A DNA stretch of 64,000 nucleotides from Pseudomonas berkeleyensis (lineage in GTDB: Bacteria; Pseudomonadota; Gammaproteobacteria; Pseudomonadales; Pseudomonadaceae), in the NCBI RefSeq assembly GCF_014109765.1, contig NZ_CP059139.1, positions 5,043,001 to 5,107,000 on the forward strand, in the 5' to 3' direction. Within the stretch, counting starts at the first letter, position 1. The number at the start of each line of letters is the position of its first letter. The position numbers and the translations under genes were made by a program. Under the pieces are notes generated by a model. The model was given only the letters and a program-made list of their open reading frames with translations. It was not told where the DNA came from and searched no databases. This document shows, in pieces, positions 1 to 64,000 of the stretch.

Positions 1-974
1 CAGGCGCCAATATAGCCCAACAGCACGGCGCCGAGCAGCAGCGAAAAACCGTCGGACGAAGGTACGCCACCCAGCGCGAAATCGCTACCGTACAAGCCGG
101 CCAAACGTACTACAGCATCGTTCAGCCAATCCAGCCCGAAAGCCAGCAGCAGCCAGGCGAAGATACCGGCACCGAAACCGTACAACGCGCCCATATAAAG
201 GAAGGGACGCCGCACGTAGCCATCGGTTCCACCTACCAGCTTGATCACCTCGATCTCGGCACGGCGGTTCTCGATGTGCAGACGGATGGTATTGCCGATC
301 ACCAGCAGCAGCGCCAGGATCAACAACAGGCTGAGGCCGAAGACGAAGCGATCACCCAGCTTGAGGATCGCGGTCAGGCGCTCGACCCAGACCAGATCGA
401 GCTGTGCCTGCTCCACCTTCGGCAGCTCCGCCAGACGCTGGCGCAGTGCTTCCAGCTTGGCCTTGTCGACTTCCTTGGGCGTTACCAGCACCACGCCTGG
501 CAGCGGATTCTCCGGCAACTCCTTCAGCGCCTGGCCAAGGCCGGACAGCTGCTGGAACTCTTCCAGCGCCTGCTCGCGGCTGATCCACTCGGCTTCGGAT
601 ACGTCATCCATCGCCGCGATCTGCTCGCGCAGTGCCTGGCCATCGCGCTCGCCAGCGGACATGTCGAGGAACAGGGAAATCTGCGCCGCACGCTGCCAGG
701 AGCCGCCGAGCTTCTCGACGTTGTCCAGCAGCAGCGACAGGCCCATGGGCAGGCTCAACGCCACGGCCATCACCAGGCAGGTGAAGAAACTACCGATGGG
801 CTGGCGCGCCAGACGGCGCAGGCTATCGACCAGGCTGGCGCGGTGGCTTTCCAGCCAGGCATTGAGCAGGGTACGAAAATCCGGCTCATCCGCCGGGCCA
901 TCCACTACCTTGTTACGCGGCGCCGCGCCGACACGTTCGGCCGGTTGCGGCGTAGGCATCTTCGATGCGCTCAT
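1..974 (-). CDS. ftsX: Cell division protein FtsX (C-terminus cut by window edge)
   Basis: FtsX is the membrane subunit of the FtsEX complex, which couples ATP hydrolysis to septal peptidoglycan hydrolase activation. Translation from the ATG at 974 gives a soluble N-terminal tail, a first membrane segment near residues 60-85, a periplasmic domain of about 100 residues, and three further hydrophobic segments near the C-terminus. About 324 residues are visible, so only a short tail should be missing beyond position 1. The start overlaps the ftsE stop in an ATGA, which fixes the start and indicates translational coupling. The family assignment rests on the topology and on its place directly after ftsY-ftsE. 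Confidence 0.93.
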   Translation of the reverse strand, partial: MSASKMPTPQPAERVGAAPRNKVVDGPADEPDFRTLLNAWLESHRASLVDSLRRLARQPIGSFFTCLVMAVALSLPMGLSLLLDNVEKLGGSWQRAAQISLFLDMSAGERDGQALREQIAAMDDVSEAEWISREQALEEFQQLSGLGQALKELPENPLPGVVLVTPKEVDKAKLEALRQRLAELPKVEQAQLDLVWVERLTAILKLGDRFVFGLSLLLILALLLVIGNTIRLHIENRRAEIEVIKLVGGTDGYVRRPFLYMGALYGFGAGIFAWLLLAFGLDWLNDAVVRLAGLYGSDFALGGVPSSDGFSLLLGAVLLGYIGA

Positions 975-1642
975 CAGGCAGCCTCCCCATCACCGATCAG
1001 GCGACCACGTTGCAGGGTGAGCATGCGCTGGCGCATGCGCGCGATCAGCGCCAGGTCGTGGCTGGCGATCAACACCGTGGTACCCAGCTGGTTGATGTCT
1101 TCGAACACGCCCATGATCTCGGCAGCCAGGCGCGGGTCGAGGTTACCGGTGGGTTCGTCGGCCAGTAGCAGGGCTGGACGATGGACGATGGCACGGGCAA
1201 TGCCGACGCGCTGTTGCTGACCGGTGGACAGGTCACCCGGCGATTGCGCGGCTTTGTCGCTGAGGCTGACGCGCTCCAGCGCGGCACCGACGCGCTTGGC
1301 GATCTCCGGCTTGGACAGGCCGAGGATCTGCAGCGGCAATGCGACGTTGTCGAACACGGTGCGGTCGAACAGCAGTTGATGGTTCTGGAACACCACGCCG
1401 ATCTGTCGGCGCAGGAAGGGAATCTGTGCATTGGTGATGGTCGACAGATCCTGCCCGGCCAGCAGCAACTTGCCGCTGGTGGGCCGCTCCATTGCCAACA
1501 GCAGACGCAGCAGCGTGCTCTTGCCGGCGCCGGAGTGACCGGTGACGAAGAGAAATTCGCCGGGGCGAACGCGGAAGCTCAGCTCGTGCAGCCCGACATG
1601 ACCATTGGGGTAACGCTTGGCGACCTGCTCGAATCGGATCAT
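974..1642 (-). CDS. ftsE: Cell division ATP-binding protein FtsE
   Basis: This is the ABC ATPase partner of FtsX at the septum, 222 residues, the usual length. Visible motifs are Walker A GHSGAGKST (residues 35-43), an ABC signature in the form LSTGQQQR, and Walker B LLLADEPTGNLD. The TG in place of GG in the signature is common in FtsE. It overlaps ftsY upstream by four bases (ATGA) and ftsX downstream by one ATGA, so the three genes form one operon. Confidence 0.97.
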   Translation of the reverse strand: MIRFEQVAKRYPNGHVGLHELSFRVRPGEFLFVTGHSGAGKSTLLRLLLAMERPTSGKLLLAGQDLSTITNAQIPFLRRQIGVVFQNHQLLFDRTVFDNVALPLQILGLSKPEIAKRVGAALERVSLSDKAAQSPGDLSTGQQQRVGIARAIVHRPALLLADEPTGNLDPRLAAEIMGVFEDINQLGTTVLIASHDLALIARMRQRMLTLQRGRLIGDGEAA

Positions 1643-2982
1643 GCCCGCTCACGCTCCTCGAAGAGTGCCTGGACGAAAGCCTGCGCCTCGAATGGACGCA
1701 GGTCATCGATACCCTCGCCCACGCCGATGTAGCGAATCGGCAGACCGAACTGCTTGGCCAGGGCGAAGATGACGCCGCCTTTGGCGGTGCCATCGAGCTT
1801 GGTCAGTGCCAGACCGGTGAGGTTCACCGTCTGGTTGAACTGTTTGGCCTGGCTGATCGCGTTCTGGCCGGTGCCGGCATCGAGCACCAGCAGCACTTCG
1901 TGCGGCGCCGTCTCGTCCAGCTTGCCGATCACCCGACGCACCTTCTTCAGCTCTTCCATCAGGTTGTCTTTGGTGTGCAGGCGGCCGGCGGTGTCGGCGA
2001 TCAGCACATCGACGCCGCGCGACTTGGCGGCCTGCACCGCATCGAAGATCACCGAAGCCGAATCGGCACCGGTGTGTTGGGCGATCACTGCGATGTTGTT
2101 GCGTTCACCCCAGACCTGCAGCTGCTCCACGGCAGCAGCGCGGAAGGTATCGCCTGCGGCAAGCATGACCTTCTTGCCTTCAAGCTGGAGTTTCTTGGCC
2201 AGCTTGCCGATGGTGGTGGTCTTGCCGGCACCGTTCACACCGACGACGAGAATCACGTAGGGCTGCTTGACTGCGTCGATGACCAGCGGCTGCTCGACCG
2301 GCTTGAGCAGGGTCACCAGTTCTTCCTGCAGCGCCTTGTACAGCGCGCCGCTATCGGCCAGCTCCTTGCGCGCCACGCGCTTGGTCAGGTTGCCGATGAT
2401 GGTGGTAGTCGCCTCGACGCCCACGTCGGCGGTCAGCAGGCGGGTTTCCAGATCGTCGAGCAGGTCGTCGTCGATGGCCTTCTTGCCGAGGAACAGGCTG
2501 GCCATGCCTTCGCCGAGGCTGGCGCTGGTCTTGCTCAACCCCTGCTTGAGGCGAGCGAAGAAACCGGGTCTTTCCTGCGTGGCCGGCGCAGCGGCGGGAG
2601 CCGGCGGCGTCACCACCGGCGCGGGCACGACCTCGACGATGGGCTCGGGCACCACTGGCGGCTGTTCGGCAACCACAGGGGCAGGCGCTTCGACAACCAC
2701 CGGTTCAGGCTGCGGCGGCTGTTCAAGAGCGACAGGGGATGGGGCCTCGGGCTCGATAACTGGATCTGCAGCCGGTGTGTGTTCGGGAGCAGGCGGCTCG
2801 ACAGGTTCGGCAGTGGGCTCAAGCTGCTCGACTGGCGCAGCCACAGGCTGAACCGGCTCGGCAGGGGTCTCTGCCGGTTTCTTGCGCCACCAGCTGAACA
2901 GGGATTTCTTTTCTTCGGTCACAGGCGGGATCTGCGCGCCAGCCTCGGCCGGCGACTTCTTGTCGTCATTGGAACCAAACAT
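1639..2982 (-). CDS. ftsY: Signal recognition particle receptor FtsY
   Basis: FtsY is the SRP receptor GTPase that docks ribosome-SRP complexes at the SecYEG translocon. The C-terminal NG domain starts near residue 140. It carries the G1 motif GVNGAGKTTTIGKLA, G3 DTAGRLHTKDN and G4 TKLDGTAKGG. The first ~140 residues are an acidic, Pro/Ala/Val/Glu-rich A domain of low complexity, expected for proteobacterial FtsY and poorly conserved in sequence. The total of 447 residues is normal for Pseudomonas. It is the first gene of ftsY-ftsE-ftsX and is divergent from the M16 peptidase genes across a 143-base gap. Confidence 0.97.
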   Translation of the reverse strand: MFGSNDDKKSPAEAGAQIPPVTEEKKSLFSWWRKKPAETPAEPVQPVAAPVEQLEPTAEPVEPPAPEHTPAADPVIEPEAPSPVALEQPPQPEPVVVEAPAPVVAEQPPVVPEPIVEVVPAPVVTPPAPAAAPATQERPGFFARLKQGLSKTSASLGEGMASLFLGKKAIDDDLLDDLETRLLTADVGVEATTTIIGNLTKRVARKELADSGALYKALQEELVTLLKPVEQPLVIDAVKQPYVILVVGVNGAGKTTTIGKLAKKLQLEGKKVMLAAGDTFRAAAVEQLQVWGERNNIAVIAQHTGADSASVIFDAVQAAKSRGVDVLIADTAGRLHTKDNLMEELKKVRRVIGKLDETAPHEVLLVLDAGTGQNAISQAKQFNQTVNLTGLALTKLDGTAKGGVIFALAKQFGLPIRYIGVGEGIDDLRPFEAQAFVQALFEERERA

Positions 2983-3125
2983 GGGTCGCTTGCATCTCAG
3001 GGGAGCGGACAGCTAACAGGCTGTAAAGCCTTGCCGCGCCGCCCCGGAAAAGGATGGGGTATCCTAGCACCTCTTCGCCCGCCGGCGGTACGACCGCCCA
3101 GGCTATCCGACAGGTCTGACTTTCG

Positions 3126-4499
3126 ATGAATGCCATTGCCCGCCGTTCCCTCGGCCTGCTGTTCGGCGCCCTTTGCGTGCCACTCGCGGCCTTCGCTTCT
3201 CCCGCTCAACCCACCCACGAATTCGAACTGGACAACGGCCTCAAGGTCATCGTCCGCGAGGATCACCGTGCGCCCGTGGTGGTCTCGCAGATCTGGTACA
3301 AGGTCGGCTCCAGCTACGAGACGCCCGGTTCCACCGGCCTGTCTCACGCACTGGAACACATGATGTTCAAGGGCAGCCGCAAGTTCGGCCCCGGCGAAGC
3401 CTCGCGCATCCTGCGCGAACTGGGCGCCGAGGAGAACGCCTTCACCAGCGACGACTACACCGCTTATTACCAGGTGCTGGCCAGTGATCGTCTGGGCGTG
3501 GCCCTGGAGCTGGAAGCCGATCGCCTCGCCAGCCTGAAACTGCCGGCAGATGAATTCGACAAGGAAATCGAAGTCATCAAGGAAGAGCGTCGCCTGCGCA
3601 CCGACGACCGCCCGTCCTCATTGGCTTACGAACGCTTCAAGGCAATGGCCTACCCGGCCAGCGGCTACAACATCCCGACCATCGGTTGGATGGCGGATCT
3701 GCAACGCATGCACATCGACGAGCTGCGCGCCTGGTATCAGAAGTGGTACGCACCGAACAACGCCACCCTGGTGGTGGTCGGGGACGTCAGCGTCGATGAG
3801 GTCAAGACTCAGGTTCAGCGCTACTTCGGCGACATCCCGCGCCGCGAAGTGCCGACCGCCAAGCTGCCGCTGGAGCTGGCTGCACCGGGTGAACGACGCA
3901 CCACGCTGTATCTCAAGACCCAGCTGCCGAGCCTGATCATGGGCTTCAACGTACCGGGCATGGCCACTGCCGAAACGCCACGCCAGGTTTATGCCCTGCG
4001 TCTGGCCGCCGCCCTGCTCGATGGCGGCTACAGCGCACGCCTGTCCACGCGACTGGAGCGTGGCGAAGAGCTCGTTTCCGGCGCCAGCGCCTGGTACAAC
4101 GCCTTCCCCCGTGGTGACAGCCTGTTCATCCTCTCGGCCACGCCCAACGTGCAGAAGGGCAGAACCCTGGAGCAGGCCGAAGCCGGTCTGTGGCGCGAGC
4201 TGGAGGAGCTGAAGAAGGCCCCGCCGTCCGCTGCCGAGCTGGCACGCGTACGCGCTCAGGTCATCGCCGGCCTGGTCTACGAGCGCGATTCGATCACCAG
4301 CCAGGCCACCAGCATCGGCCAACTGGAAACCGTCGGCCTGTCCTGGCAACTCACCGATCAGGAGCTGACCGAGCTGGAGGCCGTGACCCCGGCCGATATC
4401 CAGCAGGCCGCCCGCACCTTCTTCGTCCGCGACCGTCTGAGCGTCGCCCACGTTCTGCCCGAAGAGTCACGTCATGAGGAGTCCCGCCATGAAGACTGA
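3126..4499 (+). CDS. M16 family zinc metallopeptidase (catalytic subunit)
   Basis: A secreted, pitrilysin-family peptidase of 457 residues. A signal peptide covers about residues 1-25 (cleavage near AAFAS). The inverted zinc motif HxxEH is present as H74-A-L-E77-H78, followed by the M16 downstream Glu region (EIEVIKEERR). The second, non-catalytic M16 half (peptidase_M16_C) follows from about residue 190. It overlaps the next M16 gene by 11 bases. In this family an active and an inactive subunit usually form a heterodimer in the periplasm. The substrate is unknown. Confidence 0.93.
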   Translation: MNAIARRSLGLLFGALCVPLAAFASPAQPTHEFELDNGLKVIVREDHRAPVVVSQIWYKVGSSYETPGSTGLSHALEHMMFKGSRKFGPGEASRILRELGAEENAFTSDDYTAYYQVLASDRLGVALELEADRLASLKLPADEFDKEIEVIKEERRLRTDDRPSSLAYERFKAMAYPASGYNIPTIGWMADLQRMHIDELRAWYQKWYAPNNATLVVVGDVSVDEVKTQVQRYFGDIPRREVPTAKLPLELAAPGERRTTLYLKTQLPSLIMGFNVPGMATAETPRQVYALRLAAALLDGGYSARLSTRLERGEELVSGASAWYNAFPRGDSLFILSATPNVQKGRTLEQAEAGLWRELEELKKAPPSAAELARVRAQVIAGLVYERDSITSQATSIGQLETVGLSWQLTDQELTELEAVTPADIQQAARTFFVRDRLSVAHVLPEESRHEESRHED

Positions 4500-5949
4500 G
4501 CACCGCCGCCTGGGCCTGCTCGGCCTGGTTCTGTCCAGCGCACTGGTGCTGGGCGCCTGCGCCAACCTCTCTGACAATGCGCCGACGGGCGATGCAGCCA
4601 AGCTGCAGTCCCTGGCCGCACTCGACGGCAAGGCGCCAACCCGCCGCACCCTGGAGATCCAGACCTGGAACACCGCGCAAGGCGCCAAGGTGCTGTTCGT
4701 CGAAGCCCATGAGCTGCCGATGTTCGACCTGCGCCTAACCTTCGCCGCCGGCAGCAGCCAGGACGGCGACGTGCCGGGCCTGGCCACCCTGACCAACGCC
4801 ATGCTCAACGAAGGCGTGCCGGGCAGGGATGTCGGCGCCATCGCCGCCGGTTTCGAGGGCCTCGGCGCCGAATTCGGCAATGGCGCCTACCGCGATATGG
4901 CCGTGGCCAGCCTGCGCAGCCTCAGTGCACAGGAACAACGTGAGCCGGCACTGGCCCTGTTCGCCGAAGTACTGGGCAAGCCCACCTTCCCCGCCGACTC
5001 GCTGGCACGGATCAAGAACCAGTTGCTCGCCGGTTTCGAGTTCCAGAAGCAGAACCCAGGCAAGCTGGCCAGTCTGGAGCTGTTCGAGCGCCTGTACGGC
5101 AAGCACCCCTACGCTCATCCGAGCGACGGCACCGCCCAGTCGATTCCGGCGATCACCCGCCAGCAACTGCAGGCTTTCCATGCTCGTGCCTACACTGCCG
5201 GCAATGCGGTAATCGCGCTGGTCGGCGACCTGTCACGCGCCGAAGCCGAGGCCATCGCCAATCAGGTGTCGGCTGCCTTGCCGAAGGGCCCGGCACTGGC
5301 GAACATCGCCCAGCCACAAACGCCGAAGGCCGGCGCCAGCCATATCGAATATCCGTCCAACCAGACCCACCTGCTGATCGCCCAACTCGGCATCGACCGC
5401 CGCGACCCGGACTACGCTGCGCTGTACCTGGGCAATCAGATCTTCGGTGGCGGCGGTTTCGGCACACGCCTGATGAGCGAAGTGCGCGAAAAGCGCGGTC
5501 TGACCTATGGCGTCTACTCCGGCTTCAGCGCCATGCAGGCGCGTGGCCCGTTCATGATCAACCTGCAGACCCGTGCCGAGCTCAGCGAGGGCACTCTGAA
5601 ACTGGTCAAGCAACTGCTCACCGACTACCTGCGTGACGGCCCCACTCAACAAGAGCTGGACAATGCCAAACGCGAGCTGGCCGGCAGCTTCCCGCTGTCC
5701 ACCGCGAGCAATGCCGCTATCGTCGGGCAGTTGGCCTCGATGGGCTTCTACGACCTGCCCTTGAGCTACCTGGACGATTTCATGCGTGACGTGCAGAGCC
5801 TCACGACCGAGCAGGTGAAAGCGGCAATGGCCAAGCATCTCGACCCGGAAGCACTGGTGGTGGTCACTGCCGGTCCGACAGTGGCGCAGAAAGAACTGCC
5901 GCCGCCCACCGACCGCCCGGCCGAACAGACCAGCACGGTGCCGCACTGA
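4489..5949 (+). CDS. M16 peptidase-like lipoprotein (inactive partner subunit)
   Basis: A 486-residue M16 homologue. I chose the ATG at 4489 rather than an ATG 15 bases upstream. It has AGGAG seven bases ahead and gives a proper lipoprotein signal ending in the lipobox LGAC (Cys24). The segment corresponding to the zinc site reads DVPGLATLTNAMLNEG, so HxxEH is absent and the protein should not be catalytic by itself. The C-terminal half keeps the R/Y pair typical of such subunits (KRGLTYGVYSGF). The gene overlaps the catalytic M16 gene and touches rsmD, so the three are co-transcribed. The lipid anchor would hold the heterodimer at a membrane. Confidence 0.9.
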   Translation: MKTEHRRLGLLGLVLSSALVLGACANLSDNAPTGDAAKLQSLAALDGKAPTRRTLEIQTWNTAQGAKVLFVEAHELPMFDLRLTFAAGSSQDGDVPGLATLTNAMLNEGVPGRDVGAIAAGFEGLGAEFGNGAYRDMAVASLRSLSAQEQREPALALFAEVLGKPTFPADSLARIKNQLLAGFEFQKQNPGKLASLELFERLYGKHPYAHPSDGTAQSIPAITRQQLQAFHARAYTAGNAVIALVGDLSRAEAEAIANQVSAALPKGPALANIAQPQTPKAGASHIEYPSNQTHLLIAQLGIDRRDPDYAALYLGNQIFGGGGFGTRLMSEVREKRGLTYGVYSGFSAMQARGPFMINLQTRAELSEGTLKLVKQLLTDYLRDGPTQQELDNAKRELAGSFPLSTASNAAIVGQLASMGFYDLPLSYLDDFMRDVQSLTTEQVKAAMAKHLDPEALVVVTAGPTVAQKELPPPTDRPAEQTSTVPH

Positions 5950-6551
5950 TGCGCGCACGCACACCGCAGAAATCGGCCGCCAAAGCTCATGGCGGCCAGG
6001 GTCAGTTGCGCATCATCGGTGGCGAGTGGCGTTCGCGGCGCTTCGCCTTCCCCGACGGGCCGGGCCTGCGCCCGACCCCGGATCGTGTGCGCGAAACCCT
6101 GTTCAACTGGCTGGCGCCTTATGTCGAGGGCGCCCATGTGCTCGACCCCTTCGCCGGTAGCGGTGCACTGCTGCTCGAAGCCCTGTCGCGCGGTGCCGCC
6201 AGCGGCCTGGCCTGCGACCTGAATCCAGCATCGGTTGCGGCATTGCGTGGGCACCTGGCGACATTGCAGTGCAGCAATGGCGAAATTCAGCTGGGCGACG
6301 CCCTGCAATTGCTGGCCCGCCCGGCGCCGCGTCATTTCGATATCGCCCTGCTCGACCCGCCATTCCACAAGGATCTGCTGCAGGACGCCTGCACGCTGCT
6401 GGAGACGCAGGGCTGGCTGGCCGATAACGCCTGGATCTATACCGAAAGCGAGACGACGCCTTCGACCCTGGGCCTGCCCGGCAACTGGCGTCTGCACCGC
6501 GAAAAGCACACCGGCCAGGTGCATTACGCACTGTGGCAAAGAAACGCGTAG
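5949..6551 (+). CDS. rsmD: 16S rRNA (guanine966-N2)-methyltransferase RsmD
   Basis: A class I SAM methyltransferase of 200 residues that methylates G966 of 16S rRNA in the small subunit. Visible are the N-terminal IIGGEWRSRRFAFPD region, the RPTPDRVRETLFNWL motif, the SAM-binding DPFAGSGALLLEALSRGA and the catalytic DPPF. The start overlaps the stop of the M16 lipoprotein gene (TGATG). The TAG stop lies inside the GTAG head of a REP palindrome that follows. Confidence 0.96.
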   Translation: MRARTPQKSAAKAHGGQGQLRIIGGEWRSRRFAFPDGPGLRPTPDRVRETLFNWLAPYVEGAHVLDPFAGSGALLLEALSRGAASGLACDLNPASVAALRGHLATLQCSNGEIQLGDALQLLARPAPRHFDIALLDPPFHKDLLQDACTLLETQGWLADNAWIYTESETTPSTLGLPGNWRLHREKHTGQVHYALWQRNA

Positions 6552-6668
6552 GGCGGACTCAGGAGCGCCAGCGAACAGTCCGCCTGGTTCATGCCACAAA
6601 GCCCCCTCTCTAGCACCTGCGTCATGAGAGACTCCGCAACGGCGTACTGCTTCGCGAGTACGCCCTAC
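6548..6668 (+). repeat. Head-to-head REP pair (REPIN-like) after rsmD
   Basis: The first element has a GTAG head (6548-6551) and stem GGCGGACT/AGTCCGCC (6552-6559 with 6577-6584) around a 17-base loop. The second, inverted element has stem GGCGTACT/AGTACGCC (6641-6648 with 6657-6664) followed by CTAC (6665-6668). Two inverted GTAG-headed palindromes about 60 bases apart are the REP-doublet (REPIN/BIME) arrangement. Both families recur at 15495-15569. Confidence 0.8.
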
Positions 6669-6692
6669 CCCAGAATAACGACCGACCACCTG

Positions 6693-7676
6693 ATGAACAC
6701 CGACTTTCGCCCCGCCTGGTGGCTCCCCGGCCCGCATCTGCAGACGCTGTGGAACCCCTTCTGTCGCAAACCGCCGCAACTGGAACGGCAGCGCGAACGG
6801 CTGTGGCTGGACGATGGCGACTTCCTCGACCTCGACTGGCATGGCCCACATGACGCCCATGCGCCGCTGGTGCTGGTCCTGCATGGCCTGACCGGCAGTT
6901 CCAATTCGCTCTATGTGCTGGGCCTGCAGCAGGCGCTGGCCTCGCGTGGCTGGGCCAGTGCCGCGCTGAACTGGCGCGGCTGCTCCGGTGAACCCAATCT
7001 GCTGCCGCGTGGCTACCACTCTGGCGCCAGCGAAGATCTGGCATCGGCCGTGGCGCATCTGCGCACGCAACGACCAATGGCCCCCTTGTACGCCGTCGGC
7101 TATTCGCTCGGCGGCAACGTGCTGCTCAAGTACCTGGGTGAGAGCGGCGAGCAGAGCCAGCTGCAGGGCGCGGTGGCGGTCTCGGTGCCGTTTCGTCTGG
7201 ATCAGTGCGCCGACCGCATCGGTTTGGGCTTCTCGCGGGTGTACCAGGCGCACTTCATGCGCGAGATGGTCGCCTACGTGAACAACAAGCAACGCCTGTT
7301 CGTTGAGAGCGGCCAGGGCGAACGCCTGTCGGTGCTGGAGCGCCTCGGCCCGCTGGATGGCATGCGCACCTTCTGGGACTTCGACGGCCGCATCACTGCG
7401 CCGCTGCACGGCTTCGCCGATGCTCACGACTACTACCGCCGCGCCTCCAGCCGTTTCTACCTGGGTGAAATCCGTACGCGCACGCTGATTATTCAGGCCG
7501 AGGACGACCCCTTCATCTTCCGTCACAGCCTGCCCGAAGCCAGCGAACTGGCCCCAGGCACCGAGTTCGAGCTGCATGCCAAGGGCGGGCATGTCGGCTT
7601 CGTCGAGGGCAGCCCGCGCAAGCCGGTGTATTACCTGGAACGGCGCATCCCACAGTGGTTGGCTGACCTCGGCTAA
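6693..7676 (+). CDS. YheT-type alpha/beta hydrolase
   Basis: A 327-residue cytoplasmic alpha/beta hydrolase of the YheT/ABHD1-3 group. The internal ATG at 6693 gives the family's usual start (MNTDFRPAWWLPGPHLQTL); longer readings run into the REP pair. The nucleophile elbow is GYSLGG, the oxyanion region is LHGLTGSSNS, and the C-terminal acid/His region is QAEDDPFI then GGHVGFVEG. The physiological substrate is not established for this family. It is separated from rsmD by the REP doublet, so it may have its own promoter or depend on read-through. Confidence 0.88.
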   Translation: MNTDFRPAWWLPGPHLQTLWNPFCRKPPQLERQRERLWLDDGDFLDLDWHGPHDAHAPLVLVLHGLTGSSNSLYVLGLQQALASRGWASAALNWRGCSGEPNLLPRGYHSGASEDLASAVAHLRTQRPMAPLYAVGYSLGGNVLLKYLGESGEQSQLQGAVAVSVPFRLDQCADRIGLGFSRVYQAHFMREMVAYVNNKQRLFVESGQGERLSVLERLGPLDGMRTFWDFDGRITAPLHGFADAHDYYRRASSRFYLGEIRTRTLIIQAEDDPFIFRHSLPEASELAPGTEFELHAKGGHVGFVEGSPRKPVYYLERRIPQWLADLG

Positions 7677-7698
7677 TCGCGGCTGAAGCCGCTCCTAC
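7677..7698 (-). repeat. Single REP palindrome
   Basis: Stem GCGGCT/AGCCGC (7679-7684 with 7687-7692) followed by CTAC (7695-7698), which is GTAG on the minus strand. It starts one base after the TAA of the hydrolase gene. The same family is seen at 46278-46301. Confidence 0.75.
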
Positions 7699-7720
7699 CA
7701 AGGCCGAGCGCGCGAGGTCA

Positions 7721-8380
7721 TCACCCCAGCACCTGCTCCAGCGGCACATGCAGCCGGGCATACAGCGCTTCGACCGCCTCGCGCGCCGAGGGCGCAATGT
7801 AGCCCCCCTCCAACGCAAGCACCTGATAGATACCGCGGCGCAGCATGTCCTGGCTGAGGTTGTCCGGGTTGGCCCCGGCGGTGCAGAGAAAGCGCACCCA
7901 GGAAGTCATGATGATCCAGCTATTGAGCGTCAGCGCCTCGATCTGCGCCGGATTCATCAACAGGATGCCCGCCTCGACGAATCCCTGGTAAATCGACTGC
8001 GCCCCGACCAGACAACGCCGGGCGAAGGCACGGTAGCGCTCGGCCAGTTCGGCGTCGGAATCCAGCAGGTGCTCCAGATCGCGGTGCAGGAAGCGGTAGT
8101 GCCACATCGCTGCCAGCAGTGCTTCCAGATAGAAGGTCTTGTCTTCCACCGTCAGCGCACGGCCTTCGGGCAGACGCAGGAAGCTGTCGACCTGCGCTTC
8201 GTATTGAGCGAACAGCTCGGCGATGATCACCTGCTTGTTGCGGAAGTGGTAATACAGATTGCCCGGCGACATGCCCAGGTGCGCAGCGATGTGGTTGGTG
8301 GTGACGTTGCGCTCGCCCTGGCTGTTGAACAGGGCCAGGCTCTCGGCAACGATGCGGTCGCGGGTCTTGGGTGGCGCCAT
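7721..8380 (-). CDS. TetR family transcriptional regulator
   Basis: A 219-residue repressor-type protein. The N-terminal helix-turn-helix lies at about residues 10-55 (VTTNHIAAHLGMSPGNLYYHF), followed by a helical ligand domain. I used the ATG at 8380 (MAPPKTRDR) because it begins immediately before the HTH; an upstream start would add 11 unlikely residues. It is divergent from the aldehyde dehydrogenase operon and shares a 215-base region holding a near-ideal palindrome (8524-8541). Auto-repression and repression of the operon, relieved by an aldehyde, alcohol or fatty-acid-like ligand, is the simple inference. Confidence 0.9.
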   Translation of the reverse strand: MAPPKTRDRIVAESLALFNSQGERNVTTNHIAAHLGMSPGNLYYHFRNKQVIIAELFAQYEAQVDSFLRLPEGRALTVEDKTFYLEALLAAMWHYRFLHRDLEHLLDSDAELAERYRAFARRCLVGAQSIYQGFVEAGILLMNPAQIEALTLNSWIIMTSWVRFLCTAGANPDNLSQDMLRRGIYQVLALEGGYIAPSAREAVEALYARLHVPLEQVLG

Positions 8381-8515
8381 GACGCAGCTCGATCTCGACT
8401 TCAAAAGTGGCAAAGGTACAGGCGAAACAGCCGAAGTGTTACCCCTCGATGCATCGCATACCCCGCAGCAGGCCTTTGGTTAGGGTGCAGCGATGACAGC
8501 GACGCGGCATCCTAT

Positions 8516-8544
8516 TTGACACATTAGAGTAATTGCTCTAAAAA
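8516..8544 (+). promoter_or_regulatory. Sigma70-type promoter with TetR-type operator in the spacer
   Basis: A perfect -35 TTGACA (8516-8521), a 17-base spacer and a weak -10 TAAAAA (8539-8544) lie 52 bases upstream of the dehydrogenase start. The spacer holds the 18-base palindrome TTAGAGTAATTGCTCTAA (8524-8541), with arms TTAGAG/CTCTAA. Its position between a divergent TetR gene and its likely target operon fits an operator that blocks RNA polymerase. Confidence 0.75.
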
Positions 8545-8595
8545 TCCAGCACAGTCTTTCCCTAGCACCCCGCTGGAACGTCGAGGAGAAACCCA

Positions 8596-10026
8596 ATGGT
8601 CGCCGACATCGCCTACCTGCAGCAGAATCAACAGCAGATCACCCAGCTGGACAGCACCTTCACCCTGCAGCGTGCGGCCTTTGCCAGCAACCCGATGCCA
8701 TCGGCTGAGCAACGTATCCAGTGGCTGAAATCCCTGAGTGAGCTGTTGACCGAACAGCAGGACGCACTGGTCGCCGCGATCTCCGAGGACTTCAGCAACC
8801 GCTCGGCCGACGAGACCCTGCTGGCCGAACTGATGCCCAGCCTGCATGGCATTCACTACGCCACCAAACGCATCAAGAAATGGATGAAGCCGTCGCGGCG
8901 CAGCGTCGGCATGCAGTTCATGCCCGCTTCGGCCAAGGTGATCTACCAGCCGCTGGGCGTGGTCGGCATCATCGTGCCGTGGAACTACCCGCTGTTTCTC
9001 GCCATCGGCCCGCTGACCGGTGCACTGGCTGCCGGCAACCGGGTGATGATCAAGATGAGCGAGTCCACCCCGGCCACCTCGCAGTTGGTCAAGGATCTGC
9101 TGGCGCGCATTTTCCCCGAGGATCTGGTCAGCGTCGCCCTGGGCGAAGCAGAAGTTGGCATGGCCTTCTCCAAGCTGCCGTTCGACCACCTGCTGTTCAC
9201 GGGTGCCACCAGCATCGGTAAACATGTGATGCGCGCCGCCGCCGAGAACCTGACCCCGGTGACCCTGGAGCTGGGCGGCAAGTCACCCGCCATCGTCTCG
9301 GCCTCTGTACCACTGGATCACGCCGCCGAGCGCATCGCCTTCGGCAAGACGCTCAATGCCGGGCAAACCTGCGTGGCGCCGGACTACGTGCTGGTGCCGC
9401 GAGACCGCATCGACGGTTTCGTCAGCGCCTACCGCGAGGTCGTGCAGCGCTTCTACCCAGCGCTCAAGGACAACCCGGACTACACCGCGATCATCAACGA
9501 GCGTCAGCTGGCACGCCTCAACGGTTATCTGCAGGACGCCCAGACCAAGGGCGCGCGCATCGTCCCGCTGTACCCTGAGGCCCAGGGCCGACGCCTGCCA
9601 CAAAGCCTGGTGCTGGACGTCAACGACGATATGAAGCTGATGCAGGACGAGATCTTCGGCCCGCTGCTGCCAGTGGTGCCCTACGACCGTATCGAAGATG
9701 CCTTCGCCTACGTCAACGCACGACCACGGCCGCTGGCGCTTTACTACTTCGGCTACGACAAGCGCGAGCAGCAGCGCGTGCTGCATGAAACCCACTCCGG
9801 CGGCGTGTGCCTGAACGACACCCTGCTGCACGTAGCCCAGGACGACATGCCGTTCGGCGGCGTCGGCCCGTCGGGCATGGGCCACTACCACGGTCATGAA
9901 GGCTTCCTGACCTTCAGCAAGGCCAAGGGCGTGTTCATCAAGCAGCGCTTCAACGCCGCTCGGCTGATCTACCCGCCTTACGGCAAGGCGATCCAGAAGC
10001 TGGTCTACAAATTGTTCGTACGCTGA
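8596..10026 (+). CDS. Aldehyde dehydrogenase, coniferyl-aldehyde-dehydrogenase type
   Basis: A 476-residue NAD(P)-dependent aldehyde dehydrogenase. Catalytic residues are visible: E225 in LELGGKSPA and C259 in GQTCVAPDY, with the cofactor-binding PWNYPL region. The short length and the C-terminal FSKAKGVFIKQ end place it with class 3/coniferyl aldehyde dehydrogenases (CalB-like) and fatty aldehyde dehydrogenases. The AGGAG Shine-Dalgarno sequence is strong. It leads an operon with a Tat-signal protein and a GMC flavoprotein, so the aldehyde is probably the product of that alcohol-oxidising enzyme. Confidence 0.9.
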   Translation: MVADIAYLQQNQQQITQLDSTFTLQRAAFASNPMPSAEQRIQWLKSLSELLTEQQDALVAAISEDFSNRSADETLLAELMPSLHGIHYATKRIKKWMKPSRRSVGMQFMPASAKVIYQPLGVVGIIVPWNYPLFLAIGPLTGALAAGNRVMIKMSESTPATSQLVKDLLARIFPEDLVSVALGEAEVGMAFSKLPFDHLLFTGATSIGKHVMRAAAENLTPVTLELGGKSPAIVSASVPLDHAAERIAFGKTLNAGQTCVAPDYVLVPRDRIDGFVSAYREVVQRFYPALKDNPDYTAIINERQLARLNGYLQDAQTKGARIVPLYPEAQGRRLPQSLVLDVNDDMKLMQDEIFGPLLPVVPYDRIEDAFAYVNARPRPLALYYFGYDKREQQRVLHETHSGGVCLNDTLLHVAQDDMPFGGVGPSGMGHYHGHEGFLTFSKAKGVFIKQRFNAARLIYPPYGKAIQKLVYKLFVR

Positions 10027-10033
10027 AACGACG

Positions 10034-10052
10034 CGGGCCTGGCCCGTTCTAC
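10034..10052 (-). repeat. Single REP-like palindrome
   Basis: Stem CGGGCC/GGCCCG (10034-10039 with 10041-10046) followed by CTAC (10049-10052) in the 43-base gap between the aldehyde dehydrogenase and the Tat-signal gene. It is shorter than the other REPs here and assigned mainly by its GTAG head. Confidence 0.5.
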
Positions 10053-10069
10053 GCCTGGTGATAACAACA

Positions 10070-10615
10070 ATGAACGACACCACTCTTCCAACGCCGCAAC
10101 TGTCGCGGCGCAACCTGCTCAAGGTCGGCCTGATGGGCACGGCGCTTCTCGGCACTGCCGGGTTGACCGCAACCCTCAGCGGCTGCTCCGCCAGCACACC
10201 GGCCAGCGGCTACCTGATCCTGCGCAGCAGCGACCTGCCCTTTCTGCGCGCGCTGATCCCGGTGATGCTCAATGGCGCCGTCAGCGCCGAGCAGATGCCG
10301 CAGGCCATCGACGGCACACTGAAGAGCCTCGACACCAGCCTGGCGCACCTGTCGCCGGAGATGCTGAAGCTCACCGTGCAACTGTTCGACGTGCTGGCCC
10401 TGCCCATCACCCGTGGCCCGCTGACCGGGGTCTGGGGCAGTTGGGACAACGCCAGCGGCGATGACGTGCGGCAGTTCCTCACCCGCTGGCAGAACAGCAG
10501 CCTGAGCCTGCTACGCATGGGCCACGCCTCGCTGCTGCAGCTGGTGATGATGGCCTGGTACAGCCGCCAGGAGGCCTGGGCGCATTGCGGCTACCCCGGC
10601 CCACCCACGGTCTGA
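10070..10615 (+). CDS. Tat-signal small subunit of a flavin dehydrogenase (gluconate 2-DH subunit 3-like)
   Basis: A 181-residue protein. Its N-terminus has the twin-arginine motif SRRNLLK, then a hydrophobic stretch and a Ser/Ala/Cys-rich region (LSGCSAS), so it should be Tat-exported and might be lipidated. The C-terminal W-x-H-x-GYPGPP ending resembles small (gamma) subunits that accompany GMC dehydrogenases. I used the ATG at 10070, just ahead of the Tat motif. The GMC gene follows and lacks its own signal peptide, so this subunit may carry it across the membrane. The subunit-3 assignment is inferred from motif and context. Confidence 0.72.
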   Translation: MNDTTLPTPQLSRRNLLKVGLMGTALLGTAGLTATLSGCSASTPASGYLILRSSDLPFLRALIPVMLNGAVSAEQMPQAIDGTLKSLDTSLAHLSPEMLKLTVQLFDVLALPITRGPLTGVWGSWDNASGDDVRQFLTRWQNSSLSLLRMGHASLLQLVMMAWYSRQEAWAHCGYPGPPTV

Positions 10616-10633
10616 AGACCTGTCGCGGATTCC

Positions 10634-10695
10634 GTAGGGTGCGCCGTGCGCACCACAAAACGGGGTTGAGCCTCGGTGCGTGCGGCGCACCCTAC
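10634..10695 (+). repeat. Head-to-head REP pair, GGTGCGC family
   Basis: Element 1 is GTAG (10634-10637) plus stem GGTGCGC-CGT-GCGCACC (10638-10654). The inverted element has arms GGTGCG/CGCACC (10675-10691) and CTAC (10692-10695). It lies between the Tat-signal gene and the GMC gene. Confidence 0.82.
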
Positions 10696-10739
10696 CCGCT
10701 CCGTCTCGCTCGCAGTGAATGACAAGAAGAGAGCCTGAA

Positions 10740-12332
10740 ATGCCTGTACCCGATCTGTTCAAGCAAGGCCTGGCCAAGGGTTGGAAGACATACGACGGTT
10801 CACGCCTGGAAAACGACCTGACACTGGAAGCCGACGTCGCCATCGTCGGCAGCGGTGCCGGCGGTGGCACCACGGCAGAAATCCTCAGCGCCGCCGGCTA
10901 CAAGGTGCTGCTGATCGAGGAAGGCCCGCTGAAGACCAGCGACGACTTCAAGATGCAGGAGTCCGAGGCCTACCCGAATCTCTATCAGGAAGGCATCGGC
11001 CGCATGAGCAAGGACGGCGCCATCACCATCCTGCAGGGCCGTGCCGTGGGGGGCACCACGCTGATCAACTGGACCAGCAGCTTCCGCACGCCGCCACAAA
11101 CCCTGGCACATTGGGCCGAGGCCCATGGTGTGAAAGGCCATGATGTCGAGTCCATGGCGCCCTGGTTCGAGAAAATGGAGCAGCGCCTGGGCGTCGCCCC
11201 CTGGATGGTGCCGCCGAATGCCAACAACGAGGTGATCCGCACTGGCTGCGACAAACTCGGCTACCACTGGTCTGTCATCCCACGCAACGTGCGCGGCTGC
11301 TGGAACCTCGGCTACTGCGGCATGGGCTGCCCGACCAACGCCAAGCAATCGATGCTGGTCACCACCATCCCCGCGACCCTGGAGGCTGGCGGCGAGCTGC
11401 TTTACCTGGCGCGCGCCGACAAGCTGGTGATCGAAGGCGACAAGGTGGTCGGCATCGACTGCCTGGGCATGGACGAACGCTGCGTAGCACCCAACGGCAA
11501 GCGCATTCGCGTCAAGGCGCGGCATTACGTGCTGGCCGGCGGCGGTATCAATACCCCCGGTATCCTGCTGCGCTCCGAAGTGCCCGATCCGCACAAGCGG
11601 ATCGGCCGACGCACCTATCTGCACCTGGTGAATTTCTCCGCTGCGCAGTTCGAGCAGGTGATCAATCCCTTCTACGGCGCACCGCAATCGCTCTACTCCG
11701 ACCATTTCCAGTGGGACGACGGCACCACCGGGCGGCTCTCCTACAAACTGGAAGTGCCGCCGCTGCAGCCGGCGCTGACCGCCACCCTGCTCGGTGATTT
11801 CGGCCGTGAGAACGCTCTGCGCATGGAGCAACTGCCGCACACCAACGTGATGCTCGCGCTGCTACGCGACGGTTTCCACCCCGACTGCGCCGAAGGCCGC
11901 GTGGAACTGCGCGGTGACGGCAGTCCGGTGCTCGACTACCAGATGACCGATTACACCTGGGACGGCGTGCGCCGCGCCTTCCTGACCATGGCCGAAATCC
12001 AGTTCGCCGCCGGGGCCAAGGCAGTGATGCCAACCCACGCCGATGCGCGCTTCGTCAGCACCTGGGGCGAAGCCCGAGAGATGATCGAGAACCTCGATCT
12101 GGCGCTGTACCGCACACGCCTGGGCAGTGCCCACGTGATGGGCGGCTGCGCCATGGGCGAAGACCCGCAACAGGCGGTGGTCGACAGCCTGGGCCGCCAT
12201 CATCAGCTCGGCAACCTGTCGATCCACGATGGCTCGCTGTTCCCCACCAGCATCGGCGCTAATCCGCAGTTGTCGATCTACGGGCTGACCTCGAAACTGG
12301 CCACCTTGCTGGCCGAGCGCCTGAGAAGCTGA
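10740..12332 (+). CDS. GMC family FAD-dependent oxidoreductase (long-chain alcohol oxidase-like)
   Basis: A 530-residue flavoprotein. It shows the FAD-binding Rossmann motif GSGAGGGTTAEIL at about residues 40-52, the second GMC signature GRAVGGTTLINW, and a Cys-rich CWNLGYCGMGCPTNAKQS segment characteristic of fatty-alcohol-oxidase-type GMC proteins. The C-terminal GMC domain has GGCAMG and the conserved GANPQLSIYGL. The ATG at 10740 is preceded by AAGAGAG. No signal peptide is visible. With the upstream aldehyde dehydrogenase it would convert an alcohol to an aldehyde and then an acid. The exact substrate is not readable from sequence. Confidence 0.88.
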   Translation: MPVPDLFKQGLAKGWKTYDGSRLENDLTLEADVAIVGSGAGGGTTAEILSAAGYKVLLIEEGPLKTSDDFKMQESEAYPNLYQEGIGRMSKDGAITILQGRAVGGTTLINWTSSFRTPPQTLAHWAEAHGVKGHDVESMAPWFEKMEQRLGVAPWMVPPNANNEVIRTGCDKLGYHWSVIPRNVRGCWNLGYCGMGCPTNAKQSMLVTTIPATLEAGGELLYLARADKLVIEGDKVVGIDCLGMDERCVAPNGKRIRVKARHYVLAGGGINTPGILLRSEVPDPHKRIGRRTYLHLVNFSAAQFEQVINPFYGAPQSLYSDHFQWDDGTTGRLSYKLEVPPLQPALTATLLGDFGRENALRMEQLPHTNVMLALLRDGFHPDCAEGRVELRGDGSPVLDYQMTDYTWDGVRRAFLTMAEIQFAAGAKAVMPTHADARFVSTWGEAREMIENLDLALYRTRLGSAHVMGGCAMGEDPQQAVVDSLGRHHQLGNLSIHDGSLFPTSIGANPQLSIYGLTSKLATLLAERLRS

Positions 12333-12333
12333 G

Positions 12334-13675
<1,342 letters not shown>

Positions 13676-13688
13676 TCACATCTCCTGT

Positions 13689-13711
13689 GCGGAGGGCCAG
13701 CGGCCTTCCGC
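13689..13711 (+). terminator. Hairpin after the ferredoxin gene
   Basis: GCGGAGGGCC (13689-13698) pairs with GGCCTTCCGC (13702-13711) with one G-T wobble and a 3-base loop. No clear T-run follows, so it may be a weak or Rho-assisted terminator. Confidence 0.45.
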
Positions 13712-13791
13712 CCGCGCGTTGCCCGTTCTGCCCCTCGCCAGAGCAAGGCTGTTAAGCTTCCAGCTTCCTTCAGCCGCCCTTGGTAGATCGC

Positions 13792-15450
13792 ATGTTGCGC
13801 AAACTCCTGCTATCGACCCTGCTGCTCAGTGCCAGCCTGCTGGCCCAGGCAGCGCCGCACCAGGCAGCCATTGCCACCGCTCACCCTGCCGCCACCGCTG
13901 CGGCGCAGCAGATGCTGGACGCTGGCGGCAACGCCTTCGATGCAGCCGTCGCGGCCAGCGCTGCCTTGGCAGTGGTCGAGCCCTATGGTTCAGGCCTCGG
14001 CGGAGGCGGCTTCTTTCTGCTGCGCAGCGCTGGCGAAACACCCGGCTATGATTTTCTCGACGCACGCGAGCGCGCCCCATTGGAGGCCAAGCCGGATCTC
14101 TACGTGCGCGACGGCAAGGTGCAGCGCGAACTGTCGCTCAACGGCGCACTGGCTGCAGCGATTCCTGGCCTGCCAGCGGCACTGGTCGAACTGGCTGAAC
14201 ACCATGGTCGCTTGCCACTGAAGACCAGCCTGGCTCCGGCGATTCGCCTGGCCAATGAAGGTTTCGCTGTCGATCGCGTCTACCGCGAGCGCGCCGCCTG
14301 GCGCCTGGCTGCCCTGCGTGATGACGTGGAAAGCGCGAAGCTGTTCCTCGACCAGAATGAAATTCCCGCTGAAGGCTATCTGCTGCGCCAGACGGATCTG
14401 GCCACCACCCTGCAAGCCTTGGCAGAACATGGCCGTGAAGGTTTCTACACCGGCCCGGTGGCCGAACGCCTGGTCACCGGGGTGCGTCATGCAGGTGGCA
14501 TCTGGACACTGGATGACCTTCATGAATACCGCATCGCCCGCCGCGAACCACTGCGTTTTGCACTCGAAGACGGCCGCGAGCTGATCAGCGCACCGCCCCC
14601 TTCGGCAGGCGGCGTGGCCCTGGCACAGAGCCTGGCGATGCTCGAACAATTGCCCTGGCGCGACGCCGAACCGGTTCAGCGCGTGCATTACGTGGTCGAA
14701 GCCCTACGCCGCGCCTACCGCGATCGAGGCCTGCTGGGCGACCCGGACTTCATCAAGAACCCACTGGAACAACTGCTCTCGCCGGGACATCTGGCGGTAC
14801 TCGCCGGCAGCATCGACCCCGAGCAGGCCACCCCCAGCTCCAGCCTGCCTCCGGCTGGCACTTGGCACGAAGGCGACCACACCACCCACTTCGCCGTGCT
14901 CGATGCAGAGGGCAATGCGGTCGCTGCCACGCTGTCGATCAACCTGCCGTTCGGCGCTGCCTTCACCGTGCCCGGCACCGGCGTGCTGCTCAACGACGAG
15001 ATGGACGATTTCGCCGCTGACGTGCAAGGCGCCAACACCTACGGCCTGGCCGGCAGCCAGGCCAATGTCATTGCTGGCGGCAAACGCCCGCTGTCCTCCA
15101 TGAGCCCGAGCTTCATCGAGAGCAGCGACGAATTCGCCGCCTTCGGTACCCCTGGGGGCAGCCGCATTCCCAGCATGGTGCTGCTGTCGATGCTCGAATA
15201 CCTGGACGATCAGCCCATCGAGCGCTGGCCGGCAGTGGCCCGTTACCACCATCAGTTCCTGCCGGACGTGATCGAGCACGAACCGGATACCTTCAGCGAC
15301 GAGCAGGTCGCCGAACTGCAGAAGCGCGGCTACGAGCTCAAGCGCCTGGATCGGCAGTATGGCAATCAGCAGGTGCTGTTCTGGGACAAGGTCAGCGGCG
15401 AGGTAAAGGCCGCCAGCGATCCACGGGGTATCGGCACGGCAACCCCGTAG
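13792..15450 (+). CDS. ggt: Gamma-glutamyltransferase (glutathione hydrolase)
   Basis: A periplasmic Ntn hydrolase that removes the gamma-glutamyl group from glutathione and related compounds. A signal peptide covers residues 1-19 (LLLSASLLAQAA). The proenzyme self-cleaves before the catalytic Thr in HTTHFAVLD (about Thr364), giving large and small subunits. Further conserved parts are GNAFDAAVA near the N-terminus and GGKRPLSSMSPS near the C-terminus. The length of 552 residues is typical. The ATG at 13792 starts directly at the signal peptide. The TAG stop coincides with the head of a REP element. Confidence 0.93.
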   Translation: MLRKLLLSTLLLSASLLAQAAPHQAAIATAHPAATAAAQQMLDAGGNAFDAAVAASAALAVVEPYGSGLGGGGFFLLRSAGETPGYDFLDARERAPLEAKPDLYVRDGKVQRELSLNGALAAAIPGLPAALVELAEHHGRLPLKTSLAPAIRLANEGFAVDRVYRERAAWRLAALRDDVESAKLFLDQNEIPAEGYLLRQTDLATTLQALAEHGREGFYTGPVAERLVTGVRHAGGIWTLDDLHEYRIARREPLRFALEDGRELISAPPPSAGGVALAQSLAMLEQLPWRDAEPVQRVHYVVEALRRAYRDRGLLGDPDFIKNPLEQLLSPGHLAVLAGSIDPEQATPSSSLPPAGTWHEGDHTTHFAVLDAEGNAVAATLSINLPFGAAFTVPGTGVLLNDEMDDFAADVQGANTYGLAGSQANVIAGGKRPLSSMSPSFIESSDEFAAFGTPGGSRIPSMVLLSMLEYLDDQPIERWPAVARYHHQFLPDVIEHEPDTFSDEQVAELQKRGYELKRLDRQYGNQQVLFWDKVSGEVKAASDPRGIGTATP

Positions 15451-15655
15451 CCCGGATTGCATCCGGGTTAGCGACGCGTGGTAATCCATAGCAAGTAGCG
15501 TACTTGCGAAGATGTACGCCCAGATCACAGTTGGCGGAGTGTTCGCTGACGCTCCTGACTCCGCCCTACTGACTGACGCTCCGAAGTGTTGCTACGAGGG
15601 CGGCGCTCCGTTCGCGAAGCAGGACGCCAGCATTCCCCGGACTGCATCGGGCTAC
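15447..15655 (+). repeat. Cluster of four REP-like palindromes between ggt and the Na/Pi gene
   Basis: There are four elements. (1) GTAG (15447-15450) with stem CCCGGAT-TGC-ATCCGGG (15451-15467). (2) GTAG (15495-15498) followed by a degenerate GCGTACTT...GTACGCC palindrome. (3) Inverted, GGCGGAGT/ACTCCGCC (15533-15540 with 15558-15565) then CTAC (15566-15569). (4) Inverted and degenerate, CCCCGGACTGCATCGGG then CTAC (15652-15655). Elements 2 and 3 match the doublet after rsmD. The cluster fills the whole convergent gap. Confidence 0.78.
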
Positions 15656-17493
15656 GAAAGCTGAATCAGACTCTCCTGCTCATCGCCCAGACGGCGCAGC
15701 TCACGGAACAGCGCCTGCTCGTCACCGAGCATCAACACGTTGCGCAGGCTCTGGAAGATGCGGCTGACGTAGCCCAGGTCATTCATCAGCGAGCTGGTCT
15801 GCAGGCCGTCCAGCCGGCCGTTGCGCACCTCGGCGAACAGCCGCTGACGGAACTGCGCATCGAAGTTCGCTGCCTGTTCATCGAGCCAGCGCAAGCGCGA
15901 CTGCCAAGCCTCCTCGGGCAGGTCGGCCCGCGCCAGCTCGCGCACCTCATGCAGGCTGAAAAGCAGGTGCCGGCGCAGTTCGACATAGGCATCGCGCGCG
16001 CCGGAGGGCGGCGCATCGAGGTAATGGCCGAGATTCTTCTGCAGATGCTTGGCGTCCTTAACCGCATCCACCAACTGCAGCGCCGCCAGCTGGCAACTGA
16101 CCCAGAATTGCTGGTGCGCCTCGTCCATGGGCAGCTCCATGCGTCCCATGAAGCTCAGCAGGTCGGCATATACCCCCTTGATATGAAACTGATACAGGTG
16201 CTCGGCATCGAAGCCGCCCTGCGTCGGTTTGGCCTGTAGCAGTTGCTCGTCGGCGCGTGCCCGCGCCAGTTGATCCACCGGCAGGTAGAGCGCATGGCAG
16301 ATCACCTCCAGGCTCAGGCGCCCGAGGTGCCCCAGCTCCTGCACTACGGCCACGGATGCCGACTCCACCGAATCCAGCGCACGCTCATTGAGGTAACGTG
16401 CGCGAGTACGCTCCGGCTCGCTGACCGCCGCCGGCGCCAGCTCGGTGATCAGCACCTGCGGTTCGCTGCGCTCGGGCAGCCAGCGGATCAGGTACTGCGC
16501 CAGACGCCCCTGCAGGGGCCAGAACAGCATCACGCCCATGGCGTTGAACAGGGTATGGAACATCGCCAGCTGGATCAGGCTGTTCTCACCGAGCCCCAGC
16601 GGTTCGGCCAGCGCGTGCACCAGCCAGGTCAGCGGCCCGAGCAGGACGAATGCCAGTACACCGGTGACCACGTTGAACAGGACATGCGCCAGGGCAAGGC
16701 GCTGACCGCTGCGGTTGCCGCCCAGCGAGCCGACAAAACCAGTGGTCACGCTGCTGCCGATATTCGAACCGATGGCGATGGCCAGGCTCTGGCTCAATTC
16801 CAGCTGACCACCGGCCAGTGCGGCGAGGGTCAGCATCAACGTGGCATGACTGGATTGCAGCACCACGGTGATGCCCATGCCGATCGCGGTGAACAGCAAC
16901 GCGCCACGCAGTCCACCTTCCTGGTAGCCGGTCATGTCCAGGCCATCGCCGAAGCTGGCGAAGCCTTCCTTGATCTGGTCGATACCCAGGAAGATGAAGG
17001 CGATCCCCAGAACGATACGCCCGGCCGCCTTGCTCTTGGCGCCGAAGAAGCCGGCCAGCACGCCGAACACCAGCAACGGCAGTGCCAGCGGACTCAGGCT
17101 GAGATTCTGCCCGGCCAGTGCCAGCAACCAGATACCGCTGGTGGCCCCCAGATTGGCGCCGAACAGAATGGCGATACCACCGGCCAGCTGGATCAATCCG
17201 GTACTGATGAAGGCGATGGTCAGCAGCGACACCAGCGTGCTGGACTGCAGCAGCAGTGTGCCGCCGACGCCGAACAGCAGGCTCTTGAACGGCGTCGAGG
17301 TGCTGCTCCCGAGTATCTGCTCCAGCTTGCTGCCGGCCAGCTGGCGCAGCCCTTCCTCCAGGCATTGCATACCGAACAGGAAGATCGCCAGGCCGGCGCA
17401 CAGCTGCAGCCAGCCCTGGCTGAACCAGAACGAGGCGACCAGCCCCGATACCACCAGCAACAGCATCACCCAGCGCAGGTACTTCATTACCAC
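15652..17493 (-). CDS. Na+/phosphate symporter family protein with PhoU-like domain
   Basis: A 613-residue NptA/YjbB-type (PNaS family) transporter. The N-terminal ~330 residues hold two inverted Na_Pi_cotrans repeats with the QSS signatures (LLQSSTLVSLLTIAF and VLQSSHATLMLTLAAL) that mark the substrate site. The C-terminal ~230 residues are soluble and helical, as in PhoU-like domains. It would import phosphate with sodium or help set intracellular phosphate. It converges on ggt, and its last bases overlap the final REP. Confidence 0.9.
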   Translation of the reverse strand: MVMKYLRWVMLLLVVSGLVASFWFSQGWLQLCAGLAIFLFGMQCLEEGLRQLAGSKLEQILGSSTSTPFKSLLFGVGGTLLLQSSTLVSLLTIAFISTGLIQLAGGIAILFGANLGATSGIWLLALAGQNLSLSPLALPLLVFGVLAGFFGAKSKAAGRIVLGIAFIFLGIDQIKEGFASFGDGLDMTGYQEGGLRGALLFTAIGMGITVVLQSSHATLMLTLAALAGGQLELSQSLAIAIGSNIGSSVTTGFVGSLGGNRSGQRLALAHVLFNVVTGVLAFVLLGPLTWLVHALAEPLGLGENSLIQLAMFHTLFNAMGVMLFWPLQGRLAQYLIRWLPERSEPQVLITELAPAAVSEPERTRARYLNERALDSVESASVAVVQELGHLGRLSLEVICHALYLPVDQLARARADEQLLQAKPTQGGFDAEHLYQFHIKGVYADLLSFMGRMELPMDEAHQQFWVSCQLAALQLVDAVKDAKHLQKNLGHYLDAPPSGARDAYVELRRHLLFSLHEVRELARADLPEEAWQSRLRWLDEQAANFDAQFRQRLFAEVRNGRLDGLQTSSLMNDLGYVSRIFQSLRNVLMLGDEQALFRELRRLGDEQESLIQLS

Positions 17494-17527
17494 CGTTTAA
17501 TCCTTTTAGCGGTGCGCAGACAAAAAC

Positions 17528-17555
17528 GACCCTGGCTCATCACTGAGCCAGGGTC
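17528..17555 (-). terminator. Intrinsic terminator for the small secreted protein gene
   Basis: A perfect 12-base stem GACCCTGGCTCA/TGAGCCAGGGTC (17528-17539 with 17544-17555) with a TCAC loop. Read on the minus strand it is followed by GTTTTTG, a U-tract, so it terminates transcription from the gene at 17586-17933. Confidence 0.85.
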
Positions 17556-17585
17556 TGAAGACTATCTGTAACAGCGAACTAACGA

Positions 17586-17933
17586 CTACTGACGATTGTT
17601 GTAACCCGTCTGGGTACAGCCCAGGCAACGTACGAAAGCAGCCTTGCCCGGATCGACAACCAGCGCCTTGCCGGTAGCGCCAATACCGCCGCCCGTAGCG
17701 GTGAATGGCAGGGAAACCACGAACAGCCCAGCACCGATGACCGTGGCGCCGATCAGCAGAGGACGCGCAATCAGCAGGTCACCGATCATCGCAAAGGCAG
17801 GCGGCGCCTCGACCGTATAGAGCGGGTCGCCACTGGCGTTCTGCGGAGCATCTGGATATTGCGCATGAACCGGCAATGCGCAAATGCCGGTGGTCAGCGC
17901 CAGGACAGCAGCGGTAGTGCGAAAGGGTTTCAT
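17586..17933 (-). CDS. Small exported protein with a multidrug-transporter-like hydrophobic core, unknown function
   Basis: A 115-residue protein starting at the ATG at 17933 ([16 protein letters not shown]), with a signal peptide cleaved near VHAQ (about residue 23). After a Pro-rich linker there is one hydrophobic region (about residues 50-85: [19 protein letters not shown]), then a Gly-rich stretch and a C-terminal CLGCTQTGY with a CxxC pair. Similar short Pseudomonas proteins are annotated only as hypothetical or multidrug transporter. The gene has its own terminator, so it is likely a single-gene unit. I cannot assign a function. Confidence 0.7.
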
Positions 17934-18011
17934 GGTGCGATCCTTCAGCTTGTTCTGGATAAAGTGCCAGTAACTATAACAGCGCATTGGTAATTGTCAG
18001 CGTGACGGACA

Positions 18012-18590
18012 TCAATCGCCATGAAAGGCGTATTCCGGCTTTTTCGGCACATAAGGGCGAAAGAACGCCAGCATGGCCGCCAGATCGGCTTTCTCGTCCC
18101 CCGTCGGCTGAAAGGTCGGGCCGATCAACACGCGACGGTGCTGGTAGTCCAGCGCCCCGAGCACGATGGGCACCCCAGCGCCCAGCGCGATATGGTAGAA
18201 GCCCATTTTCCAGCGCTCGACCTTCTTGCGCGTGCCCTCTGGCGAGAGCACCAGAATGAACTCGTCGTGCTCGCGAAAGGCCTGCACCGCCTGCTCCACG
18301 GTATTGCCCTGACGATCACGACGGATCGCAATACCGCCCCAGGCACGCATCAGCCCACCGAACGGCCACTGGAAGATGCTGTGCTTGCCGAACCAGCGGG
18401 CATTCAGGCGCAGCACGAACTTCACCGCGATGAAGATCACGAAGTCCCAATTGGACGTGTGGTGAGCGCCGATGGCGACGAACTTGTCGAGCTTGGGCAA
18501 CTCGCCCTCGATACGCCAGCCCATGAGTTTCAGAACGCTACGCCCCAGCCATTCGGCAGCCGGATTGCGCGGTAAGTAGTTACCGGACAT
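18012..18590 (-). CDS. PlsC-like 1-acyl-glycerol-3-phosphate acyltransferase
   Basis: A 192-residue cytoplasmic or peripheral-membrane acyltransferase. It has the catalytic HX4D motif as HHTSNWD, the second block with FGKHSIFQWPFGGLMR, and the substrate-binding PEGTR motif in LSPEGTRKK. It is shorter than PlsC and lacks a membrane segment, typical of the small glycerol acyltransferases found in many Pseudomonas. It probably acylates lysophosphatidic acid or a related lipid; the acceptor is not certain. Confidence 0.88.
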   Translation of the reverse strand: MSGNYLPRNPAAEWLGRSVLKLMGWRIEGELPKLDKFVAIGAHHTSNWDFVIFIAVKFVLRLNARWFGKHSIFQWPFGGLMRAWGGIAIRRDRQGNTVEQAVQAFREHDEFILVLSPEGTRKKVERWKMGFYHIALGAGVPIVLGALDYQHRRVLIGPTFQPTGDEKADLAAMLAFFRPYVPKKPEYAFHGD

Positions 18591-18618
18591 CTAACACCTT
18601 CGTTTTTATTGTTATCAC

Positions 18619-18671
18619 GTAGGGCGGGTGCAACCCGCCAAAGGCGCACAGGCGGGTTACACCCGCCCTAC
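18619..18671 (+). repeat. Head-to-head REP pair, GGCGGGT family
   Basis: GTAG (18619-18622) plus GGCGGGT-GCA-ACCCGCC (18623-18639), then the inverted GGCGGGT-TAC-ACCCGCC (18651-18667) plus CTAC (18668-18671). The spacing is only 11 bases, so the two could fold into one long hairpin. It lies between mutM and the acyltransferase gene. Confidence 0.85.
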
Positions 18672-18679
18672 ACGGAGCC

Positions 18680-19492
18680 TCAACGCTGGCACTTGGGACA
18701 GTAGACACTGGCGCGCTGGCCCAGCTTGACCTCACGCAGCGTGCTGCCACACACCTTGCAGAATTCGCCGCCACGCCCATAGGCAAACAGTTCCTGCTGG
18801 AAGTAGCCGGGCTGGCCATCGCCGCCAACGAAGTCGCGCAGCGTGGTACCACCGCGCTCGATGGCATGGGCGAGGATGCGTTTGATTTCCTCGGCCAGGC
18901 GCAGGTAACGCGCACGCGAGAGCGAGCCAGCCTCGCGGCGTGGATCGATGCCGGCGGCGAACAAGGCCTCGGTAGCGTAGATATTGCCCACGCCGACCAC
19001 CACAGCGTTGTCCATGATGAACGGCTTGACCGCCATGCTGCGCCCACGCGACATCTGGAACAGACGCTCACCGTCGAACAGCCCGCCCAGCGGCTCAGGC
19101 CCGAGCTTGCTGAGCAATACGTGAGTCAGCGGGTCTTCGCTCCACAGCAGCGCACCGAAACGACGCGGATCGGTGTAACGCAGCGCCAACCCCGACTCCA
19201 ACTCGATATCCACGTGTTCGTGCTTGGCCGCCGCCAGTCCGCACTCGACCAGGCGCAAACTGCCGGACATGCCCAGGTGGCTGATCAAACTGCCGACCTC
19301 GGCCTTGATCAGCAGGTACTTGGCACGCCGCTCGACGCACTCGATCCGTTGGCCGGACAGACGCACGTCCAGATCCTCAGGGATCGGCCAGCGCAAACGG
19401 CGCTCGCGCACGATCACGCGGCTGACACGCTGACCTTCGAGGTAAGGCGCGATACCGCGGCGAGTGGTTTCGACTTCAGGTAATTCAGGCAT
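18680..19492 (-). CDS. mutM: Formamidopyrimidine-DNA glycosylase MutM (Fpg)
   Basis: A bifunctional glycosylase/AP lyase that removes 8-oxoguanine and formamidopyrimidines. The N-terminus [13 protein letters not shown] supplies the catalytic Pro2 and Glu3. A helix-two-turn-helix and the C-terminal zinc finger CKVCGSTL...YCPKCQR (CX2C-X16-CX2C) are present. The length of 270 residues is standard. Confidence 0.97.
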
Positions 19493-19569
19493 GACGGCAC
19501 TACTGGTGTGAAACGGCGGGCAACCTTAGCAGGCAGGATAGGACTAACGGTAGATACCCAGCACAACCA

Positions 19570-20436
19570 TCAGTCCGCGCCAAGATCACGGATGCTCTCG
19601 CGCAGGTTCTCGAAGTCATATTCGGACAAGCCGACGTAGTCCAGCACCAGAGATTCGATGCTCTCCCACTCATGATCCTCGCTCTGGTTGCCCAGCACCT
19701 GATAACTGCGGCAGATATGCTCGGCCATCTTCAGGATGGCCAGAAGGTTCTTCAATTGCGCATCGCGGCCATTGTCATCGCTGAAGATAGCCAAAGCGTT
19801 GTGGTGATTGGCGATCGCCTCACACAGGTGCATCGGCAGATTCCACGACTTGGCGGTGAAATAGCCGACCACAGCGTGGTTGGTATTGAGCAGGCGGTTC
19901 TCGGTATCGACCACGCGCCGCTCACGGCTGGCGCTGGCGTAGGACTCCTCGAGCACGTCCATGTAGTTGGGGAAGCGCTTGAGCATCAGCGGGATGCCGC
20001 AATTGTGGAACAACCCCAACGTGTAGGCCTCGTCCATCGACTCGCAGCCGATGCGCTTGGCCAGCGTCAGGCAGGTCATGGCCACGTCCTGGGCGGTGTC
20101 CCAGAAGCGGTTCAGGGTGACGATGGTCTCGTCACTCATTTCCCCGCGGATCGACAAGGCGTTGACCATGTTGATCACCGAGTTGCTGCCCAGCAGGTTG
20201 ACCGCACGCTGGATCGAGCTGACCTTGTTGACCAGGCCGAAGTACGGCGAATTGACGATCTTCAACAGCGCCCCGGACAGTCCTGGATCCTGGCTGATCA
20301 GGCGCGAGATAGCCTTGAGATCGGGATTGGGCATGACCTGCTCGAACTGCAGATCGACCATGATCTGCGGCTGCGGCGGCACACTGATGCCCTGCAGAAA
20401 CTTCTGGATCTGCTCGGCGGAAAGTTCTTTGTCCAT
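19570..20436 (-). CDS. HDOD domain protein
   Basis: A 288-residue protein with one HDOD domain (about residues 15-210), a degenerate HD phosphohydrolase fold used in signalling. The motif DPGLSGALLKIVNSPYFG and the LGLFHNCGIPLML segment are characteristic. The ATG at 20436 (MDKELSAEQ) is preferred to an upstream start that adds an unsupported leader. HDOD proteins usually relay two-component or c-di-GMP signals; no partner is adjacent. It is divergent from the rRNA methyltransferase gene. Confidence 0.88.
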   Translation of the reverse strand: MDKELSAEQIQKFLQGISVPPQPQIMVDLQFEQVMPNPDLKAISRLISQDPGLSGALLKIVNSPYFGLVNKVSSIQRAVNLLGSNSVINMVNALSIRGEMSDETIVTLNRFWDTAQDVAMTCLTLAKRIGCESMDEAYTLGLFHNCGIPLMLKRFPNYMDVLEESYASASRERRVVDTENRLLNTNHAVVGYFTAKSWNLPMHLCEAIANHHNALAIFSDDNGRDAQLKNLLAILKMAEHICRSYQVLGNQSEDHEWESIESLVLDYVGLSEYDFENLRESIRDLGAD

Positions 20437-20628
20437 GGGCGCGGAAGGGAAAGGTGATAGAGCGCACAGTCTACCCTGCGCGCGATGGGTTTTGCCCACC
20501 CCTGCGACGGGAAATCTGCATGTAATGAATCATTCGAGCAGACCGATGGCGAGGCACTTTCCATCGCCTCGCAAGCAGCCACCGAGCAGCTCGTTTAGAA
20601 TGCGCGTTTTTGCCCGACGGAGCCCACC

Positions 20629-21825
20629 ATGTCCCTGCCCAGCCTGCGCCTGAAAGCCAATGCCGACCGACGCCTGCGCGCCGGCCACCTGTGGGTGTAC
20701 AGCAACGAAATCGACGTTGCCGCCACACCGCTGCACAGCTTCGAGGCTGGCGACCAGGCGATCCTCGAAGCCGCCGGTGGCAAGCCGCTGGGTATCGTCG
20801 CCATGAGCCCGAACAACCTGATCTGCGCCCGCTTGCTGTCGCGCGACGTCAAGCACGTGCTGGACAAGTCGCTGCTGGTGCATCGCCTCAACGTCGCCCT
20901 GAGCCTGCGCGAGCGGCTGTTCGACCAGCCCTGCTACCGCCTGGTGTACGGCGATTCCGACCTGCTGCCGGGCCTGGTGATCGACCGTTTCTTCGATATT
21001 TTGGTCGTGCAATTGGCCTCGGCGACCATGGAGCGTCACAAGGACGACGTGCTGGCCGCGCTGATCCAGGTGCTCAAGCCCAGCGGCATCCTGCTCAAGA
21101 ACGACTCCGCAGCCCGCGACGCCGAGGGGCTGGAGCGCTACGTCGATACCGCCTTCGGTGTGGTACCGGAGTGGGTGGCGCTGGAAGAGAACGGCGTGAA
21201 GTTCGAAGCCCCGGTGATCGAAGGCCAGAAGACCGGCTGGTTCTATGACCACCGCATGAACCGCGCGCGCCTGGCGCCCTACGTCAAAGGCAAGCGCGTG
21301 CTCGACCTGTTCAGCTACATCGGCGGCTGGGGCGTACAGGCCGCGGCGTTCGGCGCCAGCGAAGTGTTCTGCGTGGATGCCTCGGCCTTCGCCCTTGACG
21401 GCGTGGAGCGCAATGCCACGCTCAACGGCTTCGCCGAGAAAGTCACCTGCGTGGAAGGCGACGTGTTCGCCGCCCTGCGCGAACTGAAATCCGCCGAAGA
21501 ACGCTTCGATGTGGTGATCGCCGACCCACCCGCCTTCATCAAGCGCAAGAAGGACATCAAGAACGGCGAAGCGGCCTACCGCCGCCTCAACGAAACCGCC
21601 ATGCGCCTGCTCAACAAGGACGGCATCCTGGTCAGCGCCAGCTGCTCCATGCACCTGGAAGAAGACAACCTGCAGAACATCCTGCTGACCAGCGCGCGTC
21701 ACCTGGATCGCAACATCCAGCTGCTCGAACGCGGCGCCCAGGGCCCGGATCACCCGGTGCACCCAGCCATCAATGAGACCCGCTATATCAAGAGCCTCAC
21801 CGTTCGCCTGCTGCCCAACAGCTAA
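20629..21825 (+). CDS. rlmI: Class I SAM-dependent 23S rRNA methyltransferase, RlmI-like
   Basis: A 398-residue enzyme with an N-terminal PUA RNA-binding domain (residues 1-80, RLRAGHLWVYSNEI) and a class I methyltransferase domain. The SAM site reads VLDLFSYIGGWGVQAAAFGA, and the catalytic region has DPPAFIKRKKD and SASCSMH. This matches RlmI (YccW), which makes m5C1962 in 23S rRNA. The related RlmK/L group cannot be fully excluded, but the PUA domain supports RlmI. Confidence 0.86.
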   Translation: MSLPSLRLKANADRRLRAGHLWVYSNEIDVAATPLHSFEAGDQAILEAAGGKPLGIVAMSPNNLICARLLSRDVKHVLDKSLLVHRLNVALSLRERLFDQPCYRLVYGDSDLLPGLVIDRFFDILVVQLASATMERHKDDVLAALIQVLKPSGILLKNDSAARDAEGLERYVDTAFGVVPEWVALEENGVKFEAPVIEGQKTGWFYDHRMNRARLAPYVKGKRVLDLFSYIGGWGVQAAAFGASEVFCVDASAFALDGVERNATLNGFAEKVTCVEGDVFAALRELKSAEERFDVVIADPPAFIKRKKDIKNGEAAYRRLNETAMRLLNKDGILVSASCSMHLEEDNLQNILLTSARHLDRNIQLLERGAQGPDHPVHPAINETRYIKSLTVRLLPNS

Positions 21826-21827
21826 AC

Positions 21828-21914
21828 GTAGGGTGCGCCATGCGCACCAGGGGGCAACCACTCGCCGCAATGTCGAGGATGCCCTCGATAATCGGTGCGC
21901 ACAGCGCACCCTAC
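21828..21914 (+). repeat. Head-to-head REP pair, GGTGCGC family
   Basis: GTAG (21828-21831) plus GGTGCGC-CAT-GCGCACC (21832-21848). After about 45 bases comes the inverted GGTGCGC-ACA-GCGCACC (21894-21910) plus CTAC (21911-21914). It starts two bases after the rlmI stop. Confidence 0.85.
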
Positions 21915-22072
21915 GTGACACGCGCCGAAACAGGGACGTTCTCCAGCCCGTGCACCTGCCATGTGCGTGTCGACCGGTGCCCCATCCCTTCCCGCACTGT
22001 TACCTCTCCCCACACCCGCCTCGCATCCCGACCAAGCTGGACTAGGCTTGAACCTACGTAGCAGAGCGCTAT

Positions 22073-22094
22073 CAGCCGATTCACTGATCGGCTG
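22073..22094. other. Inverted repeat upstream of the ABC transporter operon
   Basis: CAGCCGAT (22073-22080) and ATCGGCTG (22087-22094) form a perfect 8-base stem with a 6-base loop, about 110 bases upstream of the sigma54-like promoter. It could be an activator site, a terminator for rlmI (followed by GCTTGCTTATTGCTTTTAG), or both. The remainder of the 21915-22229 gap shows no gene. Confidence 0.4.
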
Positions 22095-22183
22095 GCTTGC
22101 TTATTGCTTTTAGCTATCAGCATAACGATCCCCCCACACGAAAGGGGTGAATCGACTCAGGAGTTGGAGCCCTGGCCACGAGC

Positions 22184-22198
22184 TGGCTCCATATTTGC
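22184..22198 (+). promoter_or_regulatory. Sigma54 (-24/-12) promoter candidate for the ABC transporter operon
   Basis: TGGCTCCATATTTGC matches the RpoN core TGGC-N7-TTGC, with exactly ten bases between the invariant GG (22185-22186) and GC (22197-22198). The predicted start would be near 22210, 20 bases before the ATG, with GGGAGGA in between. This fits nitrogen-controlled uptake of polyamines or similar amines. Confidence 0.6.
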
Positions 22199-22229
22199 GG
22201 CATGTCTTGGATAAATGCCGGGGAGGATT

Positions 22230-23348
22230 ATGACTGCGCAAGCTGGGAACGACGCGTTCCTGCGATTCACCAACGTAAAGAAGACCTACGATCACAAGAC
22301 CCTGGTGGTCAAGGACTTCAACCTCAACGTGGCCAAGGGCGAGTTCATCACCCTGCTCGGCCCCTCCGGTTCCGGCAAGACCACCTGTCTGATGATGCTC
22401 GCCGGATTCGAAGACGTGACCAGCGGCGAAATCCTGATCAACGGCCGCAACGTCACCAGCATCGCCCCCTACGCTCGCAACATCGGCATGGTCTTCCAGC
22501 AGTACGCCCTGTTCCCACACATGACCATCCGCGAGAACCTCGCCTACCCCCTGAAGATTCGCAAACTGCCCAAGGACGAGATTCGCGCCAAGGTCGAGCA
22601 GTACCTCGCCCTGGTCGAATTACAGGCCTTCGGTGGCCGCTACCCGGGTCAGCTCTCCGGCGGCCAGCGCCAGCGTGTGGCCCTGGCGCGCGCACTGATC
22701 TTCGCCCCTGACATCGTACTGATGGACGAGCCGCTCGGTGCGCTGGACAAGAAGCTGCGCGAGCAGATGCAGTTCGAGATCAAGCGCCTGCACGAGCAAC
22801 TCGGCTTCACCGTGATCTACGTGACCCACGATCAGACCGAAGCGCTGACCATGAGCGACCGCATCGCCGTGTTCAACAATGGTGTGGTGCAGCAATGCGC
22901 GCCGCCCCATGTGCTCTACGAGCGACCGGCCAACATGTTCGTCGCCGACTTCATCGGCGAAAGCAACAAGTTACCCGGCGTGATCGAAAGCGTCGGCGAG
23001 GAGCGCGTCGAAGTGCGCCTGCAGGATGGTGGCCTGGTCAGTACGCTGAAAGCCAACTGCACGGAAATCGGCCAAGCCACCACCGTCTCGGTGCGCCCGG
23101 AAAAACTCAACTTCACCGACCGCCTGGGCGGCGCGGGCAATCAGGTCAAGGCCCGCTTCGTCACCCGCCACTACGTCGGCGAATACATCCGCTACCACTT
23201 CGAAACCGCCAGCGGCAGCGAGCTGGTGGTGAAGAACCTGAACGACAGTTCAGCCCCGCAACTCAGCACTCAGGAAGAGGTCGCCCTGGCCTGGCTGCCG
23301 GAAGACAGCCAGGCCCTGGATCGATCGGAAGTCCCCACCCATAACTAG
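22230..23348 (+). CDS. Polyamine-type ABC transporter ATP-binding protein (PotA family)
   Basis: A 372-residue ATPase with Walker A GPSGSGKTT, Q-loop FQQYALFPHMT, signature LSGGQRQRVALARAL, Walker B IVLMDEPLGALDKK and a C-terminal TOBE domain (about residues 280-365), as in PotA/PotG. The ATG at 22230 with GGGAGGA six bases upstream is clearly better than an ATG 15 bases earlier. It is the first gene of a four-gene importer with a binding protein and two permeases. Confidence 0.92.
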   Translation: MTAQAGNDAFLRFTNVKKTYDHKTLVVKDFNLNVAKGEFITLLGPSGSGKTTCLMMLAGFEDVTSGEILINGRNVTSIAPYARNIGMVFQQYALFPHMTIRENLAYPLKIRKLPKDEIRAKVEQYLALVELQAFGGRYPGQLSGGQRQRVALARALIFAPDIVLMDEPLGALDKKLREQMQFEIKRLHEQLGFTVIYVTHDQTEALTMSDRIAVFNNGVVQQCAPPHVLYERPANMFVADFIGESNKLPGVIESVGEERVEVRLQDGGLVSTLKANCTEIGQATTVSVRPEKLNFTDRLGGAGNQVKARFVTRHYVGEYIRYHFETASGSELVVKNLNDSSAPQLSTQEEVALAWLPEDSQALDRSEVPTHN

Positions 23349-23370
23349 TAGAAGCAAATGGAGCACAGCA

Positions 23371-24444
23371 ATGGCTAGATCACTGACTACCAGCGTTTCC
23401 ACCTTCGCCCTGGTGGCGGCACTGGGACTGGCAACGGGCAGCGCCACCGCCCAGGACAGCCTTACCGTGGTTTCCTGGGGCGGCTCCTACGGCGCCGCGC
23501 AGAAGAAACACGTCATCGATCCCTATCAGAAAGATACCGGGGTCAAGGTACTGTTCGAGGACTACTCGGGTGGCGTTGCCGAAATCAAGGCCCAGGTCGA
23601 ATCCGGCAACATCCAGTGGGATGTGGTCGACTTCGAAGTGATCGACCTCGAGCGCGCCTGCTCCGAAGGCCTGCTGGAAACCCTCGACCACAGCGTGCTG
23701 CCGCCAGGCATCGACGGCACCCCGGCTGCGCAGGATTTCATTCCCGAAGCGCTGGCCAGTGAGTGCGCTGTGGGCAACATCGTCTGGTCGGTGGTGTTCG
23801 CCTTCAACGACAACACCATCGGCGGCACCAAGGCCACCAGCATTGGCGACTTCTTCGACACCGCCAAGATTCCGGGCAAGCGCGCCATGCGCAAGCGCCC
23901 GCAGGTGAACATGGAATGGGCGCTGATGGCCGACGGCGTAGCGCCTGAAGAAGTCTACGAAGTGCTCGCCACCCCGGAAGGCCAGCAACGCGCCTTCGAC
24001 AAACTGGCCAGCATCAAGAAGGACATCGTCTGGTTCGATTCCTGGTCGCAGGCTCCGCAGTTGCTCAACGACGGCGGTGCAGTGCTGGTGCAATCGGCCA
24101 ACGGCCGCTTCTACGACGCCATCGTGCAGGAGAAGAAGCCGTTCGAAATCGTCTGGGACGGCCACGTCTACGACCTCGATGCCTGGGCCATCGTCAAAGG
24201 CTCGAAGAAGAAAGACCTGGCCATGGAGTTCATCAAGTACGCCACCGGCTCCAAGCCGCTGGCCGGCATGCCGGACGTGGCCTATGGCCCGACTCGCAAG
24301 TCGTCCATGCCGCTGGCTGACCAGAACGCCACGCCGCACCTGCCGACCGCTCACCTGGACAAAGGCATCCAGGCCGGCTCCGAGTTCTGGGCCGACTACG
24401 GCGAGTCGCTGGGCGAGAAATTCAATGAGTGGCTGTTGAAGTAA
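23371..24444 (+). CDS. Periplasmic binding protein of a polyamine-type ABC transporter (PotD/PotF-like)
   Basis: A 357-residue periplasmic protein. The signal peptide is cleaved near residue 27 (GSATAQDS), followed by the family start LTVVSWGGSYGAAQKK. The SBP_bac family 1/8 fold is indicated by DVVDFEVIDLERAC and the conserved YGPTRKSSM region near the C-terminus. Ligands for this subgroup include putrescine, spermidine and other amines; the sequence does not decide which. It lies 22 bases after the ATPase gene. Confidence 0.88.
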   Translation: MARSLTTSVSTFALVAALGLATGSATAQDSLTVVSWGGSYGAAQKKHVIDPYQKDTGVKVLFEDYSGGVAEIKAQVESGNIQWDVVDFEVIDLERACSEGLLETLDHSVLPPGIDGTPAAQDFIPEALASECAVGNIVWSVVFAFNDNTIGGTKATSIGDFFDTAKIPGKRAMRKRPQVNMEWALMADGVAPEEVYEVLATPEGQQRAFDKLASIKKDIVWFDSWSQAPQLLNDGGAVLVQSANGRFYDAIVQEKKPFEIVWDGHVYDLDAWAIVKGSKKKDLAMEFIKYATGSKPLAGMPDVAYGPTRKSSMPLADQNATPHLPTAHLDKGIQAGSEFWADYGESLGEKFNEWLLK

Positions 24445-24456
24445 AAACCATCAGCT

Positions 24457-24482
24457 CCCCTCTCCCACTTGTGGGAGAGGGG
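24457..24482 (+). other. Strong intercistronic hairpin after the binding-protein gene
   Basis: CCCCTCTCCCAC (24457-24468) pairs perfectly with GTGGGAGAGGGG (24471-24482) across a TT loop, 13 bases after the stop codon. No T-run follows, so it is more likely an mRNA-stabilising or partially attenuating structure than a terminator. The sequence type (CCCTCTCCC/GGGAGAGGG) is a common dispersed repeat in Pseudomonas. Confidence 0.7.
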
Positions 24483-24528
24483 TTGGGGGAGAGGGTATCG
24501 GCCTTACCAGATACCTTTGATTGCGCTC

Positions 24529-24600
24529 GGCGGGTTACGCCGCGCCCAGCAATCGCATCACCTATCTGGTCAGGCGCCATGCGCGGCTAACCCGCCCTAC
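24529..24600 (-). repeat. REP element, GGCGGGT family, inside the ABC operon
   Basis: GGCGGGTTA (24529-24537) is complementary to TAACCCGCC (24588-24596), followed by CTAC (24597-24600). GCCGCGCC-type inner arms lie between. It occupies the gap between the binding-protein gene and the first permease gene. Confidence 0.65.
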
Positions 24601-24619
24601 ACAGGATCGGAGAAACAGT

Positions 24620-25855
24620 TTGTCATCCCTGACCACCAGCGAAGCCGGCCAAGCCGCCAGCGCCCGTCGCAAGAAACGCCTCACCGCCTTTCTCTTCGTG
24701 GTACCGCTGCTGCTGTTCATAATCGTCACCTTCGTCGCCCCGATCGGCACCATGCTATGGCGCAGCGTGTATCACCCGACCGTGGCCGAACTGATTCCGC
24801 AGACCCTGGCCGAACTCGAACGCTGGGAAGATCACAAGCAGCTTCCGGACGAGCAGACCCTGCAAGTCTTCGTCAGCGAACTGCATGCACTCAACGAGCA
24901 GCGTCTCTCCGGCAAACTGTCCGAGGAGTTCAATCGCGCCTATACGGGCATGTCCAGCGTGGTCAAATCCACTGCACGGCGCATCGGCCGGCTGGATGCA
25001 CAAGCGCTGCAGACCCAGGGCGTGCAGACCCTGCTCGACGCCCACCGCAACTGGAGCAAACCCGAGCTGTGGTACGCCATCGAGCGCTCCGGCAAGGTCT
25101 ACACCTACGACTACTACCTGACGGCCCTGGATCTGGAATTGCACCCCGACGATGGCATCCAGGTGCGCCAGGACACACAGATCTACCTGCAGCTGTATTC
25201 CAAGACCCTGAACATGGCGCTGGTCATCACCCTGCTCTGCGCCCTGCTCGGCTACCCGCTGGCCTACTACCTCGCCGGCCTGCCCTCGAACCGCGCCAAC
25301 CTGCTGCTGGTGCTGGTGCTGCTGCCGTTCTGGACATCCCTGCTGGTGCGCACCACCTCATGGATCGCCCTGCTGCAGACCAATGGCGTGATCAACTCCT
25401 TCCTCATGGGCATCGGCGTGATCAGCCAGCCCTTCGAGATGCTCTACACCTCGTTCGCCACCGTGGTGGCGATGACGCATATCCTGCTGCCGTTCATGAT
25501 CCTGCCGCTGTACAGCGTGATGCGCGGTATCGACCCCAGCTACATGCGCGCAGCGCTCAGCCTCGGCGACAAACCGATCCCGGCGTTCGTCCGCATCTAC
25601 TTCCCGATGACCTTGCCAGGCCTCAGCGCCGGTGCGTTGCTGGTGTTCATCATCTCGGTGGGCTACTACATCACCCCAGCACTGGTCGGCGGTACCGATG
25701 GGCAGATGATCAGCAACATCATCGCCTTCCACATGCAGCGCTCGAACAACTGGGAGCTGGCCGCCGCGCTGGGCTCGCTGCTGTTGGGGCTGATCCTGCT
25801 GCTGTACTGGGTGTACGACCGTTTCGTCGGCGCCAGCAATATCAAGTTGGGATGA
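24620..25855 (+). CDS. ABC transporter permease, PotB-like, with large periplasmic insertion
   Basis: A 411-residue inner-membrane permease. I place the start at the TTG at 24620, preceded by ATCGGAGA; longer readings would run through the REP element. The first membrane segment (residues ~22-45) is followed by a ~150-residue hydrophilic region, then five membrane segments with the EAA-type loop (ALSLGDKPIPAFVRIYFPMTLPG). PotB itself is only about 280 residues, so the periplasmic insertion is the notable addition. It pairs with the second permease eight bases downstream. Confidence 0.88.
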   Translation: MSSLTTSEAGQAASARRKKRLTAFLFVVPLLLFIIVTFVAPIGTMLWRSVYHPTVAELIPQTLAELERWEDHKQLPDEQTLQVFVSELHALNEQRLSGKLSEEFNRAYTGMSSVVKSTARRIGRLDAQALQTQGVQTLLDAHRNWSKPELWYAIERSGKVYTYDYYLTALDLELHPDDGIQVRQDTQIYLQLYSKTLNMALVITLLCALLGYPLAYYLAGLPSNRANLLLVLVLLPFWTSLLVRTTSWIALLQTNGVINSFLMGIGVISQPFEMLYTSFATVVAMTHILLPFMILPLYSVMRGIDPSYMRAALSLGDKPIPAFVRIYFPMTLPGLSAGALLVFIISVGYYITPALVGGTDGQMISNIIAFHMQRSNNWELAAALGSLLLGLILLLYWVYDRFVGASNIKLG

Positions 25856-25862
25856 GACGGCT

Positions 25863-26717
25863 ATGAAAATCCCCGCCTACTACGGTTTCTGGCACCACCT
25901 CGGCAACTGGCTGCTCAAGGCCAGCTCCTGGCTGGTCTTGCTGTTCCTGATCCTGCCGATCCTGGTGATCGTGCCGCTGTCGTTCAATGCCGAGCCGTTC
26001 TTCAGCTTCACCGAAGGCATGCTGAAGCTCGACCCGGAGGCCTACTCGCTGCGCTGGTACCGGGAGATCCTCAACGATCCGAAGTGGATACTGGCGATCA
26101 ACAACAGCTTCTTCATCGGCATCCTTTCCACCATCCTGGCCACGATTCTGGGCACCTGCGCCGCCGTAGGCCTGGCCCGCGACGAGATGCCGTTTCGCCG
26201 CTTCATCACCGCCTTGCTGCTGTCGCCGATGATCGTGCCGCTGATCATCACCGCCGCCGGCATGTTCTTCTTCTACTCCAACCTGGGCCTGGCCGGCGGT
26301 TACCTGGGCGTGATCCTGGCGCACGCGGCGCTGGGCACGCCGTTCGTCATCATCACCGTCACCGCCACCCTCACCGGTTTCGACTACAGCCTGGCGCGCG
26401 CGGCGCTGAACCTCGGCGCCACGCCGATTCGCGTGTTCTTCGACGTGATCATGCCGCTGATTCGCCCCGGGGTGATTTCCGGCGCGCTGTTCGCCTTCAT
26501 CACCTCGTTTGATGAAGTAGTGGTGATCCTGTTCATGGCCGGCCCGCAGCAGCGCACCATCCCACGGCAGATGTTCTCGGGCCTGCGCGAGCAGATCAAC
26601 CCGAGCATCCTCGCCATCGCCACCCTGCTTATCCTGGTATCCATCGCCCTGCTGGTGACCATCGAGCTGCTGCGCCGCCGTGCAGAACGCATGCGTGGCA
26701 TCGAGATTCCGCAGTGA
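25863..26717 (+). CDS. ABC transporter permease, PotC-like
   Basis: A 284-residue permease with six hydrophobic segments and the EAA loop AALNLGATPIRVFFDVIMPLIRPG. Length and sequence fit PotC/PotI. It completes the ATPase-binding protein-permease-permease operon. A hairpin at 26745-26774 follows. Confidence 0.9.
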   Translation: MKIPAYYGFWHHLGNWLLKASSWLVLLFLILPILVIVPLSFNAEPFFSFTEGMLKLDPEAYSLRWYREILNDPKWILAINNSFFIGILSTILATILGTCAAVGLARDEMPFRRFITALLLSPMIVPLIITAAGMFFFYSNLGLAGGYLGVILAHAALGTPFVIITVTATLTGFDYSLARAALNLGATPIRVFFDVIMPLIRPGVISGALFAFITSFDEVVVILFMAGPQQRTIPRQMFSGLREQINPSILAIATLLILVSIALLVTIELLRRRAERMRGIEIPQ

Positions 26718-26744
26718 ACCAGGCCGCCTGAACGCCCTCTCTGC

Positions 26745-26774
26745 TGTCGCCCTGACTCATGCCACAGGGCGACA
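26745..26774 (+). terminator. Hairpin at the end of the ABC transporter operon
   Basis: TGTCGCCCTG (26745-26754) and CAGGGCGACA (26765-26774) form a perfect 10-base stem with a 10-base loop, 28 bases after the last permease stop. No T-run follows, so termination strength is uncertain. A second, bulged inverted repeat (CAGCGTGAGG with CCTCACGAGCTG, 26801-26837) lies just downstream. Confidence 0.55.
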
Positions 26775-26880
26775 CAACGCTATCGGTAACGCCAACATCC
26801 CAGCGTGAGGCTAATTTCCCGCTGTCCTCACGAGCTGCACGGGCGATATGCTAGATCCTTAACCATGCAGAGCTCGTACC

Positions 26881-27000
26881 ATGATCACTCCTTCGCATGA
26901 AGGTATCAGCCATCTGGTGGCCGATGCCCTTGCCCCGCCTAGACACATCCTCAGACCGCTAGAAGCTCGTTTACGGGAACAGATGCAGTTAAAACGTTAA
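26881..27000 (+). CDS. Possible small ORF of 39 codons, unknown
   Basis: An ATG-to-TAA frame in the 520-base gap between the ABC operon and the two-component genes. The product would be short, with a basic C-terminal half (about residues 20-39) and no signal peptide or membrane segment. No good Shine-Dalgarno sequence is seen, and I recognise no homologue. Its last codons lie in a perfect palindrome (26985-27004). It could equally be noncoding. Confidence 0.2.
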   Translation: MITPSHEGISHLVADALAPPRHILRPLEARLREQMQLKR

Positions 27001-27004
27001 CTGC
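26985..27004. other. Perfect 20-base inverted repeat
   Basis: GCAGTTAA-AACG-TTAACTGC, an 8-base stem with a 4-base loop, about 230 bases upstream of the histidine kinase start. It could be an operator for a dimeric regulator such as the adjacent NarL-type protein, or a small terminator. The rest of the 26718-27237 gap holds two other hairpins and no convincing gene. Confidence 0.45.
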
Positions 27005-27237
27005 GCCTGACTTTCTCTGAACGGCACCGGTCTTCATCCAGGTGACTGGAAGCAGAAACAGGCACGTGCCAAGTCAGGAGCCTGTCTCACACGAGTGAAG
27101 ACTCACACTTTCGGTCACGTCTATCGACGTTGGGCATCCTTCCTTCCCTGCAGCTCGCACACGACGAAGAATCCCCAGCATCCGTGCCAGCCCTGCGGTG
27201 GATTGCCCTCCCCGCGCAGAGAAGAGATAGAGCTAAC

Positions 27238-27969
27238 GTGAACATAACAACGACGCTCTCCCGCTACGACCTCCCTCCTCGCAAACAGAAAACCTCAGAC
27301 ACCGACAGCATCTGCCCTCGTTGCCACTCGAAACAGACCCGGCTGTGTGCCCTTGCCCGCGTTCAGGAGCGCAAGCGCATCGCCCGCGAGCTGCACGACG
27401 AACTGGGACAGCAGTTGACTGCCCTGCAACAGGGGCTGGGCGTATTGCGCATCCACCTGGGCCAGGATCGTCCGGACATGCAGGGTCATATCGAGCGTCT
27501 GACCAGCATCACCCACAGCGCCATCGATGTGATCCGTGAAATCCACAACGGCCCACCGATCAAGCAACTGCAGCACAACCTGAGCAGTACGCTCGAAGGT
27601 CTGATCGAGGAGTTCAGGCAATTGTCGGAGATCGACTGCCGCTTCAACCAGCCCAAGCAGAACGTCGAACTGGAGCCCAGTCGCGCAGCGCACCTCTATC
27701 GCATCGTGCAGGAGTCGCTAACCAATATTCTTCGCCACGCCAATGCCAGCCGAGCCGAAGTGAGCCTGGAACGTCGCGAGAATGATTATGTCCTTGAGAT
27801 ATTCGATGACGGCCAGGGCTTCACCCTCAGCGACATCCTGCCCGATTCCACCGGGATTTCAGGCATGCGTGAGCGTGGCAAACAACTCGGCGGCCCCGTG
27901 ATCATCTTCAGCCACCCCGGCCAGGGCACCATCGTCCAGGCCATATTCCCTGTAAAAATCAATACATAA
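27238..27969 (+). CDS. Cytoplasmic NarL-type sensor histidine kinase with N-terminal cysteine cluster
   Basis: A 243-residue HisKA_3/HATPase_c kinase without membrane segments. The phosphoacceptor motif is ARELHDELGQQL (H53), and the ATP-binding lid has FDDGQGF and SGMRERG. No PAS or GAF domain is present. The short N-terminus has CPRCH and a further Cys (C26, C29, C37), which could bind a metal or Fe-S cluster. I used the GTG at 27238; a TTG at 27130 would add 36 residues without homology support. It pairs with the LuxR-type regulator ten bases downstream. Confidence 0.85.
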   Translation: MNITTTLSRYDLPPRKQKTSDTDSICPRCHSKQTRLCALARVQERKRIARELHDELGQQLTALQQGLGVLRIHLGQDRPDMQGHIERLTSITHSAIDVIREIHNGPPIKQLQHNLSSTLEGLIEEFRQLSEIDCRFNQPKQNVELEPSRAAHLYRIVQESLTNILRHANASRAEVSLERRENDYVLEIFDDGQGFTLSDILPDSTGISGMRERGKQLGGPVIIFSHPGQGTIVQAIFPVKINT

Positions 27970-27978
27970 GGAATGCCT

Positions 27979-28617
27979 ATGATCAATCTGATGATCGTCG
28001 ACGATCACACGATCATGCGCGAGGGCCTGAAACGGCTATTCGAACTGGACAAGGACATCCACATCGCCGAAGAGGCGGCCAACGGTCTACAGGCGCTGGA
28101 GCGTCTGAGAGCGACGCACGTAGACCTCCTCCTTCTCGATATCAGCATGCCGGGCCTGAGTGGCGAAGCGCTCATATCGCGGGTCATCCATCAACACCCG
28201 CACCTGCCCATTCTGGTACTCAGCATGCACTGCGACCCGCATGTCGCCATCCGTGTGTTGCGCTCGGGGGCCACCGGCTACCTGACCAAGACGCAATCGC
28301 CGGAGACACTGATCGCCGCAGTGAAGAAGGTCAGCACTGGCGCGCGCTACATCGATCCGGATCTGCTCGAACAGATCGCGCTGAACAGCCTCAAGCCCAA
28401 TCCGCCGAGCGGCCTGGACAGCCTGACCAACCGAGAGTTCCAGATCATGCGACTACTGGCAGATGGCCTGAGCGTCAATCAGATCGCCGAGCAGTTGATG
28501 ATCAGCAACAAGACCGTCAGCACGCATAAGATAAATCTGATGGAGAAGATGGGCTTTTCCAGCAATGCCGACCTGATCAAATTCGCCAGCAAACTCAGCA
28601 CATCCGAACCAGGCTGA
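27979..28617 (+). CDS. NarL/LuxR family response regulator
   Basis: A 212-residue regulator with a receiver domain (phosphoacceptor D54 in LLLLDISMPGLSG) and a C-terminal GerE/LuxR helix-turn-helix (LTNREFQIMRLLADGLSVNQIAEQL, split here by context: about residues 143-205). The ATG at 27979 is favoured over one six bases earlier because AAGGA would be too close to the earlier codon. It is the cognate partner of the upstream kinase. Its place just ahead of the chemosensory operon makes that operon a candidate target. Confidence 0.9.
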   Translation: MINLMIVDDHTIMREGLKRLFELDKDIHIAEEAANGLQALERLRATHVDLLLLDISMPGLSGEALISRVIHQHPHLPILVLSMHCDPHVAIRVLRSGATGYLTKTQSPETLIAAVKKVSTGARYIDPDLLEQIALNSLKPNPPSGLDSLTNREFQIMRLLADGLSVNQIAEQLMISNKTVSTHKINLMEKMGFSSNADLIKFASKLSTSEPG

Positions 28618-28757
28618 GGATTTCCCTAGCATCAACTGGGATAAATTCACGCATAAATACAGCATATCCCGATGCCCCCTGCCAAAGGGCCTCATGCATG
28701 CTCCGACTGTCGACGGAACGATAACCGGCACCCTGCAGGAACTTCCCCTTCTAGCCT

Positions 28758-28772
28758 GGCACCTGTTCCGCG
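28758..28772 (+). promoter_or_regulatory. Weak sigma54-like promoter candidate ahead of the chemosensory operon
   Basis: TGGCACCTGTTCCGC has a consensus -24 element (TGGCAC) and ten bases between GG (28759-28760) and GC (28771-28772), but the -12 element is CCGC instead of TTGC. It ends 33 bases before the first gene. It is listed because Pseudomonas motility genes often use RpoN; the match is only partial. Confidence 0.3.
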
Positions 28773-28805
28773 ATCACCTGACCCCAGCAGTCGCGGAGCC
28801 AAGAA

Positions 28806-29951
28806 GTGCGCGATCAGAACCTCCCCCTGGTTATCCCATCGCTAACGCTGCTGGCCGGCATCGTGGCTGTTGTTCTGGTCGGCATTGGCTGGCTGGGTAC
28901 CATCCCCGCGTTGCTTGGTCTGCTGCTGGTTGGCGGCTTACTCCTCCTCCAGCAGCTAAGGCACAGCACAGCGCCGCAACCCGTCGCCGCCCAGAGCGCT
29001 GACGAGCAACACCCGCAGCGAGATGTAGAGGAGCTATGCGAGCAGACGTTGCCGCTGTGGTCGCAACAGATTCATTCCGCACGCAGCCATACCGAAGAAG
29101 CCATCAGCGCCCTGAGCGAGCGCTTCGCCAACCTTTCCGTGCGTATCCAGCAAAGCCTGGGCAACGGCCCCGAGCGTGAGGCCGGCAACCGCCTGGTCGC
29201 ACTGCTGTCCACCAGCCAGCACGAGCTGGACATGATCATCATGGCATTGCGCGAGGCACTGGCCAGCAAGGAATCCCTGCTCAAGGAAGTGACGGAACTA
29301 TCGAACTTCACCGACCAGTTGCAGGAGATGGCGCAGGACGTCGCCGATATCGCCAAGCAGACCAATCTGCTGGCGCTCAACGCCGCTATCGAGGCCGCAC
29401 GTGCAGGCGAAAGCGGTAGAGGCTTTGCCGTGGTCGCCGACGAGGTGCGCAAGCTGTCCACCATGTCCGGCAGCACCGGCCAGCGCATCGGCGAAACCGT
29501 GACCATCGTCAACACGGCGATCCACAAGACCCTGGACATCTCCCGCGAATACGCCAAGACCGACGCCATCACCCTGAACAACGCCAGTGACGTGATCAAG
29601 GGCGTGATCACCCGCTTCCATCACAGCGCCAGCGGCATCGTCAGCCACAACGAAGCGATGCGCAGTCAGAGCGAAATCGTCGCTCAGGACATCGCCGAAG
29701 TGTTGGTAGCGCTGCAATTCCAGGATCGCATCAGCCAGATGCTCGGGCATGTGAGCAGCGACATCGACAAGCTCTTCGACCACATCCACGCCAGCAACGA
29801 ACAACGCCGGCTCGGCCATCAACCTGCGCCCCTGGACATCCCGCGCTGGCTGGATGAACTGGCCCAGACCTACACCATGCCCGAGCAGCATGACATCCAC
29901 CGGGGCGAAGCACCCGGCAAGCGTAACGATTCCGAAATCACTTTCTTCTGA
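28806..29951 (+). CDS. Short receptor-like MCP protein with CheZ-like C-terminal motif
   Basis: A 381-residue protein with a GTG start preceded by GAGCCAAGAAG. Two adjacent N-terminal membrane helices (about residues 5-27 and 30-47) form a hairpin with almost no periplasmic loop and no HAMP domain. The middle carries the MCP signalling tip ([21 protein letters not shown], about residues 180-200, then [15 protein letters not shown]). The C-terminal part ends with [12 protein letters not shown], in which D307-x3-Q311 resembles the active-site DxxxQ of the CheY-P phosphatase CheZ. It opens an operon that has cheY next and no cheZ gene. The phosphatase idea is inference. Confidence 0.82.
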
Positions 29952-29959
29952 GGTTCCCC

Positions 29960-30328
29960 ATGGGCAAGACCGTACTCATCGTCGACGATTCCGCCTCCAT
30001 CCGGCAGGTCGTCAGCATCACGCTCAAGGGCGCTGGCTACGACGTGATCGAAGGCTGCGACGGCAAGGACGCACTGGGTAAGCTGGACGGGCGCAAGGTG
30101 CACCTGATCATCAGCGACGTGAACATGCCGAACATGGACGGCATCACCTTCCTCAAGAACGTCAAGCAACTACCCGCCTACAAGTTCACTCCGGTGATCA
30201 TGCTCACCACCGAAGCCGGTGAAGCGAAGAAGGAAGAAGGTCGCGCAGCCGGTGCCAAGGCCTGGGTGGTCAAACCTTTCCAGCCAGCGCAGATGCTCAC
30301 CGCCGTCTCCAAGCTGATCCTGCCTTGA
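29960..30328 (+). CDS. cheY: Chemotaxis response regulator CheY
   Basis: A 122-residue stand-alone receiver. The acidic pair D9-D10, phosphoacceptor D53 (IISDVNMPNMDG), T83/T84 in MLTTEAG and K106 in VVKPFQ are all in place, so it should be phosphorylated by the CheA of this operon. It follows the short receptor-like gene by eight bases. Confidence 0.94.
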   Translation: MGKTVLIVDDSASIRQVVSITLKGAGYDVIEGCDGKDALGKLDGRKVHLIISDVNMPNMDGITFLKNVKQLPAYKFTPVIMLTTEAGEAKKEEGRAAGAKAWVVKPFQPAQMLTAVSKLILP

Positions 30329-30338
30329 GGCCAACGCC

Positions 30339-30659
30339 ATGACAGAAGCGTCGGGCGAGAACCTGTATCGCATCCTCCCACTGGAAGGCGGGCTGACCAT
30401 CTACAGCGTCAGCGAACACATGGGGCTGCTGCTGCGGGCCCTGGCGCCTGGCGCTGAAGTCGAACTGGATCTCTCGGCCCTCGACGAACTCGACTGTGCA
30501 GGTCTCCAGCTGCTGGTGCTGACCAAGCAGGAAGCCAGCCGTCAGGGCTGCCAGCTGCGTCTTAGCCACCACAGCCCGGCTGTGATCGAGGCGTTCGAAC
30601 TCAGCGGGCTCGCCTCCTTCTTCGGCGATCCCATTCTGATCAAACCCAGCGACGAGTGA
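30339..30659 (+). CDS. STAS domain protein of the chemosensory operon
   Basis: A 106-residue single STAS (anti-sigma-antagonist-like) domain. The phosphorylation loop that usually reads D-S/T-A-G reads DCAGLQLL here, with Cys53 in the acceptor position, so regulation by Ser/Thr phosphorylation is doubtful. It sits between cheY and cheA with gaps of 10 and 6 bases. Its role in chemosensory complexes is not established; MlaB-type binding or scaffolding roles are possible. Confidence 0.85.
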   Translation: MTEASGENLYRILPLEGGLTIYSVSEHMGLLLRALAPGAEVELDLSALDELDCAGLQLLVLTKQEASRQGCQLRLSHHSPAVIEAFELSGLASFFGDPILIKPSDE

Positions 30660-30665
30660 CGCAGT

Positions 30666-32855
30666 ATGGATATGGACGAAGTACTCAAGATCTTCATCGC
30701 TGAAAGCCGAGAACTGCTCGAACTGATGGAGGAAGCACTGCTCCTACTGGAAAGTGCCCCCGAAGACGCCGACACCATCAATGCGATCTTTCGTGCCGCC
30801 CACACGATCAAGGGCTCGGCCGGACTGTTCGGCCTCGACCTCATCGTCGACTTCACCCATATCGCCGAAAGCGTCCTCGACCGCATCCGCAACGGTGAAC
30901 TGCACTTCGATGAAACCCTCACCGCGCTGTTCCTGCAGGTTGGCGATCACCTCGGCAAACTCATCACCCACCTTGACGAAGGCCATGATCTCGAACAACT
31001 GGACGCCGAGAGCCTGGAGCAGAACCGTCTGCTCGGGGAGCGCCTGAGCGCCTACATGGCGCCACCCAGAAATCCCGGCGGACTGCCTGCCAACCATGAA
31101 CGGATCGAGCGCAGTACCCAGGACGGGCTCAGCGCCGATCACTGGCACCTGTCGCTGCGCTTCGGCCCCGATACCCTGCGCAATGGCATGGATCCGCTGT
31201 CCTTGCTGCGCTACCTCAATACCTTTGGCCGCATCGTCAATATCGTTCCGCTGCTCGACCGCGTGCCGCCAGCGGCTGAGATGGATCCCGAAACTTGCTA
31301 CCTCAGCTTTGAGGTCGCCTTCGCCAGTGACGCCGACAAGGCCACCATCGAGGGCGCCTTCGAGTTCGTCCGCGAAGACAGCCTGATCCGCATCCTGCCT
31401 CCGCACAGCAAGTCCAACGAATACCTCGAACTGATCCGTGCCCTTCCTGAAGAAGATATGCGCCTGGGCGAAATCCTCATGCGCTGCGGCACCCTCACGG
31501 CCGCAGAGCTTCAGGATGTACTGCACGCCCAGGTTCAAGGACAGCAAGAAGCCGAAACCCGCCCCATCGGCCAGGTGTTGATGGAAGAGAGCCTGGTACA
31601 ACCACCGGTGATCGCAGCGGCGCTGCAAAAGCAGCAGCAGGTCAAGGAAAGTCGCAACAACGAGAACAACCTGATCCGCGTTGATGCCGGCAAGCTCGAC
31701 CAACTGATCAACCTGGTCGGCGAACTGATCATCGCTGGCGCCGGCGCACGCATGACAGCCCAACAATGTGGCAATGCCGAAATGCTGGAGTCCACCGAAC
31801 AACTTTCGCGCCTCGTGGAAGAAGTGCGCGACTCGGCATTGACCCTGCGCATGGTGCAGATCGGCGCCACCTTCAACCGCTTCCAGCGTGTGGTGCGCGA
31901 CGTTTCACGCGAGATCGGCAAGGACATCACCCTGTCCATCAGCGGTGGCGAAACCGAGCTGGACAAGACCGTGGTCGAGCGCATCACCGACCCGCTGACT
32001 CACCTGGTGCGCAACGCCATGGATCATGGCATCGAACCCTTGGCAGTGCGCCAGGCACGAGGCAAGCCCGCGCAAGGCAACGTGCGCCTGAACGCCTACC
32101 ACGACGCAGGCAGCATCGTGCTGGAAGTGACGGACGACGGTGGTGGTCTTGACCCTCAGCGGATCCTCGCCAAGGCCCGCGAGCGCGGGCTGATCAGCGA
32201 CGGGCAGGTGCTGACCGAAAAGGAAACGTTCAACCTTATCTTCGAACCAGGCTTCTCCACCGCCGACCAGGTCAGCAATCTCTCGGGGCGCGGCGTCGGT
32301 ATGGATGTGGTCAAGCGCAACATTTCCGCCCTGCGCGGCAACATCGAGCTGGACAGCCGCCTGGGTGAAGGTACCTGCGTACGCATCCGCCTGCCGCTGA
32401 CCCTGGCCATCATCGACGGTTTCCTGGTCGGTGTAGGCCCGGCGGGTTACGTGATCCCGCTGGATCTGGTCGAGGAATGCATCGAACTCGAGCCTGGCGC
32501 ATGCCATGACCGCGGCCACATCTCGCTACGTGGCGAGGTATTGCCATTCATCCGCATGCGCGAGCTGTTCGATGAGGAAGGCCAACCACCAAGGCGCGAA
32601 AACGTGGTCGTCGTCAGCTACGCCGGCCAGCGTGCCGGATTGGTCGTCGATCACCTGATGGGCGAATTCCAGACCGTGATCAAGCCGCTGGGCAAGCTGT
32701 TTGGCACCTGCCGGGGCATTGGTGGTTTCACCATCCTGGGCAGTGGCGCCGTCGCGCTGATCCTCGACATACCCAGCCTCTTGACCGACCTCGCACACCC
32801 GACTGCCCACGCTGCACCCGCTGCACCCGCTGCACCCGCTGCCATCGAAGCCTGA
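30666..32855 (+). CDS. cheA: Chemotaxis histidine kinase CheA with MshEN-like linker repeats
   Basis: A 729-residue kinase. The order is HPt (residues 1-~105, H46 in AAHTIKG), a ~80-residue region typical of some CheA proteins (about 160-240), a linker with two MshEN-like repeats (R266-LGEIL and R299-PIGQVL), dimerisation (about 335-395), HATPase (HLVRNAMDHG, DDGGGLDP, GRGVGMDVV) and a CheW-like regulatory domain to about 710. A classical P2 CheY-binding domain is not obvious. The C-terminus ends in an Ala/Pro repeat. It phosphorylates the CheY and CheB of this operon. Confidence 0.94.
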   Translation: MDMDEVLKIFIAESRELLELMEEALLLLESAPEDADTINAIFRAAHTIKGSAGLFGLDLIVDFTHIAESVLDRIRNGELHFDETLTALFLQVGDHLGKLITHLDEGHDLEQLDAESLEQNRLLGERLSAYMAPPRNPGGLPANHERIERSTQDGLSADHWHLSLRFGPDTLRNGMDPLSLLRYLNTFGRIVNIVPLLDRVPPAAEMDPETCYLSFEVAFASDADKATIEGAFEFVREDSLIRILPPHSKSNEYLELIRALPEEDMRLGEILMRCGTLTAAELQDVLHAQVQGQQEAETRPIGQVLMEESLVQPPVIAAALQKQQQVKESRNNENNLIRVDAGKLDQLINLVGELIIAGAGARMTAQQCGNAEMLESTEQLSRLVEEVRDSALTLRMVQIGATFNRFQRVVRDVSREIGKDITLSISGGETELDKTVVERITDPLTHLVRNAMDHGIEPLAVRQARGKPAQGNVRLNAYHDAGSIVLEVTDDGGGLDPQRILAKARERGLISDGQVLTEKETFNLIFEPGFSTADQVSNLSGRGVGMDVVKRNISALRGNIELDSRLGEGTCVRIRLPLTLAIIDGFLVGVGPAGYVIPLDLVEECIELEPGACHDRGHISLRGEVLPFIRMRELFDEEGQPPRRENVVVVSYAGQRAGLVVDHLMGEFQTVIKPLGKLFGTCRGIGGFTILGSGAVALILDIPSLLTDLAHPTAHAAPAAPAAPAAIEA
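32811..32843 (+). repeat. 9-base tandem repeat at the end of cheA
   Basis: Three exact copies of GCTGCACCC (32811-32837) followed by GCTGCC. They encode an AAP-type tail after the CheW-like domain. Being in frame, copy-number slippage would change tail length without a frameshift. Confidence 0.85.
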
Positions 32856-32879
32856 ATCCAACGACAGAGCCCTAACACC

Positions 32880-33449
32880 ATGAGTCTTCCCAGCAGCCCA
32901 GCCAGCCTCGAGCAACATCCGCTGGTGAGCAGTACATCTGCGCAAGAGCAGAGCCTGCCGCAGCAGTACCTGACGTTCGAGCTCAACGAACGCCGCTACG
33001 CGCTGGATGGTCTGTGCGTGCGCGAAATCATCGAGTACCCGCAACTGACACGTGTGCCCATGGCTGCCACCTGCATCCATGGCGTCATCAACCTGCGCGG
33101 GGCCGTGGTACCAGTGATCGACCTGAGCCTGCGCTTCGGCCAGGGCGCGAGCCGTATAGACAAACGCACCTGCATCATCATCGTCGAGGTCACGGACGAC
33201 GAGGACGCCCACGTACTGGGCATCATCGTCGACGCCGTCAGCGAAGTCCTCGAAGTGGCCGCCAGCCAAGTGCGGCCAGCCCCGACCTTCGGCAACCCCG
33301 TTCGCGCCGACTTCATCCACGGCATGGTTCGCCAGGGTGACGAATTCATCGTTTTGCTGACCATCGAAAACACCCTGGCGGTTGCCGAAATCGCGGCTTC
33401 CGGCAGCACCACGCACGCACGACAAGCGCTTGAGCGCCCGGCTAGGTAA
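32880..33449 (+). CDS. cheW: Chemotaxis coupling protein CheW (first copy)
   Basis: A 189-residue CheW with a ~30-residue Ser/Gln-rich N-terminal extension ahead of the fold ([20 protein letters not shown]). The motifs [14 protein letters not shown] and [15 protein letters not shown] are canonical for coupling receptors to CheA. It lies 24 bases after cheA. A second cheW follows the receptor gene, so this array has two adaptor types. Confidence 0.94.
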
Positions 33450-33465
33450 TACGGAGAGAGTAACC

Positions 33466-35109
33466 ATGTTCAAGAATATGAGAGTGGCGACCAAGCTTGG
33501 CCTGGGCTTTGGCTCGGTCGTGGCCCTGCTGGTGCTGGCGACGGTGCTCGGGGTCATGCGCATGAGCGCGATCAATGCGGCCAACGACTTCATCGTATCT
33601 GATCGCTATCCCAAGATCGTTCAGTCCAACACCATCAAGGAGGAGACCCTCAACCAGGCCCGACTGGTGCGAGATCTGATCATTCGTGATGATCCGGCAG
33701 CCGATGCAAAGAACATGGAAGGCATCACCGTCAGCCGTGAGCGTCGGGCCAGCGCTTTCGAAGAGCTGCAGAAAACCGTGAATACGCCGCAAGGGCGCGA
33801 TCTGCTGGCACGCATCAATGCTGCTCGCATGCTGGTAGGCCAGCGCTATGAAGAGCTGTTCACCTTCGTTGACGACTCCGAACGTGCTCTGGCCTATCTC
33901 TACGATCAGGTGGTTCCTGCCAACAACGAGTTGCTGGCGTCTGCCCAGGCCATGGTGGACTTCCAGAGTGGTCTGATGGACAAGAGCGCAGAGGAAGCAA
34001 CGGCGCTCTATGAAGAGTCGCGCATGCAACTGATGATCATCGGTGGCGCTGCCGTGCTGATCTCCATTCTGCTCGCCTGGCTGATTACCCACAGCCTGCT
34101 GCGCCAACTCGGTGGTGAGCCGGGCTACGCGGCTGAAGTGGTAACCCGCATCGCCGAGGGCGACCTCCGGGTGGAGGTCGCTACCCGCAACGGCGATACC
34201 ACCAGCATGCTCGCCGCCATCAAGAGCATGTCGCAGCGCCTGGCCCAGATCATCACCGAAGTGCGTAGTTCTGCCGACTCGCTGACCAGCGCCTCCGAGG
34301 AGATTTCCGCCACGGCTCAGAGCATGAGTCAGGCCGCTTCCGAACAGGCGGCCTCGGTCGAGGAAACCAGCGCTTCGATGGAGCAGATGTCGGCGTCCAT
34401 CGCGCAGAATACCGAGAATGCGCGCATCACCGACGGCATGGCCAGCAAGGCCAGCGGCGAAGCCGGCGAAGGTGGCCAGGCGGTCAAGGAAACCGTACGC
34501 GCCATGAAAACCATCGCTGACAAGATCGGTATCGTCGACGACATCGCCTACCAGACCAACCTGCTCGCACTCAACGCCGCCATCGAAGCTGCGCGTGCCG
34601 GCGAGCACGGCAAAGGCTTCGCCGTGGTAGCTGCCGAAGTTCGCAAGCTGGCCGAGCGCAGCCAGGTGGCCGCCCAGGAAATCGGCGAGGTGGCCAAGTC
34701 CAGCGTACAACTGGCCGAACGCGCCGGCACCCTGCTTGACGAGATCGTGCCGTCCATCGCCAAGACCTCCGATCTGGTGCAGGAAATCTCTGCGGCCTCC
34801 GAGGAGCAGAGCTCCGGCGTCGGCCAGATCAGCACGGCGATGAACCAACTCAATGAAATCACCCAGCAGAACGCCTCTTCCTCCGAGGAGCTTGCGGCCA
34901 CTGCAGAGGAAATGAGCGGCCAGGCAGAGCAACTGCAACAGCTGATGGACTTCTTCAAGCTCAACAGCATGGCCACTGGGCGCAGCCAGCAACGCCACGT
35001 TCAACAGCCACGCCCGAGCCACTCATCGCGGGCACAAACCATCGACGATGACGCCGCGATGCCAATGGCAGGCGGTCTTCCGGCCGGTTACGTGCGCTTC
35101 CAGGAGTAG
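33466..35109 (+). CDS. Methyl-accepting chemotaxis protein with 4-helix-bundle sensor
   Basis: A 547-residue transmembrane receptor; the ATG at 33466 has GGAGAGAG upstream. It has a first membrane segment at residues ~10-32, a periplasmic four-helix-bundle domain (MCP_4HB type, about 33-187), a second membrane segment (about 188-208), HAMP (to about 265) and a cytoplasmic signalling domain with the tip [18 protein letters not shown]. The C-terminus reads GYVRFQE; GYVRF fits the aromatic-x2-aromatic pattern of CheR/CheB tethers but is followed by two more residues. The ligand is unknown. Confidence 0.92.
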
Positions 35110-35112
35110 CCG

Positions 35113-35625
35113 ATGGCTGCCGCAATCAGCAATGCCGCCGGCCAGTACCTGACGTTTACCCTGGCTCAGGAGCTGTTCGCCGTCGATATCCATGCCGTAC
35201 GCGAGATCATCGAGTACGGCCGGCTGACCAGCGTACCGATGATGCCGCCGAGCATACTTGGCGTCATCAACCTACGTGGGGCTGTCGTGCCGGTCATCGA
35301 TCTTGGCCTGCGCTTCGGCGGCAGTGCCACGGCGATCGGCCCACGTACCTGCATCGTCATACTGGAAATCGCCTCGACTGAGGGGCTACGCGTCATCGGC
35401 ATGGTGGTCGAAGCGGTCAACGAAGTGCTGGAGCTGGGTAGCGGGCAGATCGAGCCCGCCCCAAGCTTCGGTAATCATATCCGCGCAGACTTCATTCGCG
35501 GCATGGGCAAGCTGGATGATCGGCTGGTCGTGCTGCTCGATGTTGGTCGGGTGCTATCGGATGATGAAATAGCGCTGCTGGAGCAAGCCAGCGCACACCG
35601 CGGGACGATGCAGGACAATCCATGA
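35113..35625 (+). CDS. cheW: Chemotaxis coupling protein CheW (second copy)
   Basis: A 170-residue CheW (QYLTFTLAQELFAVDIHAVREIIEYG, seen as separate parts of its first strands) with the conserved [19 protein letters not shown]. It starts three bases after the receptor gene and overlaps cheR by four bases. It lacks the N-terminal extension of the first CheW and differs at the receptor-contact loop (GRLTSVPMMPP), so the two may not be interchangeable. Confidence 0.94.
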   Translation: MAAAISNAAGQYLTFTLAQELFAVDIHAVREIIEYGRLTSVPMMPPSILGVINLRGAVVPVIDLGLRFGGSATAIGPRTCIVILEIASTEGLRVIGMVVEAVNEVLELGSGQIEPAPSFGNHIRADFIRGMGKLDDRLVVLLDVGRVLSDDEIALLEQASAHRGTMQDNP

Positions 35626-36443
35626 GCAGCAACACCGCCATCGCCCTGAGTGACCTGGAGTTTGCCAAGTTTCGCCAGCTGATCTACGAGATCGCCGGCA
35701 TCAGCCTTTCCGATGCAAAGAAACCGCTGGTAGCCGGGCGGCTGAGCAAGCGCCTGCGCGAGTTCGAGCTCGACAGCTACGGCGAATACTTCCGTCGCCT
35801 GAGCCAGAGTCCGGCAGAGCTGCAGACGTGCGTCGATCTGCTGACCACCAACGAAACCTACTTCTTTCGCGAACCCAAGCATTTCGACTTCCTGCGTGAG
35901 CGCCTTATCCAGCCAGGGCTGATTCCCAGCGGGCGGCCCCTGCGCATCTGGAGTGGTGCCTGCTCCAGCGGTGAGGAGCCGTACAGCATTGCACTGCTGC
36001 TGGCTGACGTACTCGGCGACAAACCTTGGGAGATCCTTGCGTCGGATATCAGCCAGCGGGTGCTGGATCGCGCCCGTGCCGGGGTCTATCGTGTGCAGGA
36101 CAGCGAAGATATCCCGCGCCGGATGCTGGTCAGCCACTGTTTTCGCGGCGTTGGCGCCAACGAGGGCAATCTGCTTATCGACCCGGCACTGCGTCGCCGG
36201 GTGCGCTTCGAGCAGATCAACCTGAACAACTCATTGCCGGAAGTCGGTCAATTCGATGTGATCTTCCTGCGTAACGTCATGATCTACTTCGATGGTGAAA
36301 CCAAGCGTCAGGTCGTGAAGCGCCTGCTGAGTCGCCTGCGCCCAGGTGGTTACTTTCTGATCAGCCATTCGGAAAGCCTCAACGGCATCGATGAGACGCT
36401 CAAGGTCGTGAAACCGTCGATCTACCGCAAACCCGATGCCTAG
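35622..36443 (+). CDS. cheR: Chemotaxis protein methyltransferase CheR
   Basis: CheR methylates glutamates on receptors using SAM. The 273-residue protein has the N-terminal helical domain (residues 1-~85) and the SAM-binding domain with TTNETYFFREPKHF, IWSGACSSGEEPYSIA and FLRNVMIYFD. The length equals that of single-domain CheR. It overlaps cheW (ATGA) and cheD (8 bases). Confidence 0.95.
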   Translation: MSSNTAIALSDLEFAKFRQLIYEIAGISLSDAKKPLVAGRLSKRLREFELDSYGEYFRRLSQSPAELQTCVDLLTTNETYFFREPKHFDFLRERLIQPGLIPSGRPLRIWSGACSSGEEPYSIALLLADVLGDKPWEILASDISQRVLDRARAGVYRVQDSEDIPRRMLVSHCFRGVGANEGNLLIDPALRRRVRFEQINLNNSLPEVGQFDVIFLRNVMIYFDGETKRQVVKRLLSRLRPGGYFLISHSESLNGIDETLKVVKPSIYRKPDA

Positions 36444-36954
36444 GCCTGCTGCACCACGTGACGTCTACCTGCAACCCGGCGATCTGCACTTCGCAGGCGT
36501 CGGCACGCGCATCCGTACCCTGCTCGGCTCTTGCGTCTCGCTGGTGTTCTGGCATCCGCGCCATCGATTGGGCGGCATGTGCCACTACATGCTGCCAACC
36601 CGGGGCATGCCTGGCCCAAAGCTCGATGGCCGCTATGGCGATGAAGCCATGCTCCTGCTCCTGGAGGCCATCAGCGCGCGCGGCACCCGGGCCAGTGAGT
36701 ATCACCTGCGTATTTTCGGAGGCGGCAACATGTTCCCCAACGTCGGCGCGCGAGCCACGCGTCACGTCGGCCAGCAAAACATCGACATGGCACATCAACT
36801 GATTGCCAGACACGGCCTGGTGAGCCATGGCGAACACGTCGGTGGCACTGGGCACCGACACCTGATCTTCGATATCTGGAGCGGCCAGTTGGCCCTGAAG
36901 CAATCCCCCCTAGTAGCTGACAGTGGATGTCCCACTGGAGTACAACCTGCATGA
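36436..36954 (+). CDS. cheD: Chemoreceptor glutamine deamidase CheD
   Basis: CheD deamidates receptor glutamines and can interact with CheC-type phosphatases. The 172-residue protein shows the catalytic Cys in [11 protein letters not shown], the His in GGMCHYMLP and the late FGGGNMF motif. It overlaps both cheR and cheB, so cheW-cheR-cheD-cheB are translationally coupled. No cheC or cheX gene is in the window. Confidence 0.94.
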
Positions 36955-38006
36955 AACCCATCAAAGTCATGATCGTCGACGACTCTGCCGTCGTCCGCCA
37001 GGTATTGGCCTCGGTGCTGGCAGCCGACCCGGCGATCGAGGTTCTGGGCACCGCTGCCGATCCGCTGTTCGCCCTGAGCAAGATGGAGCGTGAGTGGCCG
37101 GACGTGATCGTCCTCGACGTGGAAATGCCGCGCATGGACGGCATCACCTTCCTCAAGAAACTCATGGCTGAACGCCCGACACCGGTCGTGATCTGCTCGA
37201 CACTGACCGAGAAAGGCGCCAGCACCACCATGCAGGCCCTCGCTGCAGGCGCGGTGAGCATCGTCACCAAGCCGCAGGTCAACCTGAGCAAGTTTCTGGT
37301 CAATGCCAGCGATGATCTGCTCGGCGCGGTGAAAGCTGCCGCGCGCGCCAACATGCGCCAACTGGCCAAGAGCAAAGCTCCGGTGCAACCCAAACTGGGC
37401 GCCGATGCCGTGATCCCGGCAGGCCAGCCGGCCATGGCCCGCACCACCGAGCGTGTGGTGGCCATCGGCACCTCCACCGGCGGCACTCAGGCGCTGGAAT
37501 ATATCCTCACCGCCCTGCCGCGGGTCTGCCCCGGCATCGTCATCGTCCAGCACATGCCGGAGCGCTTCACCGCTGCCTTCGCCGAGCGCCTCAACGGCCT
37601 CTGTCAGATCGAGGTGCTGGAGGCGCGCCATGGCGACCGCGTCATGCCCGGTCGAGCCCTGATCGCCCCCGGCGGCCGCCATATGCTGCTCAAACGCAGC
37701 GGTGCGCAGTATATGGTCGAGGTGGTCGACGGCCCGCCAGTCAGTCGCCACAAACCCTCGGTGGACGTGCTGTTTCGCTCCACCGCCCGCGCCGCCGGCG
37801 CCAATGCCACCGGCATCATCATGACCGGGATGGGCGACGATGGCGCCCGCGGCCTGCGTGAAATGTTCGAGGCCGGCGCCCAGACCTTCGGCCAGGACGA
37901 AGCCAGCTGCGTGGTCTATGGCATGCCCAAGGAAGCGAAGAAACTCGGCGCGGTCAGCCGCGAGATTCCGCTGGAGCAGATTCCCGCTGCCATCCTGCGC
38001 AGTTAG
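36951..38006 (+). CDS. cheB: Chemotaxis methylesterase/deamidase CheB
   Basis: A 351-residue CheB with a receiver domain (D10-D11, phosphoacceptor D56 in [13 protein letters not shown]) and a C-terminal methylesterase domain. The catalytic Ser lies in GTSTGG, His in VQHMP and Asp in GMGDDGARG. The ATG at 36951 overlaps the cheD stop by four bases. It is the last gene of the operon, and a strong inverted repeat follows. Confidence 0.96.
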
Positions 38007-38012
38007 CCTGAT

Positions 38013-38050
38013 CGCTGGCAGTCGCACCTACGCCTTTACGACTGCCAGCG
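38013..38050. terminator. Hairpin between convergent cheB and the 7TMR kinase gene
   Basis: CGCTGGCAGTCG (38013-38024) and CGACTGCCAGCG (38039-38050) form a perfect 12-base stem with a 14-base loop, lying between two convergent genes. Neither side has a T-run, so it is a bidirectional terminator candidate of uncertain strength. Confidence 0.6.
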
Positions 38051-38063
38051 GAAAACCCTCAAA

Positions 38064-39974
38064 TCATTCGTGTGAGGCGACCACAGGCTCGCCATGAATG
38101 ATTGCAATCAGTATCGTTTCACCGGAGCGAGACTCGATCCGCAGTTGCCCTCCCATGCGCTCGATGCGCATGCGCATGCTGCTCATACCGACCCCGGTAC
38201 CGGCGGCCAACACCTCATCCACGTCGAAGCCGCGGCCGTTGTCACGGATCCACAAGCTCAGGCCGTGTTCCGACTCGGCACGCACGCCGACCTCAAGACG
38301 CGTGGCGCCGGCGTGCTTGAGCACATTGGTCAGGGCCTCTTCGAGAAAGCGCGTCAGGGCCAGCAGCTGCGGCGCCGTGAACGCCCCCGGCCAGTGCTCC
38401 GGCAGACGCCAGTGCGATTCAATGCCCAAGTCGTCGAACAGGTCAATGAAGCGCCGCCGTAACGGCGCCAGCCACTCCTGCGGCGACGGCCAGACTGGCA
38501 CCGAGGACGAGCCGTCGATGACGTCGCGCAGATCGCTGCGCAGTGTCTTCAGCACCGACAGGAACTGGCCGTCCTTGAGCCCGTCACCATGTTCCATGCG
38601 AGTGATCGAGCGCATCAGCGAGCTGCCCAGACCATCATGCAGGTCATGAGTCAGGCGCAGCCGTTCGTTGAGGCGGATGTTGTCGGCTTCCAGCTGATGC
38701 TCGCGCTGCAGTGTCTGGGTCAGTTCCGCGCGCGTACTCTCCACCCTGGCCAGCAGATCGTCATTGAAACGCTCGATACGTTTCAGGCTGCTGGCGAAGC
38801 GCATGGCCAGGGTCAGGAACATCACCACCGAAATCAACGGCGCGACCAGAAGCGCATAGACGCCTTGACCACCCAGAATGCCAGCAAAGGTCAGCACCTC
38901 GAAGACCGTCCCCGAAAAAATGCACACCCCCAGCACGATCAGGTGAATCTCACGCGCGCGACAGGCATGCCACAGCAGTTGCAGGCAGACCACGGGCAAG
39001 GGCACCCGGAGGACAACGGCAGAGAGCATCTGCAGCATCGCAATCTGCGCCTTCGGCAGCAACAGAGCGGCCACGCACAGCACCAGGGCCAAACCCCAGA
39101 GCACGCGCCCACAGCGTGGAAAACGTATGCCAGCGAACGTCCAGATGAACAGGCAAAACGCCGGGCAATACAACGCCAGCGCCATCAAACTCAGGCGATC
39201 CCAGACCTCGCCATTGGCGAACGGCCAGGACGAGGTCAGCAGCAGATTGACGATGCCCAATGACCACAGCAGCGAAGCCAGCGCGAACCAGCCAAAGGCA
39301 CGCTCCTGGCGCCGGAACAGCCAGAAGGTGAAAAACGGCACGCCCATCACCAGAGAAACCAGCAGGTTGATGTAGACGAGCTCACGTTGCTGTAGCAACT
39401 GCGTGCGGTACTCTGCCCAGACCTGCTCGGCTACTCCCAACCGCACCGTACCCAGCCCCGGCGCCGCATGCTCCGAGCCGACCAGGCGAATCCATAGGGT
39501 ATTGGCTTCTTGCTGACTGGAGGCCGGCAACAACCAGTAGCGCGGAAGGTTCCAGCTACGCGACAGCGGCTCGACCAGGCGTTCGTCACGCCAGAGCAGA
39601 TCGTCGTTGAGCCACACCTCACCGGCCATCACCATGCGGGAGATATTCAGCGCCAGCGGCTCGCCGGCGCAGTCGGCCTGCCAGTCCAGCCGATACCACA
39701 CAGGCCCCAGAAAGCCCGGCCAGTGGCGCTGCCACAGATCCGGCAGCGTTACAGCCTGCCAGCCGTCCATCGGGCGCACGCCCGCCTCGCCCCGCTCGGG
39801 GGCAGCCATGATGCGGGTGATGTTCACCTGACAGCTCGCCTGCGCCAGGCTCGAAAGCCAAGGCAACAGGGCGAGCAACAGCGTCAGAACAACAAGCCGC
39901 GTTGCCGAGCCTCGCTCACCGCGCGGGTACGCGACGAAACGGCCAGCTTGCGGTAAATCCGTTTGATATGGCAT
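38064..39974 (-). CDS. 7TMR-DISM sensor histidine kinase
   Basis: A 636-residue kinase. It has an N-terminal signal segment (about residues 30-47), a periplasmic 7TMR-DISMED2-type beta domain (about 50-190), seven membrane helices (about 200-400), a coiled coil, and a HisKA_3/HATPase_c core (DLHDGLGSS with the phospho-His; RDNGRGFDVDE; GVGMSSMRMR). The periplasmic domain suggests a carbohydrate-like ligand. The start at 39974 makes a 91-base overlap with the regulator gene; no in-frame start after the regulator stop would keep the signal segment. It pairs with the upstream LuxR-type regulator. Confidence 0.85.
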   Translation of the reverse strand: MPYQTDLPQAGRFVAYPRGERGSATRLVVLTLLLALLPWLSSLAQASCQVNITRIMAAPERGEAGVRPMDGWQAVTLPDLWQRHWPGFLGPVWYRLDWQADCAGEPLALNISRMVMAGEVWLNDDLLWRDERLVEPLSRSWNLPRYWLLPASSQQEANTLWIRLVGSEHAAPGLGTVRLGVAEQVWAEYRTQLLQQRELVYINLLVSLVMGVPFFTFWLFRRQERAFGWFALASLLWSLGIVNLLLTSSWPFANGEVWDRLSLMALALYCPAFCLFIWTFAGIRFPRCGRVLWGLALVLCVAALLLPKAQIAMLQMLSAVVLRVPLPVVCLQLLWHACRAREIHLIVLGVCIFSGTVFEVLTFAGILGGQGVYALLVAPLISVVMFLTLAMRFASSLKRIERFNDDLLARVESTRAELTQTLQREHQLEADNIRLNERLRLTHDLHDGLGSSLMRSITRMEHGDGLKDGQFLSVLKTLRSDLRDVIDGSSSVPVWPSPQEWLAPLRRRFIDLFDDLGIESHWRLPEHWPGAFTAPQLLALTRFLEEALTNVLKHAGATRLEVGVRAESEHGLSLWIRDNGRGFDVDEVLAAGTGVGMSSMRMRIERMGGQLRIESRSGETILIAIIHGEPVVASHE

Positions 39975-40573
39975 TCGACGGTATAGCGGGAAATGGTCAA
40001 CTGGTCGGCGATTTCCCGGTTGCTCAGACCGCGGGAAACCCATTCGAGAATCTCGCTCTCGCGGGCGCTCAGTGCTTCTGCTTCGCTCAGGTCGCTGGGC
40101 TTGTGCGATGGCGCTGCCGGCAACAGGGTGAGGATGCGCCGGGCGATGAACGGGTCGATGGGCGCGCCGCCACGCAGCACGCTGCGAATCGACAGGCTCA
40201 CCTCCAGATCATCACGCTCCTTGAGCAAATACCCCGTTGCACCAGCCCGTAATGCACCCAGGATCGCCTCCTCGGTGCTCCAGGCCGAAATCACCAAAAT
40301 CCACAACGCAGGATCCTCCGCGCGCAACTCCTGGATCAGCTCGATGCCATTGCCATCGGGCAGGCCCAGATCCACCAACACCATCGCCACCGGCTGCTGG
40401 CTGACATGCGCACGCGCCTCGCCCAGATTCACCGCAAAGCTCACCACCTCATCGGCATAACCAATTTCCCCAAGCACCCGCGCCAACCGCTGACGCATCA
40501 GCGGGTCGTCCTCGACCACCAGCACCGGCGCGGGTAGCAGAACATCATCGGGAGCAGGGCTGGCAGTCGACAT
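39884..40573 (-). CDS. LuxR/NarL family response regulator
   Basis: A 229-residue regulator with a receiver (phosphoacceptor D68 in MVLVDLGLPDGNG) and a C-terminal GerE-type helix-turn-helix (LSARESEILEWVSRGL then NREIADQLTISRYTVE). It precedes and overlaps the 7TMR kinase gene and is its likely cognate regulator. The pair is divergent from the two-partner secretion locus across a 639-base gap, so that locus is a candidate target. Confidence 0.9.
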   Translation of the reverse strand: MSTASPAPDDVLLPAPVLVVEDDPLMRQRLARVLGEIGYADEVVSFAVNLGEARAHVSQQPVAMVLVDLGLPDGNGIELIQELRAEDPALWILVISAWSTEEAILGALRAGATGYLLKERDDLEVSLSIRSVLRGGAPIDPFIARRILTLLPAAPSHKPSDLSEAEALSARESEILEWVSRGLSNREIADQLTISRYTVECHIKRIYRKLAVSSRTRAVSEARQRGLLF

Positions 40574-40917
40574 CAGTGCAGGGGTACTCAGAGCGAGTCA
40601 GTGAACAGCGGCGAGTGTGGCACGCCATCGTGGCGCTCGCCTATCACCGAAATCAGGTATAGCCAGGCCTTGCATGCGACGCCGGGAATCGCACCAGTTC
40701 TTCCTGCCATGCCCCCGAGCCTGCGTGAGAGGCGCTTTAGCGGCGATCCGTTTTAGCGGCAACGCTTGTGGTGGATCATTCAGATCCTTCCCCACGCTCC
40801 GCGTACGAATGCAGCCACGGACGCTCTGCGTCGGATGTTGCACGCCGCCTAGCCCAAACGGGCGCAGCGCGGCCTGGCCTCGCTCCCATGCTGGTGCATG
40901 GGCACAATCACAAACAA

Positions 40918-40994
40918 TCGCGGCTAAAGCCCCTCCCACGAGCACGCTACTGACCCTGTGGGAGGCGCCGGGCGGCGATCCGCTTTAGCGGCGA
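40918..40994 (+). repeat. REP pair with GTGG head
   Basis: An inverted copy TCGCGGCTAAAGC...CCTCCCAC (40918-40939) and a direct copy starting GTGGGAGGCG (40958) and ending with CGCTTTAGCGGCGA (to 40994). The head is GTGG rather than GTAG, a second REP class here. Related copies lie at 46237-46259 and 51053-51117. Confidence 0.7.
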
Positions 40995-41160
40995 ATTTAA
41001 CGGGCCATACGCGGGCCCTGCATCACCACAACCCGCGCTCGCATCACCAAAAAAATCACCGAAATTACCTAGTTTCAGTGATAGCCAGTCGCCAACACCT
41101 CCCGTCCAATATCCCCTTCTTGTAGGCCTGTGGGTCAGCCGCCGCCTGCACGTCATATTT

Positions 41161-41184
41161 CCGGTTTGCGCCTAGGCGAACCGG
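41161..41184 (+). promoter_or_regulatory. Leader hairpin upstream of the TpsA gene
   Basis: Outer arms CCGGTT (41161-41166) and AACCGG (41179-41184) enclose the palindrome CGCCTAGGCG (41169-41178), with a two-base TG bulge. It ends 28 bases before the ATG, with AAAGGGA between. It could affect translation initiation or be a regulator site. Confidence 0.45.
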
Positions 41185-41212
41185 CCGGTTTTGATCGTTA
41201 AAGGGATTGCAC

Positions 41213-44200
41213 ATGAACCGCACCTATGCCCTCGTCTGGAATCACGCCCTGCGCGCCTGGAGCGTCGCCCACGAACACGCCCGCCGTCGCGGCAAGGGCG
41301 CAGGTGCGGTACTTGCCGCGGCACTCTCGCTACCGCTCACGGCATTTGCCGCCGACCTGCCCACCGGTGGCCAGGTGGTCGCCGGGCAAGGGCAGATCGG
41401 CACGCCCAGCGCCAACCAGATGGTCATCGACCAGGCCAGCAACAAACTGGCCATCGACTGGCAGAGCTTCGATATCGCCGCCGGCAACAAGGTGACCTTC
41501 AACCAGCCTGGCAGCGACTCGATTGCGCTCAACCGCGTGCTCGGCGCCGACGGCTCGAAGATCATGGGCCAGCTCGATGCCAATGGCCGGGTGTTCCTGA
41601 TCAACCCCAACGGCGTGCTGTTCGGTGCCGGTGCGCAGGTGAATGTCAGTGGGCTGGTGGCCTCCACGCTGGATATCAGCAACAGCGATTTCGCGGCGGG
41701 CAACTACAGGTTCAAGGGCGATGGCAGTAACGCCAGCGTGATCAACAACGGTCAAATAACCGCAGCCGACGGCGGCAGCATCGCCCTGCTCGGCGGCACG
41801 GTGAGCAACAACGGCGTGATCGTCGCAAACCAGGGCAGCGTGGCCATGGCCGCTGGCAATGCGGTGACCCTGGATTTTGCCGGTGATGGCCTGCTCAACG
41901 TGCAGGTCGATGAAGCCGTGGTCGATGCCCTGGTGGAAAACCACCAACTGATCAAAGCCGATGGCGGCCAGGTGCTGCTCACCGCCAATGCCGGTGAAGC
42001 GCTGCTCAAGACAGTGGTCAACAACACCGGCGTGATCGAAGCTCAAACCCTCGGCGAGAAGGACGGCAAGATCGTTCTGCTCGGCGATTTCGACGGCGGC
42101 ACCGTGCAAGTGGCCGGCACCCTGGACGCCAGCGCGCCCAAGGGTGGCAACGGCGGCTTTATCGAAACCTCCGGCGCCCATGTAAAAGTGGCTGACAGCG
42201 CCAAGGTCACCACCAAGGCGCAGAGTGGCAAGACCGGTACCTGGTTGATCGACCCCAACGACTTTACCGTCGCCGCCAGCGGTGGCGATATGACCGGTGC
42301 TGCAGTGTCAGCAGCGGTACAGAGCAACAACTTCGAAATCCAGACCGCCAACCAGGGCACCCCAGGCGGTAATGGCGATATCCACGTCAATGACGTCATC
42401 ACCTGGAGTAGCGCCAACACCCTGACGCTCAACGCAGAACGCAACATCAATATCAACGCCGCTATCACCGCCAGCGACGCTGGAGGCAAGGTCGCCCTGA
42501 AGTACGGCCAGAGCAGTACCGATGGCGGCACGGCGGACTACCACATCAAGGCGCCGATCAACCTGCAAAGCGGTGACAACTTCAGCACCCTGAAAGGCTC
42601 GAGCGGCAGCGTGATCACCTACAACGTAGTCAATGATGCCGCTGCACTGCAGGCCATGAAGGACAACCCGATCGGCAACTATGCCCTGGGCAGTGATATT
42701 GACCTCAGCAGCATCGCCAACTGGGAGCCTGTGGGTAGTAACGCCAGTCGATTCACCGGCCAGTTGGCCGGCCTGGGCCATACCCTCAGTAACCTCACCA
42801 TCACCCGCAACAGTACCAACTATGTCGGTTTGTTCGGCTATACCGGCAGCAGCAGTGTGATCCGCGATATTGGCCTGGTCGGGGGCAGCGTGACGGGCCG
42901 AATCTTTGCTGGTGGGCTGGCCGGATACAACTCCGGCACCATCAGCAACGCCTATGCCACCGGCAATGTGACAGGCAGCAACAACGTCGGCGGGCTAATC
43001 GGAACCAACTACGGCACCATCAGCAACGCCTATGCCACCGGCACGGTGTCGGGCAGCAACATTGTCGGCGGGCTGATCGGATACAACAGCGGCACCATCA
43101 GCAACGCCTATGCCACTGGCGCTGTGACAGGCAACGACATGGTCGGCGGGCTGGTCGGACAAAACAACTCCGGCACCATCAGCAACGCCTATGCCACCGG
43201 CACTGTCACAGGCAGCAACTTCTACGTCGGCGGGCTGATCGGATACAACAGTTCCGGCAACATCAGCAGCGCCTATGCCACCGGCACTGTCACAGGCAGC
43301 AACCTCTACGTCGGCGGGCTGGTTGGAGTAAACGACTACGGCACCATCAGCAACGCCTATGCCACCGGCAATGTGACTAGCACCTCCGACTACGTCGGTG
43401 GGCTGCTCGGATTCAACTCCGGCACCATTAGCAACGCCTATGCCACTGGTGCTGTGACAGGCAACGACCTGGTCGGCGGGCTGCTCGGACAAAACTACTC
43501 CGGCACCATCAGCAACACCTATGCCACCGGCACTGTGTCGGGCAACTACTATGTCGGCGGGCTGTTCGGACAAAACAGCTCCGGCACCATCAGCAACACC
43601 TATGCCGCCGGCACTGTGTCGGGCAACTACTACGTCGGCGGGCTGCTCGGATACAACTACGGCAACATCAGCAACGCCTATGCCACCGGCAATGTCACAG
43701 GCAGCAACCTCTACGTCGGCGGGCTGGTTGGATTAAGCGACGGCGGCACCATCAGCAACGCCTATGCTACCGGCAATGTGACTAGCACCTCCGAATACGT
43801 CGGCGGTCTGATCGGAATCAACTCCGGCACCATTATCAACGCCTATGCCACCGGCACTGTGTCGGGCTACAACTACGTCGGCGGGCTGGTCGCATACAAC
43901 GACTCCGTCTATGGCACCATTAGCAACGCCTATGCCACTGGCTCTGTGACAGGCAACGGCGGCGTCGGTGGGCTGGTCGCATACAACGATTCCGGCACCA
44001 TCAGCAACACCTATGCCACTGGCACTGTGTCGGGCAGCAACAGTGTCGGCGGGCTGGTCGCATACAGCTCCGGCACCATCAGCAAAAGCTTCTACGCCAC
44101 CACCGATGCAGACGGCAACGCCATTAACAACGGAGGTGGCACGAGTGACGTATTCACCGGCAATAGCAATGGCAGCGCCAAAACCCTGACTGCACTGAGT

Positions 44201-44560
44201 GATCCAACGACTTACGCAGGCTGGGATTCCAGCATCTGGACACTACCGGGTGTCGACGTCAGCAAACCCGGCTACAGCTTTGCTTTGCCTTTCCTCACGG
44301 CGGTGACCCGTAAAGGCGATATCGTTCGCCGCCTTACGCCAGCGAGCCCGTCGAGCACGAGCGCTATTGATCAAATCACCAACAACCCGTCCTACCTCGC
44401 CGCACTGACCTACAACAAGCAGACCGTTCCGACTGAGGGCCAGCAGCAGGCTCAGGAATCCAGCGCATTGGCCCCGGACATGCTGGTCACCAACCCACTC
44501 GATGAGCGCCTGAACCTGCAGGTCATCAACACCGGCATCCGCCTGCCAGAAGGAATCTGA
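41213..44560 (+). CDS. TpsA two-partner secreted adhesin with GLUG repeats
   Basis: A 1115-residue secreted protein. The N-terminus (MNRTYALVWNHALRAWSVA) is an extended signal peptide (ESPR) typical of large exported proteins, cleaved near residue 45 (TAFAADLP). The TPS/haemagglutination domain follows (about residues 50-290, with the NPNGVLFG motif) and directs export through TpsB. After a beta-helical region, residues 575-953 are 14 GLUG-like repeats of about 27 residues. The C-terminus is unique. There is no toxin domain, so an adhesin or biofilm role is more likely than contact-dependent inhibition. The ATG at 41213 matches the ESPR start. Confidence 0.9.
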   Translation: MNRTYALVWNHALRAWSVAHEHARRRGKGAGAVLAAALSLPLTAFAADLPTGGQVVAGQGQIGTPSANQMVIDQASNKLAIDWQSFDIAAGNKVTFNQPGSDSIALNRVLGADGSKIMGQLDANGRVFLINPNGVLFGAGAQVNVSGLVASTLDISNSDFAAGNYRFKGDGSNASVINNGQITAADGGSIALLGGTVSNNGVIVANQGSVAMAAGNAVTLDFAGDGLLNVQVDEAVVDALVENHQLIKADGGQVLLTANAGEALLKTVVNNTGVIEAQTLGEKDGKIVLLGDFDGGTVQVAGTLDASAPKGGNGGFIETSGAHVKVADSAKVTTKAQSGKTGTWLIDPNDFTVAASGGDMTGAAVSAAVQSNNFEIQTANQGTPGGNGDIHVNDVITWSSANTLTLNAERNININAAITASDAGGKVALKYGQSSTDGGTADYHIKAPINLQSGDNFSTLKGSSGSVITYNVVNDAAALQAMKDNPIGNYALGSDIDLSSIANWEPVGSNASRFTGQLAGLGHTLSNLTITRNSTNYVGLFGYTGSSSVIRDIGLVGGSVTGRIFAGGLAGYNSGTISNAYATGNVTGSNNVGGLIGTNYGTISNAYATGTVSGSNIVGGLIGYNSGTISNAYATGAVTGNDMVGGLVGQNNSGTISNAYATGTVTGSNFYVGGLIGYNSSGNISSAYATGTVTGSNLYVGGLVGVNDYGTISNAYATGNVTSTSDYVGGLLGFNSGTISNAYATGAVTGNDLVGGLLGQNYSGTISNTYATGTVSGNYYVGGLFGQNSSGTISNTYAAGTVSGNYYVGGLLGYNYGNISNAYATGNVTGSNLYVGGLVGLSDGGTISNAYATGNVTSTSEYVGGLIGINSGTIINAYATGTVSGYNYVGGLVAYNDSVYGTISNAYATGSVTGNGGVGGLVAYNDSGTISNTYATGTVSGSNSVGGLVAYSSGTISKSFYATTDADGNAINNGGGTSDVFTGNSNGSAKTLTALSDPTTYAGWDSSIWTLPGVDVSKPGYSFALPFLTAVTRKGDIVRRLTPASPSSTSAIDQITNNPSYLAALTYNKQTVPTEGQQQAQESSALAPDMLVTNPLDERLNLQVINTGIRLPEGI
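42935..44071 (+). repeat. Tandem GLUG-type repeat array inside the TpsA gene
   Basis: Fourteen consecutive units of about 81 bases encode GTISNAYATGxVTGSx-VGGLxGxN-like repeats, followed by a degenerate unit (GTISKSFYATTD). Units 5-6 and 10-11 resemble each other more than their neighbours (SNLYVGGLVG then NVTSTS), suggesting a multi-unit duplication. Units 8 and 9 are also near-identical. Confidence 0.9.
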
Positions 44561-44563
44561 TTC

Positions 44564-46216
44564 ATGCGTTTCGTTTATCCCTTTATCGGCGGGGCTCTGT
44601 CCCTGCTGTCGCTGTCGCTGATGGCCGCCACCCTGCCGGATGCCGGCCAGTCGCAGCAGAATATCGACCAGCGCCCACTGCAATTGCCTGGCAAGCAGCG
44701 TCTGGAACTGAACCTGCCCGATACCCCTTCAGCCGAGGCAACGACCAGCGGGCCGAGCCTGCAGGTCAAGGGTTTCACTCTGCAGGGCAACAGCGCCGTC
44801 GCCAGCGAGGAGCTGCTGGCGCTGCTCGCCGATCTGCAAGGCCGCACGGTGTCGCTTGGCGAGTTGCAGGCCGGCGCCAATCGCATTACCCGGCTGTACC
44901 GCGAGCGCGGTTATCCGCTGGCGCGGGCTTATATTCCGGCGCAGGAAATCGACGGCGGTGTGGTGCAGATCGCGGTGATGGAAGGCCGCTATGGCGAGGT
45001 CGGGCTGAACAACACTTCGCGGGTCTCCGACGCCGCCCTGGCGCCGATAACCCAGCTCAAGTCGGGCGATGCAGTGCGCTCTGCCCCTCTGGAGCGCAGC
45101 CTGCTGCTGCTCGCTGATACGCCCGGGGTGGAGGTGAAATCCACCCTCAAGCCGGGCGCTTCGGTCGGCGCCACCGACCTGCTGGTGGACGTGCAGTCCG
45201 GCCCGCTGCTATCCGGCTCGGTGGATGCCGACAACTACGGCAACCGCTTCACCGGCGAGTACCGCCTGGGCGGCACGCTGAACGTCAACAGCCCACTGGG
45301 CCTGGGCGATCGCCTGTCGCTGCGCGCCATGGGCTCGGATGAAGACCAACAATACGGGCGCATCGCCTACCAGTTGCCGATTGGCCCCTGGGCCACGCAG
45401 GTGGGCGTGGCCTACTCGGACATGGACTACCAACTGGCCAAGGACTTCGAGGATCTCGATGCCCACGGTAATGCGCGCATCACCAGTGCCTACGCGATCC
45501 AGCCGCTGGTGCGTAGCCGCGACTTTTCCCTGTACGCCCAGCTGCAGTACGACGACAAGCGCCTGAAGGACGATATCGACCAGTTCGACAGCAAGAGCGA
45601 CAAGCGCTCGCGGGTGGTCACCACCAGCCTCAACGGCAACAGCCGCGACCAGTTGTTCGGCGGTGGCGTCAACAGCTTCGCCCTGGCCTGGAGCCAGGGC
45701 AGCCTGAATATCGACGGCGCGGCCAATCAGCGTGTCGACGACCTGAGCGCCGGCACACGCGGCCAGTTCCACAAGCTCAATCCGAGCCTGGTGCGCCTGC
45801 AACGCCTGACTGATCGTTTCAGCCTGTACGGCCAGCTGCAAGGCCAGTGGGCCGACGGCAACCTGGACAGCTCGGAGAAGCTCAGCCTCGGCGGCGCCTA
45901 TGGCGTACGCGCCTACCCGCAGGGCGAAGCGTCCGGTGATCAGGGCTGGCTGGCCAACCTGGAACTGCGTTACGCACTGACCGAAGCCTGGCAACTCAAC
46001 ACCTTCGTCGACCATGGCGAAGTGCGCCTGAACAAGGACACCTGGAGCGACGGCGAAAACCACCGCAGGCTGTCGGCAGCCGGTGTAGGCGCGCGCTGGG
46101 CGGCACATGACTGGCAGGTCAACGCGGTGGCGGCCTGGAAGCTGGGCAACGACGACCCGCAGAGCGATGTCGACCGCAGCCCGCGAGTATGGGTACAGGT
46201 GGTGCGGTTTTTCTAA
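44564..46216 (+). CDS. TpsB outer-membrane transporter (FhaC/ShlB family)
   Basis: A 550-residue Omp85-superfamily pore that exports the adjacent TpsA. It has a signal peptide (about residues 1-21), one or two POTRA domains (about 60-200; LQVKGFTLQGNSAVASEELL marks the start) and a 16-stranded barrel to the C-terminal Phe (WVQVVRFF). The loop-6 motif that is VRGF/Y in FhaC reads GVRAYPQGEASGDQGW. It starts three bases after the tpsA stop. Confidence 0.93.
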   Translation: MRFVYPFIGGALSLLSLSLMAATLPDAGQSQQNIDQRPLQLPGKQRLELNLPDTPSAEATTSGPSLQVKGFTLQGNSAVASEELLALLADLQGRTVSLGELQAGANRITRLYRERGYPLARAYIPAQEIDGGVVQIAVMEGRYGEVGLNNTSRVSDAALAPITQLKSGDAVRSAPLERSLLLLADTPGVEVKSTLKPGASVGATDLLVDVQSGPLLSGSVDADNYGNRFTGEYRLGGTLNVNSPLGLGDRLSLRAMGSDEDQQYGRIAYQLPIGPWATQVGVAYSDMDYQLAKDFEDLDAHGNARITSAYAIQPLVRSRDFSLYAQLQYDDKRLKDDIDQFDSKSDKRSRVVTTSLNGNSRDQLFGGGVNSFALAWSQGSLNIDGAANQRVDDLSAGTRGQFHKLNPSLVRLQRLTDRFSLYGQLQGQWADGNLDSSEKLSLGGAYGVRAYPQGEASGDQGWLANLELRYALTEAWQLNTFVDHGEVRLNKDTWSDGENHRRLSAAGVGARWAAHDWQVNAVAAWKLGNDDPQSDVDRSPRVWVQVVRFF

Positions 46217-46236
46217 GAGCCTCGGTACCATAATCA

Positions 46237-46301
46237 CCGCGGCTAAAGCGCCTTCCCACACTGCAAAGCAGATCCCCGTAGGAGCGGCTTCAGCCGCGAG
46301 C
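46237..46301 (+). repeat. REP pair between the two TpsB-like genes
   Basis: An inverted GTGG-type copy (CCGCGGCTAAAGCG...CCCAC, 46237-46259) and a direct GTAG-headed copy (46278-46281, then GCGGCT-TC-AGCCGC, 46284-46297). It sits in the 251-base gap that separates the second barrel gene. Confidence 0.7.
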
Positions 46302-46467
46302 TTTTCTGAAAATCTAGTGAATCCGGGCTGCCTGCGCAGGGGGCGGCTCGAAATCACCTCGGCAGAACTTGCACAGAGATGGCATAAGGCCATATCTTGC
46401 CTCGCTACTGCGTGCTCACGAATACCGTCCTGAGCTTCGCCCCCAACGATCATCTCGGTATTTCTGT

Positions 46468-47643
46468 ATGCGCCTGGCCTCCCGCCTGTTGTCCGCATTC
46501 TCCATGCTGCCGTTTGCCTGCCTCGCCAATGCCTCTGCAGCAGATCTGCTGTCCTTTCAGGAAATCGCCGACCTGCCGTCACGCAGCAGCCTGACCCTGG
46601 GCGACACCCACTACCAACCGCCACAAGACCTGAGCGCGATGCCATTTATCAGCGGTGCTATCGCACTTGACAACTTCGGTGGCCATGACGACAAGGGCCG
46701 GCTCGCCACGGGTCTCAACCTGCGTGGCCTGCTCACCCCGAGCGACCTGCTAAGCCTGCGCAGCATGGGTTCAGCCGAGGAAGGCCATTACCACTGGGGC
46801 GCTTACCACCTGGAGATCGGCCCCTGGTCCAGCCGGCTGGGCTTCATCTTCTCGGATCTGTCCTACGAACTGGGCGGCGAACTGGAGATACTCGCCGCCA
46901 AGGGCAAGACCCGCACGGCCAGTGCCTTCATCCTCCAGCCACTGCTTGCCAGTGAAGCATTGAGCCTCGAGGCCCGGTTGCAGTTCGATGACAAGCGCCT
47001 GCAGGACGAGATCGGCGTGCTGCACATGAACAGCGAGAAACGCTCCCGCGTGCTCGACTACGAACTAGGCACCACCGCCCACGAGCCTTGGCTGAACAAC
47101 GCGACCACTACCCTGGCGCTGAACTGGCGTGAAGGTCACCTGAACATCGAGGGTTCGCCCTATACCCTGGTCGGTAAGGCCGACCCTGGTCATTTCAGCG
47201 TGCTGCGCGCCAAGCTGGCCCGCCTGCAACCGCTAAGCGAACGCTTGAGCCTGTATGTGCACGTTCTGGGCCAGTGGAGCCGTGACAATCTCGATGATTC
47301 GGAAAAGCTCTATATCGGTGGCGTGTTCGGCACGCGCTCAGCCGAGCAGACCGACGCATTCGGTGACCGCGGCTGGCAGGCCAGCGCCGAGCTGCGTTAC
47401 GCCCTGAGCGACAGCTGGCAACTGGTGGCCTTCGCCGATCATGGTCAGGCCCGGCTCAATACTCCTAGCCTGATCTATGACACAGTACCGCGTCGCCTCT
47501 CCAGCAAGGGCCTTGGTGCGAAATGGGCGACTCACGCCTGGAGCATCAGCGCACTGGCCGGCTGGAAGGTCGGCGATCACCCGGCACAACGCGACAGCGA
47601 ACGCCAGCCACGCATCTGGGCACAGCTGGCCTACCGCTTCTGA
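46468..47643 (+). CDS. POTRA-less TpsB-like outer-membrane barrel protein
   Basis: A 391-residue protein starting at 46468 (MRLASRLLSAFSML), with a signal peptide cleaved near ANASA (about residue 25). The mature part aligns along its whole length with the barrel of the preceding TpsB: ISGAIALDNFGG, LLTPSDLLSLRSMGS, LQFDDKRLQDEIG, LGQWSRDNLDDSEKLYIGG, and a final aromatic residue (LAYRF). The POTRA domains are entirely absent, and the loop-6 motif is degenerate (GTRSAEQTDAFGDRGW). The frame is intact, so it is not an obvious pseudogene. Its function is unknown. Confidence 0.85.
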   Translation: MRLASRLLSAFSMLPFACLANASAADLLSFQEIADLPSRSSLTLGDTHYQPPQDLSAMPFISGAIALDNFGGHDDKGRLATGLNLRGLLTPSDLLSLRSMGSAEEGHYHWGAYHLEIGPWSSRLGFIFSDLSYELGGELEILAAKGKTRTASAFILQPLLASEALSLEARLQFDDKRLQDEIGVLHMNSEKRSRVLDYELGTTAHEPWLNNATTTLALNWREGHLNIEGSPYTLVGKADPGHFSVLRAKLARLQPLSERLSLYVHVLGQWSRDNLDDSEKLYIGGVFGTRSAEQTDAFGDRGWQASAELRYALSDSWQLVAFADHGQARLNTPSLIYDTVPRRLSSKGLGAKWATHAWSISALAGWKVGDHPAQRDSERQPRIWAQLAYRF

Positions 47644-47847
47644 GGGGCGGCAGACCGCCGACCTTTCCCCCAACGACTGCAGCGGCGTAGAATCAGGCGA
47701 TTCCTCGCCAGGCATCCCCGGCGGGCCTGTGAGCCCTGGCCGCACGAGTGGTGATCCCGTCTCGTCATGCAGCCTTTCCCCGCGCGGCAATCAGCCGCCC
47801 TGATCCGCTCACCGCACACACAACCGAATTAGCCGCAGGAAACCGTC

Positions 47848-49686
47848 ATGCCTGATTACCGCTCGAAAACCTCCACCCACGGCCGCAACATGGCCGGCGC
47901 CCGCGCCCTGTGGCGCGCCACCGGGATGAAGGACGAAGACTTCAAGAAACCGATCATCGCCATTGCCAACTCCTTCACCCAGTTCGTGCCCGGTCACGTG
48001 CACCTGAAGGATCTGGGCCAACTGGTCGCCCGCGAGATCGAGAAGCACGGCGGTGTAGCGAAAGAATTCAACACCATCGCCGTCGACGACGGCATCGCCA
48101 TGGGCCACGACGGCATGCTCTATTCGCTGCCGAGCCGCGAGATCATCGCCGACTCCGTCGAATACATGGTCAACGCCCACTGCGCCGACGCCATCGTCTG
48201 CATCTCCAATTGCGACAAGATCACCCCCGGCATGCTGATGGCCGCCCTGCGCCTGAACATCCCGGTGGTGTTCGTATCCGGTGGCCCGATGGAAGCCGGC
48301 AAGACCAAGCTGGCCAGTCATGGTCTGGATCTGGTCGACGCCATGGTCATCGCCGCCGACTCCAGCGCCTCCGATGAGAAGGTCGCCGAGTACGAACGCA
48401 GCGCCTGCCCGACCTGCGGCAGTTGCTCCGGGATGTTCACCGCCAACTCGATGAACTGCCTGACCGAAGCCCTGGGCCTGTCCCTGCCGGGCAACGGTTC
48501 GACCCTGGCCACCCACAGCGACCGCGAGCAGCTGTTCCTGCGCGCCGGCCGTCTGGCCGTCGAGCTGTGCCAGCGCTACTACGGCGAAGGCGACGAGTCG
48601 GTACTGCCGCGCAACATCGCCAACTTCAAGGCGTTCGAGAACGCCATGATGCTCGACATCGCCATGGGCGGTTCGACCAACACCATCCTGCACCTGCTGG
48701 CCGCCGCCCAGGAAGCCGAGATCGACTTCGATCTGCGCGACATCGATCGCCTGTCGCGCAAGGTGCCGCAGCTGTGCAAGGTGGCGCCGAACATCCAGAA
48801 GTACCACATGGAAGACGTGCACCGCGCCGGCGGCATCTTCTCCATCCTCGGCGAACTGGCCCGTGGCGGCCTGCTGCACACCGACGTACACACCGTGCAC
48901 ACGCCGAACATGGCCGAAGCCATCGCCCAATGGGACATCACCCAGACCCAGGACGAGGCCGTTCACCACTTCTTCAAGGCAGGCCCTGCTGGCATCCCCA
49001 GCCAGACCGCGTTCAGCCAGAGCACCCGCTGGCCGAGCCTAGACATCGATCGTGCCGAAGGCTGCATCCGTAGCGTCGAGCACGCCTACTCGCAGGAGGG
49101 CGGCCTGGCCGTGCTGTACGGCAACATCGCTCTGGACGGCTGCGTGGTGAAGACCGCCGGCGTGGACGAGTCCATCCATGTGTTCGAAGGCAGCGCCAAG
49201 GTCTTCGAGAGCCAGGACAGCGCGGTCAAAGGCATCCTCGCCGACGAAGTGAAGGAAGGTGACATCGTCATCATCCGTTACGAAGGCCCGAAAGGCGGCC
49301 CGGGCATGCAGGAAATGCTCTATCCGACCAGCTACCTGAAGTCCAAGGGCCTGGGCAAGGCCTGCGCCCTGCTCACCGACGGTCGCTTCTCCGGCGGCAC
49401 CAGCGGCCTGTCCATCGGCCACGCCTCGCCGGAAGCCGCTTCGGGCGGCGCCATCGGTCTGGTCAAGGACGGCGACAAGGTACTGATCGACATCCCCAAC
49501 CGCAGCATCAACCTGCTGGTCAGCGATGAAGAACTGGCCGCCCGCCGCACCGAGCAGGACAAGAAAGGCTGGAAGCCGGCCGCACCGCGCACCCGCAAGG
49601 TGACCACGGCACTCAAGGCCTACGCTCTGCTCGCCACCAGCGCCGACAAGGGTGCGGTACGCAACAAGGCGCTGCTGGACGGCTGA
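47848..49686 (+). CDS. ilvD: Dihydroxy-acid dehydratase IlvD
   Basis: IlvD dehydrates 2,3-dihydroxy acids to 2-keto acids in valine, isoleucine and leucine synthesis. The 612-residue protein has the Fe-S Cys motifs NCDKITPGM and [18 protein letters not shown], plus the C-terminal [17 protein letters not shown] lies upstream of the ATG. It appears to be a single-gene unit with its own terminator. Confidence 0.97.
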
Positions 49687-49709
49687 TTTTCAGCCCAGCA
49701 GCATGAAGA

Positions 49710-49735
49710 AGCCCGGCTCTGTGCCGGGCTTTTTT
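49710..49735 (+). terminator. Intrinsic terminator of ilvD
   Basis: AGCCCGGC (49710-49717) pairs with GCCGGGCT (49723-49730) around TCTGT, followed by a run of Ts (49730-49735). It lies about 25 bases after the ilvD stop. Confidence 0.9.
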
Positions 49736-49806
49736 CTGTCTGCTGGTTTTGCATCTGACGGTGATCGCCCGCAAGCTGGCAACTCGGTCATACACGGGAG
49801 AAGCAC

Positions 49807-50265
49807 ATGCGCATCGGTCTGATCGCCGACACCCACAACCTGCTGCGCCCCGAGGCGCTGGCCGCGCTGCAGGGTGTCGATCACCTGATCCATGCCGGTG
49901 ATATCGGCGGGCCGAATATTCTCGAACAGCTCGCACGAATCGCGCCGCTGTCGGTGGTACGCGGCAACAACGATCAGGAGCCATGGGCCGATGACATTCC
50001 CGAGCACCTGACCCTGAGCTTCGGCGCCATCACGCTGCATGTGCTGCATGACCTCAAGCAACTGGAGATCGACCCGGCTGCACAGGGCATCGATGTGGTG
50101 ATCGCCGGCCACTCGCACAAGCCGCTGCACGAGGAACGTAACGGCGTGCTCTACCTCAACCCTGGTAGCGCAGGGCCACGGCGCTTCAAGCTGCCCATCG
50201 GCGTGGGCCTCCTGCATATCGAAGCTCGGCAGGTGCGGGCCGAACTGATCACGCTGCAGGTCTGA
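49807..50265 (+). CDS. YfcE/MJ0936-type metallophosphoesterase
   Basis: A 152-residue calcineurin-like phosphodiesterase. Metal ligands are seen in order: IADTHN, HAGDIG, RGNND and GHSHKP. Members hydrolyse phosphodiesters in vitro, and natural substrates are mostly unknown. GGAGAAGC lies upstream of the ATG. It stands alone between the ilvD terminator and a REP region. Confidence 0.9.
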   Translation: MRIGLIADTHNLLRPEALAALQGVDHLIHAGDIGGPNILEQLARIAPLSVVRGNNDQEPWADDIPEHLTLSFGAITLHVLHDLKQLEIDPAAQGIDVVIAGHSHKPLHEERNGVLYLNPGSAGPRRFKLPIGVGLLHIEARQVRAELITLQV

Positions 50266-50286
50266 TGCGGGAGCTGGAATTGAATT

Positions 50287-50362
50287 GGTGGGCTGAAGCG
50301 GATCGCCGCCCGGCCCCCCCCTACAGCCATGCCCGATCGAGTAGGGTGGGCTTCAGCCCACC
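50287..50362 (+). repeat. REP pair, GGTGGGCT family
   Basis: GTAG (50341-50344) plus GGTGGGCT-TC-AGCCCACC (50345-50362) is perfect. A degenerate inverted partner starts with GGTGGGCT (50287-50294) and ends with CTAC (50321-50324) but has lost the pairing arm. Confidence 0.7.
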
Positions 50363-50508
50363 AATCAAGACGCCACGCCAGCAAGACAGATGAAAGAGTC
50401 TCATCCACCCTGCTGTGACATGCGACCTTGAAAAACGCTATGGACGAAGCCATCTAGGTAAATACGGCCTTTTCGCGCCGACCCCATTCACGCCTGATGG
50501 AGAACCCC

Positions 50509-51036
50509 ATGACCCTCGACGAGCTCAACGCCATTCCCGGCGTGACCGCCAAGCCCGACGTCGCCACCGCCGACTTCGTTTACAACCACACCATGATCCG
50601 CGTGAAGGATCTGCAGAAGTCGCTGGATTTCTACACCCGCGTGCTGGGCTTCACCCTGCTGGAGAAGAAGGAATTCCCCGAGGCCGAGTTCAGCCTGTAC
50701 TTCCTCGCGCTGATCAATGACAAGTCGCAGATCCCGACCGACCCGGCCGCTCGCCACCAATGGCGCAAATCCATCCCCGGCGTGCTGGAGCTGACCTACA
50801 ACTACGGCACCGAGAAAGACCCGGAGTTTTCCTACCACAGCGGCAACAGCGACCCGCGCGGCTTTGGTCACCTGTGCGTAGCAGTGCCGGACATCAAGGC
50901 CGCCTGCCAGCGTTTCGAAGACCTCGGCGTGACCTTCCAGAAGCGCCTCACCGACGGCCGTATGCGCGACATCGCCTTCATCAAGGATCCGGACGGCTAC
51001 TGGGTGGAGATCATCCAGTTCACCGAGGTCGACTGA
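50509..51036 (+). CDS. gloA: Lactoylglutathione lyase (glyoxalase I)
   Basis: Converts the methylglyoxal-glutathione hemithioacetal to S-lactoylglutathione. The 175-residue protein is the longer, eukaryote-like Zn type: HTMIRVKD supplies the first metal ligand, with FPEAEFSLYFLAL, GFGHLCVAVPD and DPDGYWVEII following. The ATG at 50509 has GGAG eight bases upstream; a start 12 bases earlier would overlap that site. Confidence 0.94.
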   Translation: MTLDELNAIPGVTAKPDVATADFVYNHTMIRVKDLQKSLDFYTRVLGFTLLEKKEFPEAEFSLYFLALINDKSQIPTDPAARHQWRKSIPGVLELTYNYGTEKDPEFSYHSGNSDPRGFGHLCVAVPDIKAACQRFEDLGVTFQKRLTDGRMRDIAFIKDPDGYWVEIIQFTEVD

Positions 51037-51051
51037 CCGCCCACGATCTTC

Positions 51052-51117
51052 ACGGCTAAAGCCCCTCCCACGAGCCGAATAACGGCCTGGCATTGCGTGG
51101 GAGGCGCTCTATCGCAA
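51052..51117 (+). repeat. REP pair with GTGG head
   Basis: Inverted copy CGGCTAAAGCCCCTCCCAC (51053-51071) and a degenerate direct copy GTGGGAGGCGCTCTATCGC (51097-51115). The pair occupies most of the gap after gloA. Confidence 0.65.
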
Positions 51118-51192
51118 AGCCACTGGCATTGCCGACCGGCACGACCTGACACGCAACTCAGGTAGAATCGCCGCTTTTTCCGGTCGACTGCC

Positions 51193-52563
51193 ATGAACAA
51201 CCCTCAAATCCCCGAAGCACGCAACGAGCTGCTCTACGGCCTGGACGACAAGCCACGCCCGCTGGCCGCATTGCTTGCCGCGCTGCAGCACCTGCTCGCG
51301 ATCATCGTGCCCATCGTCACTCCCGGCCTGCTGATCTGCCAGGCCATCGGCGTGTCGGCGCGCGATACCAACATCATCGTGTCGATGAGCCTGGTCATCT
51401 CCGGCATCGCCACCTACGTGCAGTGCCGCCGCTTCGGCCCGTTCGGCGCCGGCCTGCTGATCGTGCAGGGCACCAGCTTCAACTTCGTCGGCCCGCTGAT
51501 CGCTGGCGGTGTACTGCTGGTCAATCAGGGCATGCCGGTGGAAACGGTGATGGCGACCATTTTCGGCGTGGTCATCGCCGGCTCGTTCATCGAGATGGGC
51601 GTGTCGCGCATCCTGCCGTTCATCAAGCGCCTGATCAGCCCGGTGGTCACCGGTATCGTGGTGCTGATGATCGGCCTGACCCTGATCAAGGTCGGCCTGA
51701 TCAGCATGGGCGGTGGCTACGCGGCGATGGGCAATGGCACCTTCGCCAACGGCGAGAACCTGCTGCTGTCGGGCGTGGTACTGGGCGCCATCATCGTGCT
51801 CAACCGCCTGCCGCTGGTGTGGCTGCGCAGTTGCGCGATCATCATCGCCCTGGCCATCGGCTACGCCCTGGCCGCCTACCTGGGCCGCCTGGATTTCACC
51901 GGCATGCGCGAAGCAGCCCTGTTCCAGGTGCCGATGCCGCTGCACTTCGGCCTGGCCTTCTCTTGGAGCCTGTTCATTCCCATGGTGGTGATCTATCTGG
52001 TGACGTCTCTGGAAGCCATCGGCGACGTCACCGCCACCAGCAAGCTGTCGCGCCAGCCGGTCGAAGGCCCGCTGTGGATGCAACGGATCAAAGGCGGCGT
52101 ACTGGTCAACGGCGCCAACTCGCTGCTGGCCGGCCTGTTCAATACCTTCCCCAGCTCGGTGTTCGCGCAGAATAACGGCATCATCCAGCTGACCGGTATC
52201 GCCAGCCGTCACGTTGGCATGTGGATCGCCGTAATGCTGGTGGTGCTCGGCCTGTTCCCGGCAGTGGCCGGTGTGCTGCAGGCGGTACCGGAGCCGGTGC
52301 TCGGTGGCGCGGCGCTGGTGATGTTCGGCGCAGTCGCTGCTGCTGGCATCAACATCCTCGCCGGCATCCAGCTGGATCGCCGCGCGCTGCTGATCATTTC
52401 GGTATCGCTGGCCCTCGGCCTGGGCTTCTCCCAGGTGCCGGAGTTCCTCGCGCACCTGCCGGCCGGGCTGCGCAGCGTGCTGGAATCGGGTGTCGCCACC
52501 GGTGGCATCTGCGCACTGCTGATGAACTGGTTCCTGCCGGAAACGCCAAAGCAGTCTGACTGA
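51193..52563 (+). CDS. NCS2 family xanthine/uracil permease
   Basis: A 456-residue inner-membrane nucleobase:cation symporter (NAT/NCS2) with about 14 hydrophobic segments. Family signatures are VQGTSFNFVGP, TSLEAIGDVTATSKLS (the substrate-binding Glu region) and FAQNNGIIQLTGIASR. The last favours purines such as xanthine or urate over uracil. It has its own start 156 bases after gloA. Confidence 0.88.
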   Translation: MNNPQIPEARNELLYGLDDKPRPLAALLAALQHLLAIIVPIVTPGLLICQAIGVSARDTNIIVSMSLVISGIATYVQCRRFGPFGAGLLIVQGTSFNFVGPLIAGGVLLVNQGMPVETVMATIFGVVIAGSFIEMGVSRILPFIKRLISPVVTGIVVLMIGLTLIKVGLISMGGGYAAMGNGTFANGENLLLSGVVLGAIIVLNRLPLVWLRSCAIIIALAIGYALAAYLGRLDFTGMREAALFQVPMPLHFGLAFSWSLFIPMVVIYLVTSLEAIGDVTATSKLSRQPVEGPLWMQRIKGGVLVNGANSLLAGLFNTFPSSVFAQNNGIIQLTGIASRHVGMWIAVMLVVLGLFPAVAGVLQAVPEPVLGGAALVMFGAVAAAGINILAGIQLDRRALLIISVSLALGLGFSQVPEFLAHLPAGLRSVLESGVATGGICALLMNWFLPETPKQSD

Positions 52564-52566
52564 AAC

Positions 52567-53214
52567 TCAGCTCACGCCGACATAACGATCGGCGCGGTGG
52601 TTGATGGCCAACACCAGGTTCAGCACCACCGCGCCGAGCACCGACAGCAACACCTTGTCCGGTGTCACCACGAACGCCGCCGCCAGCACGATGGCCGCAT
52701 CGATGCCCATCTGCACCGCGCCCGCGCGCAGACCGAAGCGCTCCTGCAGATACAGCGCGAGGATGTTCACTCCGCCGAGGCTGGCGCGGTGACGAAACAG
52801 CATCAGCAGCCCCAGGCCCATGGCCGCGCCACCGAACACGGCAGCGTAGACACTGCTGAGATGGGAGAACGCGACCCACTGCGGCGTCAGCTCGGCCAGC
52901 AACGACACCAGCAGCACGGCGCAGCCCGTGCGCACGATGAACCCCCAGCCCAGGCGCCAGATACCCAGTAGGTAGAACGGCAGATTGACCAGGCAGAACA
53001 CCAGGCCAAACGACCAGCCCGCCTGATAGTTGGCGAGAAAGGCGATGCCGACAGTACCGCCCGTGAGCAATCCGGCATGGGTATAGAACGCGATTCCCAG
53101 CGCCACCAGCGCAGTGCCGAACAGCATCGCCAGGGCATCCTCCCAAAGAGGATGGCGAATGAAGAGTGCAGCAACGGCATTCGGCCGCTCGTCGGCGGTC
53201 GATTGTTCAGTCAT
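52567..53214 (-). CDS. YitT family membrane protein
   Basis: A 215-residue protein with about six hydrophobic segments (YitT_membrane family: AGLLTGGTVGIAFL and LGGVNILALYL signatures). I chose the ATG at 53214 (MTEQSTADERPN); the longer reading has an unlikely Cys-rich leader. The transport function is not proven. It converges on the NCS2 permease with a gap of three bases. Confidence 0.82.
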   Translation of the reverse strand: MTEQSTADERPNAVAALFIRHPLWEDALAMLFGTALVALGIAFYTHAGLLTGGTVGIAFLANYQAGWSFGLVFCLVNLPFYLLGIWRLGWGFIVRTGCAVLLVSLLAELTPQWVAFSHLSSVYAAVFGGAAMGLGLLMLFRHRASLGGVNILALYLQERFGLRAGAVQMGIDAAIVLAAAFVVTPDKVLLSVLGAVVLNLVLAINHRADRYVGVS

Positions 53215-53327
53215 GGAAGAACCCGCAGCAAAGTGTACGAAAGCACGGCAAGGCAGAGGCAAGACGCTGGCCGCCGCGCAGCACCCGGAAAAGGCGCTGG
53301 CCGAGACGGCCGGAAAGATCGTTAGGA

Positions 53328-53846
53328 TTATGTGTCGCGGCGTTCCCACACCTCGAAGGCGTAGAACGGTGTTTCAGCGGAAGCCGGATGCTCGACGCTG
53401 GAAGTCATGCGCCAATCGGCTTCGTTCACTTCGGGGAAGAACGCATCGCCCTCGGGATCGAGGCCGACACGGGTCAGGTACAGACGCTGCGCCAGCTCTA
53501 GCCCCTGCGCATAAAGCTGGGCGCCGCCGATCAGCATCAACTCTTCAGCATCTTCTTCACGCGCCCAGACATCGGCCCGCTCGATGGCGGCCTGCAACGT
53601 GGTGAACACCTCGGCGCCCTCCAGCGTCAGTCCAACCTGGCGGCTCACCACCAGATTGAGTCGGCCGGGCAACGGGCGCCCCAGCGAATCCCAGGTCTTG
53701 CGACCCATGATGATCGGCTTGCCCAGGGTCATCGCCTTGAAATGCTTGAGATCCGCCGGCAGGTGCCAGGGCAGTTGGTTATCGCGGCCGATCACGCGGT
53801 TGTGCGCGAGCGCGGCGATCAGGGAAAGGGGTAGAGTCTTGTTCAT
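53328..53846 (-). CDS. folA: Dihydrofolate reductase
   Basis: Reduces dihydrofolate to tetrahydrofolate using NADPH. The 172-residue protein has the substrate and NADPH motifs VIGRDNQLPWHLPADL, with the active-site Asp/Glu equivalent in PADLKHF, then GRKTWDSLGRPLPGR and LMLIGGAQLY. The ATG at 53846 is the family start. thyA, the enzyme that oxidises tetrahydrofolate, lies 4.5 kb away on the same strand. Confidence 0.95.
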   Translation of the reverse strand: MNKTLPLSLIAALAHNRVIGRDNQLPWHLPADLKHFKAMTLGKPIIMGRKTWDSLGRPLPGRLNLVVSRQVGLTLEGAEVFTTLQAAIERADVWAREEDAEELMLIGGAQLYAQGLELAQRLYLTRVGLDPEGDAFFPEVNEADWRMTSSVEHPASAETPFYAFEVWERRDT

Positions 53847-53976
53847 GGCGGCGAGCATAACAGAGCGCCGGATGCGCGAGCAGCCACCTTTGGCATGGCC
53901 GATTCGGAGATGGTCGCAGAATCGTCACACCTGATGAGGCAGGCTTGCCGCTCACGATGAACGAGGAAACGACCTG

Positions 53977-55119
53977 ATGACCGCGACTTTCTTTCGCCCC
54001 TGGATGCTGCTCTGCGCTGGCCTGCTGATTGGCGCAGCGCCAGCACAGGCCGACAGCGTACAAGCTGCCATCGACTGGGCCCAGAGCCAACCCGGCGTGC
54101 AGCCATATCGCCCGCAAGGCGAGCAGACAGCGCTGATCATCGCCCACCGCGGCGCCAGTGGTTACGTCCCCGAGCACACCCTGGCCGCCTATGCCCTGGC
54201 CGTGATGCAGGGGGCCGACTATATCGAGCCGGATCTGGTGATGACGCGCGACGGCCAACTGGTGGCGCGTCACGACAACGAACTGGGGCTGACCACCGAC
54301 GTCGCGCAGCACCCGGAATTCGCCGCGCGCAAGCGCACCCAGACGGTGGACGGCCGCAGCCTGGAAGGCTGGTTCAGCGAAGACTTCAGCCTCGCCGAAC
54401 TGAAGACCCTGCGCGCCATTGAGCGCATCCCACAGGTGCGCCCGGCCAACACGCGCTTCGACGGCCAGTTCGAGATTCCTACCCTGCAGGAAATCATCGA
54501 CCTGGTCAGAAGGCTGGAAGCCAGCCAGCAACGTGTCATCGGCCTGTATCCGGAGACCAAACACCCCACTCACTTCCAGCAGCTCGGCCTGGCGATGGAA
54601 CGGCCGCTGCTGGCTGTGCTCGAACGCAACGGTTACGACAGCGCCGAGGCCCCGGTGTATATCCAGTCCTTCGAGGTGGAGAACCTCAAGACCCTCAGCG
54701 GCCTGACCTCCATCCGCCTGATCCAGCTGCTCTGGATGGAGGGCCAGCCCTTCGATCAACAGGCGCTCGGCAGTGATTTGAGCTACCCACGGATGATCAC
54801 GCCTGAAGGCCTCAAGAGCATCGCCCGCTATGCCAGCGGCATCGGCCCGGAGAAAGGCATGCTCATCCCGCGTGACGCCACCGGCAAGCTGAGTACACCG
54901 ACCACTCTGGTGCGCGACGCTCATGCCGCCGGCCTCAAGGTGCATCCCTACACCTTCCGCGCCGAAAACAACTTTCTGCCGGACGACCTGCGCAACGGCA
55001 ACGACCCGGCTGAGCGCGGCGATATCGACGCGGAGCTGCGCGCCTTTCTCGCCAGCGGCATCGACGGCCTGTTCATCGACCAGCCGGACATCGCCGTACG
55101 CCTGCGCGACAAGCGCTGA
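53977..55119 (+). CDS. glpQ: Periplasmic glycerophosphodiester phosphodiesterase GlpQ
   Basis: Hydrolyses glycerophosphodiesters to glycerol-3-phosphate and an alcohol. The 380-residue protein has a signal peptide (about residues 1-26, AAPAQADS) and the catalytic GDPD motifs IIAHRGASGYVPEHT and YIEPDLVMTRDGQLVARHD. A GDPD insertion domain follows as in E. coli GlpQ, and the Ca2+-binding Glu is in YPETK. An inverted repeat (55131-55164) follows. Confidence 0.93.
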   Translation: MTATFFRPWMLLCAGLLIGAAPAQADSVQAAIDWAQSQPGVQPYRPQGEQTALIIAHRGASGYVPEHTLAAYALAVMQGADYIEPDLVMTRDGQLVARHDNELGLTTDVAQHPEFAARKRTQTVDGRSLEGWFSEDFSLAELKTLRAIERIPQVRPANTRFDGQFEIPTLQEIIDLVRRLEASQQRVIGLYPETKHPTHFQQLGLAMERPLLAVLERNGYDSAEAPVYIQSFEVENLKTLSGLTSIRLIQLLWMEGQPFDQQALGSDLSYPRMITPEGLKSIARYASGIGPEKGMLIPRDATGKLSTPTTLVRDAHAAGLKVHPYTFRAENNFLPDDLRNGNDPAERGDIDAELRAFLASGIDGLFIDQPDIAVRLRDKR

Positions 55120-55130
55120 TTCGCACCTGG

Positions 55131-55164
55131 GCGGATCAGGGGTTATCCTCAACCTCTGATCCGC
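55131..55164 (+). terminator. Hairpin between glpQ and the DUF2868 gene
   Basis: A 14-base stem, GCGGATCAGGGGTT (55131-55144) with AACCTCTGATCCGC (55151-55164), one G-T wobble and a 6-base loop. It ends immediately before an ATG that could start the next gene. It could terminate glpQ or limit translation of the next gene; no T-run follows. Confidence 0.6.
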
Positions 55165-55179
55165 ATGACGAGACGCCGC

Positions 55180-56571
55180 GTGACTGACGCCTCCTCCCCC
55201 ACCCTTTTCCAACGCCTCTGGCTCAGCGAGACGATTCGCCTGCGCGAAGAACACGCCGGCCCCCTCGAAGATACCGAGGCCAATCGCCTGGCGCGCGCCG
55301 AAGGCGGCGACCTGGCAGAACGCATTCAGCACCGCGCCCTGCTGCTGGCGCGTCGCGATGGCCAGTGGCAAGCCCTGCTGCACTGGCTGCAGGGCGCACG
55401 TCTGGCCGGCCTGCTACTGATCGTGCTGGCCCTGCTCAGCGGTGCCGGCCTGGCCTTGGCCGCACTGGGTGATGGGCGCCAGCCGGTCAACGTGTTCTGG
55501 GCACTGGGTAGCCTGCTGGGCCTCAACGGCCTGCTGCTGATCGGCTGGTTGCTCGGCCTGCTGCTGACTCGCGACAACCCCGGCGCACTTGGACGCCTGT
55601 GGCTCTGGCTCAGCGAGAAACTGGCGCGCGACGCCAGCGCCGCGCAACTGGCCCCGGCCCTGCTGCTGATGCTGCAACGCCAACGCCTGACTCGCTGGGG
55701 CCTGGGCCTGATGGTCAACGGCTTGTGGACGCTGGCGATGCTCGCAGCGCTAATCACGCTGTTGTTGCTGCTCGCCACGCGCCGCTACGGCTTCGTCTGG
55801 GAAACCACCATCCTCGGCGGCGATACCTTCATCGCGCTGACCCAAACCATCGGCGCCCTGCCGGCCATGTTTGGTTTCAGCCTGCCGGACATCGAACTGA
55901 TCCGCGCCAGCGGTGATGCCGCCATTGCCAGCGAAGCCGCCCGGCAGAGCTGGGCCGGCTGGCTGGTCGGCGTGCTGCTGGTCTATGGCCTGCTGCCACG
56001 CCTGCTGCTGGCGCTGTTTTGTCTGTGGCGCTGGCAGTCCGGCAAACGCGCGCTGCGCCTGGATCTCGACCTGCCTGGTTACGGCTTGTTGCGCCAGCGC
56101 CTGCAACCGGACAGCGAACGCCTCGGCATCTGCGACCTGGCACCCGCCGCGCTGCATCAGCCACAAGCGGGCACCAGCGCCCAAGAGGGCAGCGGCGCCC
56201 TGCTGCTTGGCCTGGAGCTGGACGACCGCCGCTCATGGCCACCAGCCTCCTTACCCCGAGGCGTGGCTGACGCCGGCGTCATCGACAGCCGTGAACAGCG
56301 CCGCCAGTTGCTCGAACAACTGACACGCTTCCCGCCCGAGCGTCTGGCCATCGCCTGCGATCCACGTCGCTCGCCCGATCGCGGCACCCTCGCACTGCTC
56401 GGCGAACTGGCGCGCTCGGCCTCGGCCACACGCATCTGGCTGCTGCCGCCAATGCCCGGCGAAATCCTGGACAGCGCACGCCTGGCCGACTGGCACCAGG
56501 CGCTGGATCAGCTACAGCTCACGCATCGCGACAGCTCGCCGCTTACCTGGCTGGAGACCGGCCATGACTGA
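55180..56571 (+). CDS. DUF2868 membrane protein
   Basis: A ~463-residue protein with four or more membrane segments in the first half (about residues 65-90, 105-130, 170-200, 250-280) and a soluble C-terminal half. DUF2868 proteins are regularly encoded next to a DUF3482 GTPase, as here, with an 8-base overlap. I prefer the GTG at 55180 because the ATG at 55165 abuts a strong hairpin without a Shine-Dalgarno sequence. The role is unknown; a membrane-associated GTPase complex is implied by the pairing. Confidence 0.82.
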   Translation: MTDASSPTLFQRLWLSETIRLREEHAGPLEDTEANRLARAEGGDLAERIQHRALLLARRDGQWQALLHWLQGARLAGLLLIVLALLSGAGLALAALGDGRQPVNVFWALGSLLGLNGLLLIGWLLGLLLTRDNPGALGRLWLWLSEKLARDASAAQLAPALLLMLQRQRLTRWGLGLMVNGLWTLAMLAALITLLLLLATRRYGFVWETTILGGDTFIALTQTIGALPAMFGFSLPDIELIRASGDAAIASEAARQSWAGWLVGVLLVYGLLPRLLLALFCLWRWQSGKRALRLDLDLPGYGLLRQRLQPDSERLGICDLAPAALHQPQAGTSAQEGSGALLLGLELDDRRSWPPASLPRGVADAGVIDSREQRRQLLEQLTRFPPERLAIACDPRRSPDRGTLALLGELARSASATRIWLLPPMPGEILDSARLADWHQALDQLQLTHRDSSPLTWLETGHD

Positions 56572-57937
56572 GCCATTGAAACTCGCCCTGGTCGGCCACA
56601 CCAATGTCGGCAAGACCTCGCTGCTGCGTACCCTGACCCGCGACATCGATTTCGGCGAGGTCTCGCCGCGCGCCAGCACCACCCGCCATGTCGAAGGCGC
56701 ACGCCTGTCGGTGGATGGCCAGGCGCTGCTGGAGCTGTACGACACCCCGGGCCTGGAAGACGCCATCGCCCTGCTCGACTACCTGGAACGCCTCGACCGC
56801 CCCGGCGAGCGCCTGGATGGCCCGGCACGCCTGGCGCGTTTTCTCGAGGGCAGCGAGGCGCGCCAGCGTTACGAGCAGGAAGCCAAGGTACTGCGCCAGT
56901 TGCTGGCCTCCGATGCCGGGCTGTACGTGATCGACGTGCGCGAACCGGTGCTGGCCAAATACCGCGACGAACTGGCGGTACTCAACATGTGCGGCCGGCC
57001 GCTGCTGCCGGTGCTCAACTTCGTCGCCAGCGGCAGCCATCGTGAAAGCGAGTGGCGCGAGGCCCTGGCCCGCCTCGGCCTGCATGCGCTGGTGGCGTTC
57101 GACAGCGTTGCGCCACCCGAAGATGGCGAACGACGCCTGTATGAGAGTCTGGCCCTGCTGCTGGAGAAATCCCGCCCGCAGCTGCAACGGCTGATCGAAG
57201 ATCACGAAGCGCAACGCCAGACCAGGCGCCAGGCCGGTAACCGGCTGATCGCCGAGCTGCTGATCGACTGCGCGGCCTGCCGTCGTAGCGTCGCCGCCCA
57301 GCCCGTGCTGGAGCAAGGCGCCATCACCGAATTGCGTGCTGCCATCCGCCAACGCGAGCAACGCTGCGTCGAAGCCCTACTACGCCTTTATGCCTTTCGC
57401 CGCGGCGATGCCATGGCCACCGACCTGCCACTGCTCGACGGCCGCTGGGGCGACGACCTGTTCAACCCGGAGACCCTCAAACAGCTCGGTATCAAGGTCG
57501 GCGGCGGCATGGCCGCTGGCGCCGCCACCGGTGTCGGCGTCGACCTGTTGGTCGGCGGCCTCACCCTCGGCGCGGCAGCAGCACTGGGCGCGGTGATCGG
57601 CGGCAGCGCACAGACCCTGCGCAACTACGGGGAAAGACTGAAGGGAAAATTGAAGGGCCAGCGCGAGCTGACCGTCGACGATGCCGTGCTGCGTCTGCTT
57701 GCCCTGCGCCAACAGCAGTTGCTGGCAGCACTGGACGTACGCGGCCACGCCGCCATGGACGCCATCGCGCTCAATGCCCCGCAGGAAGCGCTGTGGCGCC
57801 AGGGCAAGTTGCCGGCGCCACTGAACGTGGCCCGCGCTCACCCGGAGTGGTCATCTCTGAACCCCGGTGCCCGCCTGGAAGACGCCGAGCGCGGCGAACA
57901 GGTCGAACGCCTGCGCAGCGAAATCTCCGCCAGCTGA
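56564..57937 (+). CDS. DUF3482 GTPase
   Basis: A 457-residue GTPase. It has G1 GHTNVGKTSL (residues 12-21), a G3-type DTPGLED, and a C-terminal DUF3482 domain with a hydrophobic Gly/Ala-rich segment (about residues 312-350: GGGMAAGAATGVGVDLLVGG) that could insert into the membrane. It is overlapped by the DUF2868 gene, supporting a complex of the two. The function of the family is not established. Confidence 0.88.
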   Translation: MTEPLKLALVGHTNVGKTSLLRTLTRDIDFGEVSPRASTTRHVEGARLSVDGQALLELYDTPGLEDAIALLDYLERLDRPGERLDGPARLARFLEGSEARQRYEQEAKVLRQLLASDAGLYVIDVREPVLAKYRDELAVLNMCGRPLLPVLNFVASGSHRESEWREALARLGLHALVAFDSVAPPEDGERRLYESLALLLEKSRPQLQRLIEDHEAQRQTRRQAGNRLIAELLIDCAACRRSVAAQPVLEQGAITELRAAIRQREQRCVEALLRLYAFRRGDAMATDLPLLDGRWGDDLFNPETLKQLGIKVGGGMAAGAATGVGVDLLVGGLTLGAAAALGAVIGGSAQTLRNYGERLKGKLKGQRELTVDDAVLRLLALRQQQLLAALDVRGHAAMDAIALNAPQEALWRQGKLPAPLNVARAHPEWSSLNPGARLEDAERGEQVERLRSEISAS

Positions 57938-57982
57938 ACCTATATAGAAGACTGTGAATTACGCCATAAGAGGCATCTGCAG

Positions 57983-58315
57983 ATGATCAATCCCTCCATC
58001 GGCAACCTCTTCGCCGACAGCGAACCACCCGCCACAGGCGAGCGCTTCGAGACGTTGCTCAAGCAGCGCAACCTGGTGGTCGAGCGCATCCTCAGCTCTG
58101 GCCGCCAGGAGGCGGTGGACTACGTGCAGGAGCAGGACGAGTGGGTAATGCTGGTGCGTGGCGAGGCACGCCTGAACCTGGCTGGCGAGGTAATCGACCT
58201 GATTGCCGGCGACTACCTGTTCATCCCCGCCAGGGTGACCCACCGCGTCGAGTCCACCTCGGAGGGCGCGCTATGGCTGGCCGTTCACCTGCATCCGCAG
58301 GTGCTGCCGGTATAA
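57983..58315 (+). CDS. Small cupin domain protein
   Basis: A 110-residue single cupin. Metal-ligand motifs are seen as QEQDEWVMLVRGEARL and GDYLFIPARVTHRVEST, with the His/Glu pattern partly degenerate (first motif DEW in place of HxH). Its role is unknown. It lies 45 bases after the DUF3482 gene and is followed by a REP and the convergent thyA. Confidence 0.8.
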   Translation: MINPSIGNLFADSEPPATGERFETLLKQRNLVVERILSSGRQEAVDYVQEQDEWVMLVRGEARLNLAGEVIDLIAGDYLFIPARVTHRVESTSEGALWLAVHLHPQVLPV

Positions 58316-58318
58316 CGC

Positions 58319-58340
58319 GTAGGGTGGGCTTCAGCCCACC
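58319..58340 (+). repeat. Single REP palindrome, GGTGGGCT family
   Basis: GTAG (58319-58322) plus GGTGGGCT-TC-AGCCCACC (58323-58340), identical in stem to the copy at 50341-50362. It sits between the convergent cupin and thyA genes. Confidence 0.82.
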
Positions 58341-58364
58341 AGATAGAGCCCACTCACTTCCATC

Positions 58365-59159
58365 TCACACCGCCACCGGCGCCTTGATATGCGGGTGCGC
58401 TTCGTAGCCTACCAACTCGAAGTCCTCGAATTTGAAGGCGAACAGATCCTTCACTTCCGGGTTGAGCTTCATGGTCGGCAGCGGCAGCGGCTGACGGGTC
58501 AATTGCAGGTCGGTCTGCTCGATATGGTTGGCATACAGGTGGCAGTCGCCGCCCGTCCAGATGAACTCGCCCGGCTGCAGGCCGCAGACCTGCGCCACCA
58601 TCAGGGTCAGCAGCGCGTAGCTGGCGATGTTGAAGGGCACGCCGAGGAAGATATCCGCCGAACGCTGATAGAGCTGGCAGCTCAGCTTGCCGTCCGCCAC
58701 GTAGAACTGGAACAGTGCGTGGCAGGGCGGCAGCGCCATCTGCTCGACCAGCGCCGGGTTCCAGGCCGAGACGATCAGGCGGCGCGAGTCCGGGTTCTTC
58801 TTGATCATCTCGATCAGCTTGCTGATCTGGTCGATCGACTCGCCATTGGGCGCCGGCCAGCTGCGCCACTGGTAGCCATATACCGGACCAAGATTACCGT
58901 TCTCGTCGGCCCACTCGTCCCAGATGCTGACGCCATTGTCCTTCAGGTACTTGATGTTGGTATCGCCCTGCAGGAACCACAGCAGTTCGATGATGATCGA
59001 ACGCAGGTGGCATTTCTTGGTGGTGACGATGGGGAAACCATCGGCCAGGTCGAAGCGCATCTGGTGGCCGAACACGCTGTAGGTGCCGGTACCGGTACGG
59101 TCTTCCTTGAAGGTGCCGTGCTCGCGCACATGGCGCATCAGGTCGAGGTACTGTTTCAT
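58365..59159 (-). CDS. thyA: Thymidylate synthase ThyA
   Basis: Methylates dUMP to dTMP using methylene-tetrahydrofolate. The 264 residues equal the E. coli length. The active-site Cys is in [12 protein letters not shown], with [10 protein letters not shown] and [11 protein letters not shown] also present. It overlaps lgt by four bases (ATGA), a conserved Lgt-ThyA pair. Confidence 0.97.
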
Positions 59160-59959
59160 GGCGCGACTCCCTGGGCGGCCTGGCGCTTGTAGGCATAGGC
59201 GATCAGGCTCAGGCCGGCGAGGATCATCGGTATGCAGAGAATCTGGCCCATGGTCACCCAGCCGAAGGCCAGGTAGCCGAGCTGGGCGTCAGGCACGCGG
59301 ACGAATTCGACGATGAAACGGAAGATGCCGTAGCACACGGCGAACATGCCGGAGACCGCCATGGTCGGGCGCGGCTTGCGCGAGTAGAACCAGAGGATGG
59401 TGAACAGCGCCACGCCCTCCAGAGCGAACTGGTACAGCTGCGACGGGTGGCGCGCCAGTTGCTGCGGGTCGGTGGGAAAAACCATCGCCCACGGCACGTC
59501 GGTGGCCTTGCCCCACAGCTCGGCATTGATGAAGTTGCCGATGCGCCCGGCACCCAGGCCAATCGGCACCAGCGGCGCGATGAAATCCATCAGCTCGAAG
59601 AAGCTCTTGCCGTTGCGCTTGCCGAACCACCAGGTGGCCAGCATCACGCCGATCAGCCCGCCATGGAAGGACATGCCGCCCTCCCAGATACGCAGGATCT
59701 TCGCCGGTTCGGCGATGTAAGCTGCAAGATCGTAAAAAAGGACATAACCCAGGCGTCCGCCGAGGATCACCCCCATGGCCACCCAGAACACCAGGTCGGA
59801 GAGTTTCTCCTTGTTCCAGGTTGCATCGAAACGGTTCAGCCGCCGCGAAGCCAGCCACCAGGCACCGCCGATACCGACCAGGTACATCAGGCCGTACCAG
59901 TGAATTTTCAAAGGCCCGAGAGCGAGGGCCACCGGGTCGATCTGCGGATAAGGCAGCAT
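59156..59959 (-). CDS. lgt: Prolipoprotein diacylglyceryl transferase Lgt
   Basis: Transfers diacylglycerol to the lipobox Cys of prolipoproteins in the inner membrane. The 267-residue protein has seven hydrophobic segments, the HGGLIG motif (His near residue 100) and the signature [15 protein letters not shown]. It is co-transcribed with thyA downstream and the TSUP gene upstream, ten bases away. Confidence 0.96.
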
Positions 59960-59969
59960 CCGAAACTCC

Positions 59970-60752
59970 TTAAACGAGGAAACTCAAACCCACGCTGAAC
60001 AACAGCAGGGCAAACAGACGCTTGAGCAGGCGCGGCGACAGGCGATGAGCCAGGCGCGCACCGATACGGGCGAAGAACATGCTGGTCAGCGCGATACCCA
60101 GCAACCCCGGCAGATAAACGAAACCCAGGCTCCATGCCGGCAACTGCGGGTTGCCCCAGCCCGTCCAGATGAAACTCAGGGCACCGGCGATGGCAATGGG
60201 CAAGCCACAGGCAGCCGAGGTGGCTACCGCCTGCTGCATCGGCACGCTACGCCAGACCAGAAACGGCACGGTCAGCGAACCACCACCGATACCGAAGATC
60301 GCCGAAGCCCAGCCAATCACACCACCGGCAGCGGTCAGTCCGGGCTTGCCTGGGACATCGCGGCTGGCACGAGGTTTCAGATCCAGCGCTAGTTGGATGG
60401 CGATGATCACGGCAAAAGTGCCGATGATCTTCTGCAGCCATTCGCCCTTGATCGCCGCTGCCGTCAGCGCCCCCAGCACGGTGCCGAGCACGATACCCAG
60501 CGTCAACCAACGAAACAGCGGCCAGCGCACGGCGCCGCGGCGATGGTGCTCGAGCGTGGAGTTGATCGAGGTGAAGACGATGGTGGCCAAGGACGTGCCT
60601 ACTGCCAGATGGGTCAGGATCTCGGGCGCGAGGCCGTGCGAGGTGAAGCTCAGCACCAGCACCGGAACGATGATGATCCCGCCACCTACGCCGAACAGGC
60701 CGGCCAGCACGCCAGCCGCCGCCCCCAGCAGCAGGTACAGCAGCAGTTCCAT
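59970..60752 (-). CDS. TauE/SafE (TSUP) family permease
   Basis: A 260-residue membrane protein with about eight hydrophobic segments and the family's duplicated Gly-rich motif ([15 protein letters not shown] near the N-terminus and [15 protein letters not shown] in the second half). TSUP proteins export or import sulphite, sulphonates or related anions; the substrate is not evident. The ATG at 60752 opens the first membrane segment. It heads the TSUP-lgt-thyA operon. Confidence 0.88.
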
Positions 60753-60876
60753 CGACACCCCCGAAAACAAAGCGGCATGGTAGCGGAAAAGCCTCACCAG
60801 CGGCAGCCGGAGCCGACGGTTGCCCAGGCGGCGCTACCCCGTTAGCCTGCAAGCACACCCTTGCTCGGTAAGCCCC

Positions 60877-61620
60877 ATGTGCCTGATCGTTTTTGCCTGG
60901 CGCCCGGAAAACCCGCTAGCCCTGCGCCTGGCGGCCAATCGCGATGAGTTCTACGCCCGCCCCAGCGCAGCACTGGGCGAATGGAGGGAGGCGCCGGGTC
61001 TGTTCGCCGGGCGCGATCTGGAGGCCGGAGGCACCTGGCTGGGCATCACGGCCAGTGGCCGTTTCGCCGCCCTGACCAATATCCGCGACCCGCGCCAGCC
61101 AAACCGTACCCGCTCGCGTGGTGAGCTGAGCGCAGACTTCCTGCGCAGCGACATGTCGCCGCAAGCCTACCTGCAGCAAGTCATGCGTAGCGCCGAGCAG
61201 TACGCCGGTTTCAACCTGCTACTCGGCGATACCACGCAACTCTGGCATTTCAACTCACACGAAGGTGAAGCGAGACGCCTTGAAAGCGGCGTCTACGGCC
61301 TGTCCAACGCCAGCCTCGATACGCCCTGGCCGAAGCTGGTACAGGCCAGAAGAGCGTTGCAGACCAGTACCGAAGCCGATGACGAAACCCTGATGGCAAT
61401 CATGGCCGATAACCGGCAAGCCGCCGATCATCTGCTGCCAGACACCGGCGTCGGCCTGGCAACGGAGCGCCTGCTGTCGAGCATATTCATCACCAGCGCG
61501 GCATACGGCACACGCGCCAGCACCGCTCTGGCGTTACGGCAAGACGGCAGTTGGCGAATCAGCGAACGAAGCTTCGGCCCGCATGGCGCCTTGCTGGGCG
61601 AGGTCAGTCTGGAACGGTAG
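60877..61620 (+). CDS. NRDE/TANGO2 family protein
   Basis: A 247-residue protein beginning MCLIVFAW, with the conserved NRDEFYARP that names the family and the Cys2 expected of an Ntn-hydrolase-like nucleophile. The ATG at 60877 is required for that N-terminus. TANGO2 relatives have been linked to haem handling and Ntn-type hydrolysis, but no reaction is settled. Its TAG stop is part of a REP head. Confidence 0.9.
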   Translation: MCLIVFAWRPENPLALRLAANRDEFYARPSAALGEWREAPGLFAGRDLEAGGTWLGITASGRFAALTNIRDPRQPNRTRSRGELSADFLRSDMSPQAYLQQVMRSAEQYAGFNLLLGDTTQLWHFNSHEGEARRLESGVYGLSNASLDTPWPKLVQARRALQTSTEADDETLMAIMADNRQAADHLLPDTGVGLATERLLSSIFITSAAYGTRASTALALRQDGSWRISERSFGPHGALLGEVSLER

Positions 61621-61680
61621 GTGCGCCATGCGCACCGGAGACCGGCCCGCTCGTCAAGTGGTGCGCACGGCGCATCCTAC
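61617..61680 (+). repeat. Head-to-head REP pair, GGTGCGC family
   Basis: The first copy is GTA plus GGTGCGC-CAT-GCGCACC (61617-61636), one G shorter than other members. The inverted copy is GGTGCGC-ACG-GCGCATC (61660-61676) plus CTAC (61677-61680). It fills the gap between the NRDE gene and convergent ptsP. Confidence 0.82.
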
Positions 61681-61689
61681 CCGTAGCGG

Positions 61690-63969
61690 TCAGGCCTGAA
61701 TATTCGAGGCGGGGTTGATCACCCGACCCAGGCCGAGATTGCGCAGCGCCAGGTGCAGGGTGCTGTAAATCAGGTGCGGGTTGTCCATGGTCATCACCTG
61801 ACTGAGCAGGTCGCTGGCCTTGCTCTGGGTGATCTGGCGCAGCAGCCATTTCACCTTGGGCAGGTTGGTGGCGTTCATCGACAGGGAGTCGAAGCCCATG
61901 GCCAGCAGCAGCACGGCGGCCGCCGGATCGCCGGCCATCTCGCCGCAGATGCTCACCGGCTTGCCTTCGGCGTGAGCGTCGTTGACCACCTTCTGCAGTG
62001 CCTGCAGTACAGCCGGGTGGAGGAAGTCGTAGAGGTCGGCCACCCGCGGGTTGTTGCGATCCACTGCCAGCAGGTACTGCGTCAGGTCGTTGGAGCCGAC
62101 CGAGAGGAAGTCGACCTGACGCGCCAGCTCGCGAGTCTGATAGACCGCGGCAGGAATCTCGATCATCACGCCGATTGGCGGCAACGGTACGTCAGTGCCC
62201 TCGTCGCGCACTTCGCCCCAGGCGCGGTGAATCAGGTGCAGCGCTTCTTCCAGCTCCTGGATACCGGAAATCATCGGCATCAGGATGCGCAGGTTGTTCA
62301 GCCCTTCGCTGGCCTTGAGCATCGCCCGCACCTGCACCAGGAAGATTTCCGGGTGGTCGAGCGTCACGCGGATACCGCGCCAACCGAGGAAGGGGTTCTC
62401 TTCCTTGATCGGGAAATAGGAGAGTGCCTTGTCGCCACCAATATCCAGCGTACGCATGGTCACCGGCAGCGGATGGAAGGCCTGCAACTGCTCACGGTAG
62501 GTGGCCAGTTGTTCCTTCTCGCTAGGGAAGCGCTCGTTGATCATGAACGGCACTTCGGTACGGTACAGACCGACGCCCTCGGCGCCACGCTGCTGCGCGC
62601 GCGCCACATCGGCGAGCAGACCGGTGTTGACCCACAACGGCATGCGCTGGCCATCGAGCGTCTCGCAGGGCAGCTCGCGTAAGGCATCGAGGCCTTCGGT
62701 GAGCTGGCGCTCCTCCTCGACCACGTCGGCGTACTGCTTGCTCAGCAGATCGCTGGGGTTGGTGAAGACTTCACCGTGGTAGCCATCGACGATCAGCTTG
62801 ATGCCGTCGATCTTCGAGTAAGGCAGATCGACTACGCCCATCACCGTGGGAATACCCATGGCCCGAGCGAAGATCGCTACATGGGAGTTGCCTGACCCCG
62901 TGACCGAGATCAGGCCTGCGAGCTTGCCTTCAGGCACCTCACCGAGCATCGCGGGCGACAATTCCTCGCTGACCAGGATGGTGTTGTCCGGGTAGACCAG
63001 GGAGGTCTTGCGCTCTTCCTGCAGGTAGGCGAGCAGACGCCGGCCGAGGTCACGCACGTCGGAGGCACGTTCGCGCAGGTAGGCATCGTCCATCAACTCG
63101 AAGCGCCCGACATGGTCGAGCACCACCTGGCGCAGCGCCCCCTGAGCCCACTGCCCGGTGCGGATGATCTTGCGCACCTCGTTACCCAGGGCGGCATCGT
63201 CGAGCATCATCAGATAGACGTCGAACAGCGCCAGTTCTTCCTTGCGCAGCTGCGTGGCGAGCTTTTCGGACAGCTCCTGCATGTCCTCGCGCACCCAGCC
63301 CAGCGCCTTGTCGAACAGCGCCAGCTCGGCCTCGATATCGTCGACACCGCGATCCGGCACGACGTTGAGGTCAGCCGGTGGCAGCACCACTACGGCGGTG
63401 CCCACGGCAGCGCCGGGCGCACCCGGCACGCCGACGAACTTGGCCTCCTGCACACCCTTGCCCTGACGGCCCAGACCACGGATGGTGCCAGTGGCCTCGG
63501 CATGGGCGATAACGCCGGCGAGCTGCGCGCTCATGGTGACGAGGAAGGCTTCTTCACCTTCGTCGAACTGACGGCGCTCCTTCTGCTGCACCACCAGCAC
63601 GCCCATCACCCGACGGTGGTGGATGATCGGCGCCCCGAGGAAGGAGGCGTAGCGCTCCTCACCGGTCTCGGCGAAGTAGCGATAACGTGGGTGGCTGGCG
63701 GCGTCTTCGAGGTTGAGCGGCTCTTCACGGCTACCGACCAGGCCGACCAGGCCTTCACTCGGCGCCATGCTGACCTTGCCGATGGAGCGCTTGTTGAGGC
63801 CATCGGTGGCCATCAGCACGAAACGGTTGGTTTCCGGGTCGAGCAGGTAGACCGAGCAGACCTGACTGCCCATGGCCTCCTTCACTCGCTGCACGATGAT
63901 CGTCAGCGCCGCCTTGAGATCCTTGGCGGCGTTCACTTCCTGGACGATCTTGCGCAGCGTATTGAGCAT
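61690..63969 (-). CDS. ptsP: Nitrogen-PTS enzyme I, PtsP (EI-Ntr)
   Basis: Phosphoenolpyruvate-protein phosphotransferase of the PTS-Ntr chain, passing phosphate to NPr and EIIA-Ntr. The 759-residue protein has an N-terminal GAF domain (about residues 1-165) and the EI domains. The phospho-His is in GSGNSHVAIFARAMGIP, and the PEP-binding barrel has LDIGGDKALSYF and a late SVGSNDLTQYLLAVDR. It signals nitrogen and carbon status. Only 31 bases remain upstream in the window; rppH is the usual neighbour there. Confidence 0.96.
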   Translation of the reverse strand: MLNTLRKIVQEVNAAKDLKAALTIIVQRVKEAMGSQVCSVYLLDPETNRFVLMATDGLNKRSIGKVSMAPSEGLVGLVGSREEPLNLEDAASHPRYRYFAETGEERYASFLGAPIIHHRRVMGVLVVQQKERRQFDEGEEAFLVTMSAQLAGVIAHAEATGTIRGLGRQGKGVQEAKFVGVPGAPGAAVGTAVVVLPPADLNVVPDRGVDDIEAELALFDKALGWVREDMQELSEKLATQLRKEELALFDVYLMMLDDAALGNEVRKIIRTGQWAQGALRQVVLDHVGRFELMDDAYLRERASDVRDLGRRLLAYLQEERKTSLVYPDNTILVSEELSPAMLGEVPEGKLAGLISVTGSGNSHVAIFARAMGIPTVMGVVDLPYSKIDGIKLIVDGYHGEVFTNPSDLLSKQYADVVEEERQLTEGLDALRELPCETLDGQRMPLWVNTGLLADVARAQQRGAEGVGLYRTEVPFMINERFPSEKEQLATYREQLQAFHPLPVTMRTLDIGGDKALSYFPIKEENPFLGWRGIRVTLDHPEIFLVQVRAMLKASEGLNNLRILMPMISGIQELEEALHLIHRAWGEVRDEGTDVPLPPIGVMIEIPAAVYQTRELARQVDFLSVGSNDLTQYLLAVDRNNPRVADLYDFLHPAVLQALQKVVNDAHAEGKPVSICGEMAGDPAAAVLLLAMGFDSLSMNATNLPKVKWLLRQITQSKASDLLSQVMTMDNPHLIYSTLHLALRNLGLGRVINPASNIQA

Positions 63970-64000
63970 GCTCGAGTGGGATCCGTAATCAGTCGCGTGC

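Follow-up and report, generated by a model that had tools for sequence, protein, structure and literature searches.

A McpA-like chemoreceptor of Pseudomonas berkeleyensis with a CheZ-like motif, a candidate membrane-tethered phosphatase for the adjacent CheY

Introduction

In E. coli CheZ, D143 pairs with the active-site lysine of CheY-P and Q147 positions the attacking water, and the CheZ tail binds CheY. The CheC, CheX and FliY phosphatases have a different fold and resemble the receptor described here in proposed role only.

The closest described relatives of this receptor are the McpA-like receptors (McpA/CttP and VCA1088) of F7 chemosensory clusters, short methyl-accepting chemotaxis proteins (MCPs) that share with it a predicted membrane region, an adjacent cheY and a conserved C-terminus. 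The role of that C-terminus is left unclear in the accessible text of PMC7184735. The same text describes the loss of mcpA from F7 systems in the transition to stage 3, with recruitment of the F6 cheY/cheZ pair, and we infer that loss and recruitment were one event. A P. aeruginosa PA0180 mutant attaches less, according to the available part of PMC5498041. Among the titles and abstract openings listed, in a search that covered few subscription journals, none connects McpA-like receptors to CheZ or to a phosphatase.

Results

The gene cluster

The window, by which we mean the whole stretch of DNA analysed, comprises 64,000 nucleotides of P. berkeleyensis (NZ_CP059139.1) and contains the following cluster.

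27130..27969, + strand: HisKA_3 histidine kinase (Pfam), upstream of the receptor
27973..28617, + strand: LuxR-type response regulator (Pfam), upstream of the receptor
28806..29951, + strand: McpA-like chemoreceptor gene, 381 aa, GTG start (translation, Pfam, homologues)
29960..30328, + strand: CheY, the proposed substrate (Pfam, structure-database relatives, alignment)
30339..30659, + strand: STAS-domain protein (Pfam)
30666..32855, + strand: CheA
32880..33449, + strand: CheW
33466..35109, + strand: second MCP, with a 4HB sensor; ATG start at 33466; ends GYVRFQE, CheR-tether-like
35113..35625, + strand: CheW
35622..36443, + strand: CheR
36436..36954, + strand: CheD
36927..38006, + strand: CheB

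Only 8 bp separate the receptor stop codon from cheY. Gene-by-gene domain calls from the histidine kinase through CheB found no cheZ, cheC or cheX, in agreement with the earlier note, which had described a cluster with cheY and none of these three. CheC and CheX had zero matches at E ≤ 0.001 in the host genome, and the sole host CheZ lies at chromosome 2153688-2154329, beside another CheY. The earlier note had also placed the receptor at the head of the operon. It is the first of the che genes proper; the histidine kinase and LuxR-type regulator, however, precede it on the same strand at a distance of 188 bp, so the receptor is perhaps not first in the transcript. The same kinase and regulator pair precedes the receptor in many related clusters.

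The window CheY has its best solved relatives in CheY entries 4hnr and 4h60, and carries Trp at the position of E. coli Tyr106 (AKAWVVKPF). At the positions of N59, E89 and K109 in E. coli CheY, N, E and K are present in 73 of 73 CheYs (the window and 72 loci). The second MCP would overlap cheW if translated from a TTG at 33382 and does not from the ATG at 33466; near its end is YVRF, which resembles a CheR tether, with two further residues after it. Heptads counted by hand against Tsr, a count of little weight, make this MCP look shorter than Tsr by one heptad in each helix, as in the 34H class that the accessible text of PMC11253619 associates with F8; by that count the window cluster is probably F8-like and of a class other than F7. 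Where F7 clusters have an Aer2-type receptor ending in WEEF or WEQF, the window cluster has STAS and a second MCP with a four-helix sensor.

Domain layout of the receptor

The receptor is built from the following segments.

28830..28961, + strand: membrane hairpin, residues 9-52 (AF2 helices 9-27 and 32-52), with a tiny loop and no periplasmic sensor
29010..29159, + strand: N-terminal module helix, residues 69-118 (AF2; conserved alignment columns; weak alignment to an MCP-less protein, E 2.1e-4)
29172..29660, + strand: MCP signalling hairpin, about residues 123-285, tip near E202 (Pfam PF00015, AF2 helix)
29658..29810, + strand: C-terminal module helix, about residues 285-335, bearing the CheZ-like motif (AF2, hhalign)
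29706..29744, + strand: CheZ-like motif segment, with D307 at 29724-29726 and Q311 at 29736-29738
29847..29888, + strand: conserved segment, residues 348-361 (alignment; similar stretch in a small MCP-less family)
29931..29948, + strand: C-terminal peptide SEITFF-COOH, residues 376-381 (alignments; predicted disordered by AF2)

The MCP signalling domain PF00015 (residues 158-292, E 1.1e-24, 87.7 bits against a cut-off of 34.6) is the only domain above the Pfam cut-off, and no sensor domain was called. The AF2 model (monomer, 80 sequences, pLDDT 80.6, pTM 0.43) lays out the membrane hairpin, helix 69-118 and a long helical MCP region at 123-335; two short helices follow, and the tail is disordered. 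The domain calls and the model thus uphold the description of the protein as a membrane hairpin without a sensor domain. By its predicted membrane region and its conserved C-terminus lacking the CheR pentapeptide, the features used for McpA-like receptors by Ortega (2020), the receptor is, on sequence grounds, a member of that family.

Translation of 28806-29951 places D307 and Q311 in LQFQDRISQ of the C-terminal helix, at the spacing of the CheZ phosphatase residues as the earlier note had observed, and both fall inside a helix predicted by AF2 (mean pLDDT 86 for residues 301-310, 89 for 311-320 and 91 for 321-330). Structure comparison of the receptor model returned MCPs at the top and then generic coiled coils, helical hairpins having little discriminating power, and CheZ was absent from the 50 rows shown in each of four structure comparisons made with the receptor and the small module described below.

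Conservation of the motif and of the C-terminal tail

Loss of D307 or Q311 among close homologues had been named beforehand as the observation that would count against the motif. Both residues are invariant in 121/121 sequences, namely the window protein and the 120 homologues listed of 7998 scored, a set gathered by overall similarity without use of the motif. The receptor thus pairs a conserved Asp with a conserved Gln four positions further along one helix, as a CheZ-type mechanism requires. In an 80-sequence alignment with a mean column identity of 40%, to which the similarity search contributed 57 rows and loci retrieved by motif-containing patterns the other 23, few columns beyond the MCP tip are invariant; they include Q304-F305-Q306-D307-R308, Q311 and L313, and also W348, E360 and T379-F380-F381. 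The motif Asp lies 105 residues from the tip, a span of exactly 15 heptads, in 89 of the 91 measured from a motif-selected set of 97. The pattern [FY][QEH]DxxxQ occurs in the last 140 residues of 0/94 other MCP ORFs of 80 related loci, some of these ORFs being cut by locus ends. By itself DxxxQ is a short motif, and it might have arisen by chance in an ordinary receptor; conservation in 121/121 receptors and in 73/73 members of the small family described below, together with the 0/94 count among other MCP ORFs, excludes such a chance match, and the fixed tip spacing leaves this reading scarcely credible.

The receptors of the same similarity-found set end in ITFF without exception (121/121), after a variable linker. 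Among the 80 named loci, which were found by motif patterns, the tails are ITFF in 77, VTFF in two and ITYF in one, with VELF, IDLF or IELF in relatives further removed. The tail of the window protein is of the ITFF form, which sets it apart from the McpA-like receptors of the seven F7-type clusters examined. From the motif Asp to the C-terminal end the receptors mostly measure 74-75 residues (48/97; range 62-84), and 25 CheZ proteins measure 71-88.

A CheR tether was considered as the function of the tail and rejected, EITFF being a mismatch to the pentapeptide x-[HFYW]-x2-[HFYW]. In P. aeruginosa McpA a valine in the tail blocks interaction with its four CheR homologues, according to the available text of PMC7184735. 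For F7 the tether reading may still apply, because the available part of PMC11940527 regards E-W/V-E-X-F, in the System III receptors of V. cholerae, as a candidate site for CheR3.

A like peptide, [IV][DE]LF, is found at the end of CheD in 11 of the 12 F7-type loci in which CheD was detected (L225, L226, L228, L229, L231-L234 and L179-L181; the exception, L175, has DLFKE). The CheD tails listed for L002-L081 include a peptide of this kind in one locus only (L008), and the window CheD (36436..36954) has no ITFF-type tail. A tail of this kind, being present on F7-type CheD as well, is therefore not peculiar to phosphatases.

Genomic context of the receptor

cheY lies directly 3' of the receptor in 78 of 80 loci (72 by gene call and six more as a reading frame); one of the two exceptions ends at a contig end and the other is without a CheY reading frame. 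The 80 locus stretches, some of which lie on short contigs, were all without a CheZ-like ORF. These loci are the best 80 of at least 551 confirmed stretches and were found with patterns containing the motif. In a CheY-anchored search of 229 class-level genomes, in which the motif played no part, a receptor bearing both QFQDxxxQ and the tail immediately precedes 14 of the 15 closest CheY genes (at least 61% identity, the window's own included). Among the next 15 CheY loci a receptor is directly upstream in one only.

These next loci are clusters of the STAS-cheY-cheA or cheY-cheA type and look like the stage-1 F7 clusters that have been published. Ten such clusters were examined, two of them cut by contig ends, which leaves eight usable. 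A FEDxxxQ receptor lies at the far end in three (L225, L228, L234), a small module takes part in two (L226, L231), and three stretches have neither form, each of the three genomes having a match to the receptor C-terminal profile elsewhere. In Pseudomonadaceae, seven F7-type clusters with an Aer2-like receptor (ending EWEEF, DWEEF or EWEQF) were examined, at L175-L177 and L179-L182, and these carry an McpA-like receptor with FQDM(S/C)(S/G)Q and VELF or IDLF. L209/L235 has a close CheY relative in a STAS-cheA cluster without an upstream receptor, and two small modules elsewhere in the genome.

McpA proteins sit in F6 arrays, and for that reason the receptor could be a phosphatase acting mainly on the flagellar (F6) CheY, linking the two pathways. 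McpA clusters with F6 components in P. aeruginosa, according to other work cited in the accessible text of PMC7534058, and Shewanella McpA was found with CheA3, as stated in the available portion of PMC9855816. In the latter, overproduction of McpA raised swimming, as did that of three other MCPs; deletion of McpA, however, left swimming unaffected. With that result, with a CheZ already beside the other CheY of the host and with a receptor gene that tracks the cheY of its own cluster, we regard the F6 CheY as a very unlikely main target.

A small MCP-less family with the same motif and tail

In the stage-1-type clusters L226 and L231 a protein of about 190 aa with AFQFYDRxSQ and a VELF or IELF tail sits between the receptor/STAS genes and cheR, with no McpA-like receptor in the examined stretch. 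This small module is not a clean replacement for the receptor, since both genomes hold a C-terminal-profile match in an ORF of about 410 aa on another contig. It belongs to a family of which 73 members are listed, the query included (P0124-P0196), those with names being hypothetical or phage-related, and it has no Pfam domain. FYDxxxQ with its D and Q is present in 73/73 and the tail in 72/73. Pfam searches with three of the proteins, up to E 10, returned nothing convincing and no CheZ.

The small-family profile aligns with the C-terminal part of the receptor at E 3.5e-14 and, more weakly, with its N-terminal helix at E 2.1e-4; against CheZ it gave no significant alignment (E 0.15). The family retains D and Q together with the tail, and the two helices plus the tail therefore form a module that keeps these residues even where the membrane hairpin and the MCP tip are missing. 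The small protein shows no membrane hairpin and is thus probably soluble. The AF2 model (monomer, 25 sequences, pLDDT 74.5, pTM 0.56) predicts helical hairpins, and structure comparison gave generic helical matches only (best Foldseek E 0.1). The profile matches 38 of the 229 genomes, some of the matches being receptors themselves. Among 27 small-family loci examined (L236-L262), an ORF with motif and tail is present in 25, L252 and L262 being the exceptions; cheR is adjacent in seven of the 25 and cheA in one, and the others have no che gene in the examined flanks.

The small family bears on the question of whether the module might dock CheY-P without catalysis, localising or buffering it at the array with DxxxQ as a binding face. 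A conserved motif, a conserved tail and adjacency to cheY would suit binding equally, and CheD of the F7 type shares the tail though it is not a phosphatase of the CheZ type. In distant receptors and in the small family, however, both residues of catalytic type are invariant while the residues between them vary, and D and Q are kept in a version that has no array domain. Docking by itself is, in our judgement, unlikely.

Relation to CheZ

With CheZ (PF04344; E. coli 1kmi_Z; host CheZ) the receptor shares (F/Y)QDxxxQ, a linker and a Phe-ending C-terminal peptide at a comparable distance. CheZ of E. coli and of the host has AQD(F/Y)QDLTGQ and ends in DDLL(D/S)SLGF. The receptor differs by two extra hairpins, one in the membrane and one an MCP insertion, and by the absence of DDLLxSLG from its tail. 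The whole receptor gave no match to PF04344 up to E 0.1, and its C-terminal part gave nothing convincing in Pfam and no CheZ match up to E 10; by the Pfam gathering score it is not a CheZ.

Profile comparison by hhalign of 75 receptors, which had been collected by motif, with 25 CheZ proteins gave E 1.8e-4, a score of 38.3 and a probability of 49%, over 64 columns without gaps that place D over D and Q over Q. The controls reached at most 23.8 in 60 column shuffles, 24.2 in 60 heptad-class shuffles, 19.6 reversed and 22.6 with control MCPs. With D307 and Q311 alone masked the score was 29.3; with the ten columns of residues 304-313 masked it was 22.6, in the same register and inside the shuffle range. 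Because masking drops the score to background, the signal is carried by the motif block and does not prove a shared ancestry with CheZ.

Whole-genome profiles connect the two families from both sides. The receptor C-terminal profile (A2), run against the 229 genomes, gave at least 150 matches; of the 150 listed, 34 fall on Pfam-called CheZ genes (in 34 genomes), 73 in ORFs of 340-490 aa, 38 in ORFs shorter than 300 aa and five elsewhere, most of those outside CheZ being classed by ORF length. The rows of A2 were chosen by motif, so the invariance of D and Q within it is no evidence. In a family-level search with the receptor profile, the short-ORF matches were CheZ in 8/8 examined (of 25 listed). 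In the reverse direction, the Pfam CheZ search gave 13 rows below its cut-off, six of which proved to be short receptors bearing both motif and tail; ten of the 13 were examined, the remaining four of these being three MCPs without the motif and one row without a qualifying ORF.

The motif-masked background score, the E of 0.15 between the small family and CheZ, and the tail on F7-type CheD would all suit a helix and tail that serve another purpose, such as packing beneath the membrane or docking of CheD, CheB, STAS or CheA, and that have come to resemble CheZ by convergence. Against this, the profiles retrieve CheZ and receptors in both directions, and the order of motif, linker and terminal Phe is common to both proteins at a similar distance. 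We therefore find a different purpose quite improbable, and the resemblance of the receptor to CheZ well supported at the level of sequence.

Discussion

The earlier note had proposed a membrane-tethered sink for CheY-P. A CheZ-like, CheY-directed module on a hairpin stands, with conservation, cheY adjacency, the two-way profiles and the MCP-less form behind it; dephosphorylation, its target and control by receptor state are what we infer. The CheZ-like tail, the MCP-less form and the place of the receptor in the McpA-like family go beyond that note. The reading that we prefer, and hold with rather more confidence than doubt, is that the receptor would dephosphorylate the adjacent CheY in the way CheZ does, tethered both to the membrane and to the array. 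The MCP signalling hairpin would have been inserted between two helices of a CheZ-type module, such that helices 69-118 and 285-335 would meet just below the membrane and form a four-helix bundle in the dimer, at the usual place of a HAMP domain. D307 and Q311 would take the parts of D143 and Q147 in E. coli CheZ, the Asp pairing with the lysine of CheY-P and the Gln positioning the attacking water. The EITFF peptide on its flexible linker may capture CheY-P in the manner of the CheZ tail, and the main substrate would be the CheY encoded next door. The MCP tip would place the phosphatase in the receptor array, whose state may adjust its activity. As a counterweight, the regular CheZ of the host, encoded elsewhere, might serve the cluster CheY.

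More broadly, the McpA-like receptors and their relative of about 190 aa may constitute an unrecognised family of CheY-P phosphatases, defined by a DxxxQ helix and an [I/V]x[L/F]F-COOH docking peptide. Such a family would serve cheZ-less clusters and would have been discarded when F7 adopted the F6 CheY/CheZ, its peptide being shared with F7-type CheD as an address for CheY-P. For this wider proposal we find belief and doubt evenly balanced. If the receptors are CheZ-type phosphatases, the loss of mcpA at the takeover by F6 cheY/cheZ would have a simple reason. The proposal bears on the role of the McpA-like C-terminus, left open in the accessible text of PMC7184735. If it is correct, many cheZ-less chemosensory clusters would hide a phosphatase inside a receptor, signal termination would be located at the array and the membrane, and an unannotated family of small proteins would become a testable enzyme.
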